Shown piece by piece: positions 1 to 64,000 of a stretch of 64,000 bases of DNA. The stretch's first letter is position 1. Every line of letters begins with the position of its first letter. Location of the stretch: positions 1 to 64,000 of the forward strand of contig JAGVUR010000209.1 of the NCBI GenBank assembly GCA_019136135.1, read 5' to 3'. A model generated the notes under the pieces. The model was not told the origin of the DNA. It ran no database searches and saw nothing but the letters and a program-made list of their open reading frames with translations. The DNA comes from Verrucomicrobiota bacterium (GTDB lineage: Bacteria; Verrucomicrobiota; Lentisphaeria; Oligosphaerales; Oligosphaeraceae). The translations under genes and the position numbers were made by a program.

Positions 1-182
1 AAAAGACTTCGCCGGCAGGCGGAACCCGGATTTTTTGAGAAGTCTCCCCTCGCCGGTGCTTCGTCGCGCCCGGATTCCGAAATTCTCCCGAAAAATCATC
101 TTCTTGGGACTTGGTGGGCGGGGGGCGGATTCTTTTTTTTCGTTGAGGAACTGAAAAGGATTCTTTTTCCTAAAAAACCACC

Positions 183-1310
183 AAAAGATCAAGGCAAAAC
201 ACCCTTCCTTTCGCTTTTGGCTCAGGAAGAGGCACCCAAGGTGTCCCAGATGCGCCTTTGGTGCGGCAAAAGCCTGAAGTCGTTACCCTAGGTGCCCTCT
301 ATGGAAGCTCATTTGATTCTGAAAGAGGCACCCAAGGTGGCTTGTGGGAGGCTTTCAGCACGGAGAAGGAGATGGACAGCATCCCAGGTACGAAAGAAGC
401 ACCTGGGATGGTCTATTGAGTGCTATCGCCCCAGCCTAAGCACCCGGAGTAGTCTATTGAACCCTGCGGTTTTGGAAGAAAGTCAAGACAGTATATCAGG
501 TACAGAAAGGGCACCCGGTGTACCCAAATCAATTCTTTCGGCTTGGAGAGGCAGGCCAAGACAGCATCCCAGGTATGAAAGGTGTACCCCGGGTGACCTA
601 TTTTGGACTTTCGGCTTGGTGAAGAGGTAGGCCATATCTTTGGTATAAAACTGGCACCTTGGGTGGCTTCTGGAGCATCCCGGGTGTGCTCGAATTATGA
701 TTTCGGCGCCCTGGGTGGTCTCTAGCGTACTTTGGCTCAGTAAGTATGATCCAAGGTAGTCTATGATTGATAGAACAGCACCTTGGGTGGCCTTCTGGAA
801 TGCCTTTTGTCCAGCAGATTCACCCTGGGTGGTCTCTTGAATACCTCCAGCTCTGGGCGAAGCACCTTGGGTGGTTCATGGGGGCTTTCAGTTCAGGTTC
901 GGCACCGAGGGTGGTCTTTTGGGATGCCTATACTTTGGCAGAAGCACCTAGGGTGGTCTCTGTTTCGCCTTTGGCTCAGTGATAGGCACCTTGGGTGGTC
1001 TTCTTGGATGCTTGAGCTTTGGCAGAAGCACCTTGGGTGGTCTCTGGAGCATTCTGGGTGTGATCGGATTATGATTTCGGTACCTTGGGTGGTCTCTGGA
1101 GCATACTTGGTGTGCTCGAATTATGATTTCGGCACCTTGGGTGGTCTCTGGAGCATTCTGGGTGTGATCGGATTATGATTTCGGCACCTTGGGTGGTCTT
1201 CTTGGATGCTTGAGCTTTGGCAGAAGCACCTTGGGTGGTCTCTGGAGCATTCTGGGTGTAATCGGATTATGATTACGGCACCTTGGGTGGTCTCTTAAAG
1301 TGCCTTTGAG
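183..1310. repeat. Degenerate minisatellite, core CACCTTGGGTGG
   Basis: No credible gene lies here. The core CACCTTGGGTGG or close variants recurs more than fifteen times. In the best-preserved part cores begin at 987, 1029, 1081, 1133, 1185, 1227 and 1279, so spacings are 42, 52, 52, 52, 42 and 52. The 52-bp unit carries a TCTGGAGCATTCTGGGTG-like arm; the 42-bp unit carries TTCTTGGATGCTTGAGC. A further 52-bp pair begins at 655 and 707. Between about 220 and 620 the copies are strongly decayed. The same core recurs at about 37.57-37.62 kb. Short open frames across it are by-products of the repeat. Bases 1-182 show nothing recognisable. Confidence 0.85.
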
Positions 1311-1480
1311 GCTGTCATAGTGGCACTGTTTAAGAAATTGTTAAGGCGTGAGAGCGTAGAGGCTTGAAGGTTTTGTTTTGGCTGCAGGGGGTTGGGAGTG
1401 CAGTGAATACTTGATTTAATTTATCTCGAGTTTGTTTTCTGTGAGTGGGTTCAATTTTAGCAAAAGCATTTCATTTTGGC

Positions 1481-1508
1481 TTGCGAGGTTGCTTGAGGGG
1501 CTTATATT
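1481..1508 (+). promoter_or_regulatory. Putative sigma-70 promoter of the cobalamin operon
   Basis: TTGCGA (1481-1486) and TATATT (1503-1508) are separated by 16 bases. The predicted start of transcription, about 1515, falls just before the first base of the cobalamin riboswitch stem, as expected for a riboswitch leader. Prediction from sequence only. Confidence 0.5.
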
Positions 1509-1520
1509 AAGTATCTAAAT

Positions 1521-1611
1521 CTGGCGAATGATTCGGTGAATCCCGTGAGAATCGGGAGCTGTCGCGCAACCGTGAGTGGCCTCTTGCCACGAGTCGGATC
1601 CCGTCCGCCAG
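1521..1611 (+). promoter_or_regulatory. Cobalamin (B12) riboswitch, compact form
   Basis: The closing stem P1 is a perfect 6-bp pair, CTGGCG (1521-1526) with CGCCAG (1606-1611). Inside are the conserved cobalamin core elements: GGTGAATCCCGTGAGAATC, a CCCG/CGGG hairpin, then GGGAGCTGTCGCGCAACCGTGA-like sequence, a 5-bp hairpin GTGGC/GCCAC (1576-1590) and GAGTCGGATCCCGTCCGCC. The aptamer is about 91 nt, shorter than the classical btuB leader, so large peripheral arms are missing. It sits 43 nt before the receptor start. By known precedent it should shut the operon down when cobalamin is plentiful. The expression platform (about 1612-1650) is not obvious; it may occlude the AAGGAAGG ribosome site. 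Confidence 0.9.
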
Positions 1612-1654
1612 TCAAACCCAGCCACTAGATGTGCGCGCAACACAAGGAAGGCCC

Positions 1655-3682
1655 ATGAACATCAAATTGTTCCACGTTCCCAAGACATCCCGTTTCATTC
1701 GAAAGTTTGCATTCCGTGCCCTTGTCGGGTGCACGGCATTTGCGACTCTTTCGCTTTCGAATGCCCAAGAGCAGCCAGCGCCCAAGGTCGAGCAAGCCCC
1801 TACTGAGCTTCCCTCGATGACCATTACTGCCACGCGTACCGATGCGCTGGTTGAGTCGTTGGGGCAAAGCGTCATCGTTCTGGACCAGGAGAAGATCCAG
1901 CAAACTAAGCATGCCTACGTAACGGATATCCTGCAAGAACAACCTGGAATCGACTACTATTCCTTCGGGACACGAGCTTCACAACCCGTTATCTCGCTCC
2001 GGGGGATGAGGCACTACCATACCAAGCTGCTTATTGACGGCGTTCCATACTTGGACAACTCAACGGCGGCAGGTAATTCACCGATGCTTGATAATCTTTC
2101 ACTCGACCTTATCGACAGGATCGAGATCATCAAGGGTGCAGTTTCGCTGCAAGGCTCATCGGCCATGGGCGGTGTCATCAACATCATCACCAAGAAACCC
2201 ACTGAAGAGGGCACGCACGGCATTGTCAATTTCGAGGCAGGTTCCCATGCAAGATTCCACTCATCGGCTTTGCTGTTTGGCAAATACGACATCGTCGATT
2301 TCAAAATCGGCATAGGAAGGCAAACCGAACGCGGAATCTCATCGTACCGCAAAGGACCGTCAGCTGCCATGGATATCAATGGCGACGACGATGGCTACAG
2401 ATCCATGACTTACCAGGCGCAACTCGGACTCCAGCTCGATGAAAACTGGAGAACCGAAATCGCAGGATCATTCATCGACACCGACGAGGAATACGACAGC
2501 GGCGACTTCAATGAAATGACATTCGAGTCCATCGATACCGACGACATTTACATCAGGCGCACTGCAGGGCATGCGAAGATCATCGGCTCTGAGCTGTTGG
2601 ATGGCGCCCTGGATGTCCAAGTCACCTACGCCAAGTCGCGTTCGGACAGGATCTATGAGGACATTGCCAGGAAAAACTGGTTTGCCGCTGCCTATCGCTA
2701 CAAGGGCGATGTTGACTTTGTCAACGCACAGGCGAAATTCAACTTGAATGAAAGGAACGCGATCACCCTCGGTATCGACTATCAGGAAGACCATGTCCGC
2801 GGCTGGATGATTGGGCAAAGAAAATACAAGGCATGGGATGAAACGACCTATACCTCGGGATACTACCTGGCCTATCAAACCGAACCGATCGACAATCTTT
2901 TCTTCAACGCCAACCTCAGATTCAACGACCACTCGGATTTTGACAACGAATGGACTGGCGACGTTTCCGCATCCTACCTGATCGAGCAAACCGGCACGAC
3001 GCTTAAGTCGGCAATCGGCAAGGGCTACAGGGCTCCCAATCCCTACGAACTGATGCCCATCGCCAACAACGCATGGTTCTGGCGTGGGAATCCGAATCTG
3101 GAGCCGGAAACCGCAATAACCTGGAGCGTCGGCGTCAACCAGCAGATTATCGCCAAGGTGCTTGACGCAGATGTCACCTACTTCCAGAATCGTGTCGAAG
3201 ACTTCATCGACGGTTACGGCGGATTCGACCAAGATACCTTCTTCTCCTTCCCGACCAACATCGACACTCTGAAGATTCGCGGTGTCGAAGCCGGCATCAA
3301 CGCCTATCCGTTCAAGGAACTTTCGCTCAGGCTCGCCTATACCTGGCAGCATGTCAGGGACACTGCGACCGGCAACAAGCACATCGCCTTCATTCCTGAC
3401 CACAAAGTCTCCTTTGACGCCAACTACAATCCCATCACGCCCCTCATTCTCAACCTGGGCGGCGTCTTCGTCGGTTCCAGATACAATGCTGGCTTGACAA
3501 ACAAGATGGACAACTACTGCCTCGTACATTCCACGGTTACCTGGAAGTTCAACGAGAACCTGAAGGCATATGTTCGGGTCGACAATCTTCTGAACGAAAA
3601 CTACGCGACCTACGATTCATTCGGAGTCATCTACAACACCTACGGCAGGACCTACTACGCCGGGTTGACCTACTCATTCTAG
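1655..3682 (+). CDS. btuB: TonB-dependent outer-membrane receptor, BtuB-like (cobalamin uptake)
   Basis: 675 aa when started at the ATG 5 nt after AAGGAAGG; an earlier in-frame GTG at 1631 has no ribosome site. Residues 1-37 are a signal peptide ending SNA-Q. A TonB-box-like stretch (SMTITATR, about 54-61) precedes the plug domain (about 65-190: LRGM, LLIDGVPY, IEIIKGAVSLQGSSAMGGVINIITKKP-type motif). The remainder is a beta-barrel ending in the aromatic YSF terminus needed for barrel assembly. Length and layout fit BtuB/CirA-type receptors. The cobalamin riboswitch upstream makes a corrinoid the likely ligand; that is inference from context. It is first in an operon that also encodes its own energising complex. 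A long open frame on the opposite strand (2468-3529) is a shadow. Confidence 0.88.
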   Translation: MNIKLFHVPKTSRFIRKFAFRALVGCTAFATLSLSNAQEQPAPKVEQAPTELPSMTITATRTDALVESLGQSVIVLDQEKIQQTKHAYVTDILQEQPGIDYYSFGTRASQPVISLRGMRHYHTKLLIDGVPYLDNSTAAGNSPMLDNLSLDLIDRIEIIKGAVSLQGSSAMGGVINIITKKPTEEGTHGIVNFEAGSHARFHSSALLFGKYDIVDFKIGIGRQTERGISSYRKGPSAAMDINGDDDGYRSMTYQAQLGLQLDENWRTEIAGSFIDTDEEYDSGDFNEMTFESIDTDDIYIRRTAGHAKIIGSELLDGALDVQVTYAKSRSDRIYEDIARKNWFAAAYRYKGDVDFVNAQAKFNLNERNAITLGIDYQEDHVRGWMIGQRKYKAWDETTYTSGYYLAYQTEPIDNLFFNANLRFNDHSDFDNEWTGDVSASYLIEQTGTTLKSAIGKGYRAPNPYELMPIANNAWFWRGNPNLEPETAITWSVGVNQQIIAKVLDADVTYFQNRVEDFIDGYGGFDQDTFFSFPTNIDTLKIRGVEAGINAYPFKELSLRLAYTWQHVRDTATGNKHIAFIPDHKVSFDANYNPITPLILNLGGVFVGSRYNAGLTNKMDNYCLVHSTVTWKFNENLKAYVRVDNLLNENYATYDSFGVIYNTYGRTYYAGLTYSF

Positions 3683-4443
3683 TGAAACAATCGATTGTTC
3701 ACATTTTGGCAATCTGTGCGCTGCTCACATCGCAACTGGGCAGCGCACAGCAAACTACCTTCGCGGAACACTGTACCGCGTTGGCGGCGGAACTTGCAGC
3801 CTGGAAAGCCACCCATGACAATCGGTCTGCGCAGTTGAAGACCTTGGAAATCCAAGTTTCGGAACACATCCACAATTTGGCCCAGCAGCTTATCCAGGCC
3901 CAAACCACCAACAAAAAACTTCTTGATCAAAAGAAGGGCTTGGAAGCCAAGCTGGCTGACCTCAAGGCTGCGCAAAAGCGCCTGGCAGACAAGCGGAATC
4001 AAATCCTCCAGACGCTTGAAAGCCTCGAGCAGAGCCTGGAAGGCAGGCGTGCCAGCCTTCCAGAGCCACTGGCTGACCAGCTTCTGCCTCCATTGGCGGG
4101 GCAGAATGAGCACAACTTGTACTCACGGGTTCAGCGTCTCCAAAACTCACTCAAGCTTTGCGCTAGTTTTGCCCAAAAGCAGCCTGTTGTGCATCACACC
4201 ACCCTGGGTGGTCCGGATGGCACGTTGCGGGACACGACCATCATCTATCTTGGGCTTGATACGGCATATGCCATTCAGAATCAAAGCACCGCTATCGGAA
4301 CACCTTCAGAGTACGGCTGGAACTGGAATTGGAACCACGACTTGACGGAAACTATCCGGAAAGCGCCCAATATCCTTGCAGGATTAGATCGTCCATCGCT
4401 TCTTGCGTTGCCAATCCCAACAGCCAAGGGGGGGCAACGATGA
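3682..4443 (+). CDS. DUF3450-like periplasmic coiled-coil protein of a TonB system
   Basis: 253 aa, GTG start sharing its first G with the TAG stop of the receptor gene, so translation is probably coupled. Residues 1-22 are a signal peptide (ends GSA-Q). Residues 25-130 are a heptad-rich coiled coil. The C-terminal part has a YLGLDTAYAI...WNWNWNHDL...PSLLALPIP pattern that matches the DUF3450 layout (coiled coil, then a small domain ending in a LALPIP-like strand). DUF3450 genes typically precede ttpC-exbB-exbD-tonB in gammaproteobacterial TonB2 clusters, which is exactly the order here. The family's molecular role is not established; it is thought to help transmit energy to the receptor. Confidence 0.7.
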   Translation: MKQSIVHILAICALLTSQLGSAQQTTFAEHCTALAAELAAWKATHDNRSAQLKTLEIQVSEHIHNLAQQLIQAQTTNKKLLDQKKGLEAKLADLKAAQKRLADKRNQILQTLESLEQSLEGRRASLPEPLADQLLPPLAGQNEHNLYSRVQRLQNSLKLCASFAQKQPVVHHTTLGGPDGTLRDTTIIYLGLDTAYAIQNQSTAIGTPSEYGWNWNWNHDLTETIRKAPNILAGLDRPSLLALPIPTAKGGQR

Positions 4444-5567
4444 ATGCGAAAACCATCGCGATTCTGCTTGCAATCCTATCGCTCGTAGTACAAGCGCAAG
4501 ATATAAACGAGCTTGAAACACGACTTGTCAACGATATCCAGGCGACCAAAAAGCAAGCGGAAAAGGCATCGCAAGACATTGAAAAAGCCTGGAGCGACTA
4601 TACTCAAAAACGCGATCGAATCGTCAAGGACGCCAATGAGACAATCGCGCAAAACGATAAGCTCCAAGACGACATCTTCTTGCTAAAACAAGAGATCAGC
4701 GAGCTGGAACTCCAGATCGATTCAGAGCAGCAAGTTCTCGACAATACGGAAAACCTGCTCAAGTTGATCAATCTAGATCTTCCGGATTCCAGTTCGAAGC
4801 CGGCACAGGTCATTGATGGCAACGGGCAAGTTCACGATGCAACAATTCGTCAATTCGGGCCTGTGGTCATCGCCGTTGCCGATGGTTTGGCAGGGCAGGC
4901 TTTCTTCGGTGCCGACTCAAGCCTTCCCCTTGTCCCGCAGGCTAAAGATCCGCATCAATTCCAAGTTGCTTTTGAGTCTTCCGGGTCGATTGTCGATCTT
5001 GACCTTGACATTACCGGAAAGCATCCTGAGTTGCTTTCTGGCGAATTGCCATTTCTTGTTCATCTCAAGCTAGGTGGAATCATCATGATTCCCATTTTGC
5101 TTCTCGGGGCAATTTCTGTGATTATCGTCATTGCGAAACTGATTCAAAACACGATTCATTCCCAAGGCAAGGCATCGCAAAAACTTGTGGTTTTCGCCGA
5201 GGAGAACCCAGGGCTTCCTCACGATCAACTGGAATCGCAGCTCACAGCGATTGCTCAAGAGGCGCTTGACAAGCGTCAAAAGTGGCTTTCCTGGCTGGCG
5301 ATTACCACATCGGCAGCGCCATTGCTTGGACTTTTGGGTACGGTGACGGGAATGATCCATACCTTCCAAGTGATTACTCAGCACGGCGTCGGGGATGCCA
5401 AAATCCTTGCTGGCGGCATATCGGAGGCATTGATTACCACGGAAGCGGGGCTATGCGTCGCGATTCCCGCTCTGATGCTCCATGCTTTTCTATCTCGTTC
5501 CGTAAAGCACTTGGAAGCCTCCCTTGAAAGCACCATCAATTCACTAATCAATGACTCAAGCCCATGA
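4440..5567 (+). CDS. TtpC-like extended ExbB (MotA/TolQ/ExbB family) proton-channel protein
   Basis: 375 aa. The chosen ATG at 4440 overlaps the previous stop (ATGA) and follows a GGGGGG ribosome site. Residues 1-20 are a signal peptide. Residues 22-115 form a coiled coil, followed by a periplasmic domain. The C-terminal 180 residues are a MotA/TolQ/ExbB domain: one TM (about 218-240) and two more around the motif APLLGLLGTVTGMIHTF and the ALITTEAGLCVAIPALM segment. This fusion of a long periplasmic N-terminus to an ExbB core is the architecture of TtpC, a required part of Vibrio TonB2 systems. It would sit in the inner membrane with the separate short ExbB and ExbD encoded next. Confidence 0.8.
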   Translation: MNAKTIAILLAILSLVVQAQDINELETRLVNDIQATKKQAEKASQDIEKAWSDYTQKRDRIVKDANETIAQNDKLQDDIFLLKQEISELELQIDSEQQVLDNTENLLKLINLDLPDSSSKPAQVIDGNGQVHDATIRQFGPVVIAVADGLAGQAFFGADSSLPLVPQAKDPHQFQVAFESSGSIVDLDLDITGKHPELLSGELPFLVHLKLGGIIMIPILLLGAISVIIVIAKLIQNTIHSQGKASQKLVVFAEENPGLPHDQLESQLTAIAQEALDKRQKWLSWLAITTSAAPLLGLLGTVTGMIHTFQVITQHGVGDAKILAGGISEALITTEAGLCVAIPALMLHAFLSRSVKHLEASLESTINSLINDSSP

Positions 5568-5959
5568 ACGAGGCGTTACAATCCATCCTCAACTATGGTC
5601 GTGCCGGTGGGGCTCTCATGATTCCCATTGCGGCTTGTGCCGTAGTGATTTGGGTATTGTACGTCAACGAACTCGTCAACGCCAAGTTCGGTTTTGCTTC
5701 CCAGACCAGGCGGTCATTGGAAAACCGTCTTTCTGTTCTGGCAGTTCTGGTTGCCGTTGCGCCACTGCTTGGCTTGTTGGGAACCGTCGTGGGCATGATC
5801 GACACGTTCAATGCCATCGCCGCCTTTTCAAACGCCAATTCATCGGCTTTGGCTCAAGGCATCAGCAAGGCGCTGATCACCACCCAGGCGGGGCTGGCAG
5901 CCGCAATCCCTGGCACGCTTGCATACGCCCACCTTAGTTCAATCGCTGAGAAGAAATGA
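5564..5959 (+). CDS. exbB: Biopolymer transporter ExbB, short form
   Basis: 131 aa, starting at an ATG that overlaps the ttpC-like stop (ATGA). N-terminal TM (about 15-35), short cytoplasmic loop, then two TM helices carrying APLLGLLGTVVGMIDTF and ALITTQAGLAAAIPGTLAYAHL, the core signature of the MotA/TolQ/ExbB family. It is shorter than E. coli ExbB (about 244 aa) because the cytoplasmic loop is much reduced, as in other TonB2-type ExbB2 proteins. With ExbD it forms the proton-driven motor that energises TonB. Confidence 0.88.
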   Translation: MNEALQSILNYGRAGGALMIPIAACAVVIWVLYVNELVNAKFGFASQTRRSLENRLSVLAVLVAVAPLLGLLGTVVGMIDTFNAIAAFSNANSSALAQGISKALITTQAGLAAAIPGTLAYAHLSSIAEKK

Positions 5960-6357
5960 GAAAACCCCTGAGGACATCGCAATCGCAGAGCGCTGAGATC
6001 AACATGTCGCCATTGATCGACATGGTCTTTCTGCTCCTCATTTTCTTTATGGTCACCGCAGTCTTCACAAAAGATTCGGGGGTCAATATCAACAGGCCGA
6101 CCGCTCAATCTGCAAGACCCCTTGACGCAAACGCGATCTTCTTCACGATTGATGCGAATGGCGATATCAAGCATGCAGGACAACCCTACACGATTGCGCA
6201 AATCCCCAACCTGATTGCTGAAATCAATCCTGCCAAGAAAGCACCAGTCACGATTATCGCAGACAAATCCGTGCCTACCGGCTTGACCATCCAGCTCATT
6301 GACGCATGCCAACTCGCCGGATTGGAAAATATCGCCATTGCCGCGAACAAAAAATGA
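5956..6357 (+). CDS. exbD: Biopolymer transporter ExbD
   Basis: 133 aa with an ATGA overlap with exbB. A short cytoplasmic N-terminus leads to one TM helix with NMSPLIDMVFLLLIFFMV. Asp22 in this helix matches the essential membrane aspartate of ExbD/TolR. The periplasmic remainder (about 40-133) has the ExbD fold, including the PVTIIADKSVPTG strand and a C-terminal helix. It is the proton-conducting partner of ExbB. Confidence 0.92.
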   Translation: MRKPLRTSQSQSAEINMSPLIDMVFLLLIFFMVTAVFTKDSGVNINRPTAQSARPLDANAIFFTIDANGDIKHAGQPYTIAQIPNLIAEINPAKKAPVTIIADKSVPTGLTIQLIDACQLAGLENIAIAANKK

Positions 6358-7154
6358 TCTCGTCCAAAGCTCAAATCCTGTTGAAAATCCCCTTGGCTTG
6401 CCTTGCTGCGTTCGTGGCACTAGCCTCGATTTTCATCTTCCCTTTGTTCTATTCGACTCGTACAAAGCCCACTCCAGTCATCGCCCGAAAGATTAGCGTG
6501 GTTCGACTTGATAATACGGTCGGCACCCAGTCCCAGTCGGGCAAGGCTGGAGCATCACGTCGGGCACCTGCGCGGCTTCGAGCTTCGCCGTATCCTAGTC
6601 GCCCGCAGGTCAAGTCCCTTGTCAAGCCACCAAAGATTCAGTCGCCTACGCCAACCAAGGCATTTATCAGGGTTCCTCAGATCGAATTGCCGGTTCAGCA
6701 AGCCGTCGTGCCTTCTTCGGTTCCTATCTTCCAGCCTTTGGAACCAACCCAGCCGATTGTTTCCCCATCATCGGATTTCGCTTTGGACTTGGAACCACAG
6801 TTTCCGCAATTCTCGATATCGCAAACTGATCTGCCATCGCAAGAAGGCGGCGATACTCCACTAGCAAGTTCGCTCCGATATCCGCCAACGCCAATTCGAC
6901 AGAAAAAGCCGATATACCCGCTACGCTACAGCAATCAGGGCATCGGCGGATTCGTCGTCGCGCAATTTACTGTCAAGGCAAGCGGGGATGTTGATGCCAT
7001 ATCGATTACCGAGAGTTCTCCGGAAGGGATTTTCGACGATTCGGCGAAGCAAGCCATTGCGACTTGGAAATTTACTCCAGGGCGTGATCTTGCTGGTGAG
7101 CCGATTGATTGCATCGTGCAAATCAGGCTTGACTTCGAGGTTGTTTCCCGATGA
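6354..7154 (+). CDS. tonB: TonB energy-transducing protein
   Basis: 266 aa with an ATGA overlap with exbD; an upstream in-frame ATG at 6306 lies inside exbD and is not preferred. One N-terminal TM (about 10-32) is followed by a proline-rich, periplasm-spanning linker (about 60-180) and a canonical TonB C-terminal domain (about 190-266) with PIYPLRYSNQGIGGFVV, SSPEGIFDDSAKQAIATWKF and a final IRLDFEV strand. Last gene of the riboswitch operon. It transfers proton-motive force to the BtuB-like receptor, and possibly to others elsewhere in the genome. Confidence 0.92.
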   Translation: MISSKAQILLKIPLACLAAFVALASIFIFPLFYSTRTKPTPVIARKISVVRLDNTVGTQSQSGKAGASRRAPARLRASPYPSRPQVKSLVKPPKIQSPTPTKAFIRVPQIELPVQQAVVPSSVPIFQPLEPTQPIVSPSSDFALDLEPQFPQFSISQTDLPSQEGGDTPLASSLRYPPTPIRQKKPIYPLRYSNQGIGGFVVAQFTVKASGDVDAISITESSPEGIFDDSAKQAIATWKFTPGRDLAGEPIDCIVQIRLDFEVVSR

Positions 7155-7164
7155 TGCCTCACTA

Positions 7165-7280
7165 CTCAGAATGATTGTAGTGCCTTTACAAGGCACGGTC
7201 TTCGTGTGGTCTCCTTTCCCCAGGATGAAGCCAGGGGTTAAGCATGGTTAGGCGCCTACGGCGCAATGCCTGGGGCAAGC
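7165..7280. repeat. REP-like triple-hairpin element, copy 1
   Basis: Three small inverted repeats in a row just after tonB: GTGCCTT-TAC-AAGGCAC, an imperfect CCCCAGG/CCAGGGG stem and GCGCC-TAC-GGCGC. The same three-hairpin series, including the flanking AATGATTGTAGTGCC and GGGGTTAAGCATGGTTA strings, recurs at 53331-53440, and related hairpins lie inside the MITE copies at 31.4-31.6 and 46.2-46.4 kb. It may also act as the terminator of the cobalamin operon. Confidence 0.75.
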
Positions 7281-7284
7281 ACAG

Positions 7285-7348
7285 TTAAATTCTTATGGCA
7301 CAGTGAGTTGTGCTTTTCAATGGCGACCAGTCTGCGCTAAGTTTTTTT
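7285..7348. repeat. 64-bp direct repeat, left copy
   Basis: Begins TTAAATTCTTATGGCACAG and ends CTGCGCTAAGTTTTTTT. It is repeated with only a few differences at 7993-8056. The two copies bracket a MITE-like insert exactly, the left copy ending at its left terminus and the right copy starting at its right terminus. Confidence 0.85.
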
Positions 7349-7380
7349 TCCTAAAAAAAGCAGTTGACCCCATGCAATAG

Positions 7381-7543
7381 TTTAGGTAGGGGCACCCGGG
7401 GTGCTCGTACTCAAGGTGTATCGGTGTTCTGGGGGTGGAAGTCGCTTGGTTTTCGAAGCTGGAAATGTCAAGGCAAAGCAGCGGGCAAAAGCGTATCCAG
7501 GCTGCAGCGGGTTTAGGTAGGGGTACCCAGGGTGCTCGTACTC
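7381..7543. repeat. About 160-bp direct repeat, copy 1
   Basis: Starts TTTAGGTAGGGGCACCCGGG, passes a GTGCTCGTACTCA motif and ends in a second GTGCTCGTACTCA motif. Copy 2 at 7642-7803 differs at only a few positions, so the duplication is recent. The GCACCCGGGGTGC palindrome with its GTGCTCGTACTCA tail also begins the element at 37.33 kb. Confidence 0.85.
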
Positions 7544-7641
7544 AGGCAGTGTTTAGCAGTCAAGCGGTCGAAAATGGTGCATTCCTAGTCGGATGGGTCG
7601 GACGGGTCGGACAAATTTGCTCTGCTGCAAAGCAAGACATT

Positions 7642-7803
7642 TTTAGGTAGGGGCACCCGGGGTGCTCGTACTCAAGGTGTATCGGTGTTCTGGGGGTGGA
7701 AGTCACTTGGTTTTCGAAGCTGGAAATGTCAAGGCAAAGCAGCGGGCAAAAGCGTATCCAGGCTGCAGTGGGTTTGGGTAGGGGCACCCGGGGTGCTCGT
7801 ACC
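7642..7803. repeat. About 160-bp direct repeat, copy 2
   Basis: Near-identical to 7381-7543, offset by 261 bp. The 100 bp between the two copies (7544-7641) hold a sequence matching 37368-37410 (CTAGCGG..AAAATG..GCAT.CCTAGTCGGA) and three GTCGGAC-type units. Confidence 0.85.
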
Positions 7804-7992
7804 TGTGTCGAACCATCAATCAACGCAGAAATTGCGGGAGTTTTGTCGCAACGAGCGGAGTCTTCCAAGAAAAGGAGTATGTAAATCACTTTTTCAATGC
7901 ATTTCACTAACAGAGTGAACGGCAAAAAATTCCTAACTCCGTGAAGATCAATCTATTAGGAATGATAGATTGGCTTTAATTGATTTTTTAGG

Positions 7993-8056
7993 TTAAATTC
8001 TTATGGCACAGTGAGTTGTGCTGTGCAAGGGCGGTCAGTCTGCGCTAAGTTTTTTT
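7993..8056. repeat. 64-bp direct repeat, right copy
   Basis: Second copy of the 7285-7348 repeat. It runs up to a few bases before the stop codon of the double-VWA gene that ends at 8065, so the insertion or duplication occurred in the space between two convergent operons. Confidence 0.85.
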
Positions 8057-8064
8057 ATGGTTGG

Positions 8065-10833
8065 CTAGAATCGCTTTGCCTTTTTGAGTGCGTCCGAGAG
8101 TTCGTTTTGAGGTTGAGGCTGATCAGGAGGTTGCCGAGGAGTTTTCTCGGTTGGCTGGGGTGCGGAAGGCGGTTGCGGGATCGCAGGTTGCTGCTCTGGG
8201 GGCGATTGTGTCCTAGGCGATTTACGGCGGAGTCGCGGGAGAGGATTGCGGAGGTTGATTGCCGGGATTTTAAGGAAGGCGAACTTGGTTTGAGCGATTT
8301 CAAGGAGAAGGAGGGCAATGGCTAGGGAGGCAAGAATCGGGGTGAGGTCAAAAAGTCGCTTCTTTGGGGGGAGTTCATTCCAGATGCGTTGGACGTCAAT
8401 CCGTTCTTTGCCTTTGGTGATTGATTTGCATAGTTGCTGGATTGGTTGGATGTGTCGCGGAGGCGGAGTGAATTCTGCGGAGAGCGGGAGGGCTACGGGG
8501 GGTATGGGCATGGAGCGATTGGCGTCAAGGGCAATGGTGCTGAGGATGATTGCATTGTCGTAGAGGGGATGCTCGCATGTTAGCTTGTCGGGATTTTTCC
8601 AATTGAAATCCAGTGTTTGGGTTGATATTTTTCCTGTTTCTTCCTGTATGACATTGATCAGCTTTGGCTTTGTTGGGAAGATTTGCTTTGTCCGATCCGG
8701 ATCCAACAGGATATTGACTGTCCTCGTTGCGTTTTGCGTCGATTGCGTCACAACGAAGTCATTTTGGTTTTGGTTGTCGAGCGGGAGCGTCCAATTGAGC
8801 AGTCCTGCCAGCAGTTGCGGCGTGTTTTGATGTGTTGCCAGTTGTCCCGTGTTTGGGCCATCTGCTTCTGCGGTCAGTGCTGCTGAACGTCCCAGGTTGA
8901 CGTTGGCGATCGCCGCTACCGGCGCCTTGTTCTCGTCGTCTGTGAGGATAAGGGTTTCGCCGGATCTTTTTGGGAATGTCAAATTGTACCCGCCGATAAT
9001 TGGTGGTGAATCTGTTTTTTTGATTGCGAATGAGTTATAGGCCTGCGTGTAGCTTGTTTTCGTTTCCTGTTTGATGAACGGTTGTTTGGTCATTGCGAAC
9101 GTATCTTCAACGAAGAGTTTTGGTATTTCCGCTGGATCCTGTGCGAAGTGGCAGATACCGTTTCCGAGCCTTGCGATATCCTTGAGCAGCTTTGCGTCAA
9201 TGTCGGTTTCGCTTCCGAGTGCGATAACTGATACCGTGATGTCTTCCTTGACTGCCCTGAGCAAGAGTTCCACGTAATTTCCTGGTTGTTCCGAGTCTGC
9301 GGCGTCCGCGAAGATGATAGCGTGCCTTGTTGCCGCGTTTGAATGGACAAGGAAGTAGAGGGATCGGGCAAGTGCTTCTTCGATGAAGATTCCACCGCCG
9401 CCCGATTCGATTCCCATGATCTTCTCTTCGGCACCCCCGTGCTTGCTAACGGGAAGCATGTCCAATACGACATGGGCTTCCGTATCCACGGCGAGGACAC
9501 CGAGTTCGTCCTTGGGGTTCAATAGGTGAAATACCTCCAAAGTGCCTCGGTTCGCCAAATCCATTTTCCTCAATGAGGAATTGGGAAGTTGGGCTGCCAT
9601 ACTGCCGGAGCGATCTAGGGCAATGACCATGCCAACGGTTGATTTGCGGATGTCATCGCGCTGTTCCAGATCGACGGCGATGACATCTTCCAAGGGCGAA
9701 TTGTAGTAGCCGCCTGCTCCGAACGAGGTTTTGCCACCGGTCATCACCAGTCCCATCGAGCCAGATTTGACGAGTTCCGCGAGCAGTTCCAGCCCTTGGC
9801 TGTCAAATGCTGATGCGGGGATGTTTTCGATGATGGTGGCGTTGAATCTGGCGAGGAAATCAGGGGTCAGGATTGTTTTGCTTGGTTTTAGCGTAACGAC
9901 CGGGAAGTTGGCGAGGCTGAGCGATGTTGCGAAGTTGCTTGAGCTGGCGTTTGAGAAGTGGAGGATTTGCTTTCGTTCGGCGATTTGCACCAGCTGCCTG
10001 GCATGGTTGTTTTGCGGGAAGTCGTTTGCGTTGATTTGGCTGACGCCGATCCTGATGTCCAGAATCTCAGGTTTGTCGCTGATATGCCATCTTGATATGG
10101 TGTTGAGTCCTTTCCTGAGTTCGATTTGGTGCTGGCTAGGCTGGCTCTGGTTGATTTTAGTGGTGAGGACTGCCTCGGTTCTTTGTGGTGAGTCGATGAT
10201 TGTTGTTATTGGGAATGCCTCGTTTTCGGCGACTTGGCTTGGCGCGACGATATTGACGATTGCCAGGTCTTGCAGGGTATTTCGTTTGAGTATGATGCAA
10301 TCGACTGGGATGTTGGCGACTGCGGCGGTTGTCAAGGCTTCGGTTGGATCTGGTCCGTTCCAGTTTCCGTCAGTGACGAGCAGGATTCGTGCGGGTGTAT
10401 CAGGTGGGATTGAGGCTGCGGCGACCTGTATTGCGTTTGCCAGGTTTGATGCATTTTGGTTTTTGTGGTTCGCGCTGAATTGGCTGATTGTGTTACCCTG
10501 TATCGATTTTTCCAATTGGGTTGATTGTGAGAATGACAGGACGATGTGGTTTGATTTTGGAGGCTTTTCCCTGTCGAGTTCCTTGATGAATTGGAGTGCT
10601 TGGTTTTCTGCTTTTTCCGGCATTGAGGCTGACCTGTCCACGACCGTGACGAGGCAACCATGCGTGTCTTCGCGTTTGATTGATGGTTTGGCGATGATTG
10701 CGACGATAAGGATTGTTGTGATTATCCTGATCGCATTTGCAATCCTATTGCTCAAGGGTCTCCTAAGCCAAAGCACAAGCAATGGCAGGATCAGGAGCCA
10801 GGCGATTGGATATTGGAATGTGATCATGGTCAA
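8065..10833 (-). CDS. Large membrane protein with two von Willebrand A domains
   Basis: 922 aa from a TTG that overlaps the previous stop (TTGA); an ATG two codons in (10827) is an equal choice. Two N-terminal TM helices (about 8-50) precede a first VWA-like domain with a DRSAS MIDAS motif at residue 66. A second VWA domain has DRSGSM at about 405 and continues to about 560. The part between resembles the GATase-like/Ig region of VWA proteins found beside MoxR. A late TM (about 840-860) leads to a Pro/Gln-rich cytoplasmic tail. In MoxR-DUF58-VWA clusters such proteins are membrane partners of the MoxR chaperone; the exact job is unknown. It is the last gene of the minus-strand cluster. Confidence 0.75.
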   Translation of the reverse strand: MTMITFQYPIAWLLILPLLVLWLRRPLSNRIANAIRIITTILIVAIIAKPSIKREDTHGCLVTVVDRSASMPEKAENQALQFIKELDREKPPKSNHIVLSFSQSTQLEKSIQGNTISQFSANHKNQNASNLANAIQVAAASIPPDTPARILLVTDGNWNGPDPTEALTTAAVANIPVDCIILKRNTLQDLAIVNIVAPSQVAENEAFPITTIIDSPQRTEAVLTTKINQSQPSQHQIELRKGLNTISRWHISDKPEILDIRIGVSQINANDFPQNNHARQLVQIAERKQILHFSNASSSNFATSLSLANFPVVTLKPSKTILTPDFLARFNATIIENIPASAFDSQGLELLAELVKSGSMGLVMTGGKTSFGAGGYYNSPLEDVIAVDLEQRDDIRKSTVGMVIALDRSGSMAAQLPNSSLRKMDLANRGTLEVFHLLNPKDELGVLAVDTEAHVVLDMLPVSKHGGAEEKIMGIESGGGGIFIEEALARSLYFLVHSNAATRHAIIFADAADSEQPGNYVELLLRAVKEDITVSVIALGSETDIDAKLLKDIARLGNGICHFAQDPAEIPKLFVEDTFAMTKQPFIKQETKTSYTQAYNSFAIKKTDSPPIIGGYNLTFPKRSGETLILTDDENKAPVAAIANVNLGRSAALTAEADGPNTGQLATHQNTPQLLAGLLNWTLPLDNQNQNDFVVTQSTQNATRTVNILLDPDRTKQIFPTKPKLINVIQEETGKISTQTLDFNWKNPDKLTCEHPLYDNAIILSTIALDANRSMPIPPVALPLSAEFTPPPRHIQPIQQLCKSITKGKERIDVQRIWNELPPKKRLFDLTPILASLAIALLLLEIAQTKFAFLKIPAINLRNPLPRLRRKSPRTQSPPEQQPAIPQPPSAPQPTEKTPRQPPDQPQPQNELSDALKKAKRF

Positions 10834-12512
10834 TTGAATCTAGGGATGAGCACGAGGATTGCCAGGAGCGCCAGGAGCCAGGCGAAGTTGGATTTTGTGG
10901 CTTGCCTGAACTTGATTTGGGTTGCGATATCCTTCTTGAAGGAAGCTGCATTGGTCAGGTCTGATTCTTCAGGGTCGAGCGTATTGACTGCGACGTTCCA
11001 AGTATGGGATTCAGTTGTGAACTGATGCAATCCATTGGTTGCTTCGAGGACGATTTTTTTGGAGTTGTCCGTATTGATAGTTGTTTTTGAGTTTTGCGTT
11101 GCATGTGTGATCTTTGTTGTGTCGATCGAATGCAGGTTGAGTTGGATTGACTCGTTGTCGGTATAGTTTGCCTGTGTCGGTCCCGGTCGATTGGCCTTGA
11201 TGTATTGGGCGATGTTTTCGAAGAGTGTCGGCCATGCCGGGTTTCGGTGTACGTTTCCCAGGGATTGATGGAGGTTGATCGTGAGATCGAAGGCATTGTT
11301 TTGCTTGTTTTGGATAGCGAGCAGCGTTGTGCTTGCCTGTGCCAGGAGCGTTGTGCCCGGGATTTGTTGGTTGTGGTTTGCGGGCCAGATAAGGTTTCCC
11401 AGCGGGACACCGTCCAGGATTGGGTGGGCAGTGACAGGCACGATAGGCGCATCCGAGATGGCTGCGCTCTCGTCAGCGGGTAGGTACCAGAGGATTCTGC
11501 TGGTGCTGTGGGGCGTGTCTTCGCTTGCTGGTTCGATGATCAGTTCAGGCTGGGCGTCCGCTTTTTCAGTCAGGTTGATGTTTGTTTGTATCGTTCTTCT
11601 GATCGCATTCTTGAGTTTTTCGGGTATGCCATCGTGGATTTTGACGTTTACCGGCGGCTTGTAGTCGTTGACGAGTATGGCGTAGTTGTCAGCCTCCAAC
11701 GGATCGTCTTGTACCTTGAGGTGGATTTCGGCGATTGGCTCGTCGCATTTGACGACGAGTGATTTTTGTTCATCAGGCTTGAAGTCAAGCTGTTGTTGCG
11801 CCTTGTTGACGAGCAGGGTTGCGTTGGCCTGCTTGTCGCCGGCGTTGGCGAGTTCGAGCAGGATTTTGTCATCGTTTCTCTTTGCATTGACGATGGCCAG
11901 ATTATTGAAGGATTTTCCGAAGGCGACGTATGCTGTGTCCTCCGGGATTTCGAAGGTCGGGATATGGTCTGTTACAATGATGTATTCTGCATTTGGGCAA
12001 TTGTTTTTTGCGAAAGCAAGCGCTGCTTTCAGGTCTGCGTTTGATTTGCCGGGCAACCAGATTTGGGCTAGGTTGGGGAGTTTTGATTCATCGTGGATAA
12101 GCGTTGGCTTGTGTCCTGCGAGATAGACTAGGAATCGCCGTTGGGGGAATTTTCGTGCGACGGATTCGATGTGGTCAATGGCTTTTTCCTTGGTTTTTCC
12201 CGCCTGCATCGACATGCTGTCGTCGAGGATGATGTTGAGCGGTGGGAATTTTTGGTTTGTGACGACATATGGGACTGCGGCTGCGAGGATCAGCAGTATG
12301 ATTGCGAGCAGGAATTGGTAGAAGTCGAGTGGGAGCCGCGTGATTTTCCATTTTGCTCCAGCGTCGCTGGAACAGTTTTCGGCAGGCCACAGGAAGATTG
12401 CGGGCACGATTTTGGAGGTCGCTTTCCGTTGCCAGAAGTAGAGGGCGACCAGGATCGGGATGGCGATTGCGGAGACTAACCCCAATGGATTGTCCAGGAA
12501 GAAAGTAGGCAC
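10830..12512 (-). CDS. BatA-like VWA membrane protein
   Basis: 560 aa, GTG start three bases after the DUF58 stop. The N-terminus has the double-TM BatA domain (FFLDNPLGLVSAIAIPILVALYFW and a second helix at about 62-85), then a VWA-like domain opening with LDDSMSM, a D-x-S-x-S MIDAS motif. The middle is a beta-rich region, and a final TM (about 540-556) ends the protein, so the bulk is probably periplasmic or anchored at both ends. Directly follows DUF58 and overlaps the double-VWA gene, the common order in these clusters. Confidence 0.78.
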   Translation of the reverse strand: MPTFFLDNPLGLVSAIAIPILVALYFWQRKATSKIVPAIFLWPAENCSSDAGAKWKITRLPLDFYQFLLAIILLILAAAVPYVVTNQKFPPLNIILDDSMSMQAGKTKEKAIDHIESVARKFPQRRFLVYLAGHKPTLIHDESKLPNLAQIWLPGKSNADLKAALAFAKNNCPNAEYIIVTDHIPTFEIPEDTAYVAFGKSFNNLAIVNAKRNDDKILLELANAGDKQANATLLVNKAQQQLDFKPDEQKSLVVKCDEPIAEIHLKVQDDPLEADNYAILVNDYKPPVNVKIHDGIPEKLKNAIRRTIQTNINLTEKADAQPELIIEPASEDTPHSTSRILWYLPADESAAISDAPIVPVTAHPILDGVPLGNLIWPANHNQQIPGTTLLAQASTTLLAIQNKQNNAFDLTINLHQSLGNVHRNPAWPTLFENIAQYIKANRPGPTQANYTDNESIQLNLHSIDTTKITHATQNSKTTINTDNSKKIVLEATNGLHQFTTESHTWNVAVNTLDPEESDLTNAASFKKDIATQIKFRQATKSNFAWLLALLAILVLIPRFN

Positions 12513-12515
12513 GGC

Positions 12516-13379
12516 TTAAAGGTATTGGATGATGGCGGCTTTGAGGAAAGGTTCTAGGTTCGGGGCTTTGCTGAAGGCTTCCGCGTTGACTTGAATGAAT
12601 TGGGTTCCCGTCATGATCGCGGCATTGTTCCAGAGTTCCAGGTGGTTTTTGATCGCTTGCTTGTAGCTGCCGATCGTTTTTTCGTCCAGGTTGAGCAATC
12701 TGCGTTCGTTGGTTTCAGGATCGATCAGCGTGGCGATTCCGCCTGGTGGCGGATTGATTTCATCGGGGTTGAGGAGCTGTATTGCGACTGTCTTGATCGC
12801 GCCATTGGCGAAAGCCTGTAGGAGTTCAATGGGGTTTTGCGGCCAGAGGAAATCGGAGATGATAAAGCGAATGCCGCGCTTTTGGATTTTTTCAAGATGG
12901 AATTTTGCGTTTTGTCCTGGCGATAGCGTTGCATTGAATTCGAGGTTGGTCCAATTTTCCGGGGTTGTAGGGAATGGGTCTTTGGTCCAGTTGTCATGCG
13001 CGTGCCAGATTGTGGTTGAGAAAGCGGCGTTGTCTGCTGCGATGGCGAGGATTGCGGCGATGGCGAGCGCCGCGTCTGGCTTGCCTTCGCCGGCCTGGAT
13101 CGAGGCTGATTGGTCGATGACGATATCGCATCTTGGGTCGATTTCCTGGGCATATTGCTTGACGAGCAGCTTGTCGGTCCTGGCCAGGATATTCCAATCC
13201 AGTCTTCTGATATCATCGCCTTGTTGGTAATCCCTGTATTCGACGAATTCGAGGGCGTTTCCTGATTTTCGTCCGATTTTAGTGCCGTCAAATCCCGCCG
13301 CATTTCTGATGGGCGCAAGTTTGATGTTTTGCGCCATCGTGCAGGCAGTGGCGATGATATTTGAGACGGTTGAGGTCAT
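12516..13379 (-). CDS. DUF58 domain protein
   Basis: 287 aa. Contains the DUF58 signature FVEYRDYQQGDDIRRLDWNI at about 46-66, followed by KQYAQEIDPRCDIVIDQSASI, the degenerate VWA strand with D-x-S-x-S. The ATG overlaps the stop of the upstream permease (ATGA in the minus direction). DUF58 proteins are partners of MoxR AAA+ ATPases in almost all bacteria, which supports a functional link to the MoxR gene 7 kb upstream in the same cluster even though the ABC genes lie between. Confidence 0.9.
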   Translation of the reverse strand: MTSTVSNIIATACTMAQNIKLAPIRNAAGFDGTKIGRKSGNALEFVEYRDYQQGDDIRRLDWNILARTDKLLVKQYAQEIDPRCDIVIDQSASIQAGEGKPDAALAIAAILAIAADNAAFSTTIWHAHDNWTKDPFPTTPENWTNLEFNATLSPGQNAKFHLEKIQKRGIRFIISDFLWPQNPIELLQAFANGAIKTVAIQLLNPDEINPPPGGIATLIDPETNERRLLNLDEKTIGSYKQAIKNHLELWNNAAIMTGTQFIQVNAEAFSKAPNLEPFLKAAIIQYL

Positions 13380-14770
13380 TGCTTTAGGAAGTCTCGCGCT
13401 TTTTGTGCGACGATGAACGCGCAGGGGATTGCGCCGATAGCTGTAAGTACGAGGGCGAAAGTAGTATCGGAGGATTCGTGGAAAGGCGTTAGTATCAGGA
13501 TGAACTGTGAAAGCTTAGAATTATCGATGGCGTTGAGGATTCCAGCGACCAGAGACGGAGCGACCATCAACAAGGCGATAGTGAAAAGCCATGAAATTGC
13601 CGGTGGCGTGTTGGGAAAGAATTTGGATAGGGCGATGGCGATTTGTGCGTAGGCGATGGCGAAAATCGCGACATTGATGTTTTGTATCATGGATTTGGAT
13701 ACGAGAGGGTCAAGGTCAACATGTCCTCCTGTAATTTTGTAGAAAAAGCTGATTATTGGGGTGATGGCTATGATCCATGCGAGTGCGATTCCGTTTGCCG
13801 AGCCTGACGAAATAAGGAAGAAGAGCGATCGGGGGATGAGCTTTTTTGGTGCTTCGTTGATGATTCTTGGTCCTGAGTCGTGCCGTTCCCAGGCTGCGAT
13901 CGTTGCGATGATGGCGGCGATGAAGCAGAGTATCGATTCAATCGAAAGGGCGGAGTTGGGAATGAGAAAATCTTTTTTGAAGACAAGGCTTAGTATTTTG
14001 TCGAGTATTGCGAGTGCGGCGTACACGATCAGGAAGCATCTGGTCGGCAGGATGTTATTGGTGTATTTTGTTCCCATGATGGCGATATTGAGTACGAACA
14101 GGAAGACCATGCCGAGCAGATATGTGGCTGCCGCTCGAATCACGTCGAGGAAGCCGATCTCGCCAATGAGTTTTAAGAAGATCGCTCTGTCTATAGATAT
14201 GACTTTTTTTGTAAGGTAGAAGCTGGCCAAGATAAAAAGGAATTCGATCTGTTTCTTTCCTGTGGAGCCGATGAGAATGGCGATTTGGATCATAAGGATT
14301 CCGAATGCGAGCACAGAGGCGAAAACGGTCGCGATATCCAGGATTGAGATGCCCTTGAGGAAGTAGGCGATGACCATGAAGGGCAGGCAAAGGGAAACCA
14401 GGTAAAGCGCGATGAGCAAGGACGATGAGAGCTTGCCTAGGATGATTTGCGCTGGCGTCATCGTGCACATTCTGGTGAAATCAAGTTCGGGATTGGATCT
14501 TTCCTTGATGAATCGATGCATGGGCTGGAGGGCGCAAAGCACCCAGGCGGCGATGAAAAAAACCAGTAAAATGATATGGAACAGGATCAATCCCATATAG
14601 CCATCTAGGTCTTGACCTCGGGCATTGTCAATTATCAGTTGCGTGACTAGGATCGCCAACAGCTGCCCAGTGAGCAGGATTGCCATGACGATAACCAGCA
14701 GCTTGCTGTGGAAATGCTGCCTGTAGTCCTTGATCAGCACAGGATTGAGCATGTCAGAAGTTACTTTCAT
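13376..14770 (-). CDS. ABC-2 type permease, tandem copy B
   Basis: 464 aa, about twelve hydrophobic segments across the whole length, N-terminal motif NPVLIKDYRQHFHSKLL and ELDFTRMCTMTPAQIILGK, a typical ABC-2 pattern (R/K-x-P-E-L...L-x-P on the cytoplasmic side). It is collinear and highly similar to the gene just upstream (14785-16173), with identical long stretches such as FLKGISILDIATVFASVLA. Fourteen bases separate the two. Probably pairs with copy A as a heterodimeric transmembrane part served by the ATPase at 16189-17190. The substrate is unknown. Confidence 0.82.
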   Translation of the reverse strand: MKVTSDMLNPVLIKDYRQHFHSKLLVIVMAILLTGQLLAILVTQLIIDNARGQDLDGYMGLILFHIILLVFFIAAWVLCALQPMHRFIKERSNPELDFTRMCTMTPAQIILGKLSSSLLIALYLVSLCLPFMVIAYFLKGISILDIATVFASVLAFGILMIQIAILIGSTGKKQIEFLFILASFYLTKKVISIDRAIFLKLIGEIGFLDVIRAAATYLLGMVFLFVLNIAIMGTKYTNNILPTRCFLIVYAALAILDKILSLVFKKDFLIPNSALSIESILCFIAAIIATIAAWERHDSGPRIINEAPKKLIPRSLFFLISSGSANGIALAWIIAITPIISFFYKITGGHVDLDPLVSKSMIQNINVAIFAIAYAQIAIALSKFFPNTPPAISWLFTIALLMVAPSLVAGILNAIDNSKLSQFILILTPFHESSDTTFALVLTAIGAIPCAFIVAQKARDFLKQ

Positions 14771-14784
14771 GCGGCATACGAGGA

Positions 14785-16173
14785 TTATTGCTTTAGGAAG
14801 CCTCGCGCTTTTTGTGCGACGATGAACGCGCAGGGGATTGCGCCGACAGCTGCGAATATGAGCGCGATGATGATCTCGGGGGATTCTTGGAACGGTGTTA
14901 GTGCCAGGATGAATTTTGAGAGGTCTGCTCTATAGGTGATGTCGAAGATTCCGGCGAATACCGCCGGAGCGAGCGCCAGGACGACGATGGTTATAAGCCA
15001 TGAAAGTACAGGTGGCTTGGATGGGATGAATTTTGATAGGATGATGGCGAATTGTGCGTAGGCGATGATGAAAATCGAGCCGTTGATGATGAAAATTATG
15101 GGCGAGAAGCCAGAGGGCAGGGCATTGACTTTTCCTATGGTTTCGTAGGCGTATCTAATTATTGGGATGATGGCTATGATCCATGCGAGTGCGATTCCGT
15201 TTGCTGAGCCTGACGAAATCAGGAAAAAGAGCGAGCGCGGGATGAGCTTTTTGGGCGCCTCGTTGAGAACTCTTGGGCCGGAGTCGTGTCGTTCCCAGGC
15301 GGCAATCGTTGCGATGATGGCGGCGATGGAGCAAAGTATCGCTTCGATGGAAAGGGTGGAGTGGGGAATGAGAAAATCTTTTTTGAGGAAATAGCTTAGC
15401 GCCTTCTCGAGTATCGCGAGCACGGCGCAGGCGATCAGGAAGCATCTGGTCGGCAGGATGTTATTGGTGTATTTCGTTCCCAGGATGGCGATGTTAAGTA
15501 CGTACAGGAAGACCATGACGAGCAGATATGCGGATGCCGCTCGAATCACGTCGAGGAAGCCGATCTTGCCAATGCCTTTTGAGAAGATTGCTACGTCTAT
15601 AGATATGACTATTGGCGTAAGGTAGATGCTGGAAAAGAAAAAAATGAATGCGAGGGATTTCTTTCCAGTAGAGCCGACGAGAATGGCGATTTGAATCATA
15701 AGGATTCCGATTGCGAGCACCGAGGCGAAAACGGTTGCGATATCCAGGATTGAAATGCCCTTGAGGAAGTAGGCGATGACCATGAAGGGCAGGCAAAGGG
15801 AAATCAGATAGAGCACGATGAGCAAGGACGATGAGAGCTTGCCGCTGATGATTTGCCTTGGGGTCATCGAGCACATTCTAGTGAAGTCAAGTTCGGGATT
15901 GGCTCTTTCCTGGATGAATCGTTGCATGGGCTGGAGTGCGCAAAGGATCCAGGCGGCGATGCAAAAAATTCCTAGGATGATGTGGAACAGGTACAATCCC
16001 GTATCGTCATTTGGCCCGTTATTGTTGTCGTCAAGCGCCAGCTGGGTGATGAGGATTGCCAGCAGCTGCCCGGCAAGCAGGATTGTCATGACGATGGGCA
16101 GCAGCTTGCTGTGGAAGTGTTGCCTGTAGTCCTTGATTAGAACGGGATTGAGTGAGTCGGAAGTTATTTTCAT
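14785..16173 (-). CDS. ABC-2 type permease, tandem copy A
   Basis: 462 aa, paralogue of the downstream permease with the same start motif and multi-helix layout. Divergence is concentrated in the third quarter (about 335-400: IGKVNALPSG versus TGGHVDLDPL) and a few loops, suggesting specialisation of an extracytoplasmic loop after duplication. Starts 15 nt after the ABC ATPase gene. Confidence 0.82.
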   Translation of the reverse strand: MKITSDSLNPVLIKDYRQHFHSKLLPIVMTILLAGQLLAILITQLALDDNNNGPNDDTGLYLFHIILGIFCIAAWILCALQPMQRFIQERANPELDFTRMCSMTPRQIISGKLSSSLLIVLYLISLCLPFMVIAYFLKGISILDIATVFASVLAIGILMIQIAILVGSTGKKSLAFIFFFSSIYLTPIVISIDVAIFSKGIGKIGFLDVIRAASAYLLVMVFLYVLNIAILGTKYTNNILPTRCFLIACAVLAILEKALSYFLKKDFLIPHSTLSIEAILCSIAAIIATIAAWERHDSGPRVLNEAPKKLIPRSLFFLISSGSANGIALAWIIAIIPIIRYAYETIGKVNALPSGFSPIIFIINGSIFIIAYAQFAIILSKFIPSKPPVLSWLITIVVLALAPAVFAGIFDITYRADLSKFILALTPFQESPEIIIALIFAAVGAIPCAFIVAQKARGFLKQ

Positions 16174-16188
16174 GTGTTGTGGCGCGGG

Positions 16189-17190
16189 TTATTGGATTTC
16201 GCCTTTTGTGATTTTGAGGAAGATGTCCTGGAGTCCCAGGTCCAGTTTTTCGAATGCGACGATTGGGAATCCATCGTCGAGAAGTTGTTTGATCAGCATT
16301 GGGATTTGGTCGTCAAGTCCTGCGAATTCGAGTTTGACTTCAGAGTATGCATTTGCTTCGACGTGTTTGACGAGTGGGTTTTCGAGTAGTTTTCGCACGA
16401 GTTGATCTTGTTTGTCGAGTGTTTTGATTTTGAGCGTGATGATTGGCGTCGCCATCAGGATTGGTTCGTCTTCTTGCTGTTGCATTTCTTCCTGAGGCTT
16501 TGGCGCCTGGTGGTGTTTAGCGTCCACGAGGAGTTCCCCGATGACTCCGGAGGCTAGGATTTTTCCTTTTTCGATGATGACCGCCCCGTCGCAGACATCC
16601 TGCAGTTCTGAAAGGATGTGGCTGCTGAGCAGGATTGCCTTTCCTTGGCCTGCAAGGATTTTCAGGAGCTCCCTGAGTTCGAGCCTGGCGTGCGGGTCCA
16701 GGCCTGCCGCGGGTTCGTCCAGGACGAGGACTTGCGGGTTGTGGACGAGGGCGCGTGCCAGTGAAACCCGTTGTTTCATGCCCTTGCTCAAGGTGTTCAG
16801 GAACTTGTCGCGGATAGGCCCCAGGCCGGTGAATTCCTGAATGTCCTGGAGGGTTCGACGTCGATGGTCGCCCTTCAAGCCAAAGGCTCGCGCGTAGAAA
16901 TCCAGGTATTCCCAGACTTGCGTATCCGCGAAGGAGGGCAATTCATCAGGCATGTAGCCTATGATGCGGCGGATTTTTTCGGGATAGAGGACTGTTGAGA
17001 CGCCATCGAACAGGACATCTCCCTTGGTAGGGTTGTCGAGGGTCGCCATGATTTTGATTGTTGTGGTTTTCCCGGCTCCGTTAGGGCCGATGAAGCCGAA
17101 AATATGTCCGGAGGAGAACTCGAAAGAGATGTTGTCCACCGCAGTTTTCGCCCCGAATTGCCGCGTTAGGTTTTTGACTTGAATCTTCAT
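16189..17190 (-). CDS. ABC transporter ATP-binding protein (ABC-2 / DrrA type)
   Basis: 333 aa. Walker A GPNGAGKTT at 35-43, signature LSKGMKQRVSLARAL, Walker B VLVLDEPAAGLDP and the H-loop SSHIL are all intact. The C-terminal 100 residues form an accessory domain with a Gln/Glu-rich linker (EEMQQQED). The first 17 codons are duplicated as a remnant at 18955-19005. Supplies energy to the two permeases that follow. Confidence 0.92.
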   Translation of the reverse strand: MKIQVKNLTRQFGAKTAVDNISFEFSSGHIFGFIGPNGAGKTTTIKIMATLDNPTKGDVLFDGVSTVLYPEKIRRIIGYMPDELPSFADTQVWEYLDFYARAFGLKGDHRRRTLQDIQEFTGLGPIRDKFLNTLSKGMKQRVSLARALVHNPQVLVLDEPAAGLDPHARLELRELLKILAGQGKAILLSSHILSELQDVCDGAVIIEKGKILASGVIGELLVDAKHHQAPKPQEEMQQQEDEPILMATPIITLKIKTLDKQDQLVRKLLENPLVKHVEANAYSEVKLEFAGLDDQIPMLIKQLLDDGFPIVAFEKLDLGLQDIFLKITKGEIQ

Positions 17191-17198
17191 GGAGGTGT

Positions 17199-18890
17199 TT
17201 ACCTGTAGGTGCCGTGGATGATGCTGATGGCGTCGAGTTGATCTGGCTTGATACCGACCGTGACGAAGGTTGGCGCCTTTGTCATGGCGACATACTGTCC
17301 TGGCATCAGTTTGCCTAGGTAGGGTTTTAGTTCATAAGGGATTTCGGATCCTTTGACGAGCGACGTTTTTTCTCCTGGGTCGATGGGATTTTGGTTGGTG
17401 TAGATTTCCCCTGGCTTCGTCATCAGGAATATTTTTTCAATTTTATCGCCGATTGCATTGACGACTTCGGGTTGTTCCTGCGATTCGTCAACCTGGATTT
17501 TCCCTGCGAATTTCCTGGCGTATTTGTAGTAGTAGTTGAGTGGGATCCTAGGTTTTGGCGCATTTCTGCTGATTCGTTGTTCTTGTGCATCGAGGCGTCT
17601 TACGGTGCGTGCGTTCTCGAAGAGGATGTATTCGTCATTGCTGAAGAGGAAATCCTGTTTTGGCTTGAGCGGCGTCAAGAGCGAGATTTCCCCGAACGTT
17701 GCAGCTATTTCGGTGGTTTGGTCGAGTTGGGTAAAGGCTGTTACGTTGGCTCTTGAATCCCAGCCGTCCTTGAAGGTGATGAAGACAATGGTGAACAGGC
17801 AGAAGACAATGGAAATCGCAGGGGATACCAGCAAGATCAATTCGGTCTTCTGTTTGCGATGCAAAACAAAGTAGGGCAGCGGACCGACCAGGATGGCGAA
17901 GATCGCCATTACGATCAGGAGCTGCATCAGCGGGACGGGGGATTCCGGGATCGGACGTTGGATTGTGTAGGGATCTTTCGATGGCATCGTCAACAGTCCA
18001 ATCAGCCTTTTGATCCCTGCGTCATGCTTAAGCTCGTTTGGGAGGTCGGGGTGATCTTTCTCTCTGTTAAATTTGCCTTCCGGCATCTCCTCGACCTTCT
18101 TGCCATATTCCATGACCAATGGCTCCAATTGCTTGTCATAGGGCTGGAAGGTGATGATTTGCCCGGACATCAGTTTTTGTGTCTTCCCATGTTTTGGGAT
18201 GTCATTTGGGCGTGGCATGTCAGGGGGGATGACGATGACGAGCGTTCCGCCTAGCCTGACATAGTCGTGGATTGCATTTTCGACTTGAGTCGGGAGGTTG
18301 TCCTTTGAGCTGATCCAGATTGCCGTGATTCCCTCGTAATCCCCGTGCTTGGTTGGCCAGCTTTGCAGGGGGCACAATGCCTCCCTGATGACTGTTTTTG
18401 TATTGTAGTTATTGCTGTATGGGAGGAGTTTTTCGTATGCGCTTGGTGTGAGCGAACGTGAAAACAGGTGGAATCTAGGGTAGGAGCTGATGTAGGCGAG
18501 GTGCGATAGTAAATCCACGCGACGCCCGTTGACGGTGCCATCTAGTCTTAATGACCGCTGACCATGATAACTCCAATGAGATTTATAATGACGATTTATG
18601 CTGATGTTGGGTGGAATCTCCAACTGGGTGACGACCGTGGAACCCGGGGGAAGTTCAATGTGCTTTTGTGCAGACGAGTTGGAACCGGTGGCGGTATCAA
18701 GCAGCAATTCGATTGTTGCGGGTTTCAAGCCCGTGTTCTTGAGTTCCAGGATGAGCGTGGCGTAGTTGACATAGAGCTCGTAGTCGTGAAGTCGCGAGAG
18801 TTCGTTGATCTCCACATCGTCGAGCACTACGGCATGAAGGGCAACGGTAGTTACTGCGAGGATGGCTATGAGGGATTTGAATGATTTCAT
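17199..18890 (-). CDS. Secreted/membrane protein of the MoxR-ABC cluster, copy 2
   Basis: 563 aa. A signal peptide (1-20, ends HAV) is followed by a beta-rich domain (about 22-135), an alpha/beta domain (about 140-260, with IWISSKDNLP, LGGTLVIVIPP), then two TM helices (about 312-335 and 345-370) around LVGPLPYFVLHRKQKTEL, and a C-terminal extracytoplasmic domain. The VGP.PYFVL.R...TEL string is characteristic of proteins found next to MoxR/DUF58 and ABC-2 genes in planctomycetes and actinobacteria; their function is unassigned. Paralogue of 19014-20738. Confidence 0.7.
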   Translation of the reverse strand: MKSFKSLIAILAVTTVALHAVVLDDVEINELSRLHDYELYVNYATLILELKNTGLKPATIELLLDTATGSNSSAQKHIELPPGSTVVTQLEIPPNISINRHYKSHWSYHGQRSLRLDGTVNGRRVDLLSHLAYISSYPRFHLFSRSLTPSAYEKLLPYSNNYNTKTVIREALCPLQSWPTKHGDYEGITAIWISSKDNLPTQVENAIHDYVRLGGTLVIVIPPDMPRPNDIPKHGKTQKLMSGQIITFQPYDKQLEPLVMEYGKKVEEMPEGKFNREKDHPDLPNELKHDAGIKRLIGLLTMPSKDPYTIQRPIPESPVPLMQLLIVMAIFAILVGPLPYFVLHRKQKTELILLVSPAISIVFCLFTIVFITFKDGWDSRANVTAFTQLDQTTEIAATFGEISLLTPLKPKQDFLFSNDEYILFENARTVRRLDAQEQRISRNAPKPRIPLNYYYKYARKFAGKIQVDESQEQPEVVNAIGDKIEKIFLMTKPGEIYTNQNPIDPGEKTSLVKGSEIPYELKPYLGKLMPGQYVAMTKAPTFVTVGIKPDQLDAISIIHGTYR

Positions 18891-18915
18891 GGTTTTGGTT
18901 TTCGTGAAGTTTGTC

Positions 18916-19005
18916 CTAGTCGATTTCAGATGGATTCAAGGTGGTGTTGTTCGTCGCAGTTTTCGCCCTGAGTTGCCTCGTTAGTTTTTTGACTTGAATC
19001 TTCAT
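18916..19005 (-). pseudogene. Chimeric duplication remnant: ABC ATPase head fused to MoxR tail
   Basis: Read on the minus strand this 29-codon frame starts MKIQVKKLTRQLRAKTA, nearly the first 17 residues of the ABC ATPase, and then switches to TTLNPSEID, matching the TLDPAAID near the MoxR C-terminus before ending at TAG where MoxR has TGG (Trp). Nucleotide similarity to the MoxR 3' end continues to about 18891. The join marks the breakpoint (about 18945-18955) of the tandem duplication that made the two secreted/membrane paralogues. Confidence 0.88.
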
Positions 19006-19013
19006 GGAGGTGT

Positions 19014-20738
19014 TTATCTGTATGCACCGTGGATAATGTTGATGGCGTCGAGTTGATTTGGCTTGATGCCGATTGTGACGAAGGTCGGTGCCTTGGTCAT
19101 GGCGACATATTGTCCCGACGTCAGTTTGCCTAGGTAGGGTTTCAGTTCAGAAATGGGTTCGGATAAGTCTTTGGCGAGCAAGGTTTTTTCTCCTGGCTCG
19201 ATGGGGTTTTGGTTTGTGTGGATTTCCCCTGGTTTCGTCATCAGGAATATTTTTTCGATTTTATCGCCGATTGCATTGACGACTTCGGGTTGTTCCCGGG
19301 ATTCGTCAACCTGGATTTTCCCTGTGAATTTCCTGGCGTTTTTGTAGTAGTAGTTGAGCGGGATCCTAGGTTTTGGCGCATTTCTGCTGATTCGTTGTTC
19401 TTGTGCATCGAGGCGTCTTACGGTGCGTGCGTTCTCGAAGAGGACGTACTCGTCATTGCTGAAGAGGAAATCCTGCTTTGGCTTGAGTGGCGTCAGGAGC
19501 GAGATTTCCGCAGACGTTGCAGCTATTTCGGAAGTTTGGTCGAGTTGGGTAAAGGCTGTCACGTTGGCTCTTGAATCCCAGCCGTCCTTGAAGGTGATGA
19601 AGGCAATGATGAGCAAGCAGAAGGCGATGGAGATCGCAGGGGATACCAGCAGGGTCAATTCGGTCTTTTGCTTGCGACGCAAGGCAAAGTAGGGCAACGG
19701 CCCGACCAGGATGGCGAAGATCGCCATTACGATCAGGAGCTGCATCAGCGGGACGGGGGATTCCGGGATTGGGCGGTGGATTGTGAAGGGTTCTTTCAAT
19801 GGGGTCGTCAACAGTTCAATTAGCCTTTTGATCCCTGCGTCATGCTTAAGCTCGTTTGGGAGGTCGGGGTAATCTTCCTCGATGTTAAATCGGTCTTCCG
19901 CCACCTCCTCGACCTTCTTGCCATAATCCATGACCAATGGCTCCAATTGCTTGTCATAGGGCTGGAAGGTGATGATTTGTCCGGACATCAGTTTTTGTGT
20001 TTTTCCTTCTTTTGGGATGTCTTTTGGGCGTGGCGTGTCAGGCGGTATGACGATGACAAGCGTTCCGCCGAGCCTGACGTAGCCGTGGATTGCATTTTCG
20101 ACTTGAGGCGGGAGGTTGTCCTTTGAGCTGATCCAGATTGCGGCGATCCCCTCGTAATCCTTGTGCTTGGTTGGCCAGCTTTGTATGGGGCGTGATGCGT
20201 TCTCGAGGACTGCTTTTGTATTGTAGTTATCGTTGGGCGGGAGGAGTTTTTCGTATGTGCTTATTGTGAGCGAGGGTGAAAAAAGGTGGAGTCCCATGGC
20301 TCCGACGGTCCATGTGGCACTTATTAGCGCTAGTGGAAATTTCGTATGGCGTCCGTTGACGGTGGCATTGAGATCGAATTTCCTCGGGGGAATAAAATAC
20401 GACCCATAAGCCGAATGCGCAACACGAGCCATACGGTCATTTTGGGGAACCTCCAATTGGGTGATGACAGTGGAACCCGGGGGAAGTTCAATGTGCTTTT
20501 GGGCTGACGAGTTGCAACTGGAGCTGCAAGAAGGGGAGGAGACATCGAGCAGCAATTCGACTGTTGCGGTTTTCGGCCCCATGTTCTTGAGTTCCAGGAT
20601 GGCCGTGGCGTAGTTGTCCATCAGGTCGTAATAGTGGAGTCGTGTGATTTCGTTGATCTCCACATTGTCAATCACTGCGGCATGAATGGCGGCGGTAGTG
20701 ATTGCGAGGATGGCTATGAATGACTTGAAGGATTTCAT
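19014..20738 (-). CDS. Secreted/membrane protein of the MoxR-ABC cluster, copy 1
   Basis: 574 aa, overlapping the MoxR stop by four bases (ATGA). Same layout as copy 2: signal peptide (1-20), beta-rich domain, alpha/beta domain, paired TM helices around LVGPLPYFALRRKQKTEL and a C-terminal domain. Similarity to copy 2 is near-complete over the C-terminal 350 residues and lower over residues 60-150, where copy 1 also carries a CSSSCNSS insertion. The changing N-terminal domain is probably the one that meets the specific partner. Confidence 0.7.
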   Translation of the reverse strand: MKSFKSFIAILAITTAAIHAAVIDNVEINEITRLHYYDLMDNYATAILELKNMGPKTATVELLLDVSSPSCSSSCNSSAQKHIELPPGSTVITQLEVPQNDRMARVAHSAYGSYFIPPRKFDLNATVNGRHTKFPLALISATWTVGAMGLHLFSPSLTISTYEKLLPPNDNYNTKAVLENASRPIQSWPTKHKDYEGIAAIWISSKDNLPPQVENAIHGYVRLGGTLVIVIPPDTPRPKDIPKEGKTQKLMSGQIITFQPYDKQLEPLVMDYGKKVEEVAEDRFNIEEDYPDLPNELKHDAGIKRLIELLTTPLKEPFTIHRPIPESPVPLMQLLIVMAIFAILVGPLPYFALRRKQKTELTLLVSPAISIAFCLLIIAFITFKDGWDSRANVTAFTQLDQTSEIAATSAEISLLTPLKPKQDFLFSNDEYVLFENARTVRRLDAQEQRISRNAPKPRIPLNYYYKNARKFTGKIQVDESREQPEVVNAIGDKIEKIFLMTKPGEIHTNQNPIEPGEKTLLAKDLSEPISELKPYLGKLTSGQYVAMTKAPTFVTIGIKPNQLDAINIIHGAYR

Positions 20739-21760
20739 TCTTGTGGTTTTGCGTGGAGCTTGTCCCAGTCGATTGCAGCAGGATCCAAGGTGTCGAGGAT
20801 ACGGTCAACGATTGTCTCTGGTGTAATGTTTTCCAGTTTTGCCTGGTAGTTAAGGATGATTCTGTGGTTGAGGACTTGTTTTGCGACTGCGATGACGTCG
20901 TCAAATCCTACAGTTGGCCTTCCTTCGAGCAGTGCCGCCGCCCTTGCCGCTTCCGCGATTGCGATTGCGGCTCTTGGGGAGGGGCCGAATCGGACGCAAT
21001 TTCTGATGGATTCGTGTGCGTTGGGCGCGTCTGGATGTGCGGAGGTTACGATTCGTGCGATGTAGTTGGCGACTGGTCCGGACAGGTGGATGCGATCCAT
21101 TGCATCGAAGAGTCCATCCAGTTGATCTTTAGTGATGGCCCAGGTAGGAGCGGGTGGTTCGCCGCGTCGTCGCTGCGAGATGATTTGCGCGAGCACGTCT
21201 GCATTGACTCCTGTGACATTGATCTTAAAGAGGAATCGATCCAGTTGTGCTTCTGGAATTGGGTATGTTCCTTCCAGCTCGATTGGGTTTTGGGAGGCTA
21301 GCACGAAGAATGGATCTGGCAGTGGCCTTGTCGTGCCCTGCAATGTGACAGCTCGTTCCTGCATGGCCTCGAGCATGGCGGATTGTGTTTTTGGGGATGC
21401 CCGGTTGATTTCGTCCGCAAGCACGATGTTGGCGAAAATCGCTCCTGGCTGGAAGACGAGAGACCTGTTTCCATGTTGATCTTGTTGGAGGATGTTTCCC
21501 CCAAGGATGTCAGCGGGGAGGAGGTCCGGTGTGAATTGGATTCGCTTGAATTCCAGGTTCATCAGGAGTCCCAGGCCCTTGACCAGCGCGGTTTTGCCGA
21601 CTCCAGGCAGTCCTTCCAGGAGGATGTGTCCCTTGCTGAGGATGCCAATGATCAGGAGTTTATGGACTTCGTGTTGGCCGAGCAGGATTTTGTCAAGTTC
21701 CTCAAGCAATTTGAGTGCGACGTCCTGGTGTTCTTTGAGCTGTTGTGGTTCGATCAGCAT
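20735..21760 (-). CDS. MoxR family AAA+ ATPase
   Basis: 341 aa. Walker A GLPGVGKT at 50-57, Walker B/sensor segment VLADEINRASPKTQSAMLEAMQE, the ASQNPIELEGTYPIPEAQLDRF sensor-1 stretch and the arginine-finger region are intact. MoxR proteins are chaperone-like ATPases that act with VWA and DUF58 proteins on metal or complex assembly. Here it heads the block of secreted/membrane, ABC, DUF58 and VWA genes. Its 3' end was copied in the duplication described for 18916-19005. Confidence 0.94.
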   Translation of the reverse strand: MLIEPQQLKEHQDVALKLLEELDKILLGQHEVHKLLIIGILSKGHILLEGLPGVGKTALVKGLGLLMNLEFKRIQFTPDLLPADILGGNILQQDQHGNRSLVFQPGAIFANIVLADEINRASPKTQSAMLEAMQERAVTLQGTTRPLPDPFFVLASQNPIELEGTYPIPEAQLDRFLFKINVTGVNADVLAQIISQRRRGEPPAPTWAITKDQLDGLFDAMDRIHLSGPVANYIARIVTSAHPDAPNAHESIRNCVRFGPSPRAAIAIAEAARAAALLEGRPTVGFDDVIAVAKQVLNHRIILNYQAKLENITPETIVDRILDTLDPAAIDWDKLHAKPQE

Positions 21761-21775
21761 GGTTGGAATTGTTGT

Positions 21776-23134
21776 CTAGTGTTTGAAGTACTCGTCAACG
21801 GCTTTTCGGTGTCTAGGCTGGATTGTCTTGCCCTGGCTTTTGACTGGAGCCTTGGCTGGGTTCAGGTTGCCAGGTGTGTGTTGTTGAATGGGTTGGGCCT
21901 GTTGTGGTTCCGGGGGCGATTTTGCGACGCCCATGAGGATTGACCCTTCCTGGTCTGCCAATGCGCTCAGCGGGATGGATTTGTGTTTTGCGTTTTCGAA
22001 GCCCTTGGCCGTGTTGTCATAGGTCAATGGTGCCGTTGTTTGTTCGCCTCTGCTAATTCCTTGCATCCCGCCCTCTGGCAGGAGGTCTTGAAGTTGCACT
22101 GCCCCTGGCGCATTATTTTCCAGCCAAACCGCGAGCGATTCACAGCATCCTTCGCCATTTTCTTGATTGCATTCGCACTTTTTGAGTTTTGCTGCAATGG
22201 TCTTCTTCTGGTGGTTTTGCTTTTTGAGTTTCTCGATCAATTCTTTGATTTGTTCTTTAGTCAATTTTTGTGCTTGGCTATTGCCCTTGATGTCCTGGAG
22301 GAGCATTTCGAGGTCTTTGTCTGAGAGGACGAGCGTATCTAGAAGTTTAGCTAGTTCTTGCATTTCCGGGGATGAATCGAGTTTATCTTGTTTGAGCAGT
22401 TCCTCGAGCAGCGCCTCCAGGTTATCTCGTGTTTCGATTTGCTTTTCGATTTTAATCAGGCTTTGTTGTTCTGCGTAGTCAATCCTGGAATTGATTGAAT
22501 CGATAAGCTTGTAAACCTCGTCAGGCGCGGTCGCATCGTTTGCCTGGTCCAGTTGTTCGATGGCGTTGCTGATGCTTTCGAGTTGCTCTGTGATATCTTC
22601 GGATTGGTCTTTGAGCATGTCGAGCTTTTCTTGGAGTTGCTTCGTTTCTTCGGTCAGGTCGAGTTTGAACTGTTGTTGCGTTTTGTGTTCGATGGGGAAA
22701 ATTGCGGCGCCAATACAGAACAGGCAAGCGATCAGGGCATGGATGGCGCTTGTCTTCCAGTCGTGGAAGTGATTGACTTTCGGGATGCTGGGTTCTGGTG
22801 GTTGCCATGAACCCAGGCTTGTGTCTAGCGAGGTTGCCAGGAAACCGCCGGCATGGCTGTGTGCATCAAGCCAAACCAGGAGCTTGGCGGCGGAAGGAAG
22901 GTGCCGATGTGCCTCGATCCATGCCGCAAGCGCAACCAGCAAGGTGGAAAGAAGGAATGGAACGAGGTAGGTCGAAAGCATAAAGACAGAAGAAATGGTC
23001 AACCTGTGAACCAGGATGACCATTCCGTAAAACCAAATTTCCACCGTCAGGAAGCGAATGAGGGAACGGATGAATTCTGCCCAAAGCAATCGCTTCCTGA
23101 AGGTTTTAGCTTGTTGTATCAGAGCTTTGTCCAC
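21776..23134 (-). CDS. Membrane protein with long cytoplasmic or periplasmic coiled coil
   Basis: 452 aa from a GTG that lies within the 3' end of the oxidoreductase gene (16-base overlap). Three hydrophobic segments in the first 150 residues (about 22-42, 45-68 and 128-146), then a coiled coil from about 155 to 320 rich in Glu/Gln/Leu, a short cysteine cluster (KKCECNQENGEGCC, about 318-331) and a low-complexity tail rich in Pro/Gln. No family recognised. Position immediately before moxR, with 15 nt spacing, suggests a structural part of the same machine. The cysteine cluster could bind a metal. Confidence 0.6.
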   Translation of the reverse strand: MDKALIQQAKTFRKRLLWAEFIRSLIRFLTVEIWFYGMVILVHRLTISSVFMLSTYLVPFLLSTLLVALAAWIEAHRHLPSAAKLLVWLDAHSHAGGFLATSLDTSLGSWQPPEPSIPKVNHFHDWKTSAIHALIACLFCIGAAIFPIEHKTQQQFKLDLTEETKQLQEKLDMLKDQSEDITEQLESISNAIEQLDQANDATAPDEVYKLIDSINSRIDYAEQQSLIKIEKQIETRDNLEALLEELLKQDKLDSSPEMQELAKLLDTLVLSDKDLEMLLQDIKGNSQAQKLTKEQIKELIEKLKKQNHQKKTIAAKLKKCECNQENGEGCCESLAVWLENNAPGAVQLQDLLPEGGMQGISRGEQTTAPLTYDNTAKGFENAKHKSIPLSALADQEGSILMGVAKSPPEPQQAQPIQQHTPGNLNPAKAPVKSQGKTIQPRHRKAVDEYFKH

Positions 23135-24252
23135 TTCTTGTCGCCATTGGAGTTTTCGACAATAGCCTCCAAGAATCTCATTTCGCTAATGCCGTCTTCG
23201 ATTCCCGGGTAGTCTCCCACTGGCGCTTTTCCTGCCCTTTGTGCATGGATGTCGTCTGCGAAAGAGCGATAGATCGATGCGAATGCCTCGAGGAATCCTT
23301 CTGGATGTCCTGCCGGGAGGTTGCAGACCTTCCGTGCCGCGTCGCAGGTTCCCGCCCAATTTCGCCTATAGATTTTCATCGGTTCATCATTGGAGCGGAC
23401 GATCAAGTCTTCCGGTGATTGTTGACGCCATTCGACTGCGGCCTTGGTGCCGTAGATCTTGATGATAAAGTTGTTTTCTTCTCCGGTGGAGACCTCTGAT
23501 GCGAAGATGACGCCGCGCGCGCCATTGCAGAACCTGAGGAGGACGGTGCCGTCGTCATCCAATTCCCTGCCTTCGACGAAGGTTGCCAAATCGGCTGAGA
23601 CCTCGGTGATCTTGAGTCCAGTGATGTAGTTGATCAGCTGTTCCGCGTGGGTTCCGATGTCAGCCATGCAACCGGAGATTCCAGCTTGCTTGGGATCGAC
23701 GCGCCAGACGGCCTGCTTGCCCGCGTTGGGAGACGCCAGCCAGCCGAGGGAGTACTCGACGTTGATCTTGCAGAGCTTGCCCAGGACGCCGTCAGCAATC
23801 ATTTGCTTTGCTTGCTTGACCATTGGGTATCCGGTGTAGTTGTGCATCAAGGCGAACAACTTTCCGGAAGCTTCCAGCGTTGCCTTCAATTCGAGGGCTT
23901 GCTTCGAGTTCAAGGTCATGGGCTTTTCGCAAAGGACGTTGAATCCTGCCTTCAAAAAGGCGTTGGCAATGGGGAAGTGCCACTGGTTGGGGGTCACGAT
24001 CGAAACAAACTCGATGCGCTTGTCTGCGGGCAACGCCAACTCGCCCTTGATCATGGCCTCATAGTCGGTATAAACGCGATTTTCCGGTACGAAAAGATCC
24101 CTCGCACATGCCTTTGATGATTCAGGATTCCTTCCGAAAACACCTGCGACCAGCTCGATGTCGCCACAAAGGCGTGCTGCACGTCTGTGAACATCGCCGA
24201 TAAACGCACCTGCACCACCGCCAACCATGCCCATTCTAATCTTCTGCTTCAT
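23119..24252 (-). CDS. Gfo/Idh/MocA family oxidoreductase
   Basis: 377 aa, ATG preceded by AAGGAG. N-terminal Rossmann fold with GGGAGAFIGDVH (10-21), the CEKPMT motif (about 108-113) that carries the catalytic Lys in the family, and the C-terminal alpha/beta domain with GISGCMADIGTHAEQLINY. Likely NAD(P)-dependent oxidation of a sugar or inositol derivative. It overlaps the next gene but its function does not obviously belong with the MoxR cluster; the overlap may just be a shared transcript. The 166 bases upstream (24253-24418) hold a short ATGAATT-type simple repeat and no gene. Confidence 0.9.
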   Translation of the reverse strand: MKQKIRMGMVGGGAGAFIGDVHRRAARLCGDIELVAGVFGRNPESSKACARDLFVPENRVYTDYEAMIKGELALPADKRIEFVSIVTPNQWHFPIANAFLKAGFNVLCEKPMTLNSKQALELKATLEASGKLFALMHNYTGYPMVKQAKQMIADGVLGKLCKINVEYSLGWLASPNAGKQAVWRVDPKQAGISGCMADIGTHAEQLINYITGLKITEVSADLATFVEGRELDDDGTVLLRFCNGARGVIFASEVSTGEENNFIIKIYGTKAAVEWRQQSPEDLIVRSNDEPMKIYRRNWAGTCDAARKVCNLPAGHPEGFLEAFASIYRSFADDIHAQRAGKAPVGDYPGIEDGISEMRFLEAIVENSNGDKKWTKL

Positions 24253-24418
24253 TGCCAGCTCCTTTTGGTTTGGTGTTGATTTTCAACTGTATCCAGTCTA
24301 TTTCTAGTGGAAAAACACATACAACACAATACACGGGATTTCCGTGAAAAGCAAATGATGAATTATGAATTATGAATGCTGAATGCTGAGTTGGAATCAA
24401 TCCTACTACAAGGGCTCT

Positions 24419-26434
24419 TTATGTGAATATCTTGTTGTTGTTCCAGTCTGCCCAGGTTGTTTCGAACCAGGAGTCGTCGTTTGGTATTGGCCTAACAGGT
24501 TCGACTGTGGTTGCGAAGTCGGCGATCGAGTTTTTCTTGAGTGCGACGTGGATGATTTCCTTTCTCATCTGGAGGTTTTCTTCGCGGTGCCTGAGGTCTG
24601 GTCCGTTCTTTGAGTTGACGACGAGTTTTCCGTTGTCATCGAGGATCATGAAGGCGCCTCTTGAACCTCCGCCCCTGTCGATGTAGGTGATGAGTGCCTG
24701 CAGGAATGCGACGGACGTGAGCGCCAGGTTTCTGTCTTCGTTGATTTTGACGAGTTCCCTGTGCGAGTTGGCCTTGATTCCGTTGACTTCAATATCACGC
24801 ACCAGTTGCCATGCTTCGGCAAGCGCTTGTTTGGTGCTGCTTGCGGAGCGGATAAAGGCGTGGTTTTGTGTCATTCTTTCCTGGATCTGCGGCCTGACTT
24901 TATTGCTGTCGAGTGACTCGTTTTGCTTTTTGAGGCACAACAGGTTGAATTGGTGCTGTCTGATGATTTGTGTTTGTGCCTGCTGGATGAAGTCGCGGTT
25001 GTCCTGTTGAGTCTTGAAGTAGACGTTAGCGATTCGTTGTGCGGCCCTGATTGCCCCGACCTGGGTAGCGTTCAATGCCGAACCGCCAGGCCTGACACCA
25101 TGGGTGCCAGCCAGTTCGCCGATGCAAAACAGGTGCTTGACGGAGGATTCCCACCAGAGGTCAACTGAGATTCCGCCATTGCAGTGCTGTGCGCAAACGG
25201 CGATCTTCAGGGGCTTCCGAAGGTCGATTCCGTGTTCGGCATACAGTTCGATACTTTGCGGGTTTGCGTGCTTGAGCCGTTCATATGGAGTAGGCTGGGT
25301 GGCTCCTGATTTGAGGAGGTAATCACGCGCTTCAGAGGTAAGTTCGTTCAGGGAGAAAGGATTCATTCCAGGAGCCGGAGTTGGATTTTTGGTGAAATCC
25401 ATAAAGACTGTCCTGCCCTTGCGGATTTCGTTTTCGACAGCGATGTCAATTAGTGACGAGCCGAAGTCTTGGGTTCGTTGGGCATGGAAAGGCCATTGGT
25501 ATCCTTTGAGGAAGATGTTGGATGCCAATTGCTCCATGGTCTCGTAGTAGTCGTGCAGGAAGAAGCGCTTGTCGGAGCCATCCTGGTTGGTTGAGAAGTA
25601 ATCCGGGATAGCCTGTTGGTAGGTTCCCGAGAGGTTCCAGCGGAAATCTGTCGAGGCAAGTCCGTATTGCAGTTCGGTGAGGTTGTTTGCCTTGGCGCCT
25701 GCCTTGAGCGCAAGTCCATGGGAGCCGGTTTGACCATGTGGCCAGACTGAGGTCTTGAAAAGCTCGCCTGGTCCTCCAGTTGCGAGAACGACATTGGTCG
25801 CCTGGAAAGCGACGAGTCCGCAATTGGGTCTCCAGGATTCGTCCTTGTTGATCGCGAGGATGCCGATGGCGTCCGAAGAACCGTCGGCGTTTTGCTTGGT
25901 GAGCACAGAAACGGCTGAATGGCGGTTGAAGATTTTTGTTCCGTTTCGTTGTGCTTCGGCGAGCAGTGCCTCGAACATGTAGTGGGAGGTCTTGGGGCCT
26001 GCCGAGGTCGCCCGTTGCCTGGGGTCGTGGTCGGTTTTGTATCCGACGTATGCGCCGTAAGCGTTATGCGGGAAAGGGACTCCGAGCCTGCAGAGGTCGA
26101 AGAATGCGGGCACCGAGCCGAGCGCTTCGACGTAGGCGGTGTCCCCATGCATCATGCCACCCTGGAAGAGCGATTCCGCGAAGTCGCGCGGGCTGTCGGG
26201 TTCGCCGCCGAAGACTCCCAGCTTGTAGTAGGTCTGCTTGTCGGAACCGGAATTGTTAGAGGTTCCGTTGCCGAGTTTGTCAACGATGACGGCGATGTCG
26301 TGGACACCGAGTTCATGGAGTTTGACGGCGCATTTGAGTCCTGCGGCTCCTGCGCCGACGATGATGGTGTTGAGCGTCACCAATGGGCATTGGAGATGTA
26401 CGCCATCCTGGAATTCAATGGTAGTGGTGTTCAC
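24419..26434 (-). CDS. FAD-dependent oxidoreductase, fumarate reductase/succinate dehydrogenase flavoprotein type
   Basis: 671 aa, GTG start behind GAGAGG. The dinucleotide-binding motif VGAGAAG is at 26-32, and the late FAD motif FCIGELAGTHGVRPGGSALNATQ is about 420-445, as in the flavoprotein subunit family that includes FrdA, NadB and AprA. A C-terminal helical domain follows. No iron-sulphur partner is beside it, so it is probably a soluble two-domain enzyme; its substrate cannot be told from sequence. Forms an unlinked minus-strand unit with a 29-nt gap after tolB. Confidence 0.82.
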   Translation of the reverse strand: MNTTTIEFQDGVHLQCPLVTLNTIIVGAGAAGLKCAVKLHELGVHDIAVIVDKLGNGTSNNSGSDKQTYYKLGVFGGEPDSPRDFAESLFQGGMMHGDTAYVEALGSVPAFFDLCRLGVPFPHNAYGAYVGYKTDHDPRQRATSAGPKTSHYMFEALLAEAQRNGTKIFNRHSAVSVLTKQNADGSSDAIGILAINKDESWRPNCGLVAFQATNVVLATGGPGELFKTSVWPHGQTGSHGLALKAGAKANNLTELQYGLASTDFRWNLSGTYQQAIPDYFSTNQDGSDKRFFLHDYYETMEQLASNIFLKGYQWPFHAQRTQDFGSSLIDIAVENEIRKGRTVFMDFTKNPTPAPGMNPFSLNELTSEARDYLLKSGATQPTPYERLKHANPQSIELYAEHGIDLRKPLKIAVCAQHCNGGISVDLWWESSVKHLFCIGELAGTHGVRPGGSALNATQVGAIRAAQRIANVYFKTQQDNRDFIQQAQTQIIRQHQFNLLCLKKQNESLDSNKVRPQIQERMTQNHAFIRSASSTKQALAEAWQLVRDIEVNGIKANSHRELVKINEDRNLALTSVAFLQALITYIDRGGGSRGAFMILDDNGKLVVNSKNGPDLRHREENLQMRKEIIHVALKKNSIADFATTVEPVRPIPNDDSWFETTWADWNNNKIFT

Positions 26435-26463
26435 GGGACATGTCCTCTCTTCTCAGGTTTAAA

Positions 26464-27654
26464 TTATCGTGCAGGTTGCCAGGCTGGGAGCGAGAATTGT
26501 CCTTTGCCGGTGAGCGTCTTGAATGTTCTTAGCCATGTGTCGACGACTGTGATTTCCCTTGTTCTGGCGGTCTCTCTTGTGCAAACGATATGCCTTCCGT
26601 CTGGCGCCCAGGAAGGCGCTTCCCAGTTGCCTGCCGCGAGCGTTACGATTTCAGGTGTTGCATTGGGTTCGCCCATGTCGATGACGCCGATGACATATTG
26701 TCCGTTGGAAGCCTTTTGCGCATAGCAGATTTTGTTCGAGACATGTGACCAGTCAGGCGAGACGCATTCGCCGCCGCCGATTGGGAGGCGTTGTGGTTTT
26801 TCACCTTTTGTTGAGACGACGTAGAGTTTTGGAATTCCTGGCATGTCGGAGACGAAGCACACCCTGGATCCGTCAGGGGACCAGCATGGTGAAGATTCGA
26901 CTGCCTTGTCGCGAGTCATTCTGATGCGGTTGTTTGTCGCGAGATCGATTGCATAGAGGTCGACTTGGTTGTCAAATGACATTGAGAGCGCCACGTATTG
27001 TCCATTTCTTGACAGCGCTGCCGAGGAATTGAGTCCACGAGCTGATGAAATGATTCTCTGGCGTTTGTTTTTGATGTCCATCAGGATGATGTGGAGTGCA
27101 TTGTTTTTTGCGAGCGTATAGACGAGTGCTCCTGCGTGTCCCCAGCTGGGTTCCGTTGAGATTGCGACGTTTTTTGTCAGTCTTTCGAAACCTGTATTAT
27201 CGATGAAGATCGAGCAGATTTCCTTTTCATCGTTTCTTCCTGGTTGAACGTAGGCGATCTTTGTCGTGCAGAAAGCCTGGACATTGAAGAGTTTGGCGAG
27301 GATTTGGTCAACGATGTCTCGTGCAGCGTAGTCCAGGTCTTGTCCGTTGCTTTTGAGTTCGAGTTTATGTCCTGGCGCCTGGAGGTTGATTGCATACTGG
27401 GCATTTCCCGCTGCTGCCTGGAGCAGGATTTGTGCTTTGCCTGCTTGGTTTTCGGGCAGCACATTGAACCATCCCGAGAGTGCGAGCATGCTTTCCAGTT
27501 TTGCCCTGGCTTCTTTTGGTCCATTGAATGCGTTGATTCCGATGGTCGGGTTGTCTATTGCCTGCTTGATGACTTCGGTTTTCTGGACTGGTTGCGCCAG
27601 TAGGATTGCGGCGATCAACATGGTTGCCAGCGTTGTTACTTTGAGTTTGCTCAT
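26464..27654 (-). CDS. tolB: TolB-like periplasmic beta-propeller protein
   Basis: 396 aa. Signal peptide 1-21, an N-terminal alpha/beta domain (about 25-125: GINAFNGPKEARAKLESMLALSGWF) and a six-bladed propeller (about 130-396) with repeated PSWGHAGALVYT, PCWSPDGSRVCFVSD, PDWSHVSNKICY and PSWAPDGRHIVCT blades, the TolB pattern. Length is close to the usual 430 aa. TolB works with Pal and TolQRA in keeping the outer membrane attached; no tolQRA or pal genes are in the window. Confidence 0.85.
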   Translation of the reverse strand: MSKLKVTTLATMLIAAILLAQPVQKTEVIKQAIDNPTIGINAFNGPKEARAKLESMLALSGWFNVLPENQAGKAQILLQAAAGNAQYAINLQAPGHKLELKSNGQDLDYAARDIVDQILAKLFNVQAFCTTKIAYVQPGRNDEKEICSIFIDNTGFERLTKNVAISTEPSWGHAGALVYTLAKNNALHIILMDIKNKRQRIISSARGLNSSAALSRNGQYVALSMSFDNQVDLYAIDLATNNRIRMTRDKAVESSPCWSPDGSRVCFVSDMPGIPKLYVVSTKGEKPQRLPIGGGECVSPDWSHVSNKICYAQKASNGQYVIGVIDMGEPNATPEIVTLAAGNWEAPSWAPDGRHIVCTRETARTREITVVDTWLRTFKTLTGKGQFSLPAWQPAR

Positions 27655-27677
27655 GGTTGGTTTTCCCTTTTCTTGTT

Positions 27678-28601
27678 TTAGTGTCTTCGTTTTTTATTAA
27701 GGAAAGCTTTGAGCCTGTCATTGATTGAGTGTTGCGTATTGCAGGTCTCGTTTTGGACAGGCGTAATATGATTTGTTTTGCATTGTGGGATTTGGTCCAG
27801 CGCTCTCCATGGATCTCCGTCGTTGTCCTGGACGTTGTCGCAATGATGTATTTCGAGCAGCTTTCTGGCTACGAGGAGGAGCGAGATTGTATCTGCCGCG
27901 CAATACTTGACGAGTTTTCGCCGTGCGTTATGATCGTTTAATTTGGCCCATTGATTCCAGAGGATGACAGCGTCGTTTCCGTCCGTTCCCCTGATGTCCT
28001 CTGGTCTTTTGATATTGAGTGTTTTTTCGATGTTTTTAAGTCCTCCGTCCAGGAAGCAATTGTGGCAGAGCCACCTGAGGTCTACGTGTGGGACCGGTAT
28101 ATTCGGGAGATTGAATTCCCGCATGATTTTCGGCAGGTCGAATGTGCTTCCATTGTAGGTGACGATGAACTTGAGTGTAAGTAGGAAATCAGGGAAATCC
28201 TCCAGGTTTTCGTTTTTGACGAAGGTATGCAGTTTTTGTCCATCGAAGGCTACGATTGTCGTGATGTAGTTGTCAAGGGATTCGAGTCCGCTTGTTTCGA
28301 TATCTATGAAGGTTGTTTGGTTTAGCTTCAGGTGCAGCAGTCTCCATCGGTCGGATGGCTTGAGGTTTTGCGTGAAGAATTGGAGGTTGCCGTTTGCGAA
28401 TGCCTCCCTGGCATCGACGGCGGCGTTGTAGATGTCTTCCCAGAAATAGCTCCAGTTGTTTAATAGCGGCGGGGGATTGGGTTCGATGTCATCCCATTGC
28501 CTGATTCCTGCCTGGCGCATGAGCCGAAGGCGCACGGGACCGATGTTCGGGAAGTGCGCGAAGGCTTGCTTGAGCGGCAGAATGTCCGAGGAAGATGACA
28601 T
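27678..28601 (-). CDS. YprB-like RNase H-fold 3'-5' exonuclease
   Basis: 307 aa. Residues 15-45 look like a helix-hairpin-helix (IGPVRLRLMRQAGI), and residues 95-255 form a DnaQ/RNase H-like domain: FIDIETSG (Asp100, Glu102), VTYNGSTFDLP, and LVKYCAADTISLLL with the final Asp. This matches the YprB/DUF-type ribonuclease H-like family. Likely a DNA or RNA exonuclease; partner unknown. Its ATG lacks a strong ribosome site. Ends 23 nt before tolB on the same strand. Confidence 0.78.
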   Translation of the reverse strand: MSSSSDILPLKQAFAHFPNIGPVRLRLMRQAGIRQWDDIEPNPPPLLNNWSYFWEDIYNAAVDAREAFANGNLQFFTQNLKPSDRWRLLHLKLNQTTFIDIETSGLESLDNYITTIVAFDGQKLHTFVKNENLEDFPDFLLTLKFIVTYNGSTFDLPKIMREFNLPNIPVPHVDLRWLCHNCFLDGGLKNIEKTLNIKRPEDIRGTDGNDAVILWNQWAKLNDHNARRKLVKYCAADTISLLLVARKLLEIHHCDNVQDNDGDPWRALDQIPQCKTNHITPVQNETCNTQHSINDRLKAFLNKKRRH

Positions 28602-28793
28602 AAGCTTGGTTAACCCTGACCAGAAGATAAAACCAAGTAAAATAATGGAATTGATTTAAAAATCAAATAAGAGCGTAAGGGAGAGTTCTTTGCGGCAGTT
28701 TTCTTGAATGCGCTTGTTGTCGAAGTACATTGGAGTAATTTTTCGTGTATACATGTTATGGTCAATCAACTAACGAACAGGAGGAAGCAGGCA

Positions 28794-30008
28794 ATGGTCA
28801 ATGTGAACGATTTTCATGTCGGGAGTGACAATGACCGGATCGAGGCTGCATTTGCGGCTTGCAAGGATGGGGTTGTGGTGATTTCGCGGCGCGAGTCGGA
28901 TGTCGAACCCGAGCGTGATTGGTGGTTGCTGGATCGTGCGATCCTTGTTCCTGCCAATACGACGGTGATTGTCAGGAACTGCAAGATCAAGCTGTCCGAC
29001 CGATGCCGCGACAACTTCTTCAGAAGCGCCAACTGCGGAATGGGGATCAACGAGCCTGAACCCTTCGCCAATATCCACATCATCGGCGAGGGAACCGCAA
29101 CCCTGGAAGGCGCCGACCACCCCAGGGCGACGGGGGATTCGAGCAAGACCCTCGGATGCCCATGCCCGTTGAACTTTACCGGCAATCCAAATCCAACGTT
29201 CGCTGACAGGCATGACTATTCCTACGGAACCGATGCCCTGAAGGAAGACGAATCCAAACGAGGGGATTGGCGAAATATCGGCGTACTGATGGCCAATGTG
29301 GAAAACCTTAGCATCGAAAACCTCAGGATTATCGAGCCGCACGGATGGGGAATCTCGCTGGAAGCTTGCTCACATGCACGGGTGGAAAAAATCTTCTTCC
29401 AAGCTTGCATGTGCAGGATCATCGACGGCGCGGAGAACAATATCGAAAACCAGGACGGAGTCAACCTGCGAAACGGATGCCATCATGTGCTGATATCCGA
29501 TATCTCAGGAACAACAGGCGACGACTCGGTGGCGCTGACCTGCATCGTCGGAACGATTTTCCGACCTGGAGGCTCCACATGCAATACACACGTGATGCAT
29601 AGCGACTACACAAAGCGAGACAAGGATATCCATGACGTGATCATCCGGAATATCACGGCCTACTCCGCAAGCGGAATCTGCTGCCAAATCAGGTTGCTTC
29701 CTACTAATTCGGCAAAAATCTGGAATGTGCTGATTGACGGTGTGATCGATGGCGCTCCCGACGATTTGCACGCCAGGACGTCGGTGCTTGTCGGCGAAGG
29801 CGGAAACACGTATGGCGAGAACCGGAACGATTCGATGAATCACATCACGATCAACAATGTGATCAGCAATTGTCGAAGCGCGATCCTGGTGCCTGGCTAC
29901 CTGAACAACTCGATCATCTCCAATGTGCAAAACAGGAATCCTAAGGGGAAGGTGATCGATGCACGGGAAAACGCATTCAACGATGTCCTGATCTCAAATG
30001 TGAGATAA
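28794..30008 (+). CDS. GH28-like right-handed beta-helix protein
   Basis: 404 aa starting at the ATG six bases after AGGAGGAAG; in-frame starts at 28704 and 28758 are not behind ribosome sites. Repeated short beta-strand coils across the protein and the segments NQDGVNL and TGDDSVAL correspond to the NTDG and GDD catalytic motifs of polygalacturonases. The usual GHG and RIK motifs are not seen. No signal peptide, so an intracellular enzyme acting on imported oligosaccharides is likely. Stands alone, ends at a strong terminator. The last two thirds are noticeably C/A-rich compared with other plus-strand genes. Confidence 0.7.
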   Translation: MVNVNDFHVGSDNDRIEAAFAACKDGVVVISRRESDVEPERDWWLLDRAILVPANTTVIVRNCKIKLSDRCRDNFFRSANCGMGINEPEPFANIHIIGEGTATLEGADHPRATGDSSKTLGCPCPLNFTGNPNPTFADRHDYSYGTDALKEDESKRGDWRNIGVLMANVENLSIENLRIIEPHGWGISLEACSHARVEKIFFQACMCRIIDGAENNIENQDGVNLRNGCHHVLISDISGTTGDDSVALTCIVGTIFRPGGSTCNTHVMHSDYTKRDKDIHDVIIRNITAYSASGICCQIRLLPTNSAKIWNVLIDGVIDGAPDDLHARTSVLVGEGGNTYGENRNDSMNHITINNVISNCRSAILVPGYLNNSIISNVQNRNPKGKVIDARENAFNDVLISNVR

Positions 30009-30033
30009 CTTCCTGACCGAAAAACAAATGAAA

Positions 30034-30074
30034 AAATCGAGGATCCCGCCGACACATGGCGGGATCCTCGATTT
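30034..30074. terminator. Bidirectional rho-independent terminator
   Basis: A perfect 17-bp stem (AAATCGAGGATCCCGCC with its complement) around a 7-base loop, with A-rich sequence before and T-rich sequence after, so it can work in both directions. It lies exactly between the convergent GH28-like and CsgG-like genes. Confidence 0.93.
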
Positions 30075-30104
30075 ATTTTACGGCTCCTTAGGATTCAGAG
30101 GCGG

Positions 30105-31019
30105 TTATTGCGGCATTGCCGACATTCCCTTCTGGATCTTGTCCGCGCCCTCGATGGCCGAGCAGATCGCGACCTTTTCGCGGACTGTATCGACTTTGAT
30201 TGCCCCGACCTTTTCAAGGGTTCTATCAAGGACTTCACCGGTATCGGGGTCTGTCAATTCTTCGGATTTTCCGACTTGGAACGTCATTCCTGCCGCGATG
30301 CCTTCGCGGGTTCCCCTGTTGATGATGAATTTTCCGTTGTTAGCGGAGATGATCGTTCCTTCCCATGGGATTGAATCGAGTTGCGAGATCAGGAATTCGG
30401 TGCATTGGTTGACGGCATCGATCGTGGCCTTGCCCATATTGTCCTTGTCGAAACCGCCCAGGTCGCCGGTAAGTCCGCCAAGTGCCGAGCCGTGATAGCC
30501 AATCTTCAAGCCTTTCTTGCCTGATGAACCGATGACGCTCTTGGATGCCTTGACTTGTCCGGTTCTTGAATCGACGATGTAGATGGTGACGTTGATTTCT
30601 GTTACGCCGCCACCGCCGCCCAGGGTGACTCCCTTGAAGCCGATTCCACCGCCGCCGCCCTTCGTTTCCTGTACGTGGGTAATCGCACCCTTGACGAGGA
30701 GTTGTGCTGGAGTCATCTGTCCGATTGCCGGCGTCTTTTTGCCTTGGGCGGTGCGTCCGCCGGCGGCAAAGTCTTGCTCAGCCATCGCTTCCTGCCGCAT
30801 GTCCTTCTCGCCCAGGACAATGAATTTTCCCGAGTTCACCAGGGTGTCCGTCATAATCGTTCCCCATGCATCACCCAGATCCCAACGTCCACTCCAATTC
30901 GCCTTGTTCTCGAATTTGGTGACTGTAATCGAGTACTTGAGGTTACTTTGGGCGAAACCAATGCTTGCGACGACAAGGGCGAGGACAATCAAATTTCGAT
31001 ACGATAAACTTGCTTTCAT
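30105..31019 (-). CDS. CsgG-family secreted protein
   Basis: 304 aa with ATG behind AAGGAG; an open extension upstream to 31178 is non-coding leader. Signal peptide 1-23 (ends GFA-Q). The central part (about 25-200) has the CsgG/HfaB pattern: SITVTKFENKA, WGTIMTDTLVNSGKFIVLGEKDM, QLLVKGAITHVQE and glycine-rich turns. The C-terminal part (about 225-300) resembles the small FlgT-C-like barrel (FIINRGTREGIAAGMTFQV). No lipobox cysteine is visible, so it is not a typical lipoprotein. CsgG is the outer-membrane pore for curli; many distant homologues have unknown roles and no csgA-like gene is nearby. Confidence 0.78.
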   Translation of the reverse strand: MKASLSYRNLIVLALVVASIGFAQSNLKYSITVTKFENKANWSGRWDLGDAWGTIMTDTLVNSGKFIVLGEKDMRQEAMAEQDFAAGGRTAQGKKTPAIGQMTPAQLLVKGAITHVQETKGGGGGIGFKGVTLGGGGGVTEINVTIYIVDSRTGQVKASKSVIGSSGKKGLKIGYHGSALGGLTGDLGGFDKDNMGKATIDAVNQCTEFLISQLDSIPWEGTIISANNGKFIINRGTREGIAAGMTFQVGKSEELTDPDTGEVLDRTLEKVGAIKVDTVREKVAICSAIEGADKIQKGMSAMPQ

Positions 31020-31077
31020 ACTTCTCCTTAAAATTGATGCCTTGTATTTGAAACACGAGAATAATTTGACATTTAAA

Positions 31078-31106
31078 ATTTTAAACCTTGAAATAGGGAA
31101 TGTCAA
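31078..31106 (-). promoter_or_regulatory. Near-consensus sigma-70 promoter of the CsgG-like gene
   Basis: On the minus strand TTGACA (31106-31101) and TAAAAT (31083-31078) are 17 bases apart. The start of transcription would lie about 50 nt before the ATG at 31019. Confidence 0.75.
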
Positions 31107-31226
31107 GTAGAAAACAGGATTGGAAATGCCTTTTTCAGAACAAAATGACCTTTCCCTATAAAAACAAGGCGAAATCAATGCGACTGGCGAGAAAATCGAG
31201 AAACGTCTTTTTGTCGGATCTTTGAA

Positions 31227-31738
31227 CCTATAAAAAAGCAGTTGAAGCTGGATTTTATTCCTAATTGGCTTATTATCAAATGGTTAAAAAGTTTATTTAT
31301 TTCACCATGTTGGTGAATTGAAATGCGTCGGTCTTCTGTGGCGCCTTTACAAGGCGCCCGGCATGGGGGCATCCTATCCCCGGGCTCAAGCCCGGGGTTA
31401 AGCATGGTCGGGCGCCTACGGCGCAAAGTCTTTGGCTCGGACTGACCGTCCGCAATCCACACGGGGCAGACGCGGACGACAGTTCGGACTTGCCATAAGG
31501 ATTTGCATAATGCATTGCGCTGTAAGCGCTTAACGATGCTTAACCCCAGACTTTAGTCTGGGGTGGCGAACTCACCCAAGCACAGTGCCTTGTAAAGGCA
31601 CTACAAGCATTCGGTTCGGTCGGGAAAATGATTAAATGCCACTAACTTGAGGATTGGCTTCCGGGAAAATCCTTTGCAAAAAACAAGTAGTTGCGCGATA
31701 TGTGCTTGGCATCTTGGCGTCAACTGCTTTTTTTAGGT
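31227..31738. mobile_element. MITE-like element, copy A
   Basis: Terminal inverted repeats CCTATAAAAAAGCAGTTGA (left) and TCAACTGCTTTTTTTAGG (right) enclose 512 bp without a transposase-like frame. The left 230 bp match the element at 46059-46467 almost base for base, including the TTTATTTATTTCACC and GCGTCGGTCTTCTGT stretches and several GC-rich hairpins. The right part has an extra segment (about 31490-31700) absent from copy B. Probably moved by a transposase encoded elsewhere. Confidence 0.8.
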
Positions 31739-31937
31739 TGAATTGTTAAGTTGAAAACTATCGGCGGCATTTTATGTTTGGCGGTGGATGCCCTGAAATG
31801 GTGCAACTTGTGTCGTCGTTGGGTGCGAAAAGTTGTATTTGTTTTTCGAGTTCGTGGGTGAATCCATATTGGCATGTTTATTGCTTTTTTATTTATAAAT
31901 TTTAGGGAATAGGATATATATCTGCAAAGAGATGTCG

Positions 31938-32717
31938 ATGCGCAAGCATATATTTACGTTAATCGAGTTATTGGTTTGCATAGCTATTATTGGGATTTTG
32001 GCTTCGATGTTGTTGCCTGCGTTGTCACGGGCTCGATTGAAGGCACGGGACGTGAGTTGCAAGTCGCTATTGAAGCAATACGGGATGGCGACAGTCATGT
32101 ATGTTGCCGACAACGACGGATATTTCCCTGACATTCGGAGCTATCTATTGCCCGAGCATGGTTTTACGGGCTATTTTGTCGCAGGCGGTTCTGCATTGCC
32201 TGAGGAGATAACCCGTTGCCCTGGGGATGGGGCGACTGAGGGTTTGGGGCGCTTGGGATTGTATAAGTCTGGTGACAAGTTCATCAAGGTGTCGATTGGC
32301 GGGACGTGCAACTTGACGGATTCCAAGTCTGCAACTTCTGTTGGACTTAGGATGATTGTCCAGCGCGAGTCCGATGTGATGAATACGCATCCTTCGAAGC
32401 GTTGCCAATGGACGGACTACCAGAATCAGGCTGAAGACAAAGTGGTCAGCGGCGCTGGTTTGAGCATCGGCAGGGACAAGGGGGGGATGGCGAGTTCGAT
32501 GAAGGAATATGTTTATCGTCATGGTTCGAATTGTTCGAATGGATCCTTTGCCGACGGTCATGTCGGCACCTTGCGTTTGGCCGGTCATTTGAAGGCGTTG
32601 AACCAGGGGCATGATCTGGTGGGCGAGTGGCAATTTCCTGGGAATACCACGTATCCATATGGTCCTCGTCAAGGCGAGTTGTCGGTTTATACCGAGCATC
32701 CCAGTGTGAATTATTGA
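31938..32717 (+). CDS. Pseudopilin-like (prepilin leader, H-X-DG) secreted protein
   Basis: 259 aa when started at the second ATG (31938), which has AAAGAG at proper distance; the first ATG (31932) does not. The leader [37 protein letters not shown] is a class III prepilin signal with the T-L-I-E cleavage context and one TM helix. A conserved Cys-Lys-x-L-L-K-Q-Y helix follows, then a variable domain and the C-terminal FADGHVG motif, with a His eleven positions before the Asp. The protein is of the type found in dozens of copies in Lentisphaerae. It is 16 nt ahead of an ABC exporter and probably co-transcribed. Confidence 0.88.
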
Positions 32718-32733
32718 GGCAAGTTGAAGCATT

Positions 32734-33477
32734 ATGGTTGAGAACCACGTTGTACTAGAGGATGTTCGCAAGGTTTATCGCACTGGTGAAGGCGGGGGCG
32801 TCAATGCTGTTGACGGGGTTAGCCTGGCGGTTCCCCGAGGTCAGTTTTTGGGGATAATGGGGCAGAGCGGTTCGGGAAAGAGCACGCTGCTGCATCTGAT
32901 CGGCGGATTGCTGTCGGTAAGTTCCGGCTGTGTGATCATTGGGGGGACTTGCCTGGACGGGATGTCGGATAGCGCATTGACATTGTTTCGGCGCAGGCAC
33001 ATTGGAATCGTGTTCCAGGCGTTCAATCTAATACCGACGTTGACTGCGGAGGAGAACATCCTATTGCCGATATTGGCTGGCCATAGGGAGGCAGGGGTGT
33101 CCAGGAGTGCGCTTCACGATGGTTTGGAGGCATTGCTGGATCGTCTTGGGCTGACGAAGCGCAGAGGTCATTATCCCGAGATGCTGTCCGGCGGCGAGCA
33201 GCAACGCGTGGCGATCGCCCGTGCGCTGTTGCTGGATTATGTGACCGAGACCCAGGGAACGTTGTTATTGGCGGACGAGCCGACCGGCAATTTGGATTCC
33301 GGAAATGGCGAGACGATTTGCCGGTTGCTGCGAGACTTGTGCACAGAGCGTGGCCATACAATGGTGGTGGTGACGCATGAAGCATCCGTTGCCCGCTGGA
33401 CGGATCGGGTGATTCAGTTGAAGGACGGGAAGGTGGTCGGGGATTTGGGCGCTTCCGAATTGGAGGGGCTTGGATGA
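32734..33477 (+). CDS. ABC transporter ATP-binding protein, LolD/MacB type
   Basis: 247 aa. Walker A GQSGSGKST (43-51), Q-loop, signature LSGGEQQRVAIARAL, Walker B TLLLADEPTGNLDS and an H-loop VVTHE. The ADEPTGNLD string is typical of the MacB/LolD/FtsE subgroup. Overlaps the permease by four bases (ATGA) and serves it. Coding strand is strikingly G/T-rich. Confidence 0.95.
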   Translation: MVENHVVLEDVRKVYRTGEGGGVNAVDGVSLAVPRGQFLGIMGQSGSGKSTLLHLIGGLLSVSSGCVIIGGTCLDGMSDSALTLFRRRHIGIVFQAFNLIPTLTAEENILLPILAGHREAGVSRSALHDGLEALLDRLGLTKRRGHYPEMLSGGEQQRVAIARALLLDYVTETQGTLLLADEPTGNLDSGNGETICRLLRDLCTERGHTMVVVTHEASVARWTDRVIQLKDGKVVGDLGASELEGLG

Positions 33478-36404
33478 GATTCCTCCTGAAACTAGTTTGG
33501 CGAGACCTGATTCGCCACAAGTCCCTGGTGCTGTTCACGTTTTTGGCGATAGTCGCCACCTGTTGCCTGATCGTCTGGTTTGTCGCAAGCATTGACATGG
33601 AGGCGTTTGCGGATGATGATGGGACTTCTTCGTACTATGGACGTTATAGCTTGGCGTTGTGCGGCAAGGGTGTTGGTGATGACAAGCTGATTAGCGCTGT
33701 CGAGGGACACAAGGATGTGGTTCAAACTTCGTTTGCGCATCAAGGCGAGGCAACGATGCGCCTAGAGAATTTCGATGAGGGGTTGATTCCCAGCGGTATG
33801 GGTGATCGTCGCAGTCCGTCATTGCTTGGTTTTGGCGATGTGAAATCGCCGTTTAAGCTCACAGATGGACGCTGGGTACGAGGAGCTGGGGAATGCGTCG
33901 TAGGAACGTCTGCGGCGAAGTTGCTTACTGCGGTTCCCAGTACGGTGACCACGTCTCGACACGTTGTGATAGGGGACAAGATCCGCGTCGAAGGGAAGGG
34001 CGGAACTGAGGTTCTGACTGTAGTGGGGTTTTTCGAGCAGAAGGATCGGAGGTCATTCAGTCGTAAAGGCGGGAACCAGACGTTTAGTTTTGGTTTCGGG
34101 ATGGGGCTTGGCGGTAGTCGAATGGGCGGTGATCCTGGCCTGGCACCTCGTGGTGGCGGGATGTTCGGTCGAGGATTTATGATAAGTCCTGTTACTCCAT
34201 CGATTTACGTAACCCTTGAGACCTCTCGCAAGCTATTGGGCGGCGATCCGAACATGCTATTTGTTGAACTGTCGAAGCGAGGTCTCGAGGATGTTTTTTA
34301 CGGTGATTTGACAAAGTCTTTGGGGCGTAGCCTTGAAGAATCCGGGGTACGTGTGAACGATCCTCGTCCCGATGTCAAGGCGGACGAGCAAGCCAAGGCT
34401 GAGGATACGGTCATCAGCCAGGCGATGTCAACGATCGGGATTGTCTTGCTAGCGTCTGTGTTCATCATTTTCACGACGTTGAGCCTGGGTGTATCCGAGA
34501 AGCATCGTTATTTGGCGTTGTTGCGGACGATAGGATTTACTCGTTTTCAAGTTGCCTTGTTTGTAATCGTCGAGGGGATACTGCTTGGTGTGTTGGGTTG
34601 GCTCGGTGGGATTGGTTCTGGATGGCTTTTGCTGACGTTTTTGCTGTATGCCCAAAGCGGTGTCTTTCCAGTGGTTACGTTGTCCTGCAAATCATTGATC
34701 TTTGCCTTTTTATGTTCGGTTGTTGGGGCATTGTTGGCCTCATTGATTCCTGCGTATCGCGCAACTCGCGTACCGCCTGTTGACGCGATGCCTTCTCGAT
34801 TGCGTCGTTTCACGAATCGTCGTTTGATCAGTCGGGGCATTCTTGGCGGGTTGTTGCTTTTGCTGATACCCATCTTGGTATTTTTGGTGCCGATGTCATC
34901 TGTGATGAAGATTCGTGTATTTACGAGTGTATGCACTCTATGTCTCGGAGTTGGCTTGTTGCTTGTCATGCCGAGCTTGGTGTTGTTGACCGAGCGCGTA
35001 TTTGGTCCTTTGGTGTCACGCCTGCTTGGCTTCCATCCCATGTTTATGTCGCAGGTCTTGACCGGAAACCAATGGCGGACGATAGGGACTGCGATTGCGT
35101 TGAGCTTGGGACTTGGCCTGTTTACGGCGATACATATCTGGTCGTCGTCGATGCTGACCATGTTCACGGTTCCTGATACGATACCTGATGTGTTGGTTCG
35201 GTTTCAGGAAGGGGTAATCAGCGATTATACGACGGAGCATGTCAGCAAGATGCCTGGGATTCGCGAGGGGCATTTCATGCGCGTAAGCGTGGCGCAACCG
35301 GATCTGGGCGAGGCGTTGCGTGAAAAGATGCTAGCCAAGGGTGCGATGGGAGGCAATCTGGTGGTAATGGGGGTGGATTCGAGCACGGCGTGGCGTGAGG
35401 TCGAACCGATGATCCGGTTGAAGTTCATCTCGGGAAGTCGTGAATCTGTGTCCAAGGCGTTTTCCCAGCCAGGCGCACGGGTTTGCGTGATTCCCGAGAC
35501 TTTGGCGGTCAACGGAGGCTTGAAGCTTGGGTCGAAAGTGAGCCTGAAGGCATCGACTGACGGACAGCGACCACAGCAGGGACAGCGTGGTGTCCAGGAG
35601 GACGAGGAGCTATCGGTTTATGTGGATTATGAAGTGGTCGGGATTGTGGATTTTGCGTGGGCTTGGATGTCGAAATGCTCTGGAGTTCGTGTGAGTTCAG
35701 GTCGCACATCCGGCTTGATTTTCACTCCATACGATTGTCCTCTGAAGGATTTCGGAGCGCCAGATCGGGAGTTTTTCTGGTTTGACACGGATGGGAGCGT
35801 GAAATACCACCAAATCGCTGAGTATATGCGGAAGATTGCAGGGGAGGCTTTTAGCCGAAAACCTGTGGCTCGGCTGATGCGAAGCTTTGCGGGCGGAACC
35901 CGTTGGGATCAGGGGATCAACAAGAATTTCGTGCTGGTCAATTCCAACGAGAGTTTGAACAACTCCTTGAACAGTCGTGCTTTCAGTGTTATTCGCATGA
36001 TGGCTCGGATGCCGTTGGTGATATTGGTTTTGTCATCCTTGGCAATCGTGAACACGATGGTTGTGTCTGTTCGTTCGCGACGCTGGGAATTGGGTGTGAT
36101 GCGGGCGTGCGGTGTGACGCGTTGGGGCTTGTTTCGAATGATTGTCGCTGAATCGCTGTTGGTTGGGCTGTGTGCATGCCTGATGAGCTTTTTCTTCGGG
36201 CTTTTCTATGCGTGGAATGCCACCGGCATGGTGACGGTTGCGCCAATATTTGGCGTCATTGCGCCGCCATTGTCAATCCCCTGGTCGATGCTTGCTCCTG
36301 GATATGGATTGGCTGTGTTGCTTTCTGTGGTGGCTGGCGGCATCCCGGCGCTGATGGCGGGACGCAAGGATATTGCCGAATTGCTGGCAAGGCGACAAGA
36401 CTAA
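33474..36404 (+). CDS. FtsX-like ABC permease, duplicated-domain form
   Basis: 976 aa. One N-terminal TM (about 18-36) and an extracytoplasmic domain, then three TM helices with FtsX motif (about 320-430: RTIGFTRFQVALFVIVEGILLGVLG), a linker ending RVPPVDAMPSRLRR, two further TMs (about 455-515), a second extracytoplasmic domain (about 560-850) and a final three-TM FtsX block (about 860-970: GVMRACGVTRWGLFRMIVAESLLVG). This two-block layout is that of YbbP/DevC-like permeases. They act as mechanotransmission machines, moving lipoproteins, peptides or lipids rather than classic solutes. Together with the pseudopilin gene it suggests an envelope or surface-protein export role. Confidence 0.88.
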   Translation: MRFLLKLVWRDLIRHKSLVLFTFLAIVATCCLIVWFVASIDMEAFADDDGTSSYYGRYSLALCGKGVGDDKLISAVEGHKDVVQTSFAHQGEATMRLENFDEGLIPSGMGDRRSPSLLGFGDVKSPFKLTDGRWVRGAGECVVGTSAAKLLTAVPSTVTTSRHVVIGDKIRVEGKGGTEVLTVVGFFEQKDRRSFSRKGGNQTFSFGFGMGLGGSRMGGDPGLAPRGGGMFGRGFMISPVTPSIYVTLETSRKLLGGDPNMLFVELSKRGLEDVFYGDLTKSLGRSLEESGVRVNDPRPDVKADEQAKAEDTVISQAMSTIGIVLLASVFIIFTTLSLGVSEKHRYLALLRTIGFTRFQVALFVIVEGILLGVLGWLGGIGSGWLLLTFLLYAQSGVFPVVTLSCKSLIFAFLCSVVGALLASLIPAYRATRVPPVDAMPSRLRRFTNRRLISRGILGGLLLLLIPILVFLVPMSSVMKIRVFTSVCTLCLGVGLLLVMPSLVLLTERVFGPLVSRLLGFHPMFMSQVLTGNQWRTIGTAIALSLGLGLFTAIHIWSSSMLTMFTVPDTIPDVLVRFQEGVISDYTTEHVSKMPGIREGHFMRVSVAQPDLGEALREKMLAKGAMGGNLVVMGVDSSTAWREVEPMIRLKFISGSRESVSKAFSQPGARVCVIPETLAVNGGLKLGSKVSLKASTDGQRPQQGQRGVQEDEELSVYVDYEVVGIVDFAWAWMSKCSGVRVSSGRTSGLIFTPYDCPLKDFGAPDREFFWFDTDGSVKYHQIAEYMRKIAGEAFSRKPVARLMRSFAGGTRWDQGINKNFVLVNSNESLNNSLNSRAFSVIRMMARMPLVILVLSSLAIVNTMVVSVRSRRWELGVMRACGVTRWGLFRMIVAESLLVGLCACLMSFFFGLFYAWNATGMVTVAPIFGVIAPPLSIPWSMLAPGYGLAVLLSVVAGGIPALMAGRKDIAELLARRQD

Positions 36405-36450
36405 GGCGCCGCTCCATTTATGAAAAAATATTTGTCAAGAGAAAAGTAGA

Positions 36451-36479
36451 TTGTTCTTTTTGCAAAAAAGCGTTATGTT
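36451..36479 (+). promoter_or_regulatory. Putative promoter of the small coiled-coil gene
   Basis: TTGTTC (36451-36456) and TATGTT (36474-36479) are 17 bases apart, ending about 59 nt before the ATG at 36538. Confidence 0.5.
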
Positions 36480-36537
36480 TAAGTGCATTTCAAATTTTAG
36501 CGTCGGAACGACTATTATCCATTAGAGGAGTAAAAAA

Positions 36538-37236
36538 ATGAAACTTCGTAATTTTCTTATCTTGGGCTTGATGTTTTTCTGTGTTGGAACGAGTTTTTGC
36601 AATGATAACGACGACGACAAGCAGGGGTTCGGGATTGAATTGCCTGAAGCGAAACCCAAGCCGGCAGCGGCGAGCCTGGAAAGTTTCGAGAATAACAAAC
36701 GCTACGCAAAGCTGTTTGAATTGCGCGCGGAGGTCATCGAGCTTTTCAAGGAACGCGAGGCGCTGAACGACCTTGCCGATCCCAGGGAAGTCAAAAGAGC
36801 AAAACGTAAGCTGGAGCAAGTGGAACAAAAACTCTATAGGGCAAAGCAAAAATTCTACAGGGAAGCCCAAAGAATCCGGGACCCCTGGACCAAGGATTTC
36901 GAAAAGGTTGACAAAATCTATCAAGACCTGATGGACAAATCCGCCAAGGCGGCAGAACAGGGAAATGATGCGAGATCGACGAAGTTCGCACAAGAAGCGG
37001 ACAAGCATACCGGAAAGCGCGAAAGTTTGCAAAGAAACATAGACCTGATCAACTATTTCCTATTCTTCGATGAATACGAAAAAACAGAGATTAAAGAAGT
37101 GGGCAAGAAACCCGAAGAGGGAAAAGTCGTCGAAATGAAAAAAGATAAAATTGAAGACAAAGACGGCGAGAAGCAGCAGGAGAAAAAAGCCAGGAGGCAA
37201 AAGACGAAGAAGTCTAAGAAGGCAGATCAGGATTGA
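36538..37236 (+). CDS. Secreted, highly charged coiled-coil protein
   Basis: 232 aa, ATG behind AGAGGAG. Signal peptide 1-20 (ends SFC-N), a short acidic linker, an alpha-helical coiled-coil body (about 40-165) and a Lys/Glu/Asp tail (about 185-232). The Cys at the end of the leader (GTSFC) could be a lipobox-like acylation site, but the preceding residues fit poorly. No family recognised. Stands alone between the ABC exporter and a terminator. Confidence 0.75.
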   Translation: MKLRNFLILGLMFFCVGTSFCNDNDDDKQGFGIELPEAKPKPAAASLESFENNKRYAKLFELRAEVIELFKEREALNDLADPREVKRAKRKLEQVEQKLYRAKQKFYREAQRIRDPWTKDFEKVDKIYQDLMDKSAKAAEQGNDARSTKFAQEADKHTGKRESLQRNIDLINYFLFFDEYEKTEIKEVGKKPEEGKVVEMKKDKIEDKDGEKQQEKKARRQKTKKSKKADQD

Positions 37237-37272
37237 GGCTTTTTCCCTCAGCACGATTAAAATAATTTCAGT

Positions 37273-37309
37273 ACTCAGATGGCAAATGGCTTGCCATCTG
37301 AGTTTTTTT
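37273..37309 (+). terminator. Rho-independent terminator
   Basis: A perfect 13-bp stem ACTCAGATGGCAA / TTGCCATCTGAGT with a 5-base loop, followed by seven T. It ends the transcript of the coiled-coil gene. Confidence 0.92.
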
Positions 37310-37332
37310 GTCCGCAGACCTTGGGAAAAGCA

Positions 37333-37625
37333 AGTGGGCACCCGGGGTGCTCGTACTCAGACGATGCCATCAGCCTAGCGGCTAAAAATGACGCATCCCT
37401 AGTCGGACAAGTCGGACAAGTCGGACAAGTCGGACAAGTCGGACAAGTCGGACAAGTCGGACAAGTCGGACAAGTCGGACAAGTCGGACAAGTCGGACAA
37501 GTCGGAGACAAGTCGGACAAGTCGGACAAGTCGGACAAGTCGGACAAGTCGGACAAGTCGGACGGCACCCTGGGTAGTGTTTGGGGCACCTTGGGTGGTG
37601 TTGTGGCACCTTGGGTGGGTCCTTC
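37333..37625. repeat. Dispersed element with expanded 9-bp minisatellite
   Basis: Starts with the GGGCACCCGGGGTGCTCGTA motif seen at 7387 and 7650, then a stretch matching 7555-7590, then the array at 37402-37563 of (GTCGGACAA)n: eleven perfect units, one unit with an inserted GA, five more perfect units and a partial one. It closes with three CACC(T/C)TGGGTGGT-type cores as in the 1-1.3 kb region. The 9-bp period keeps frames open on both strands; none is a gene. Confidence 0.93.
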
Positions 37626-37666
37626 TACGCGCTTTGCGCTACGGCGGGTAGGGTTGGACGGGTCAT

Positions 37667-37701
37667 TCCGCATTCATAATTCATAATTCGTAATTCATAA
37701 T
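37667..37701. repeat. ATGAATT simple repeat
   Basis: CATTCATAATTCATAATTCG-type sequence. The same short motif, in the other orientation, is at 24357-24390 and 46028-46048. It is always between genes and next to other repeats. Confidence 0.7.
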
Positions 37702-37727
37702 AGGGCTTAGCTTTTCGTGTGCGGAAA

Positions 37728-40700
37728 CTACTTGATGATAGTCACAAAGAATGTTCCAGAGGGCAGGGGACGTTCCCAGGCGACACGAAGGTCGGGAGTC
37801 ATTTCAAATAAGTTGACCTGCTGATCAGTATGCAGGAAAACCGTGTTGCCGTTGGGTAGGCGATGGGGACAGGATGGACGCAAGCGCTTCAGTTCGGGCA
37901 AGTCGCGGCGAGTGTTCACAAACCATATCGATTTGCCATTGCGAGTGTACTCGACAAGAGAACGGGAACCGGAAACAAGAATATTGCCGTTCGATGTGCC
38001 CGCGATAAAAAGAGGCATCGTCGATACGCTAAACTCTTGCAGCAGTTCGCCAGTCAAGGCAAACTCGAAGATTTTTGATTCTGCTAGATAGGTGACCAAT
38101 AGCTTTTCATCGGGAGACAGATTGCATGTGGCAAGCGGGCGAGTCAGTGACAAGGTCGATTCTCGCTCGACCTTTCCTGCGTCATCCAGTTGAACCAAGG
38201 TTCCATTGCTTTGAACCAAGAGGATTGAGCCGGATTTCAAGGCAAGGGCAGATGTGACAGGATTTTGGGTGCGGTATCGCCATTTGAGTTGCTGGTTGGG
38301 ACCTACAAGCATTGCACCATCCTTCAAGCCAATTAACACGCAGCCACTTGGATGCTTGGTGGCAGAAAATGCACCCTCGGTCGTAAAACTCCAACAAATC
38401 TCGCCGCTTTCCGTATGTTCTTCGATCGTATTCCGGGCATTTTCAATTGCTCGAATACTTAGGAATCGATGGGGACCATAGTCGTTTTCATGCCAGAAAT
38501 GGCGCTTGAGCGGTCTTCCACGACCCTCTATGCCCTGTGGGTTGGCGGGATCCACGTCCAGGTCGGGCCAGATCACATCGCCAAGCAATTGTTCGCTTTC
38601 CCGATAAAAGGCTCCCAGGCGCAAGGAGTTGCAATCTTGCCACAAGGTGAGCCAATGGCGTTCCTCGTCAGTCAAGCGTGGTCGATGGTCGTCGTCGTTC
38701 ATCAGCTTTGTCAACGAGCTTGCCTTTGCGCCAAATCGTTCGGGGATGGTACGTGCGCCACCGTGGGTGCCGCAGTAATCGCCGAGCATCGTGCCGAGCA
38801 TCCCTCCAGAAAACCAGAAAGCGGCGTCCTTGAGTCCCTCGTAATTGGATTTGCCGTCCTTCATCCAAGGATGGTTGCAATCCCGGCAGGCTTTGTCGAT
38901 AATCGGACGAATTTGCCTATGATAGAAGATCGGCTCGATCTTGTCTCCGAGTTCGATTTTCAGTTTTGAAGGTTCGCGTTGCAGCGCCATTGGTCGTGGT
39001 CCGACCTTGGGCACCCGTCTTCGTGGTTCGTGGCATCCGATACATCGTAGCTGTTCGCCGGGGAAGACAAACGCCACGGAACGCATCGATTGAATCGCCT
39101 CGAACTTCTCGTTCAAGACCTGGAAAATCAGTTCCTTGCCGACTGGTGCCTCGAAATACACGCTCCCGTCATCCTCGACGGGCACGATTCCCAAGGGGAT
39201 CCTGGGTGTGCTTTCCCGCTCGAATCCAGCCATCGGGACGCCCATGATGTGATTCGTCTTCAAGACGTTCTGAATCACGCGCAGCCACTTGATCTTCGTG
39301 CCTTCGGGAAACGGCTGATCCGTATCATAGACATTCATCACGGAAATGGTCGCCTTGGGGGCGTCTTTCGAAGCCCGCTCGCCTTGCCAGGTACGATCTG
39401 GAAGCACGGGAGGAGTTGGACGAGGTTGCAAGGGGATTGGATCGATCAAACGGAAGCACTCCTTGGGATTGTCGGCGGTCTCGCGCAAGGCGCAGATCAG
39501 TTCCTCGTTGCCAAAGCGATCCAGCGCGACCAGATCCTCCCAGCAGTTCGCCAGGTACAAGTCCTCGCTCAAGGGCCAAGGCGTTCCGTATTTGTAGTGT
39601 GTCCTGTTTGGCATCTCGGTTTCCGGGTACGGCTCGTATGGCGTCAAGCGTCGAATCTGGCTGTGATGTGCGTCGTCTTCGACATTCAGATCCAGGATGC
39701 ATAGGGCACCATAGCATTGTCCGTGGTGTGGCGCAGCCGTGAAGATCAGCTTGCGTGAGCCTGGGATTGCCCGGATTCCAAGTTCGACGATCGGCGTGCC
39801 CCAACGAGTGCCCAATCCGCTGTAGGGGACTTTGGGGAATCGCTTGACGTAGTCTTCGCGATGCCCGGGTTCAGAATGCCAGGGGTAGGGGTAGTTTCCG
39901 TGGGGAGCGCGGGGATCCGTGCCATCGGGATTCGCAATCCAAAATCGACCGCCCAGGCAATTTTCACGATCGACGTAGTCCCAGCGGGCATAGACAATCT
40001 GACCATCGTGATTCACGGAGGGATTCCATTCCGAAGTCTCGAAATAACTGGCGGGAACGATGTCGGAACCATCTGGTTTCATGGTGAACAAGGTGAAGTT
40101 GCGGACTCGCAAATGTTCGGCAAAGCAGCGGATGTACCCGCCGCGACGTTCGGAAATAAACGCCAATCGACCGTTTGGCAGCCAGCATGGATCAAAATCG
40201 TTGACCCTGCCATCCGTCAATTGGCAGAGTCCTGTTCCATCGGCATTGACTACAAACAAATGAAAGCAGGTTTCGTATCCAAAGACGTTCTTCGCATGTT
40301 GCTTGTTGTTTGTCCAGGCAAACGCAATTCGCTTGCCATCAAAGGACAAGTCAGGCGTGCAAAATGCGCCTCCGACCAGGGATTTTCCTTGGTATCGACC
40401 ATTTTCGACTACGCTTTTGCCTAGGATGTCCGTGACTTTCGGCGTGCCTTTTCTCCAATTGGAAATACGATACAAGCCACCTCCGGGGACGGCGTTGTAG
40501 CCGAAATACTGACAGGCGAAGTGTCCGCCAACGTCGTCGCTTGTCCAAGTCCTTGAACGGATGGAACCCTCTTGCGTTCCGCGTGAAACGCACAGCAGAT
40601 CTCCGACTTCGGCGAGCTGGCGATTGGCGAGGACCAATTCTCGGCGCAATGCGCAAATCGCATAAAATGCGCCTGGGCTTTCGCCGATTTTCGCCAGCGC

Positions 40701-41804
40701 ATTTTTCAGGGTGGCGGTCGTTTGGCTGAATCGGTTCGTCACTTGGGCATCGAGCAATCCATTGGAGTCCAGGTATTTTAGGAGTGCTTCGACTCGTCGC
40801 ATTGCGGTGCCTGCGGGACCTGTGTCGTCTTTCCAAATCAATGCTTGGCGATCGAAGACTTGTTCTTGGAGGGATTGCAGCCATTGTGTGTCTTGCAGCT
40901 TCTTGTCAATGCGCCGTTCTTTATCGTAGTCGAGCTTGCCGTAGTTTTCGAACTGTTTTCGCCAATGTTCCCAGACGACGTCCCGTGCGTTTAGTTCGGG
41001 CAATGTTTCTGGTTTGATTCCGGCCGTTGCCAGCCAGTTTTTGGCTGCTTGCCTTAGGGATGATGTTTCGCGCAAGGGTTCCAAGGGCTTCCAGTCCATG
41101 GTGTCGCCCAATTGCGATTCGAGTTTGACCACGCCTGGGATGTTGCCTTTGGAGGCGTATTCCTTCTGGTCTTTTTCAGCGAAGTCCCAATGGGCGAAGT
41201 CGCCTTTCATGGTTTCCGTGGGCAGGCATACAGCATTGGCGAGCTTGAATTCGCGGATTGTTCCCTCGCTGTTGAACCGGTGTCCGAGCACATTGCCGAT
41301 CAGCAAATCTTCCTGAGGCGGCGCCCCTGTCTTTTCCGGCAAGCGCTGGAGCTTGACGTCGGCGACTGGCGTTCCATCGACGAATAATCTTGCCCGAGTT
41401 CGTTCCAGTATAAAGGTCACGTGATGAAACTTGGAATCATTCAAATTGAACGAGCTGTGGACATGATTCGGGTTGAAGCCGGGAATGTAGGCGGTCAACA
41501 GTCCTGTCTGGGGCATCGTGAAAACTTCCCAATGCCAGGAGCTGCTCTTTTGATGGCTGGCGAACAGGATCGAATAGCCGCTATTCGGTTCCATTTTCAC
41601 GACGGCGTCAAGCGTCAGGGGAAACGAGCTATGATAGGCTGCCCAACGTAATCGCCCTGTGTCCTGATCCAAGGCGAGACCCTCGAAGCCATCAGCGTGA
41701 ATTGAGGACACAAAAAGCACCACCAGCAACCACAGCAACGAGGCGGAAAATCGACCAATTATACGAGAATCATGCCCCATGAACTGTGTTGCTTGGTGCA
41801 TCAT
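37728..41804 (-). CDS. HzsA-like secreted multidomain protein (LamG, PD40, c-type haem motif)
   Basis: 1358 aa. Signal peptide or anchor (about 20-37, ends HADG). Residues 40-200 are a LamG-like jelly-roll; 230-430 helical; 430-830 a PD40/TolB-like propeller region (FAWTNNKQH, FDPCWLPNGRLAFISERRGG, IVYARWDYVDRE). Then comes the hydrazine-synthase-alpha-like part with a canonical haem motif C921-I-G-C924-H925 and a second, degenerate C973-R-D-C976-N-H. The C-terminal 300 residues form another propeller. Similar proteins are abundant in planctomycetes and Lentisphaerae and are not hydrazine synthases, since they lack the partner subunits. It starts 16 nt after the heparinase gene, so the pair is an operon; a role in polysaccharide use is possible. 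Confidence 0.82.
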   Translation of the reverse strand: MMHQATQFMGHDSRIIGRFSASLLWLLVVLFVSSIHADGFEGLALDQDTGRLRWAAYHSSFPLTLDAVVKMEPNSGYSILFASHQKSSSWHWEVFTMPQTGLLTAYIPGFNPNHVHSSFNLNDSKFHHVTFILERTRARLFVDGTPVADVKLQRLPEKTGAPPQEDLLIGNVLGHRFNSEGTIREFKLANAVCLPTETMKGDFAHWDFAEKDQKEYASKGNIPGVVKLESQLGDTMDWKPLEPLRETSSLRQAAKNWLATAGIKPETLPELNARDVVWEHWRKQFENYGKLDYDKERRIDKKLQDTQWLQSLQEQVFDRQALIWKDDTGPAGTAMRRVEALLKYLDSNGLLDAQVTNRFSQTTATLKNALAKIGESPGAFYAICALRRELVLANRQLAEVGDLLCVSRGTQEGSIRSRTWTSDDVGGHFACQYFGYNAVPGGGLYRISNWRKGTPKVTDILGKSVVENGRYQGKSLVGGAFCTPDLSFDGKRIAFAWTNNKQHAKNVFGYETCFHLFVVNADGTGLCQLTDGRVNDFDPCWLPNGRLAFISERRGGYIRCFAEHLRVRNFTLFTMKPDGSDIVPASYFETSEWNPSVNHDGQIVYARWDYVDRENCLGGRFWIANPDGTDPRAPHGNYPYPWHSEPGHREDYVKRFPKVPYSGLGTRWGTPIVELGIRAIPGSRKLIFTAAPHHGQCYGALCILDLNVEDDAHHSQIRRLTPYEPYPETEMPNRTHYKYGTPWPLSEDLYLANCWEDLVALDRFGNEELICALRETADNPKECFRLIDPIPLQPRPTPPVLPDRTWQGERASKDAPKATISVMNVYDTDQPFPEGTKIKWLRVIQNVLKTNHIMGVPMAGFERESTPRIPLGIVPVEDDGSVYFEAPVGKELIFQVLNEKFEAIQSMRSVAFVFPGEQLRCIGCHEPRRRVPKVGPRPMALQREPSKLKIELGDKIEPIFYHRQIRPIIDKACRDCNHPWMKDGKSNYEGLKDAAFWFSGGMLGTMLGDYCGTHGGARTIPERFGAKASSLTKLMNDDDHRPRLTDEERHWLTLWQDCNSLRLGAFYRESEQLLGDVIWPDLDVDPANPQGIEGRGRPLKRHFWHENDYGPHRFLSIRAIENARNTIEEHTESGEICWSFTTEGAFSATKHPSGCVLIGLKDGAMLVGPNQQLKWRYRTQNPVTSALALKSGSILLVQSNGTLVQLDDAGKVERESTLSLTRPLATCNLSPDEKLLVTYLAESKIFEFALTGELLQEFSVSTMPLFIAGTSNGNILVSGSRSLVEYTRNGKSIWFVNTRRDLPELKRLRPSCPHRLPNGNTVFLHTDQQVNLFEMTPDLRVAWERPLPSGTFFVTIIK

Positions 41805-41819
41805 TGTTCGGTTCCCCCG

Positions 41820-44800
41820 TCACTTGTCAACGTCCTGGAATTCCAGCTTCCGATAGGGCGAAGCCTGCCCCGTCAACGGGAAGCGGACGACTTGGCGACC
41901 AGTTGACCATGTGACCGCAACCCCAGGCACGTCGCCGTCAAGGCGTTCGACCGACAAGGGCAACGGGGCGTTGGCATCGGCGCGAGGCACAATCACCATC
42001 AGGAAGCCTGGATTCTTTACTCCGTGAGCCGTGTGCATGATCTTCGGATGAGAACCACTTTGGCTGGTCACGTACCATTCCATCGTTGTATCGCCAGGCA
42101 CGCTCCTTCCGACTGGATAGACAGAAATGCTTGCGGGGGAGTCAATCCCTGGATTGAATGCCTCGAGCAGGAACGGCGTTTCGCCCATGACGGCTTCCTC
42201 TGCTGTGTAGTAGATCGCACCAGCAGGCTCGGCGGTTGGAATCAGGGGATCTTCAACGCCGTAGGGCAACAGCATCAACTTCGCCAATGCGGCCTGGGGT
42301 TCGCGTCCGCGCAGCTCGACCGCAAAGGATTCGCCGGCCTTCAATGTAAATTTGCGGGGCATTGCTTCGCCACGCTCCTTGACGGCGCTCCATGTCAACG
42401 TGTTGGTTGCCGCAATGTCCCAGGCATCGATTCGATCGGCTCCGATCGCCAGCGAGAAGCTGTCTGACTTGTGGCTCACCGGTCCGCATGCGGCGGTCAA
42501 CCCGAACAGCTTGTACTCGCCATCGGCGGGGACTGTGAACGTAAAGGTTGCCTTGGCGCTGGATTTTCCTGCCGCAGTGGTCAAGACCTTCGTCCTTCTC
42601 GTGGAGACGGAGCCGATCCACTGCTTTGGATTGCTGTAGTCAACTTCGAGGTAGGTTGGATAATGCCACTGCCATGTGAAATCGTGATTTTCATCATCGT
42701 TCTTCTCGATATCATCAAAGAGTACCAGATATGGCGGGATGTTCTTTTGGTCTCCGCGAACGAACACGAATTGGCGTTCCGCACGTTTGATGTTTCGTCC
42801 TGTAGGTCTTCGTATCCATTGTGCGAAGTCGAAGTTCCAGGCGTCTATTGCGTCAACCCGAACCCAGTCGAAATCAGCGGCATGCCGATATCCTGTGATG
42901 CTTCCGCTGCTGTTGTTGTGCCATCGGCACGGTTGTCCGAGTCCGTCAACGAGCACGACGTTGTGGGCGTAGGCGCTTCCGCTCTTCATCGGGTCTCCGT
43001 CGTTTCCGTATCCGCTGTCGATGAAGAAATCGAGTCCGTGCGCCCTGAACGTGAATGTGCCCTTGTCTGCCTGGTCGTGTCCTGCCGCGTGCGGCCCTGC
43101 CTCCACGGCCAGGTGGAAGCCGTTTTTCCCGTAGCCATTGGCTCTTGAGACTGCGAGTCCCCTGCCGCGGAAGAGCATTCCGTCAGGGAGTAGGGCGGCG
43201 GGGTCTTCGACGGCTGGGAAGTCCTGGTGGAAGAGCGTGTATGCCAGGGAGACATGTGCGGAGAATTCCGATGCGTGGTTAGGGGTTGCCCCATGGTTCC
43301 ACGCCCAGCTCATCAGCCCCGCCAATGCGCCGTAGCTCAGCCTGCGGTCGCCTGGTCGTTCGGAGAAGTGCTGTATGTAGTCCAAGCCCTTGTCCATGTT
43401 TGCCGGGTTTGGCAGGCGTTCACCGTCTTTCATCGGGTCGTCCTTTGCGAGTTCCGCGAGCCGTCCCAGCACGTAGCTATATACTTGGCATCCTGGCACG
43501 CTTCCGTGTCCGCAGTCTGACAAATTGTTCCATTCCGGCCTGTTCGGCAGCAATTCCGAAACCAGCCAAGGTGCGATCAGTTGGAGGTTGGTATCGATGA
43601 GCAAGTCGCCGCGTCCTTGTTGGCGCAATACCTCCATGAATTCGACTCCTGCCCCGATTCCATAGACAATGTATGATGGTCCTTCGTGGCCGCATCCATC
43701 AAAATCAACGCCAAGTGTCAGGTAGTCGCGCAGGTGCCTGCGGAAGGTGACCAGCATCGCTTCCTCGGGGAGGTTTGTTTCGCCCTCCAGTGCCAGGATG
43801 CCCAATCCGGCGCAACTCACCAGTCCCGGATCCCAGTTCCAGACTCGATGCAGGGGATGGCGACCCCAACTATGAATCTGGCTCTTGTCGTAGATGTCCT
43901 GCACAAAGCCAAGCAGCGTTACCGCCACGTCCCGCCGTTCTTCTTCCGTCATGAAATGCCACAGCCAGTCGTAGCCGAATGCCAAGGCGCGGACATAGAA
44001 TGTGCGCGTGTAGTAGAAGCCAAGGTCGATCTCAGGGGTTGTCACATCCAAGGATCGCGCCATGTTCACCAGCCCTTTCGCGGCATGGCGGCTAAAGCGC
44101 TCGTCGCCGGTCAGCAAGCCGACTGCCGCCAGGGTTTCGATCGGGCGAACCGAAGGCGTCAATGCCCCTTCGAAACTAGCACGTTTCTTGTGGGGGGTCA
44201 GCTCTTCCGCAGCGGAGAACCCCAAGACTCTGCCGAAGGGATTGTCGGCATTGAAGCTTTTCAACTGGCTTTCGGCTTGCCGTATCAGGTTTTCGTAGCA
44301 GGCTTGTGCATTTCCACCGGCATTTGCCTTCTTGCGCAACCGCTCCAGGTTTTCGCCATTCAGCAACAATCGTGGATGTGACGAACCGTCAATCGAACGC
44401 TTCAATTGCTGGCCGGCCATCTTGCGGAGGATCGATTTGATGAACTGTTCTGACGTTCCTTGCTCGATCAGGCTTAATTGGTCAAATTCCATTTCAACGA
44501 TGTCGTCAAACAATCCTGCGACTGAGATTTCCAGCAGGTCATTGGTGGTTAGCATCGTCGTCGCAAAACGGGCACTTGCATTTCTGTTGGGTTCGAATTT
44601 AGCGAATGGCAGGTAGAATTCGACCCATTCCCCGTTTCCTGCCTGGAGGTCGCCAATGGTTTGCTTGTAATAATGTGACAATCCCTCTCCGCGAAGCAGT
44701 ATCAAGGCCTCGATGCGTCCTGCCTGCCGGCTGCGGTAGCGACCGTAGATTCCCGCGTATTTGCTGAAGTCATCGACTTGGGGGAAGCGGTGCTGGAACC

Positions 44801-44981
44801 AGCCGAAGCTGAATTCCTTGGTTGACATTGAGGCCTTTACGTGCCCAGGTCCCAGCAGTTCCAATGTCACGTTCACCTTCTTTCCCCAGACGTCCAGGCC
44901 TTCGTCGGGAACGGAAAAGGGAACACCAACGCAATATGACACCAGCGACAATACGACAAGAAGTGAAGTGAGTTTTGGCAT
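41820..44981 (-). CDS. Heparinase II/III family polysaccharide lyase, secreted
   Basis: 1053 aa. Signal peptide 1-19, N-terminal beta domain (about 25-165), an alpha/alpha toroid (about 190-580) with HRVWNWDPGL and GCGHEGPSYIVYG, which place candidate catalytic His, Glu and Tyr, then a beta-sandwich domain (about 620-880) with HAAGHDQADKGTFTFRAHG, the heparinase II/III signature, and a C-terminal beta region. Longer than typical lyases (about 700 aa) because of the extra N- and C-terminal modules. Substrates of the family are heparan, alginate or ulvan-type uronic-acid polymers; which one is not visible. Confidence 0.88.
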   Translation of the reverse strand: MPKLTSLLVVLSLVSYCVGVPFSVPDEGLDVWGKKVNVTLELLGPGHVKASMSTKEFSFGWFQHRFPQVDDFSKYAGIYGRYRSRQAGRIEALILLRGEGLSHYYKQTIGDLQAGNGEWVEFYLPFAKFEPNRNASARFATTMLTTNDLLEISVAGLFDDIVEMEFDQLSLIEQGTSEQFIKSILRKMAGQQLKRSIDGSSHPRLLLNGENLERLRKKANAGGNAQACYENLIRQAESQLKSFNADNPFGRVLGFSAAEELTPHKKRASFEGALTPSVRPIETLAAVGLLTGDERFSRHAAKGLVNMARSLDVTTPEIDLGFYYTRTFYVRALAFGYDWLWHFMTEEERRDVAVTLLGFVQDIYDKSQIHSWGRHPLHRVWNWDPGLVSCAGLGILALEGETNLPEEAMLVTFRRHLRDYLTLGVDFDGCGHEGPSYIVYGIGAGVEFMEVLRQQGRGDLLIDTNLQLIAPWLVSELLPNRPEWNNLSDCGHGSVPGCQVYSYVLGRLAELAKDDPMKDGERLPNPANMDKGLDYIQHFSERPGDRRLSYGALAGLMSWAWNHGATPNHASEFSAHVSLAYTLFHQDFPAVEDPAALLPDGMLFRGRGLAVSRANGYGKNGFHLAVEAGPHAAGHDQADKGTFTFRAHGLDFFIDSGYGNDGDPMKSGSAYAHNVVLVDGLGQPCRWHNNSSGSITGYRHAADFDWVRVDAIDAWNFDFAQWIRRPTGRNIKRAERQFVFVRGDQKNIPPYLVLFDDIEKNDDENHDFTWQWHYPTYLEVDYSNPKQWIGSVSTRRTKVLTTAAGKSSAKATFTFTVPADGEYKLFGLTAACGPVSHKSDSFSLAIGADRIDAWDIAATNTLTWSAVKERGEAMPRKFTLKAGESFAVELRGREPQAALAKLMLLPYGVEDPLIPTAEPAGAIYYTAEEAVMGETPFLLEAFNPGIDSPASISVYPVGRSVPGDTTMEWYVTSQSGSHPKIMHTAHGVKNPGFLMVIVPRADANAPLPLSVERLDGDVPGVAVTWSTGRQVVRFPLTGQASPYRKLEFQDVDK

Positions 44982-45032
44982 GGCTAGATGATTTTGTGTT
45001 GAAAAGGTGAGTTAGATACGAGGAGGGAAACA

Positions 45033-45049
45033 ATGACAAGCAATGTCAT
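45033..45049. promoter_or_regulatory. Operator-like inverted repeat
   Basis: ATGACA-agcaa-TGTCAT is a perfect 6-bp inverted repeat about 55 bases before the start of the heparinase gene. Size and spacing suit a dimeric regulator. The remaining 400 bases between the heparinase and ThuA genes (44982-45380) show no gene. Confidence 0.35.
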
Positions 45050-45380
45050 AATCTACTCAACAAAGTGTTTTCCTACAAATTCAATATCCTGAAAAACAGC
45101 GTCTGCAACAGAACTGCAAACGGATTTAGCTGACTCGAAACGGCAAAGTCCTGCTCGATACACCAACCTGGATAATTAGCTCCGTTGGCATACACACAAC
45201 AAATTCCCAAGGCAGAATTATAAAGGCATGTCACATGGCATTTGAGTACGAAACCGACGATTTTTTGCAATGTTGTCAAGTCATGTTGCCAATTCGACTT
45301 TCTGGTTGCATAGTATTGTCCAATCAACAAAATAATGATTGAAGAATTGGGTTTTGAGAGTTTAACATCAAGGAAATGCC

Positions 45381-46028
45381 ATGAAGAACTGCATCATTTT
45401 TAGGGGCGGATGGGATGGGCACCAGCCGGTCGAGACTTCGGAACTCGTCGCTAAGGCATTGAGGGAAAGGGGATTCAAGGTCGATGTCTTCGATGATCAG
45501 AAAGCACTTGAAGAAGGTTCGCTGGAGCAAAAGTACGACCTGATCATTCCCGTCTGGACAATGGGGGTGATTTCGGGGCGGGCTGAACGGGCAATCCTGG
45601 AAGCGGTCAAGCGAGGAGTCGGAATCGGTGGATGGCATGGCGGCATGTGCGATGCGTTCAGAAACAATACCGAATACCAATTCATGACGGGAGGGCAATG
45701 GGTCGCACACCCAGGTAACACCATCGACTATATGGTCAACATCATCGACCATGACGACCCAATCACCAAAGGCATCGAAGACTTCAAGGTGCATAGCGAA
45801 CAGTACTACATGCACACGGATCCCTCGAATAAAGTCCTGGCAACGACGACGTTCAGTGGCGAGCACGCAGCATGGATTGACGGCACCGTCATGCCGGTAG
45901 TCTGGACACGGCGCTACGGAGAGGGAAAAGTCTTCTACTCGTCGCTGGGACATGGCGTCGAAGACTTCCTTTCCACGCCTCAAATCCTTGAAATCACGTT
46001 GCGGGGGCTTGCCTGGGCCGCTAGGTGA
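45381..46028 (+). CDS. ThuA-like domain protein
   Basis: 215 aa, ATG behind AAGGAA. A class I glutamine-amidotransferase-like fold with IFRGGWDGHQP, YDLIIPVWTMGVIS, GIGGWHGGMCDAF, VHSEQYYMHTD and PVVWTRRYGEGKVFYSSLGH, the conserved ThuA pattern. The nucleophile Cys of true amidotransferases is not positioned as in GATases. ThuA proteins act in trehalose or other sugar catabolism as probable keto-sugar enzymes. Followed directly by the second MITE copy. Confidence 0.93.
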   Translation: MKNCIIFRGGWDGHQPVETSELVAKALRERGFKVDVFDDQKALEEGSLEQKYDLIIPVWTMGVISGRAERAILEAVKRGVGIGGWHGGMCDAFRNNTEYQFMTGGQWVAHPGNTIDYMVNIIDHDDPITKGIEDFKVHSEQYYMHTDPSNKVLATTTFSGEHAAWIDGTVMPVVWTRRYGEGKVFYSSLGHGVEDFLSTPQILEITLRGLAWAAR

Positions 46029-46058
46029 ATGCTGAATTATGAATGCTAAATACTTAAT

Positions 46059-46467
46059 CCTAAAAAAAGCAGTTGAAGCTGGATTTTATTCCTAATTGGC
46101 TTATTATCAAATGGTTAGAAAGTTTATTTATTTCACCGTGTTGGTGAATTGAAATGCGTCGGTCTTCTGTAGCGCCTTTACAAGGCGCCCCGCATGGGGG
46201 GCATCCATCCTCCGGCTTCACGGGCCTGATCGTCACAACTACAAGGCGCCCCGCATGGGGGGCATCCTGTCCCCGGGCTGAAGCCCGGGGTTAAGCATGG
46301 TCAGGCGCCTACGGCGCAAAGTCTTTGGCGCGGACTGACCGTCCGCAATCCACACGGGGCAGACGCGGACGACAGTTCGGACTTGTTTAGTCTGGGGTGG
46401 CGAACCTACCCAAGTACAGTGCCTTGTAAAGGCACTACAATCATAAGGCGTCAACTGCTTTTTTAGG
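46059..46467. mobile_element. MITE-like element, copy B
   Basis: Terminal inverted repeats CCTAAAAAAAGCAGTTGA (46059-46076) and TCAACTGCTTTTTTAGG (46451-46467) match over 17 bases. Total 409 bp. Very similar to copy A at 31.2 kb over its left two thirds, but with an internal duplication of a CTACAAGGCGCCCCGCATGG segment (about 46180 and 46240). No coding capacity. Confidence 0.85.
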
Positions 46468-46640
46468 TTAATATCTAACAGGTCGTGAAATTCCGCATGT
46501 TGGGTTGATTTCTTCTTTCCTTGCTTATAAAGTAGTGATTTGATGTCAGGAAAGTTTTTGTTAACCCTGTAGTTGTTTTCAAATAAACCTTTTCTGTTCG
46601 TGTTTTATTATTCCATTGAATGATAAGGAGTTATTGTTCC

Positions 46641-47288
46641 ATGCGCTTTCACATCGAACCGAAATGGCAGGATGCCTTGGCGGCAAACAACTTGGACAGC
46701 TATTCGGCCTTGTTGAACTATCGTGGTGAGAACTGCATGTCCAGCCATACCCGAGGCGCCACTTGGCGGTTGACTCTTTCCTGTGGGCAGGTCATTTTCA
46801 TCAAGCAGGATTATTACACCAAGCTCCAGCCGATCATCCGAAACTTGGTGCGGTTGCGCAAGCCGCTGTGCAACACGGTGAAGGAACGCCGGGCGTTTGC
46901 CCTAGCGGCCGAGCATGGGTTCACTGTCCCGGAAGTCATCGCCTGGGGGGAACGCTGGCGGTTCGGCCTGCCAAACACCGGCGTGATGGTGATGCTGCCG
47001 ATGGAGGGCGTGCCAGTCGATCGCTTTGTCGCCGAAACAGACAATCGGGAGAAGGCGCTTGCCGTCATCAAGCAGGCGGAAGAATTGCTTAAGCGCATGC
47101 AGGCTTGCCGTCTGGACTGGAAGATTGACTGCAAGCCCGAGCATTTTTTCGTTTTGCCGGATGGCGGTATCGGCCTCATTGACCTGGAACGTCTGGTCAA
47201 GCGCTCAAAGCCGCTTGACAACGATTATTGCGAGATGCAACTTCAGCGCTTTCGTTCGCTTCTTCCAGAGCCTTATCGTCCAGTTTGA
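46641..47288 (+). CDS. WaaP/RIO-like small-molecule or LPS kinase
   Basis: 215 aa from the ATG 10 nt after AAGGAG. A minimal kinase fold: VIFIKQ (Lys55), a hinge at VMVMLPMEG, the catalytic-loop-like DCKPEHFFV (Asp163, Lys165) and the metal-binding LIDLER (Asp181). This matches the lipopolysaccharide kinase family (WaaP, InaA, KdkA), which phosphorylate core heptose or Kdo. The glycine-rich loop is short. It is cytoplasmic. The secreted lipase follows 45 nt later on the same strand. Confidence 0.82.
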   Translation: MRFHIEPKWQDALAANNLDSYSALLNYRGENCMSSHTRGATWRLTLSCGQVIFIKQDYYTKLQPIIRNLVRLRKPLCNTVKERRAFALAAEHGFTVPEVIAWGERWRFGLPNTGVMVMLPMEGVPVDRFVAETDNREKALAVIKQAEELLKRMQACRLDWKIDCKPEHFFVLPDGGIGLIDLERLVKRSKPLDNDYCEMQLQRFRSLLPEPYRPV

Positions 47289-47332
47289 CCGGAGCGAACA
47301 GGTTATCGCTAATAACGTTGGCTAGGATTGCC

Positions 47333-48385
47333 GTGAAAACATGTTTCCTGCTTATCCTGATTTTATTTTCCCCTAGCATCTTTTGTCAGGGGGCAAATGA
47401 TAACTTATCTGGAAAGCAGGAAAACAATTTGAAGCAAGAACTGTTTGGTCAATTCAAGGCGGTTGCGACCTCTGGTGAGCTGCAACGCTTGCTAGAAGAT
47501 CACGGCACCTTCAACGTGGAGTTCCCAACGCTTGGCGGCGAGGTGTTTTGGGATACGTTTGCCTCAAACGCTTGGAAACTGCAGATCAATATCATCAGCG
47601 GATGGTGGCGAATTCTGGATGCCAATGACAACCGTGTCGCTCGCGGCACGACTTTGGAACAGCTGGAATCGCTTCTGAAAAATCGCCCGACATCAGTATT
47701 TGTTAATTACCTGGACAAGGGTTTCCGTTTTATAAAGACACCATCGACCAGGCAAAGCGGGAGCACCGTGGTGCTGATCCATGGCTGGGGCGTCCGAGCC
47801 AGTTCCATGCAGAGACTGGCCGACACGCTTGCGCAAAAGGGTTTTGACACCTTCAACTACGACTACCCGACCGCTGAATGCAACCTGGAAAGGCATTGTC
47901 AGGTCTTTCTCTCAAAATTCCGCGAATTGCTAGGGGAATTGCCTAAAGATGAGAAAATCTATTTTCTTACGCACAGCATGGGCGGTCTCGTCTTGAGGGG
48001 GGCAATGGCCAAAATGACCGAAGAGGAATGCCGTCGAATCACTGCGATTGCGATGCTTGGACCTCCCAATCGCGGTTCCAATCTGGCGTATTTTGGGAAA
48101 ATGCCTTTTGTCAGTGATATCAATGCATCCCTTCAAGACATGAGTCCCGATGATGCATCCTTTGTTTCCAAGATACCAGCGCCTGCCTGGCTGCCACCAG
48201 TTGGCATTATTGCCGGTCGCTACGATGGCAAGGTCGCGCTGGAGGATACACGGCTTCCTTCGCCACTTCCATACAAGCATACCATTGTTGACTGCACGCA
48301 CCCGGGCTTGCGGGATCCGTCCAACGTCATAAAGCAAATCCTGAATTTCTATGAATCACGATCATTTTTGAAGAATCGTCCATAA
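47333..48385 (+). CDS. Secreted alpha/beta-hydrolase (lipase/esterase)
   Basis: 350 aa from a GTG five bases after TAGGAT; a TTG at 47318 is possible, and the open frame back to 47228 overlaps the kinase. Signal peptide 1-19. Residues 20-130 are a variable N-terminal part; the hydrolase core has the oxyanion HGWG at 150-153 and the nucleophile elbow THSMGG with Ser215. The later GRYDGKV and THPGLRD supply candidate Asp and His. Resembles the cell-surface triacylglycerol lipase or PGAP1-like group. It faces the LRAT-like gene convergently, about 110 bases apart. Confidence 0.85.
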   Translation: MKTCFLLILILFSPSIFCQGANDNLSGKQENNLKQELFGQFKAVATSGELQRLLEDHGTFNVEFPTLGGEVFWDTFASNAWKLQINIISGWWRILDANDNRVARGTTLEQLESLLKNRPTSVFVNYLDKGFRFIKTPSTRQSGSTVVLIHGWGVRASSMQRLADTLAQKGFDTFNYDYPTAECNLERHCQVFLSKFRELLGELPKDEKIYFLTHSMGGLVLRGAMAKMTEEECRRITAIAMLGPPNRGSNLAYFGKMPFVSDINASLQDMSPDDASFVSKIPAPAWLPPVGIIAGRYDGKVALEDTRLPSPLPYKHTIVDCTHPGLRDPSNVIKQILNFYESRSFLKNRP

Positions 48386-48496
48386 GTCACTTTGGCGCAA
48401 GCATCCCCATTGTATCTTTCCCACGAAATGCCCCGACTGCGGGGCAAAAATGACGAAGACATACTTGCCTGGTCCGAGGAATTATTGAACGGTTCC

Positions 48497-49027
48497 CTAT
48501 CTCCATCCGTCCCAGCATCGCCAACGCCAGGAGGTCGTGCCAAAAGCGGACGTGATTGCGTTTTCGACCTCGCGGATGCTCCAGGCGGCAGTGCGGCTAG
48601 TATCTCCATTGAGGCATCGGACCGTGAAGCCATGGCAGTTGTCCGTCAGAAGATTGTAGTCACGGTGCTCTCCGAGAGCCGCCTGCGCCCTGGCGGCAAT
48701 ATCCGCATGGGCAAGGGGCTTGTTCCGTCCTGTTGCCGCATAGTAGATGTTGACGGCAAGATTGTTTCCGTCCAGGCGCGCTAGAAATACGCTGGGCGTG
48801 GAGGAAATGATCTTGCCGCTTCCGTCCAAATGCACGATTTTGTCTCCGATGCAGATGCCGCTGTGCTCGGCGACATGCAGCGTAAAATGGCAATAGACGG
48901 GCGTGCCGGGTGGAAGCGACGGCAATCTGTCGCCGATAATGGCATTTCTTCGGGAACATTTATGCCGATAAAGCCGTTCCGGCGGAATTCTTAGCGTTTT
49001 TTCCAATATGTAGTCAAGCAAGCCCAT
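48497..49027 (-). CDS. LRAT / NlpC-P60-like thiol hydrolase or acyltransferase
   Basis: 176 aa, no signal peptide. Catalytic features of the LRAT subgroup are visible: VYCHFTLHVAEHSGICIGD (His55), IVHLDG (His67) and the NC motif DNCHGF (Cys131). LRAT/HRASLS-type proteins transfer or hydrolyse acyl groups on lipids through a Cys thioester; bacterial members are little studied. It lies between a lipase and an alcohol dehydrogenase. The plus-strand frame over 48392-48784 is a shadow. Confidence 0.75.
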   Translation of the reverse strand: MGLLDYILEKTLRIPPERLYRHKCSRRNAIIGDRLPSLPPGTPVYCHFTLHVAEHSGICIGDKIVHLDGSGKIISSTPSVFLARLDGNNLAVNIYYAATGRNKPLAHADIAARAQAALGEHRDYNLLTDNCHGFTVRCLNGDTSRTAAWSIREVENAITSAFGTTSWRWRCWDGWR

Positions 49028-49167
49028 TGCAGTCTTTCATTGAGATACCGTTTCCTCAACCCTTTGCGTGGCGAACAAGAGTCAATATAATTGCCCTATT
49101 GATGGTTTTCATCTATCGGCGCTATGATTGCGAGGGAACGGTCGTTGTTTCCATGGGGAGCTGGGAT

Positions 49168-50166
49168 TCAGTATTCGAGGAGTACTTTGCCGGTTTTTCC
49201 GGCGGCGAATAATTCATAGCCAGTGGCGGCTTCGGCAAATGGGAGACGATGGGTGACCAAGGATTTCGCCTGAAGACCCTCGCGGCAGAGGCGGAGCATG
49301 TCGGAGTATTCGCAGAAGTGGTAGAACCAAGAGCCGGTGGCGGTGATGTCGCGACGGATGAATGCCCCGCTGATCGATATGGGGATCTCCGGTTGCTCGC
49401 CGTTGAAAATCACTTGCCCGCCCGTGCGGACGGCGGCGAAACACTGGTGGACAGTTTCAGGACGCCCGGCACATTCTATCGTGATGTCCGCCCCGACGCC
49501 ATCCGTCAATTCCTTGATGGTCTCGACAGCATCCTTTTCCTTGGGGTTGATGGTGGCGAAAGCACCAAACTTGCGAGCCAACTCCAGGCGGGCTTCCGAA
49601 ATGTCCGAGACAATGACGCGTCGACCATAGTAAGCCTGTAGGATTACGTTGCCCAAGCCAATCGGTCCCGCGCCGAAGACGGCTATGGTGGATGGTTTTT
49701 TGTTGATGAACTTCGTCGAACTGTGATAAGGCACACCGAAGCCGTCGCCTGTAATCAGGACGCCGGTGGTCCAGTCGACATCGTCGGGGAGAACTTGGCA
49801 GGCACGGGCGCTGGCAAGGAATTGTTCGGAATGGAAGTTCCCGTAGAATTTCCAATGTTTGCACCATGTGAATTGTCCTTTGCTGCAATATGAGCAGGCA
49901 GGGTCATTGCATGGGGCGACGGGGCTGACTCCGACCCTGTCGCCGACTTTCAGGTTAGTTACGTTTTCTCCGAGTTTGAGTACGATTCCCGCCGCTTCAT
50001 GGCCTCCGTTTCCGGCTTTCATTCCGTTGCCCCGATATGCGCCCATTTCGCTTCCACAGAGGACTGAGACGGCAGTTTTGATGACGACTTCACCTGATTT
50101 TGGCTCCAGATCCGGTACGTCATCATATTCGAGTTTTCCCTGTCCTGCAAAACGAAGTTGTTTCAT
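49168..50166 (-). CDS. Zinc-dependent alcohol/polyol dehydrogenase (MDR family)
   Basis: 332 aa, ATG behind AGAGGAAA. Catalytic-zinc residues are in VLCGSEMGAYRG (Cys37) and GGHEAAG (His and Glu), and the four structural-zinc cysteines lie in PACSYCSKGQFTWC plus the preceding CNDP. NAD(P)-binding motif GAGPIGLG follows. The CGSEM motif instead of CGTD suggests a sorbitol, galactitol or threonine dehydrogenase relative. Intergenic stretch 50167-50537 has no gene. Confidence 0.93.
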   Translation of the reverse strand: MKQLRFAGQGKLEYDDVPDLEPKSGEVVIKTAVSVLCGSEMGAYRGNGMKAGNGGHEAAGIVLKLGENVTNLKVGDRVGVSPVAPCNDPACSYCSKGQFTWCKHWKFYGNFHSEQFLASARACQVLPDDVDWTTGVLITGDGFGVPYHSSTKFINKKPSTIAVFGAGPIGLGNVILQAYYGRRVIVSDISEARLELARKFGAFATINPKEKDAVETIKELTDGVGADITIECAGRPETVHQCFAAVRTGGQVIFNGEQPEIPISISGAFIRRDITATGSWFYHFCEYSDMLRLCREGLQAKSLVTHRLPFAEAATGYELFAAGKTGKVLLEY

Positions 50167-50537
50167 GGTTTGATTTCCTCTGTGAATTTTGTCTGGAACC
50201 TTAGGGGCCTTTCAAAATGCTATCAAGCTAAACTCGATTTTTTGCTTTGGCAAGCTGACGGAACTTTTTTTGTTGCGAGGGGGATGAAAGGAAGGGATGC
50301 CAAGGAATCTGCTTCCCAAGATTCCGAGGCAAAAAAATCATCGCTTTCGTACTCGAAATGCATGTGACATGCCCCTTTGGTTTGGCATTTGTGAAAAGGC
50401 TGCGAACCCTGTGTCAAAAAGGCAACGGCAGATGATTTCGAGGCGCCGATGAGGTGCATTGATAATAATCTTATTTACAGAGGAGGGCGTGTCTTGACAA
50501 AAAATATGATTATCGATGGGTTTTTCTATCGGTGGAC

Positions 50538-50566
50538 TTGATTTCTAAGCATATATTTGCTAAAAT
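50538..50566 (+). promoter_or_regulatory. Near-consensus promoter of the second pseudopilin gene
   Basis: TTGATT (50538-50543) and TAAAAT (50561-50566) with a 17-base spacer, 61 nt before the ATG at 50627. Confidence 0.7.
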
Positions 50567-50626
50567 ATGAAGATGGAAGTGAAAGTTGATAGAGCTTGAC
50601 AAACAAAAATTTACAGGAGTCCAAAC

Positions 50627-51292
50627 ATGCGCAGATTATTTACATTGATTGAATTGTTGGTTGTCATCGCCATTATTGCGATCTTGGCGGCGATGCTGTT
50701 GCCCGCGTTGTCGAAGGCTCGTGAAAAGGCGCGGCAGATTTCCTGCACGTCCAACATGAAACAGGTTGGACTGGCTGTAATCATGTACTCCGATGACTAT
50801 GACGACTATCTGCCCAAGTTCTACCACGACAATCCCAACCGTATCTGGTGGGCGGAGCATATCGGCAAGTATGCGGGGGATTGGAAGACCCTGATTTGCC
50901 CCTCAATGGCTACTCATAGTTCATTTACGCTTCAGGATGGCTCCAAGAGCTACCAGATCGACTATAGTTGGCCCAATGCGCACTTGGGCACCGAGTCTAC
51001 ATCCAAAAAGCGTGGCATGTTCTTGCAGCCATCAGAGAAGTTCCTGGTCATTGAAGGTCGCAGGCTCTGGACCCATTGGTGCCCCGGATGCCATAGCGGC
51101 GACGTCGGCACTTGCGGTTGCGGTGGAGGTTGCGGGCCCGGCGCTGCCACCCCATCCCCGTACTATCCGCATAACTCCTTGACCATCATGAATATCACAT
51201 TCCTGGATGGACACGTCAACACCGCGACAAAGGCGAACATCAAGAGCTCGGCAGGAGCACATGGCTGGGGACATGGCTGGCCGGGCATATGA
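50627..51292 (+). CDS. Pseudopilin-like (prepilin leader, H-X-DG) secreted protein
   Basis: 221 aa, ATG behind AGGAGT. Leader [20 protein letters not shown] with the class III prepilin cleavage context and one TM helix, then the [20 protein letters not shown] helix. A Cys/Gly-rich loop [21 protein letters not shown] (about 152-172) is unusual and could bind metal. The C-terminal motif is NITFLDGHV with a His twelve positions before the Asp. Own promoter; followed by a palindromic element instead of a normal terminator. Confidence 0.92.
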
Positions 51293-51310
51293 TTCATTAT
51301 CATAAACATA

Positions 51311-51472
51311 GTAAGGAGCCGTTAAAAAATTAAGTTTACATTTCCGGTTTCTTTTGGCTGTCTTTCCCCCGTCCTGTCAGTCGCGTATGCGCATACGCTC
51401 CTTTCAGTACAGTGGAAAGACAGCTCAAAATAATTCCAGAACTGTTGTCTTAATTTTTGAACGACTCCTAAC
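51311..51472. mobile_element. 162-bp near-perfect palindromic element
   Basis: The whole segment pairs with its own reverse complement. Ends: GTAAGGAGCCGTTAAAAAA left, against GTTAGGAGTCGTTCAAAAA as the complement of the right end. TTTTGGCTGTCTTTCCCC pairs with GTGGAAAGACAGCTCAAAA, and the centre GCGTATGCGCATACGC is a perfect 16-bp palindrome. No gene. It has the shape of a MITE or a very long hairpin RNA or terminator; only one copy is seen in this window. Confidence 0.82.
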
Positions 51473-51567
51473 AAGAAGAAAATTGCTGTGTCCATGAGTT
51501 ATTTCGGGGTTTGATATTGTAATATTTCGTTTTTAGTGATATTTTGGTGAAAGTGAAGATTAATCCA

Positions 51568-51599
51568 GGGAGTAGCAAGCGATGTGGCTTGCCACTCCC
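51568..51599 (+). terminator. Hairpin, possible terminator before the third pseudopilin gene
   Basis: GGGAGTaGCAAGC (51568-51580) pairs with GCTTGCcACTCCC (51587-51599) over 12 of 13 positions around a 6-base loop. Only a weak T-run follows after about ten bases, so it may also be a leader structure of the next gene. Confidence 0.5.
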
Positions 51600-51663
51600 T
51601 TGTCAGCGGATTTTTTGAAGTATTTATTTTGAATTAAAAATCAAGCAAAGGAGCACGACGACG

Positions 51664-52398
51664 ATGAAGAAATTCCTAAGATTTACATTGATTGAGTTGT
51701 TGGTTGTGATTGCGATCATTGCGATTTTGGCGGCGATGCTGTTGCCGGCGTTGTCGAAGGCGCGCGAGAAGGCGCGTGCGATCTCGTGCGTGAATGCGCT
51801 GAAGCAGTTGAACTTGGGGCAAGTGATGTACGTTGACGACAATGATGCCCGCTTCCCTCCGGGAATGATTCCCTTGAGCGGCACGACCTACGGCTGGTGG
51901 GACTTCTTGACGGAATCCTACTATGGTGACAAGAAAGTCCGCATTTGCCCTGGCGACAAGTTTGCGAACATCAACAACTTGAAGCCTACTTCTGCTGGTA
52001 ACGCCGGATCCTACGGCTGCCAGTCCAACCTGAGCGATTGGAATTCAAGTAGCGTCATGGCGGATGTCCCCACGCCCTCGGGAACTTGTTCATTTGTTGA
52101 TTCCAATACCTGTAGCTCAGCTTCAAACAATTCCAATCCCGATAATTGGTTCGCTTTTGCCACCGGCACCGTCCACTGGCAGTGGCGTACCCCGACCAAC
52201 CGGACTGGCGGCGACAACCAGCGCTATACGAACATCGACGGCGACAATGGTCGCCGTCCCGTCGGTCGCCATAACGGCATGATTAATATCGCCTGGGTTG
52301 ACGGCCATGTTTCCAGCATGAAGCCCAGCAAGTTCATCGGTCCGATGCCCTCAGGCTATCCCTACGGCGATCCCGACAACTCTTGGGACAACAGGTAA
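51664..52398 (+). CDS. Pseudopilin-like (prepilin leader, H-X9-DG) secreted protein
   Basis: 244 aa. ATG behind AAAGGAGCACG. Leader [20 protein letters not shown] with the class III prepilin cleavage context and TM helix, [29 protein letters not shown], a Ser/Asn-rich middle and the canonical C-terminal [16 protein letters not shown] with exactly nine residues between His and Asp. Of the three copies in the window this is the one that fits the H-X9-DG family model exactly. Ends at a strong terminator. Confidence 0.94.
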
Positions 52399-52420
52399 CC
52401 CACTGGGCAATCGCATAAGC

Positions 52421-52468
52421 AAAAAGCCACCCCGGCGAACCTGGATTCGACGGGGTGGCTTTTTGCGC
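52421..52468 (+). terminator. Rho-independent terminator
   Basis: AAAAAGCCACCCCG (52421-52434) pairs perfectly with CGGGGTGGCTTTTT (52451-52464) over a 16-base loop. The A-run before the stem means it can also stop the convergent SDR transcript. Confidence 0.93.
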
Positions 52469-52503
52469 TGATGGTTATTCTTTGGCTTGTTTGTTTGCCG
52501 TCA

Positions 52504-53262
52504 TTATGGTCTCATGTACATTCCGCCATTGATATCGAGGCAGATGCCTGTGATGTACTTGCCTCCTTCCCCTGCAAGGAAAGCTGTTGCGAGTCCCACG
52601 TCCCGTGGTTCTCCCAGGCCGAGCGGGATGTTTGCCGCCAGTTTTTTGACTCCATCATCGCCATGTGTTTGGTAGAGCAGTTCGGTTGCGATGATTCCCG
52701 GCGCGATTGCGTTGACGGTAATCCCTAAGGGTGCAGCGGTTCTTGCCAGGGTTTTGGTGAATCCCAGAATGCCTCCCTTTGTTGCGGCATAGTGGACATG
52801 TCCGTACAAGGCGCCTTGGTGGGCGACCACGGAACTCATGTTGATAATCCGTCCGTAGTTGCGTTGTTTCATCCGCTCCATCGCTTCCTTGCTGACCAGG
52901 AACATGCTCTTCAGGTTGGTATCAAGGATGAAATCCCAGCTTTCCTCTGTGATTTCGAAGATATTTTCCGCTCGGGAGGTACCGGCGTTGTTGACCAGGA
53001 TGTCAAGGCGATCGAAATGTTCGTCCAAGACTTTGAAGAGCGACTTGACTCCTTCGGCGGTTCCGACATCTGATTTCGCGAGCACGCATTTGACTCCGAA
53101 TGGCAGGATTTCGTCCTTGACCTTTTGGGCTTCCTGGTCGTTTGACCTGTAATTAAGTACGATGTTGGCGCCTTGTTCGGCAAGGACCAATGCGATTCCC
53201 TTGCCCAATCCCCTAGATGCGCCCGTGACGATGGCTACTTGTCCCTTAAGTTCGTTGCTCAT
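52504..53262 (-). CDS. Short-chain dehydrogenase/reductase, FabG-like
   Basis: 252 aa from the ATG at 53262; a TTG four codons earlier is less likely. Cofactor motif TGASRGLG (about 15-22), NNAG (about 91), catalytic Ser around 143-145 (NMSSVVAHQG) and YAATK (Tyr-x-x-x-Lys, about 158-162) are all present. Closest in style to 3-oxoacyl-ACP or sugar/gluconate 5-dehydrogenases. No acyl-carrier genes nearby, so a sugar-alcohol role is more likely here. Confidence 0.92.
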   Translation of the reverse strand: MSNELKGQVAIVTGASRGLGKGIALVLAEQGANIVLNYRSNDQEAQKVKDEILPFGVKCVLAKSDVGTAEGVKSLFKVLDEHFDRLDILVNNAGTSRAENIFEITEESWDFILDTNLKSMFLVSKEAMERMKQRNYGRIINMSSVVAHQGALYGHVHYAATKGGILGFTKTLARTAAPLGITVNAIAPGIIATELLYQTHGDDGVKKLAANIPLGLGEPRDVGLATAFLAGEGGKYITGICLDINGGMYMRP

Positions 53263-53330
53263 GGCTAGATTCAATAGTATTGTTCAATTGTTAGAGATTT
53301 GATTTTGATATGGTTTGGCACATTTCCCAA

Positions 53331-53447
53331 TCGAACCGAATGATTGTAGTGCCTTTTACAAGGCACTGTCCTCGGATGGAGTCCTCTCCCAGGCTTAAGC
53401 CTGGGGTTAAGCATAGTTAAGTGCCTACGGCACCATGCATTGTGTAA
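53331..53447. repeat. REP-like triple-hairpin element, copy 2
   Basis: Same three hairpins as at 7165-7280: GTGCCTTTTACAAGGCAC, CCCAGGC-TTAA-GCCTGGG and GTGCCTACGGCAC. The flanks also agree. It fills the gap between two minus-strand genes; the rest of the gap (53448-53506) shows no signal. Confidence 0.8.
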
Positions 53448-53506
53448 ATTTTTTTGACCTGCCTGTTCGTCCGAACTATCGCCCGAGTCTAGTCCGTATT
53501 AATTGC

Positions 53507-54310
53507 TTATTTGTTCTTGGTGGGCAACCTGACGAAGTTGTCCCCTTGCTTTTCAAAGGGTTCGATGGCGACCTTGTGCTCGCCTTTCTTGGCTTTTTTC
53601 CAGTCGCCGACATGGACTGAGCGGACAAGCTTGGTGCCATTCGGATTGGTTGGCGAAATGGGCAGGAAATCAATTCCCGTTCCAGCGGAGAAGCGGATGG
53701 TCTTGATGAGATTGATGTCTTCATCAATGACGGCACATGGATGTCCACCCTTGGTGGCGTTGTAGAAGAAGACGTAGAGATACTTGCCGTCTGTCGTGAT
53801 GTTTTGAGCACCGTAATGGGTTTCGAATCCATGGTCGAAATTGACGACTTTGATTTCGTTTAGGTCCAGGTCGAATTTCCCGATTTTGTTTCCGCGGTGC
53901 GGTGTATGTGGATTGGGTCCGATGCCGACGTATACGGCGTCGTTGAGGACTCCGATTCCATCGAATCCATGGGGGTAGCTGATTTTCTTGATTGGGTTGA
54001 GGTCGGCGTCGAAGACATGTATTTCGCCACCTCCCTTGAGTGAGACTGCGGAGTAGATTTTGCCTTTGTGGTATGCGACGTCTCCGTTGTGGTTTGGCAG
54101 GCTGACTTCCTTGATGAACTTCCCGTTCCAGTCGAGCTTGATGATGCCAAGGACGTACGACAGGTAGATGGCGTCTTCCGAGACGCAAGACCCCTGGATG
54201 TGGCCGGTCACGGATTTGATTTGATCCGGTTCTATGATCAATGTTTCCTGGATGTCCTGGGCGTTGGCGAGCGTTGCGAAAACGAGCGCGATCAAGGCGA
54301 GAATTTTCAT
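53507..54310 (-). CDS. Secreted beta-propeller-like protein
   Basis: 267 aa from the ATG at 54310 behind AAGAAGGA. Signal peptide 1-18 (ends ANA-Q). Five or six repeated four-strand blades (IIKLDWNGKFIKEV, IHVFDADLNPIKKI, IGKFDLDLNEIKVV, CAVIDEDINLIKTI) give an NHL/YVTN-like propeller. No catalytic residues can be assigned; probably a periplasmic binding or sugar-handling protein. Confidence 0.75.
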   Translation of the reverse strand: MKILALIALVFATLANAQDIQETLIIEPDQIKSVTGHIQGSCVSEDAIYLSYVLGIIKLDWNGKFIKEVSLPNHNGDVAYHKGKIYSAVSLKGGGEIHVFDADLNPIKKISYPHGFDGIGVLNDAVYVGIGPNPHTPHRGNKIGKFDLDLNEIKVVNFDHGFETHYGAQNITTDGKYLYVFFYNATKGGHPCAVIDEDINLIKTIRFSAGTGIDFLPISPTNPNGTKLVRSVHVGDWKKAKKGEHKVAIEPFEKQGDNFVRLPTKNK

Positions 54311-54367
54311 GTGCAATCCTTCTTTTGATGGTTGTCGTGAAGCGGGCGAGTCGATAATAAAGCTAAT

Positions 54368-54395
54368 AACATAAGGTACATCGCCGTCATGGCAA
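54368..54395 (-). promoter_or_regulatory. Putative promoter of the secreted propeller gene
   Basis: On the minus strand TTGCCA and TATGTT are separated by 16 bases, ending about 58 nt before the ATG at 54310. It is divergent from the GH4 promoter 45 bp away, so a shared regulator could bind between them. Confidence 0.5.
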
Positions 54396-54440
54396 GCCTA
54401 AGGCATGTTTTTGTGTTATCTTCCACTGTGGGGGAATTAA

Positions 54441-54469
54441 TTGACAACTGGAGACGAAATCCTTATATT
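54441..54469 (+). promoter_or_regulatory. Near-consensus sigma-70 promoter of the GH4 operon
   Basis: TTGACA (54441-54446), a 17-base spacer and TATATT (54464-54469). The ATG of the GH4 gene is 52 nt downstream. It is the closest match to consensus on the plus strand in this window. Confidence 0.85.
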
Positions 54470-54520
54470 TTAAAGTTATGTTTTGTGCGTATTTGGCAAT
54501 GAAACCATAGGGGAAACACC

Positions 54521-55924
54521 ATGAAGGTAGCGATAATTGGCGCTGGCAGTTTGGTATTTTGCAAGACGTTGATGCTTGATACGATGCAGATACCAGGGAT
54601 TGGTCATGTCGAGTTCACATTGATGGCTCCAAGCACCCGGAACACATCCTGCGTAAAACGGTTTGCGGATCAAGTCATTGCGAAGTACAAGATTGATGCG
54701 GAAGTTAAGATAACGACGTCGCGTGAAGAGGCGCTTGATGGTGCGGACTATGTTATCGCGACGTTGAAGATCGGGGGGCTGAGAGCCTATGAATACGATG
54801 TTGAAATTCCACTCAAGTACGGGGTTGACCAATGCATTGGCGACACGCTTGCGCCTGGCGGGATCTTCCGTTCGTTGCGTACGATTCCGGTGATGCGTGC
54901 GTTGGCGGAGGATATGCGTCGGCTTTGCCCGGATGCGATTTTGCTGAACTACGTCAATCCGATGGCTACGGTATGCTGGAGCATGTTTGACAGCGGCATC
55001 CAGCTGGTCGGTCTTTGCCATGGGGTTCAGACGACGATGTTGCTGGTTTCTGGCTATCTGGGAATTCCCCAGGATGAGATTGATTTCACTTGCGCCGGCA
55101 TCAACCACATGGGGTGGTTTACCCGATTGGAGCACAAGAAGCAGGATCTCTATCCCCGGTTGCGCAAGCTTTTCGAGGCGCCCGAGTACTATTGCAACGA
55201 AAAGGTACGCGGCGAGGTATTCCGCCAGTTCGGGTACTTCATGACCGAATCCACGGGGCATCTGTCTGAATACCTGCCTTATTTCAGGAAAAACGAGTTG
55301 GGCATGGACACCTATTGCGACGAACCCGACTTCGGCGGGGAGACGGCGGCGTGCGTCAAGTGGTCGCGCATCCTGGAAGCCAAGTACAAAAACGTTGATA
55401 TGCTTGCGAACGAACCGATTGAATTGCCGCCACGAAGCATCGAGTACGGTTCGTACATCATCGAGGCAGTGGAATGCAATCGGATGTTCAAGTTCAACGG
55501 AAACCTGAAAAACAATGGAATGATTCAAAACCTGCCCGATGATTGCTGCGCGGAAATGCCCGTGATAGCGGATGGGACGGGATTGCATCCTACCTTCGTT
55601 GGGCGTTTGCCCGAACAATGCGCTGCGTTGAATCTGACCAATGTCAATGTCCAACGGCTGACCGTTGAAGCGGCAATCACAGGGAATCCGGAAGCCGTGG
55701 TATGGGCGTTAGCGCTGGATCCTCTGACCTCTGCAAAGCTCACATTGGCGGAGATCCGGGAATTGGCGACGGAAATGCTGCTTGCCGAAGCGGAGTGGTT
55801 GCCTCAGTTCAAGGGACGCTTGCCACGCTCGACACCGAAGGTGGTGGAACCGGCGGGCACGGTTCGAGTCGATGTTCCGATGGATCCTGCGCTTGCGATC
55901 AGCGTCAGGTTTGGTCAGTTGTAA
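54521..55924 (+). CDS. Glycoside hydrolase family 4 (NAD-dependent alpha-galactosidase-type)
   Basis: 467 aa. Rossmann motif IIGAGSLVF (about 5-13), the metal-binding C-H of LCHGVQ (about 166-171), AGINHMGWF (about 201-209) and the late GDTLAPGG...NPMATV block are hallmarks of GH4. The enzyme needs NAD and Mn2+ and works by oxidation-elimination in the cytoplasm, so no signal peptide is expected, and none is seen. Alpha-galactosidase is the best guess; alpha-glucuronidase is possible given the neighbours. The gene is followed after 9 nt by the DUF4838 gene. An open frame on the other strand (54476-55654) is a shadow. Confidence 0.9.
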   Translation: MKVAIIGAGSLVFCKTLMLDTMQIPGIGHVEFTLMAPSTRNTSCVKRFADQVIAKYKIDAEVKITTSREEALDGADYVIATLKIGGLRAYEYDVEIPLKYGVDQCIGDTLAPGGIFRSLRTIPVMRALAEDMRRLCPDAILLNYVNPMATVCWSMFDSGIQLVGLCHGVQTTMLLVSGYLGIPQDEIDFTCAGINHMGWFTRLEHKKQDLYPRLRKLFEAPEYYCNEKVRGEVFRQFGYFMTESTGHLSEYLPYFRKNELGMDTYCDEPDFGGETAACVKWSRILEAKYKNVDMLANEPIELPPRSIEYGSYIIEAVECNRMFKFNGNLKNNGMIQNLPDDCCAEMPVIADGTGLHPTFVGRLPEQCAALNLTNVNVQRLTVEAAITGNPEAVVWALALDPLTSAKLTLAEIRELATEMLLAEAEWLPQFKGRLPRSTPKVVEPAGTVRVDVPMDPALAISVRFGQL

Positions 55925-55933
55925 GAGGAGTTT

Positions 55934-58228
55934 ATGGCGATGCGAGTACTGCTTGGTATGATGATGCTGGTGCCCTCGGTTGTTTTTTGTGGCGAGTTGA
56001 CCTTGGTCGAGGATGGCAAGTCGTCCTGGCGGATTGCGTTGCCGAGTTCGGCATCGCTTGTGGAGCAGACTGCGAGCCGCGAGTTGTCGGATCATCTTTT
56101 TCAGGTCACCGGCGCTCGTTTGCCAATTGTCGCCGAGGATGGGAGGGTTGAGCGCACGATATTCATTGGTGCCGTCTCTTCATTGCCCAAGGTTGACGTA
56201 TCACGTCCTGACACGATTGTGATCTTGAGTTCTGGGGATTCGTTGTACTTGATCGGTCATCCCCGTCGCGGTCCGTTGTATGCGGTATATACATTTTTGG
56301 AGGACGTTGTCGGAGTACGTTGGTGGACATCGACGGAATCGACGATTCCCCGTCGTCCGACCCTGAGGATTCCTGCGCAGAAGGTTGTTTATTATCCGAA
56401 GTTGTTGTCTCGTGAGACGTACTATGGCGATGCGTTGGAGGGTGTGTTTTCGGCACGTTTGAAAAACAACGGTCACATGACGAGCGTGACCGAAGCGTAT
56501 GGCGGCCACATGTCGTTGATCGGCTGGTGTCATACCTTTGCGCAATTTTTGCCTGCGGAGAAGTACTTCAATGATCATCCTGATTGGTACCCGTTGATTG
56601 ACGGGCGCCGCCAGGCTGGCGGTCATTTGGACTTTCAGTTGTGCTTGACGAACGAGGAGATGACGCAGGAATTCATCAGGATTTGCCTGGAGAAGATTCG
56701 TGCGAATCGCCAGGCAGGAATCATTTCCGTGTCTCAGAATGACGCTTTTACGCCGAAGGCTTGCCAGTGCGAAAAATGCGTTGCCATCCTCAAGGAAAAT
56801 GGAAACGCCCAATCGGGGCCCTTGATCTATTTTGTCAACAAGGTGGCGGAAGCCGTGGAAAAGGAATTCCCCGAATTCCTAGTGGAGACGCTGGCCTACC
56901 AGCATACGATGACGCCGCCGACCAAGATCCGGCCACGACACAATGTGGTCATCCGATTGTGCACGGCAGTCAATGCGACGCAAAGCATCAGGAATGGTCC
57001 GGACAACAGGCGCATGAAGCAGTTGCTGGAATCCTGGGGCAGGATCGCGCCGAAGTTGTACGTCTGGCATTATCTCGCCAATTTCCACAACTATATGATT
57101 CCATATCCCAACTATCGGCACTTTGACGATGATATCCGCCTGTTTATCGAGAACAATGCCGTTGGCTTGTTTGCGCAAGGGGATAAATTTTGCTCGGCAG
57201 GTGATTTCGTTCGTGCGCGTGCGTGGATATTGGCGCATTTGCAGTGGAATCCAGAGCTGAAGGCGGATGATTTGTACCGGGAATTTTTCCGAGGATACTA
57301 TGGTGCTGCGGGCGACACCTTGCTGTCGTACTTGGAGCTGTTGAGCGGTGCGGCATTGAAGTCTGGGCATCGTTTAAGTACGAGCGGTCGCATTCCTCCT
57401 GTTTGGATGTCAACGGAGGTTTTGCGCGAGGGCTATGCGTTGTTTGATCGTGCGTTGTCTTTGGTGAAGGACGATCCTGTTATCTGGGATCGTGTTCGTC
57501 GCGAACGCATTCCATTGGATGTCGTTGCGGTCAATGTTCACATCAAGTCCTTGCGTCAACTTCGGTTTGAGGGTGCGAAGGAGTCGGGGGTCTTTTTGCT
57601 TCAGGATGCCAAGCAAATGATTGACGACTTGATGGATTTGGTTGCGAAGTGGAAGATCGAGTACATTTCCGAGGGCGGTCGGCTTGGGGGCTACATCAGT
57701 CGCATGTACGACAATTTGTCAAAGGGTCAGCCTATTGCTCCTGCGGAGTGCGAGGGGTTGCCCGAGCATCGATGGGATGCGTTTCAGGAGAATCGCTTTC
57801 GTCTTGCCAGGCCTGGCGAATGGGCGTTCTTGGTTGACGATCCTGCGGCTTCCAATGGGAAAGCCGTTTACATGAAGGGCGATGACAAGGAATGGGCGGT
57901 TCAAGTGCCCTTGATGCAGTATCCGACCAATCGGCCTTGGGTGTTCTACTATGCCGTCCGTTGCGAGGGCAATGCCGATGATGGAGCGGCATTTACCTTT
58001 GGCGTGCATAGCCAGGTGACGGGGGCAAGCCAGGGCACCACCACGCATCTGGTCTCGGAGTGCAAGGGGAAGACCTACAAGCTCTTCAAGTCAAAGCCCA
58101 TTGACTTGAAGGGAGACGAGTACGTCTGGTTTGCGCCGCCGGCTAGACCAAGGGACCAGGTCGATAAAATCTATTTCGACCAGGTCTTCATGATCCAGGA
58201 AGAAATGCCTGTGCCAAAGGAACACTGA
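55934..58228 (+). CDS. DUF4838 secreted glycoside-hydrolase-like protein
   Basis: 764 aa, ATG behind AGAGGAG. Signal peptide 1-20 (ends FCG). Residues 25-130 form a GH67/GH20-type N-terminal beta domain (LSDHLFQVTGARLPIV...LYAVYTFLEDVVGVRWW). Residues 150-460 are the DUF4838 TIM-barrel-like region (ISVSQNDAFTPKACQCEKC, VIRLCTAVNATQSI, YVWHYLANFHNYMIPYPN). A helical part and a C-terminal sugar-binding-like beta domain (about 610-760) follow. Enzymatic activity of DUF4838 is not established. As it shares the GH4 transcript it probably releases the extracellular substrate that GH4 finishes inside. Confidence 0.85.
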   Translation: MAMRVLLGMMMLVPSVVFCGELTLVEDGKSSWRIALPSSASLVEQTASRELSDHLFQVTGARLPIVAEDGRVERTIFIGAVSSLPKVDVSRPDTIVILSSGDSLYLIGHPRRGPLYAVYTFLEDVVGVRWWTSTESTIPRRPTLRIPAQKVVYYPKLLSRETYYGDALEGVFSARLKNNGHMTSVTEAYGGHMSLIGWCHTFAQFLPAEKYFNDHPDWYPLIDGRRQAGGHLDFQLCLTNEEMTQEFIRICLEKIRANRQAGIISVSQNDAFTPKACQCEKCVAILKENGNAQSGPLIYFVNKVAEAVEKEFPEFLVETLAYQHTMTPPTKIRPRHNVVIRLCTAVNATQSIRNGPDNRRMKQLLESWGRIAPKLYVWHYLANFHNYMIPYPNYRHFDDDIRLFIENNAVGLFAQGDKFCSAGDFVRARAWILAHLQWNPELKADDLYREFFRGYYGAAGDTLLSYLELLSGAALKSGHRLSTSGRIPPVWMSTEVLREGYALFDRALSLVKDDPVIWDRVRRERIPLDVVAVNVHIKSLRQLRFEGAKESGVFLLQDAKQMIDDLMDLVAKWKIEYISEGGRLGGYISRMYDNLSKGQPIAPAECEGLPEHRWDAFQENRFRLARPGEWAFLVDDPAASNGKAVYMKGDDKEWAVQVPLMQYPTNRPWVFYYAVRCEGNADDGAAFTFGVHSQVTGASQGTTTHLVSECKGKTYKLFKSKPIDLKGDEYVWFAPPARPRDQVDKIYFDQVFMIQEEMPVPKEH

Positions 58229-58265
58229 GCTTTCGCAAGCAAGTTTTATCGCTGCGTTTGCCCTG

Positions 58266-60344
58266 TTAGTTTGCCGAGAAGAATTTGAACACGCTTGAGT
58301 AGTCGTTTTTGGGGAAATCGACTTTGATTCCGATGTTCATCAGTTCTGCCCCGGTGTATTCGTCATTGTCTTGGTCGCGGTATATTTTGTCAGGGAGGAG
58401 TCCTCTCATTTTGAATCGAGGCATTTGGAGTTTGTCCCAGTGCCTGAGGTCGTTGACGAATGCGAACAATCCGAATTCCGTTCTGTCTCGCTTGACGTAT
58501 TGCCAGATGGTGTAGGGTGTTTGCGTTGCGGATGCGATCCTGTAGACGTAGGCGTCCTGAAGTGCTGGGCGGACGATTTTGAACTCGTCCGTCGCCTTTT
58601 TCAATTGGTCGAGGGTATCCTGCGAGGCTTTAAGTAAGTCGATTCCGAGTGACATCGAGCCTGTCATGCCGAGGTGAATTCTGAATTGCAGCGGAACGTT
58701 TTCATCACGTGCGACGTTTCCCGCGCCGCCTGCGGTTTTTGGTATGAAGAGGCGTGAGAAGCCTTCATGCAGGATCATCACGTCGGCAGGGTGGGCATTG
58801 TCCGATCGGTTGATTCGATCTGCGTACTGCACCATCCCGAAATCGGCTCTTCCTCCACCCGAGGCGCAATTTTCGAAGATGACGTCAGGGTGTGCCTGAT
58901 TGAGATGAGCCCAGATCTTGTACAGGTTTAGTATGTACTTGATTGGCAGCGACTTGTCCGCTCCATATTCTGTGACGTAGCGATTCATGTCCCACTTGAG
59001 GTAATCGAGTTCGAAGTCGTCGATAATCTGATCGAGCCATTGGATTGCCCAATCCCGGACATGGTCCTTTGAGAGGTCGAGGATCAGCTGCGACCGTGAG
59101 AGGGTTTGGTTGCGAGTTGGGTGTTTTATGAACCAATCCGGATGTTGTCTGTAGAGTTCCGAATCCGGGTTTGCCATTTCCGGTTCGACCCATAGTCCGA
59201 AGAGCAGGTTTTTGCCATGGCACTTGTCAGCGATCGGCTTGAGTCCATTTGGGAAGCGCTTCGGATCTGGGATCCAGTCTCCGAGCCCTGCCTTGTCGTT
59301 GACTCGTCCAGGCATCCAGCCATCATCGATGACAAAGAGTTCGGCGCCGACCTGTGCTGCCTTGTCGATGGCAAGCATCAGATTGTTTTCGTCAATCTTG
59401 AACTCGTATGGGTACCAGGAATTGAAGATAATCGGCCTGGTGAGGTATGCTTTTGAGCGTGGTGCAAGGAAATCGAATTGCCAATCGTAGAGGATTTCGG
59501 TCATTCGTTCGAATCCCGCGTTTGAGTAACCGCAGCAGAGTTGCGGCGTGGCGAAAGCTTCGCCAGGATGCAGGATCCAATTGGAATCGAAATCATTGAT
59601 TCCCGCAACGATGCTGACGGATCCTTTGAATTCTTGCTCGACGGTGATCTTGAAGTCGCCGCTCCACTTGAGCGCGGCGAAGAAGACTTGCCCAGTTGTT
59701 TCGGTTGCCTGGGATTCGGGATCGAGCGCAACGAATGGGATGTGTTGGTGTGCGGCGCAGGTGCCGCGATGGTTTTCGAGTACGATCTGCGCTTGCGTCA
59801 GCTTGCATTGCTGTTGCCCAAATTCTGCGCCCCAATTTCCTGCGTAGTGGGTGACTCGGTAGTGGTTTGCGGGCGTGGGGAGGTTGAGCGTGGCGGACTT
59901 GAGGATTTCGAGTGTGATGTCATCGGTCCCCGTGTTTCTGATTACTGCGTGCCTTGCGATCAGGTCGAGTTGTCCGAAGGTTTGGTAGACGAGATCGACT
60001 TCAAGCGGGTAGTTTATGTCTTTGAGTGTGACGGTCAGCGAATTGTCGTCGAGTTTATGGTTTGTTACGGCGAGTCTTGCTCCTCGTCCCTGGTCGCTGA
60101 AGACTGGCAGGATTGCAGGCTGGAAGTAGTCGAAAGGCTCTTGCCCTCGGTATTCCAAGGGCAGTTCGTAGTTTGAGAACATGGTTTTTTGCGTTTGTTG
60201 GAGGAGCCTCTGCAAGCCGTTAGCGTTTGGTAGCTTGTCACCCCAATAGAGATGAATGAGCTTTCCGCCGGCGCCGATGCCGAATGCGTAGCTCATTCGT
60301 TGGGTTTGTATCAGGAATAGGTTGTCTTGGGCGTGGATGCTCAT
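58266..60344 (-). CDS. Glycoside hydrolase family 36 alpha-galactosidase
   Basis: 692 aa, no signal peptide. N-terminal beta-sandwich (about 1-290), TIM barrel (about 300-590) with FVIDDGWM, YLKWDMNR (nucleophile Asp452) and ENCASGGGRAD, then a C-terminal beta domain. The acid/base region reads NRSDNAHPADVM where most GH36 enzymes have WTSDNTDAIDR; the Asp of SDN is kept. Typical GH36 length. Cytoplasmic retaining alpha-galactosidase. It follows the GH29 gene by 35 nt on the same strand. Confidence 0.93.
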   Translation of the reverse strand: MSIHAQDNLFLIQTQRMSYAFGIGAGGKLIHLYWGDKLPNANGLQRLLQQTQKTMFSNYELPLEYRGQEPFDYFQPAILPVFSDQGRGARLAVTNHKLDDNSLTVTLKDINYPLEVDLVYQTFGQLDLIARHAVIRNTGTDDITLEILKSATLNLPTPANHYRVTHYAGNWGAEFGQQQCKLTQAQIVLENHRGTCAAHQHIPFVALDPESQATETTGQVFFAALKWSGDFKITVEQEFKGSVSIVAGINDFDSNWILHPGEAFATPQLCCGYSNAGFERMTEILYDWQFDFLAPRSKAYLTRPIIFNSWYPYEFKIDENNLMLAIDKAAQVGAELFVIDDGWMPGRVNDKAGLGDWIPDPKRFPNGLKPIADKCHGKNLLFGLWVEPEMANPDSELYRQHPDWFIKHPTRNQTLSRSQLILDLSKDHVRDWAIQWLDQIIDDFELDYLKWDMNRYVTEYGADKSLPIKYILNLYKIWAHLNQAHPDVIFENCASGGGRADFGMVQYADRINRSDNAHPADVMILHEGFSRLFIPKTAGGAGNVARDENVPLQFRIHLGMTGSMSLGIDLLKASQDTLDQLKKATDEFKIVRPALQDAYVYRIASATQTPYTIWQYVKRDRTEFGLFAFVNDLRHWDKLQMPRFKMRGLLPDKIYRDQDNDEYTGAELMNIGIKVDFPKNDYSSVFKFFSAN

Positions 60345-60379
60345 GGGATGACCTGTGATTTGCGTGTGAATGAAGTATT

Positions 60380-61348
60380 TTAATTCAATGCCTTGCGCAA
60401 GCGCTTGAATTGCTTGATTTGCTCGGGCATGAAGGTGCCCATCGGGGCGGCGGATTGGGGGCTTGCGTAAATGCCCATGTCAATAGTCACTGGGCATCCG
60501 GCGGCGGTGGTCGCTTTCAGCCAGGGGATCCATTGTTCGTCCTTGAAACGGCAATCGGGTCTGCTCCACATGCTTCCCATGAACGTCAGGATGTGGTTTT
60601 GCGAGCCGTCCGTCCAGCGTCCTTCGACCCTGACCGTAAACGGATCGTTGATTTCGCCGGCCGTGTAGTCTTCGAATTGCGTTGCCCTGACGAGTTTGAC
60701 GCCAGGATTGAATGTGGCTACGGCATTGGGATTGCCTGACTTGACTGCTTGGGAATAAAGCTGTGCGTGCTTGTCGCGGAATCCTATCCATTCATAGCCT
60801 CCGTCAAACCACCATCCATCGACCAGGTCGCCATAATGTTTGGCCCAGTACTCGATGACCTTCGCCCAGTTTTGCGCCCCTGGCATCGTAAAGTGCCTGT
60901 CTGAGTTAGGAGGCGTTGCGGGGAATCCGATTGCTTCTTCTGCGTGGGCATCTCTATTTGCTGGTTGGCAGGGGAGGTAGAGGATGAATTTGATACCGTG
61001 TTTTTTGCACGCCTTGGCGATTTCCATTGGGAGGTCTCGCTTGGAGCAATGTTCGCCAGGCTTATAACCAGTAAGTTCATCAAAGACTGGATTCGGTGCA
61101 TTGTAGTAGCCGGTGTTTTGTCCCAGTGTGAAACCGAAATAATCGGCATTGGCGTCAACCAATTGGTTGATGAGCGCATTGACATCAAATGCATCGATGT
61201 TAGCGAAGTTTTGCGTTCCGGGCAGGAAGTGCATGAATGCTCCGAGTTTGGCTTTTGCCATCCAATCCGTGGCGGGATTGTGGTTGATCTGCCCGGTTGC
61301 CTGGGAGGCGCAGGTGGCGATTAGGGTTGAGATGATCAGGTTGCGCAT
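60380..61348 (-). CDS. Glycoside hydrolase family 29 alpha-L-fucosidase, short secreted form
   Basis: 322 aa from the ATG at 61348 behind AAGGAG. Signal peptide 1-19 (ends ATG-Q). The barrel carries KLGAFMHFLPGTQNF and the nucleophile segment DGWWFDGGYEW with Asp182. It ends right after the barrel, so the usual C-terminal beta domain of GH29 (about 450 aa in total) is missing. It probably removes fucose from exported or host glycans. First of a two-gene unit with GH36. Confidence 0.88.
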   Translation of the reverse strand: MRNLIISTLIATCASQATGQINHNPATDWMAKAKLGAFMHFLPGTQNFANIDAFDVNALINQLVDANADYFGFTLGQNTGYYNAPNPVFDELTGYKPGEHCSKRDLPMEIAKACKKHGIKFILYLPCQPANRDAHAEEAIGFPATPPNSDRHFTMPGAQNWAKVIEYWAKHYGDLVDGWWFDGGYEWIGFRDKHAQLYSQAVKSGNPNAVATFNPGVKLVRATQFEDYTAGEINDPFTVRVEGRWTDGSQNHILTFMGSMWSRPDCRFKDEQWIPWLKATTAAGCPVTIDMGIYASPQSAAPMGTFMPEQIKQFKRLRKALN

Positions 61349-61364
61349 GGGAAATCTCCTTGGT

Positions 61365-61562
61365 TCAATTGACTTGAATGAGTTCGCAAGGCTTGACAAT
61401 CAGTTTGGATTCGACTTCTTTCCTGATGTTTTTTTCCTGTTCTTGGCATGTGGCTTTAGCCAGGCTGAGGATTTCGTTTTCGTACTTGTTTGCTGGGTTG
61501 GCGGGAAAGGCGTCTGTGTTGAAGTAACCAATCGATTTTCGAAAGTTTTCGCAGGATTTCAT
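61365..61562 (-). CDS. Possible small charged protein
   Basis: 65 aa starting MKSCENFRKSIGYFNTDAFP and ending 16 nt before the GH29 start. It is rich in Lys/Glu/Asn with no recognised motif. The ribosome site is weak (GGGAT). It could be a leader peptide or chance. Confidence 0.3.
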   Translation of the reverse strand: MKSCENFRKSIGYFNTDAFPANPANKYENEILSLAKATCQEQEKNIRKEVESKLIVKPCELIQVN

Positions 61563-61617
61563 TATCCCATTACATAATGGTCGCGCTATCAACTGCCAAG
61601 TGCGGGAATCGTTTTCG

Positions 61618-61998
61618 TCATTTATCGGCGGGTGGGGCAGGGCAGTAGAGTTCGAAGAGCATTCTGATTGCTTCGCCGTGCTCGGGCTTGTCGGAGTAGC
61701 GATTGATCAGTTCACTTCGGTAGTCGTAATCAGTAATTGGCGTCAGGCCGGTTATTTCCTCATTGTTTTGGCTTTTCTCGACAGCTTCGAGGTTGGCCTT
61801 GGTGTTTTCGTCGTCGGGGAACACTTCCAGCGCCGCACGCAATTCCCGGATGGCGTCGTCCCTGCGTCCCAGGTAGGCATAGCAGAGACCGAGGGCGGCG
61901 CGGCATCGCGCCTTGTCGGGTTCTTCCTCCAGCATTTTCAGGAAGGCGTCGGCGGCGCGCTGTGGCTCCTTTGGCGTTATTTTCTCGTAGTATATCAT
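61618..61998 (-). pseudogene. TPR tail, in frame with the zinc-ribbon gene but after a TAG stop
   Basis: 126 codons. Two TPR-type helix pairs (PQRAADAFLKMLEEEPDKARCRAALGLCYAYLGRRDDAIRELRAALEVFPDD, about 12-63) and a helical tail. It begins with ATG immediately after, and in the same frame as, the TAG that ends the 61999-62616 frame. No ribosome site of its own is visible (upstream sequence AATCAGTAG). So this is either the 3' half of a gene broken by one nonsense mutation, or a natural stop-readthrough or reinitiation product. Confidence 0.75.
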
Positions 61999-62616
61999 CT
62001 ACTGATTGCGGATCATTGCTTCCTTGAGGGGGAAGAGTGCGCCGCTTTCATCGTACATCTCAGCCAGTTCAAGCAATCGGTCTTTGGCCTTGATATGGAG
62101 GTCATAGTTTGGCGGCGTCAGATTCACCACAATCTGCAAGGCGTCATAAGCGAAGGCGAGGTATCCCAACTCAAGCAACGCGCTGGACAGGTTGTACCAG
62201 GCGTAGAAAAAAAACGGGTAAAGCCAGATGGCGTCAAGAAGGTCCTCTATGACTTCTTCGTCATCTTGATAATACATGGAATTGATGACGCCCCGAGCGT
62301 AGAGATAGAAGGGGGAGCTGTCATCGGCGTAGGATTCCAGCGCCACCTCCGCTGCATCGAGGTCGCGCGTGAAAGCGAGTTCCTCAAGGATGTCGTGAAT
62401 GGTGTCCATGTGGGTGATATTGATGTTGAAGGGGTGTTTGCCGCTCGTGCGGAAACGGTCTATCATCGCGCGCATGCCGGCGATATAATGCTCGCAATCG
62501 GCGCAGGACGCATCCCGGCGGCTGACGCAGCATTCGGGGCAAATGCCTTTCCCACCCAAGGCGGGGCAAATTCGCTTGCTCTTGCGTTTTTCGCATATTG
62601 AACATGTATTTGACAT
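61999..62616 (-). CDS. Zinc-ribbon plus TPR-like protein, ended by in-frame TAG
   Basis: 205 aa. The N-terminus is a compact cysteine module, CSICEKRKSKRICPALGGKGICPECC...CADC (about 5-42), with seven cysteines that can hold two zinc ions. A helical repeat region (about 60-195, with ALLELGYLAFAYDALQIVVNLTP) looks like degenerate TPRs. The stop is TAG, and the very next in-frame codon begins the 61618-61998 frame. The full-length product would be about 332 aa. No pathway can be assigned. Confidence 0.75.
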   Translation of the reverse strand: MSNTCSICEKRKSKRICPALGGKGICPECCVSRRDASCADCEHYIAGMRAMIDRFRTSGKHPFNINITHMDTIHDILEELAFTRDLDAAEVALESYADDSSPFYLYARGVINSMYYQDDEEVIEDLLDAIWLYPFFFYAWYNLSSALLELGYLAFAYDALQIVVNLTPPNYDLHIKAKDRLLELAEMYDESGALFPLKEAMIRNQ

Positions 62617-62722
62617 GGTTAATTCTTCTTCTTTTGACTGGAGCTATTCAAGTCGCGCTTGTTTTGGATTGCGGGCTTAAACTGCTGGAAAGGCATGGGG
62701 ACTGGCTTTGGGCATACTTTAA

Positions 62723-62910
62723 CATAAAAAAGCAGTTGATGCCATAACGCCAATGATTTTCATGGCGTTTTTGGGGAACAACGAATGGACACGAATAAAC
62801 ACCAATGATTTTGGGTATGGGGTATTCCTAGTCGGACGGGTCGGACAGGTCGGACAGGGTCTGACAGGTCGGACAAAATTACCAGTTGCAGAACAAGACG
62901 GGGTTAGGTG
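62723..62910. repeat. Solo MITE terminus and minisatellite seed
   Basis: CATAAAAAAGCAGTTGA (62723-62739) is the left terminus of the MITE family, without a matching right end nearby. From 62826 an ATTCCTAGTCGGACGGGTCG stretch with about five imperfect GTCGGACNG units matches the flank and unit of the array at 37402, and the CAAAATTACCAGTTGCAGAACAAGAC tail resembles that at 7613-7638. No gene in 62617-62940. Confidence 0.65.
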
Positions 62911-62940
62911 CAGGTGTCCGCGATGTTGATTCACGGCGGC

Positions 62941-64000
62941 CTATTTCACCTCAATGATGCGCCCTTGTCCGGGGGCGAGTTCCAGCTTGAGTTCGGAGAG
63001 CGGTTGGTCGTTAAGCACGTCGCGCAGTTTCTTTCCGGCAGGAATCACCGCTTCGATTGCACCGCCTTCGGATGCACCCGCCGCCACGCCGCAGAAGAGG
63101 TAGGCGGCATCCTGCGAGGCAAAGATTTTGTGCTCCATGCTGCCGGTGGTTTTGACCGATTTCGTCCATTCCGGAAGTGGCTCCCCGGCGATGATGGCGG
63201 GGGCGATGGCACTGAAGCGTTTGACCGTGTCAAGCACGCGGGGGCGCAACTTGTCGCACTCCGGATTTGTCTTGGGGTCAACGAGGTTGCGGTAGGTAAA
63301 GTAGAATATTCCGCGTGCGCCCCAGATGATCGGCATCACGAAGTTGTACTGGTTGTAGTCGAGCGAACTCGCCGTCGAATTCCGGAAATCGAGTTGCCCG
63401 TAAACGTGGATGAGTCCTTTGTCCGAGCCGAGTTTCAGCTTGATCAGCTTGGCCAGCGCTTCGCTGGAAACTCCGATCATGATGGTATCCATGCTGTTGG
63501 CAAGTTCGGGTTCCGGGTGTTCGTAGGCCCACCATTGGCGATTGGGATCGCCCTTTTTAATGATGTCGTAGGACTTTTTAATCAGCGGGAAAGGCGTGTT
63601 GCGGATTGCCCGCATTTCGTCAACGTACCAGGCGATAACGGCAGGATGGTCTTTGTAAATGTTCTGCCATGTCGTCAGCAGATTGACCTTCGTCGAGTCC
63701 TCCGCCATCTGGTGGGGGATGGACATCATCACGTAAACGCGGAGTTCTTGAGCATCGTCAAGCAGTTTTCGGTTGTTTTCGAGATACTTTGCGTTGAACT
63801 TTTCCGGGTTGAATTCCCGGCATGTGGTGGGGTTGCCGGTGCCATAGCAGTGGATGACGTTGAAGCCCGTCGCCACCAGCTCGCGGATGTCGAAGTTCCA
63901 ACCGACCCCTGCGTAGATGCCGACAGGGAAGAAGGGCTTGCCGTCAGGCGTCTTCAAGGCGACCGCATGTCCGAAGTCGATGCCCTCGGGCAACGTGCCG
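62941..64000 (-). CDS. TIM-barrel glycosidase-like protein, 5' part outside the window
   Basis: At least 353 codons; the frame stays open to the window edge, so the TTG at 63993 need not be the true start. Visible features are a barrel with PFFPVGIYAGVGWNFDIRELVATGFNVIHCYG, KDHPAVIAWYVDEM (a candidate acid/base Asp-Glu pair), WWAYEHPEPE and GARGIFYFTYRN, then a short beta domain. It resembles GH2/GH42-like barrels, but the family is not certain. Consistent with the carbohydrate-use character of the right end. Confidence 0.72.
   Translation of the reverse strand, partial: GTLPEGIDFGHAVALKTPDGKPFFPVGIYAGVGWNFDIRELVATGFNVIHCYGTGNPTTCREFNPEKFNAKYLENNRKLLDDAQELRVYVMMSIPHQMAEDSTKVNLLTTWQNIYKDHPAVIAWYVDEMRAIRNTPFPLIKKSYDIIKKGDPNRQWWAYEHPEPELANSMDTIMIGVSSEALAKLIKLKLGSDKGLIHVYGQLDFRNSTASSLDYNQYNFVMPIIWGARGIFYFTYRNLVDPKTNPECDKLRPRVLDTVKRFSAIAPAIIAGEPLPEWTKSVKTTGSMEHKIFASQDAAYLFCGVAAGASEGGAIEAVIPAGKKLRDVLNDQPLSELKLELAPGQGRIIEVK

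Follow-up and report, generated by a model that had tools for sequence, protein, structure and literature searches.

A zinc-ribbon/TPR gene in the window (i.e., the whole 64,000-nucleotide stretch of DNA analysed here) is interrupted by a single in-frame TAG that is followed at once by ATG, which raises the question of whether this locus holds one broken gene, one gene whose stop is decoded, or two parts that are translated in succession. It is encoded on the minus strand, a point absent from the initial annotation, and runs from 62616 to 61618; its translation gives 205 amino acids, a stop, 126 amino acids opening with Met, and a TGA, in a single frame throughout (Table 1). The two contiguous, same-frame parts split by TAG-ATG that had been described in the initial annotation are thus borne out by the translation and the codon positions. 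The upstream part carries eight cysteines that are invariant in the homologue alignment (C5, C8, C17, C26, C29, C30, C38, and C41) together with weak TPR matches, and the downstream part holds the best-scoring TPR repeats (TPR_19, E = 2.4e-7; TPR_2, E = 1.3e-6) and a C-terminal tail motif, EAIRMLF.LYCPAPP, that is strongly kept among the closer homologues.

Table 1. Features of the interrupted gene, in window coordinates
Feature	Position	Strand	Basis
Upstream part: 205 codons (62616-62002) and premature TAG; Cys-rich zinc-ribbon-like motif and first TPR helices	61999..62616	-	Translation, homologue alignment, weak TPR matches
In-frame TAG	62001-61999	-	Codon alignment; homologues have GCG, GCA, ACA, CGG, GCC
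ATG abutting TAG, possible reinitiation codon	61998-61996	-	Codon alignment; homologues have GCA, TTG, TTA, TTC, TTT
Downstream part: 126 codons (61998-61621); TPR repeats and conserved C-terminal tail	61618..61998	-	Translation, TPR matches, alignment
Final stop TGA	61620-61618	-	Translation

Comparison with relatives indicates that the two parts descend from one gene. A profile made from five uninterrupted homologues spans the whole interrupted frame (profile positions 2-333, E = 5e-166), with "1 TAG" reported inside it, and because this single profile aligns across both parts, they are more than two open frames that adjoin by chance. The sister genome (G003) holds an intact orthologue of exactly 332 codons, with GCG (Ala) where the window has TAG; identity is 95% across residues 1-205 and 93.7% across the entire frame. 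The two genomes also share the gene order at this place, where a 640-codon gene stands upstream and the downstream genes are alpha-L-fucosidase-like and GH36. The alignment to the sister gene is gap-free (999 versus 999 bases, 51 mismatches), so there is no frameshift beside the TAG. A 95%-identical match in L009 (Lentisphaeria bacterium UBA1407) was set aside as independent evidence, as it is apparently the same record as the sister genome.

A profile of the intact proteins, run against 48 genomes from the order and 198 from the class, recovered seven full-length or near-full-length homologues, all of them uninterrupted; the aligned homologues have sense codons at the place of the stop (Table 1). 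The initial annotation had proposed one ancestral chain of 332 amino acids and had named homologues that are consistently two separate proteins as the observation that would speak against it; such a pattern was looked for, and all seven homologues are single-chain. As the homologues are uninterrupted and the sister gene is intact at 332 codons, the ancestral protein was, judging from these alignments, one chain. A TAG-interrupted copy was found only in the window's genome among the 198 genomes of the class (one genome per species), and on this sequence comparison the stop is private to that genome among those searched. No copy of the gene was detected in three other genomes of the genus or in most of the family in the same kind of search, in which some assemblies are incomplete, and it seems to be an accessory gene that is readily lost and patchily distributed.

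We then consider how TAG is decoded in this genome, where it is an ordinary stop. Release factor 1 (RF1) is present and scores over its family cut-off, no CTA anticodon (i.e., a CUA-anticodon tRNA) was found by ARAGORN among 51 tRNA matches in a genome that is 88% complete and in which an odd tRNA could escape the model, and the pyrrolysine genes pylB and pylS gave only sub-threshold matches in this 88% complete genome, like those seen in ordinary control genomes. Nor is TAG depleted as a stop, as it terminates 21 of the 111 long ORFs sampled from the window plus seven further stretches of the genome, and in-frame extensions after it are not longer than those after TAA or TGA in these same ORFs (Mann-Whitney P = 0.96); further extensions behind TAG-ended genes, for which the initial annotation had proposed a check, are thus not in excess. 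Amber recoding by pyrrolysine or a suppressor tRNA would likewise show an in-frame TAG and conservation of the sequence beyond it, but none of its machinery was found in this genome, which has RF1. This explanation, offered as an alternative in the initial annotation, is contradicted, and for this 88% complete genome was rejected, on the evidence of RF1, the tRNA set, the lack of PylB or PylS matches above cut-off, and the ordinary usage of TAG. A literature search on pyrrolysine in Lentisphaerae found no paper mentioning Lentisphaerae. The longest extension in the sample, of 346 codons behind a TAG (window 21776-23134, minus strand), was considered as a second interrupted gene and rejected, since this stretch is the following gene, which has an ATG of its own; from reading its sequence, we take that gene to be a MoxR-like ATPase.

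Leaky or programmed readthrough, in which TAG would be decoded part of the time to give some full-length protein, is consistent with a downstream part that is intact and constrained, and has general precedent in the in-frame stops under purifying selection that have been reported to be widespread in bacterial genes (PMC7918605). The stop is conserved in no relative, however, neither suppressor tRNA nor pyrrolysine genes were found in a genome that has RF1, and no notable RNA structure was seen around the stop (z of 0.41 and 0.62), where a short GUAG/CUAC hairpin has a stability not beyond that of shuffled sequences. We consider readthrough very unlikely, and its programmed form, as raised in the initial annotation, has no support.

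The substitutions at the junction bear both on the origin of the stop and on its reality. TAG differs from the sister GCG by two base changes, and of the nine bases that begin with the stop, six are not those of the sister; when the mismatches were shuffled, clustering this strong arose in 0.045% of trials (P = 0.00045). The ATG, in turn, is one base away from the TTG (Leu) found in a homologue. With outgroups as the reference, the change from an Ala codon to TAG falls on the branch of the window, as does, probably, the change from TTG to ATG, and the two hydrophobic codons after the stop probably changed on the branch of the sister. Since changes are placed on both branches, this position looks tolerant of change, though it lies inside a predicted helix. 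A simple base-call error is unlikely because TAG is two changes away from the sister GCG and sits within a cluster of differences, and the sequencing error at 61999-62001 that had been named as a possible refutation is disfavoured on the same grounds. More broadly, an artefact of assembly or sequencing, or a variant from a minority strain that entered the consensus, might be suspected in a fragmented and incomplete genome (217 contigs, 88% complete) whose differences from the sister cluster exactly at the junction. Against this stand the two differing bases in the stop codon itself, the undisturbed frame with no indel, and the placement of part of the cluster on the branch of the sister, and we regard an artefact of this kind as highly improbable.

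What the stop would remove can be read from the predicted fold. The model of the intact sister protein (mean pLDDT 84, pTM 0.78) has a Cys-rich region at the N-terminus and, after it, successive TPR-like helices, and residue 206, at which the window's frame breaks, lies within helix 197-213 (pLDDT about 86-89). In this model, the stop cuts a TPR helix and not a domain boundary, with the loss of the end of helix 197-213, the best-scoring TPR repeats, and the conserved C-terminal tail. The helical repeat sequence and predicted fold resemble those of known TPR proteins (i.e., consensus TPR arrays, the OGT TPR domain, and MamA), whereas the N-terminal Cys-rich domain is an addition relative to all three. 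NCBIfam gave generic TPR matches only, below the curated cut-offs, a fold search against solved structures returned only TPR superhelices with low TM-scores of about 0.3, and no named family with the full architecture (Cys-rich and TPR) was found by either route. Separately, in a remote homologue from a different family of the class (L103, L105; G070:C300:18937-20529), two profile matches lie side by side within one 564-codon frame and suggest that the TPR part was duplicated internally.

Selection on the two parts was compared between the window and the sister genome. The dN/dS of the whole gene is 0.27 (NG86) or 0.43 (YN00), versus 0.05-0.18 for three neighbouring genes, and by this sequence measure the gene is less constrained and faster-evolving than its neighbours. 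By NG86, constraint behind the stop (dN 0.038, dS 0.160) is no weaker than ahead of it (dN 0.028, dS 0.093), with small numbers in both parts. The downstream part differs from the sister at 11 synonymous and 9 non-synonymous codons, and the clearly assignable non-synonymous changes behind the stop, again few, number one on the window's branch and five on the sister's. An undecayed downstream part implies either that the stop is recent or very recent, or that the downstream part is still made.

Taken with the intact full-length orthologues and a stop private to one genome, these results are best fitted by a recent nonsense mutation, one of the alternatives listed in the initial annotation, and we think it likely that a dispensable accessory zinc-ribbon/TPR gene now gives a truncated protein. 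A sense codon within a TPR helix (Ala in the sister) would have become TAG in the window's lineage, and translation would end there with a 205-residue product from which the final TPR repeats and the conserved C-terminal tail are missing. The normal function of the protein would therefore probably be lost or impaired; we infer that termination at this TAG is efficient and that the truncated protein is non-functional. The ATG that follows most likely came from a separate, conservative change from Leu to Met, its position directly behind the stop being probably a coincidence, and at best coupled reinitiation at this ATG would supply some of the second half. Counting against this reading are the lack of decay in the downstream part and the ATG exactly behind the stop, which could serve reinitiation. 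The locus otherwise resembles other nonsense-interrupted bacterial genes (i.e., recent pseudogenes or truncated alleles) in its single in-frame stop, intact sister orthologue, and undamaged remaining frame, and differs from the typical case in having ATG as the codon after the stop. The finding is of an ordinary sort, and as a nonsense allele it matters little, being a fast-evolving accessory gene that loses its function in one lineage.

Fragments of repeat proteins may in principle complement one another. The main rival to a nonsense mutation holds that ribosomes reinitiate at the adjacent ATG and that chains of 205 and 126 amino acids from one message reassemble via the broken TPR helix into a working protein. 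As termination-reinitiation coupling depends on genes that overlap or lie very close together (PMC10666635), the geometry of the junction, with ATG abutting TAG at zero gap, permits reinitiation, and the downstream part is still conserved. A translationally coupled gene pair would likewise show a near-coincident stop and start and one transcript direction, but its commonest arrangements are 4-nt or 1-nt overlaps and not a non-overlapping stop then ATG (PMC10666635), as is seen here, and this locus has no homologous two-gene arrangement and is cut inside a predicted helix instead of at a domain edge. Moreover, none of the seven full-length, single-chain homologues is split, the sequence directly before the ATG holds no Shine-Dalgarno-like stretch, and the ATG is a single base from a homologue's TTG. 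We therefore judge reinitiation unlikely, and decidedly more doubtful is the reading of a gene caught in fission, in which stop and start would have arisen side by side in a repeat helix and the coupled halves would come together again as a functional TPR protein. The locus would gain in importance if both halves proved to be co-translated and to reassemble, as it would then exemplify gene fission at a stop-start junction at a very early age, and the intact sister copy makes this reading testable.

Two further observations concern the layout of the locus. An antisense open frame of 333 codons on the plus strand (window 61600-62601) covers the whole interrupted gene, and the sister genome also has an antisense frame, of 397 codons (L009:5016-6209); both are probably by-products of codon composition. 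In addition, the sister genome lacks a segment of about 0.26 kb that separates the gene's final stop from the next gene (61362..61617, minus strand), and has 10 bases between the two genes at that place. The segment contains a 75-codon frame (61365-61592) for which 48 genomes of the order yielded no convincing relative, and it is either an insertion in the window's genome or a deletion in the sister.
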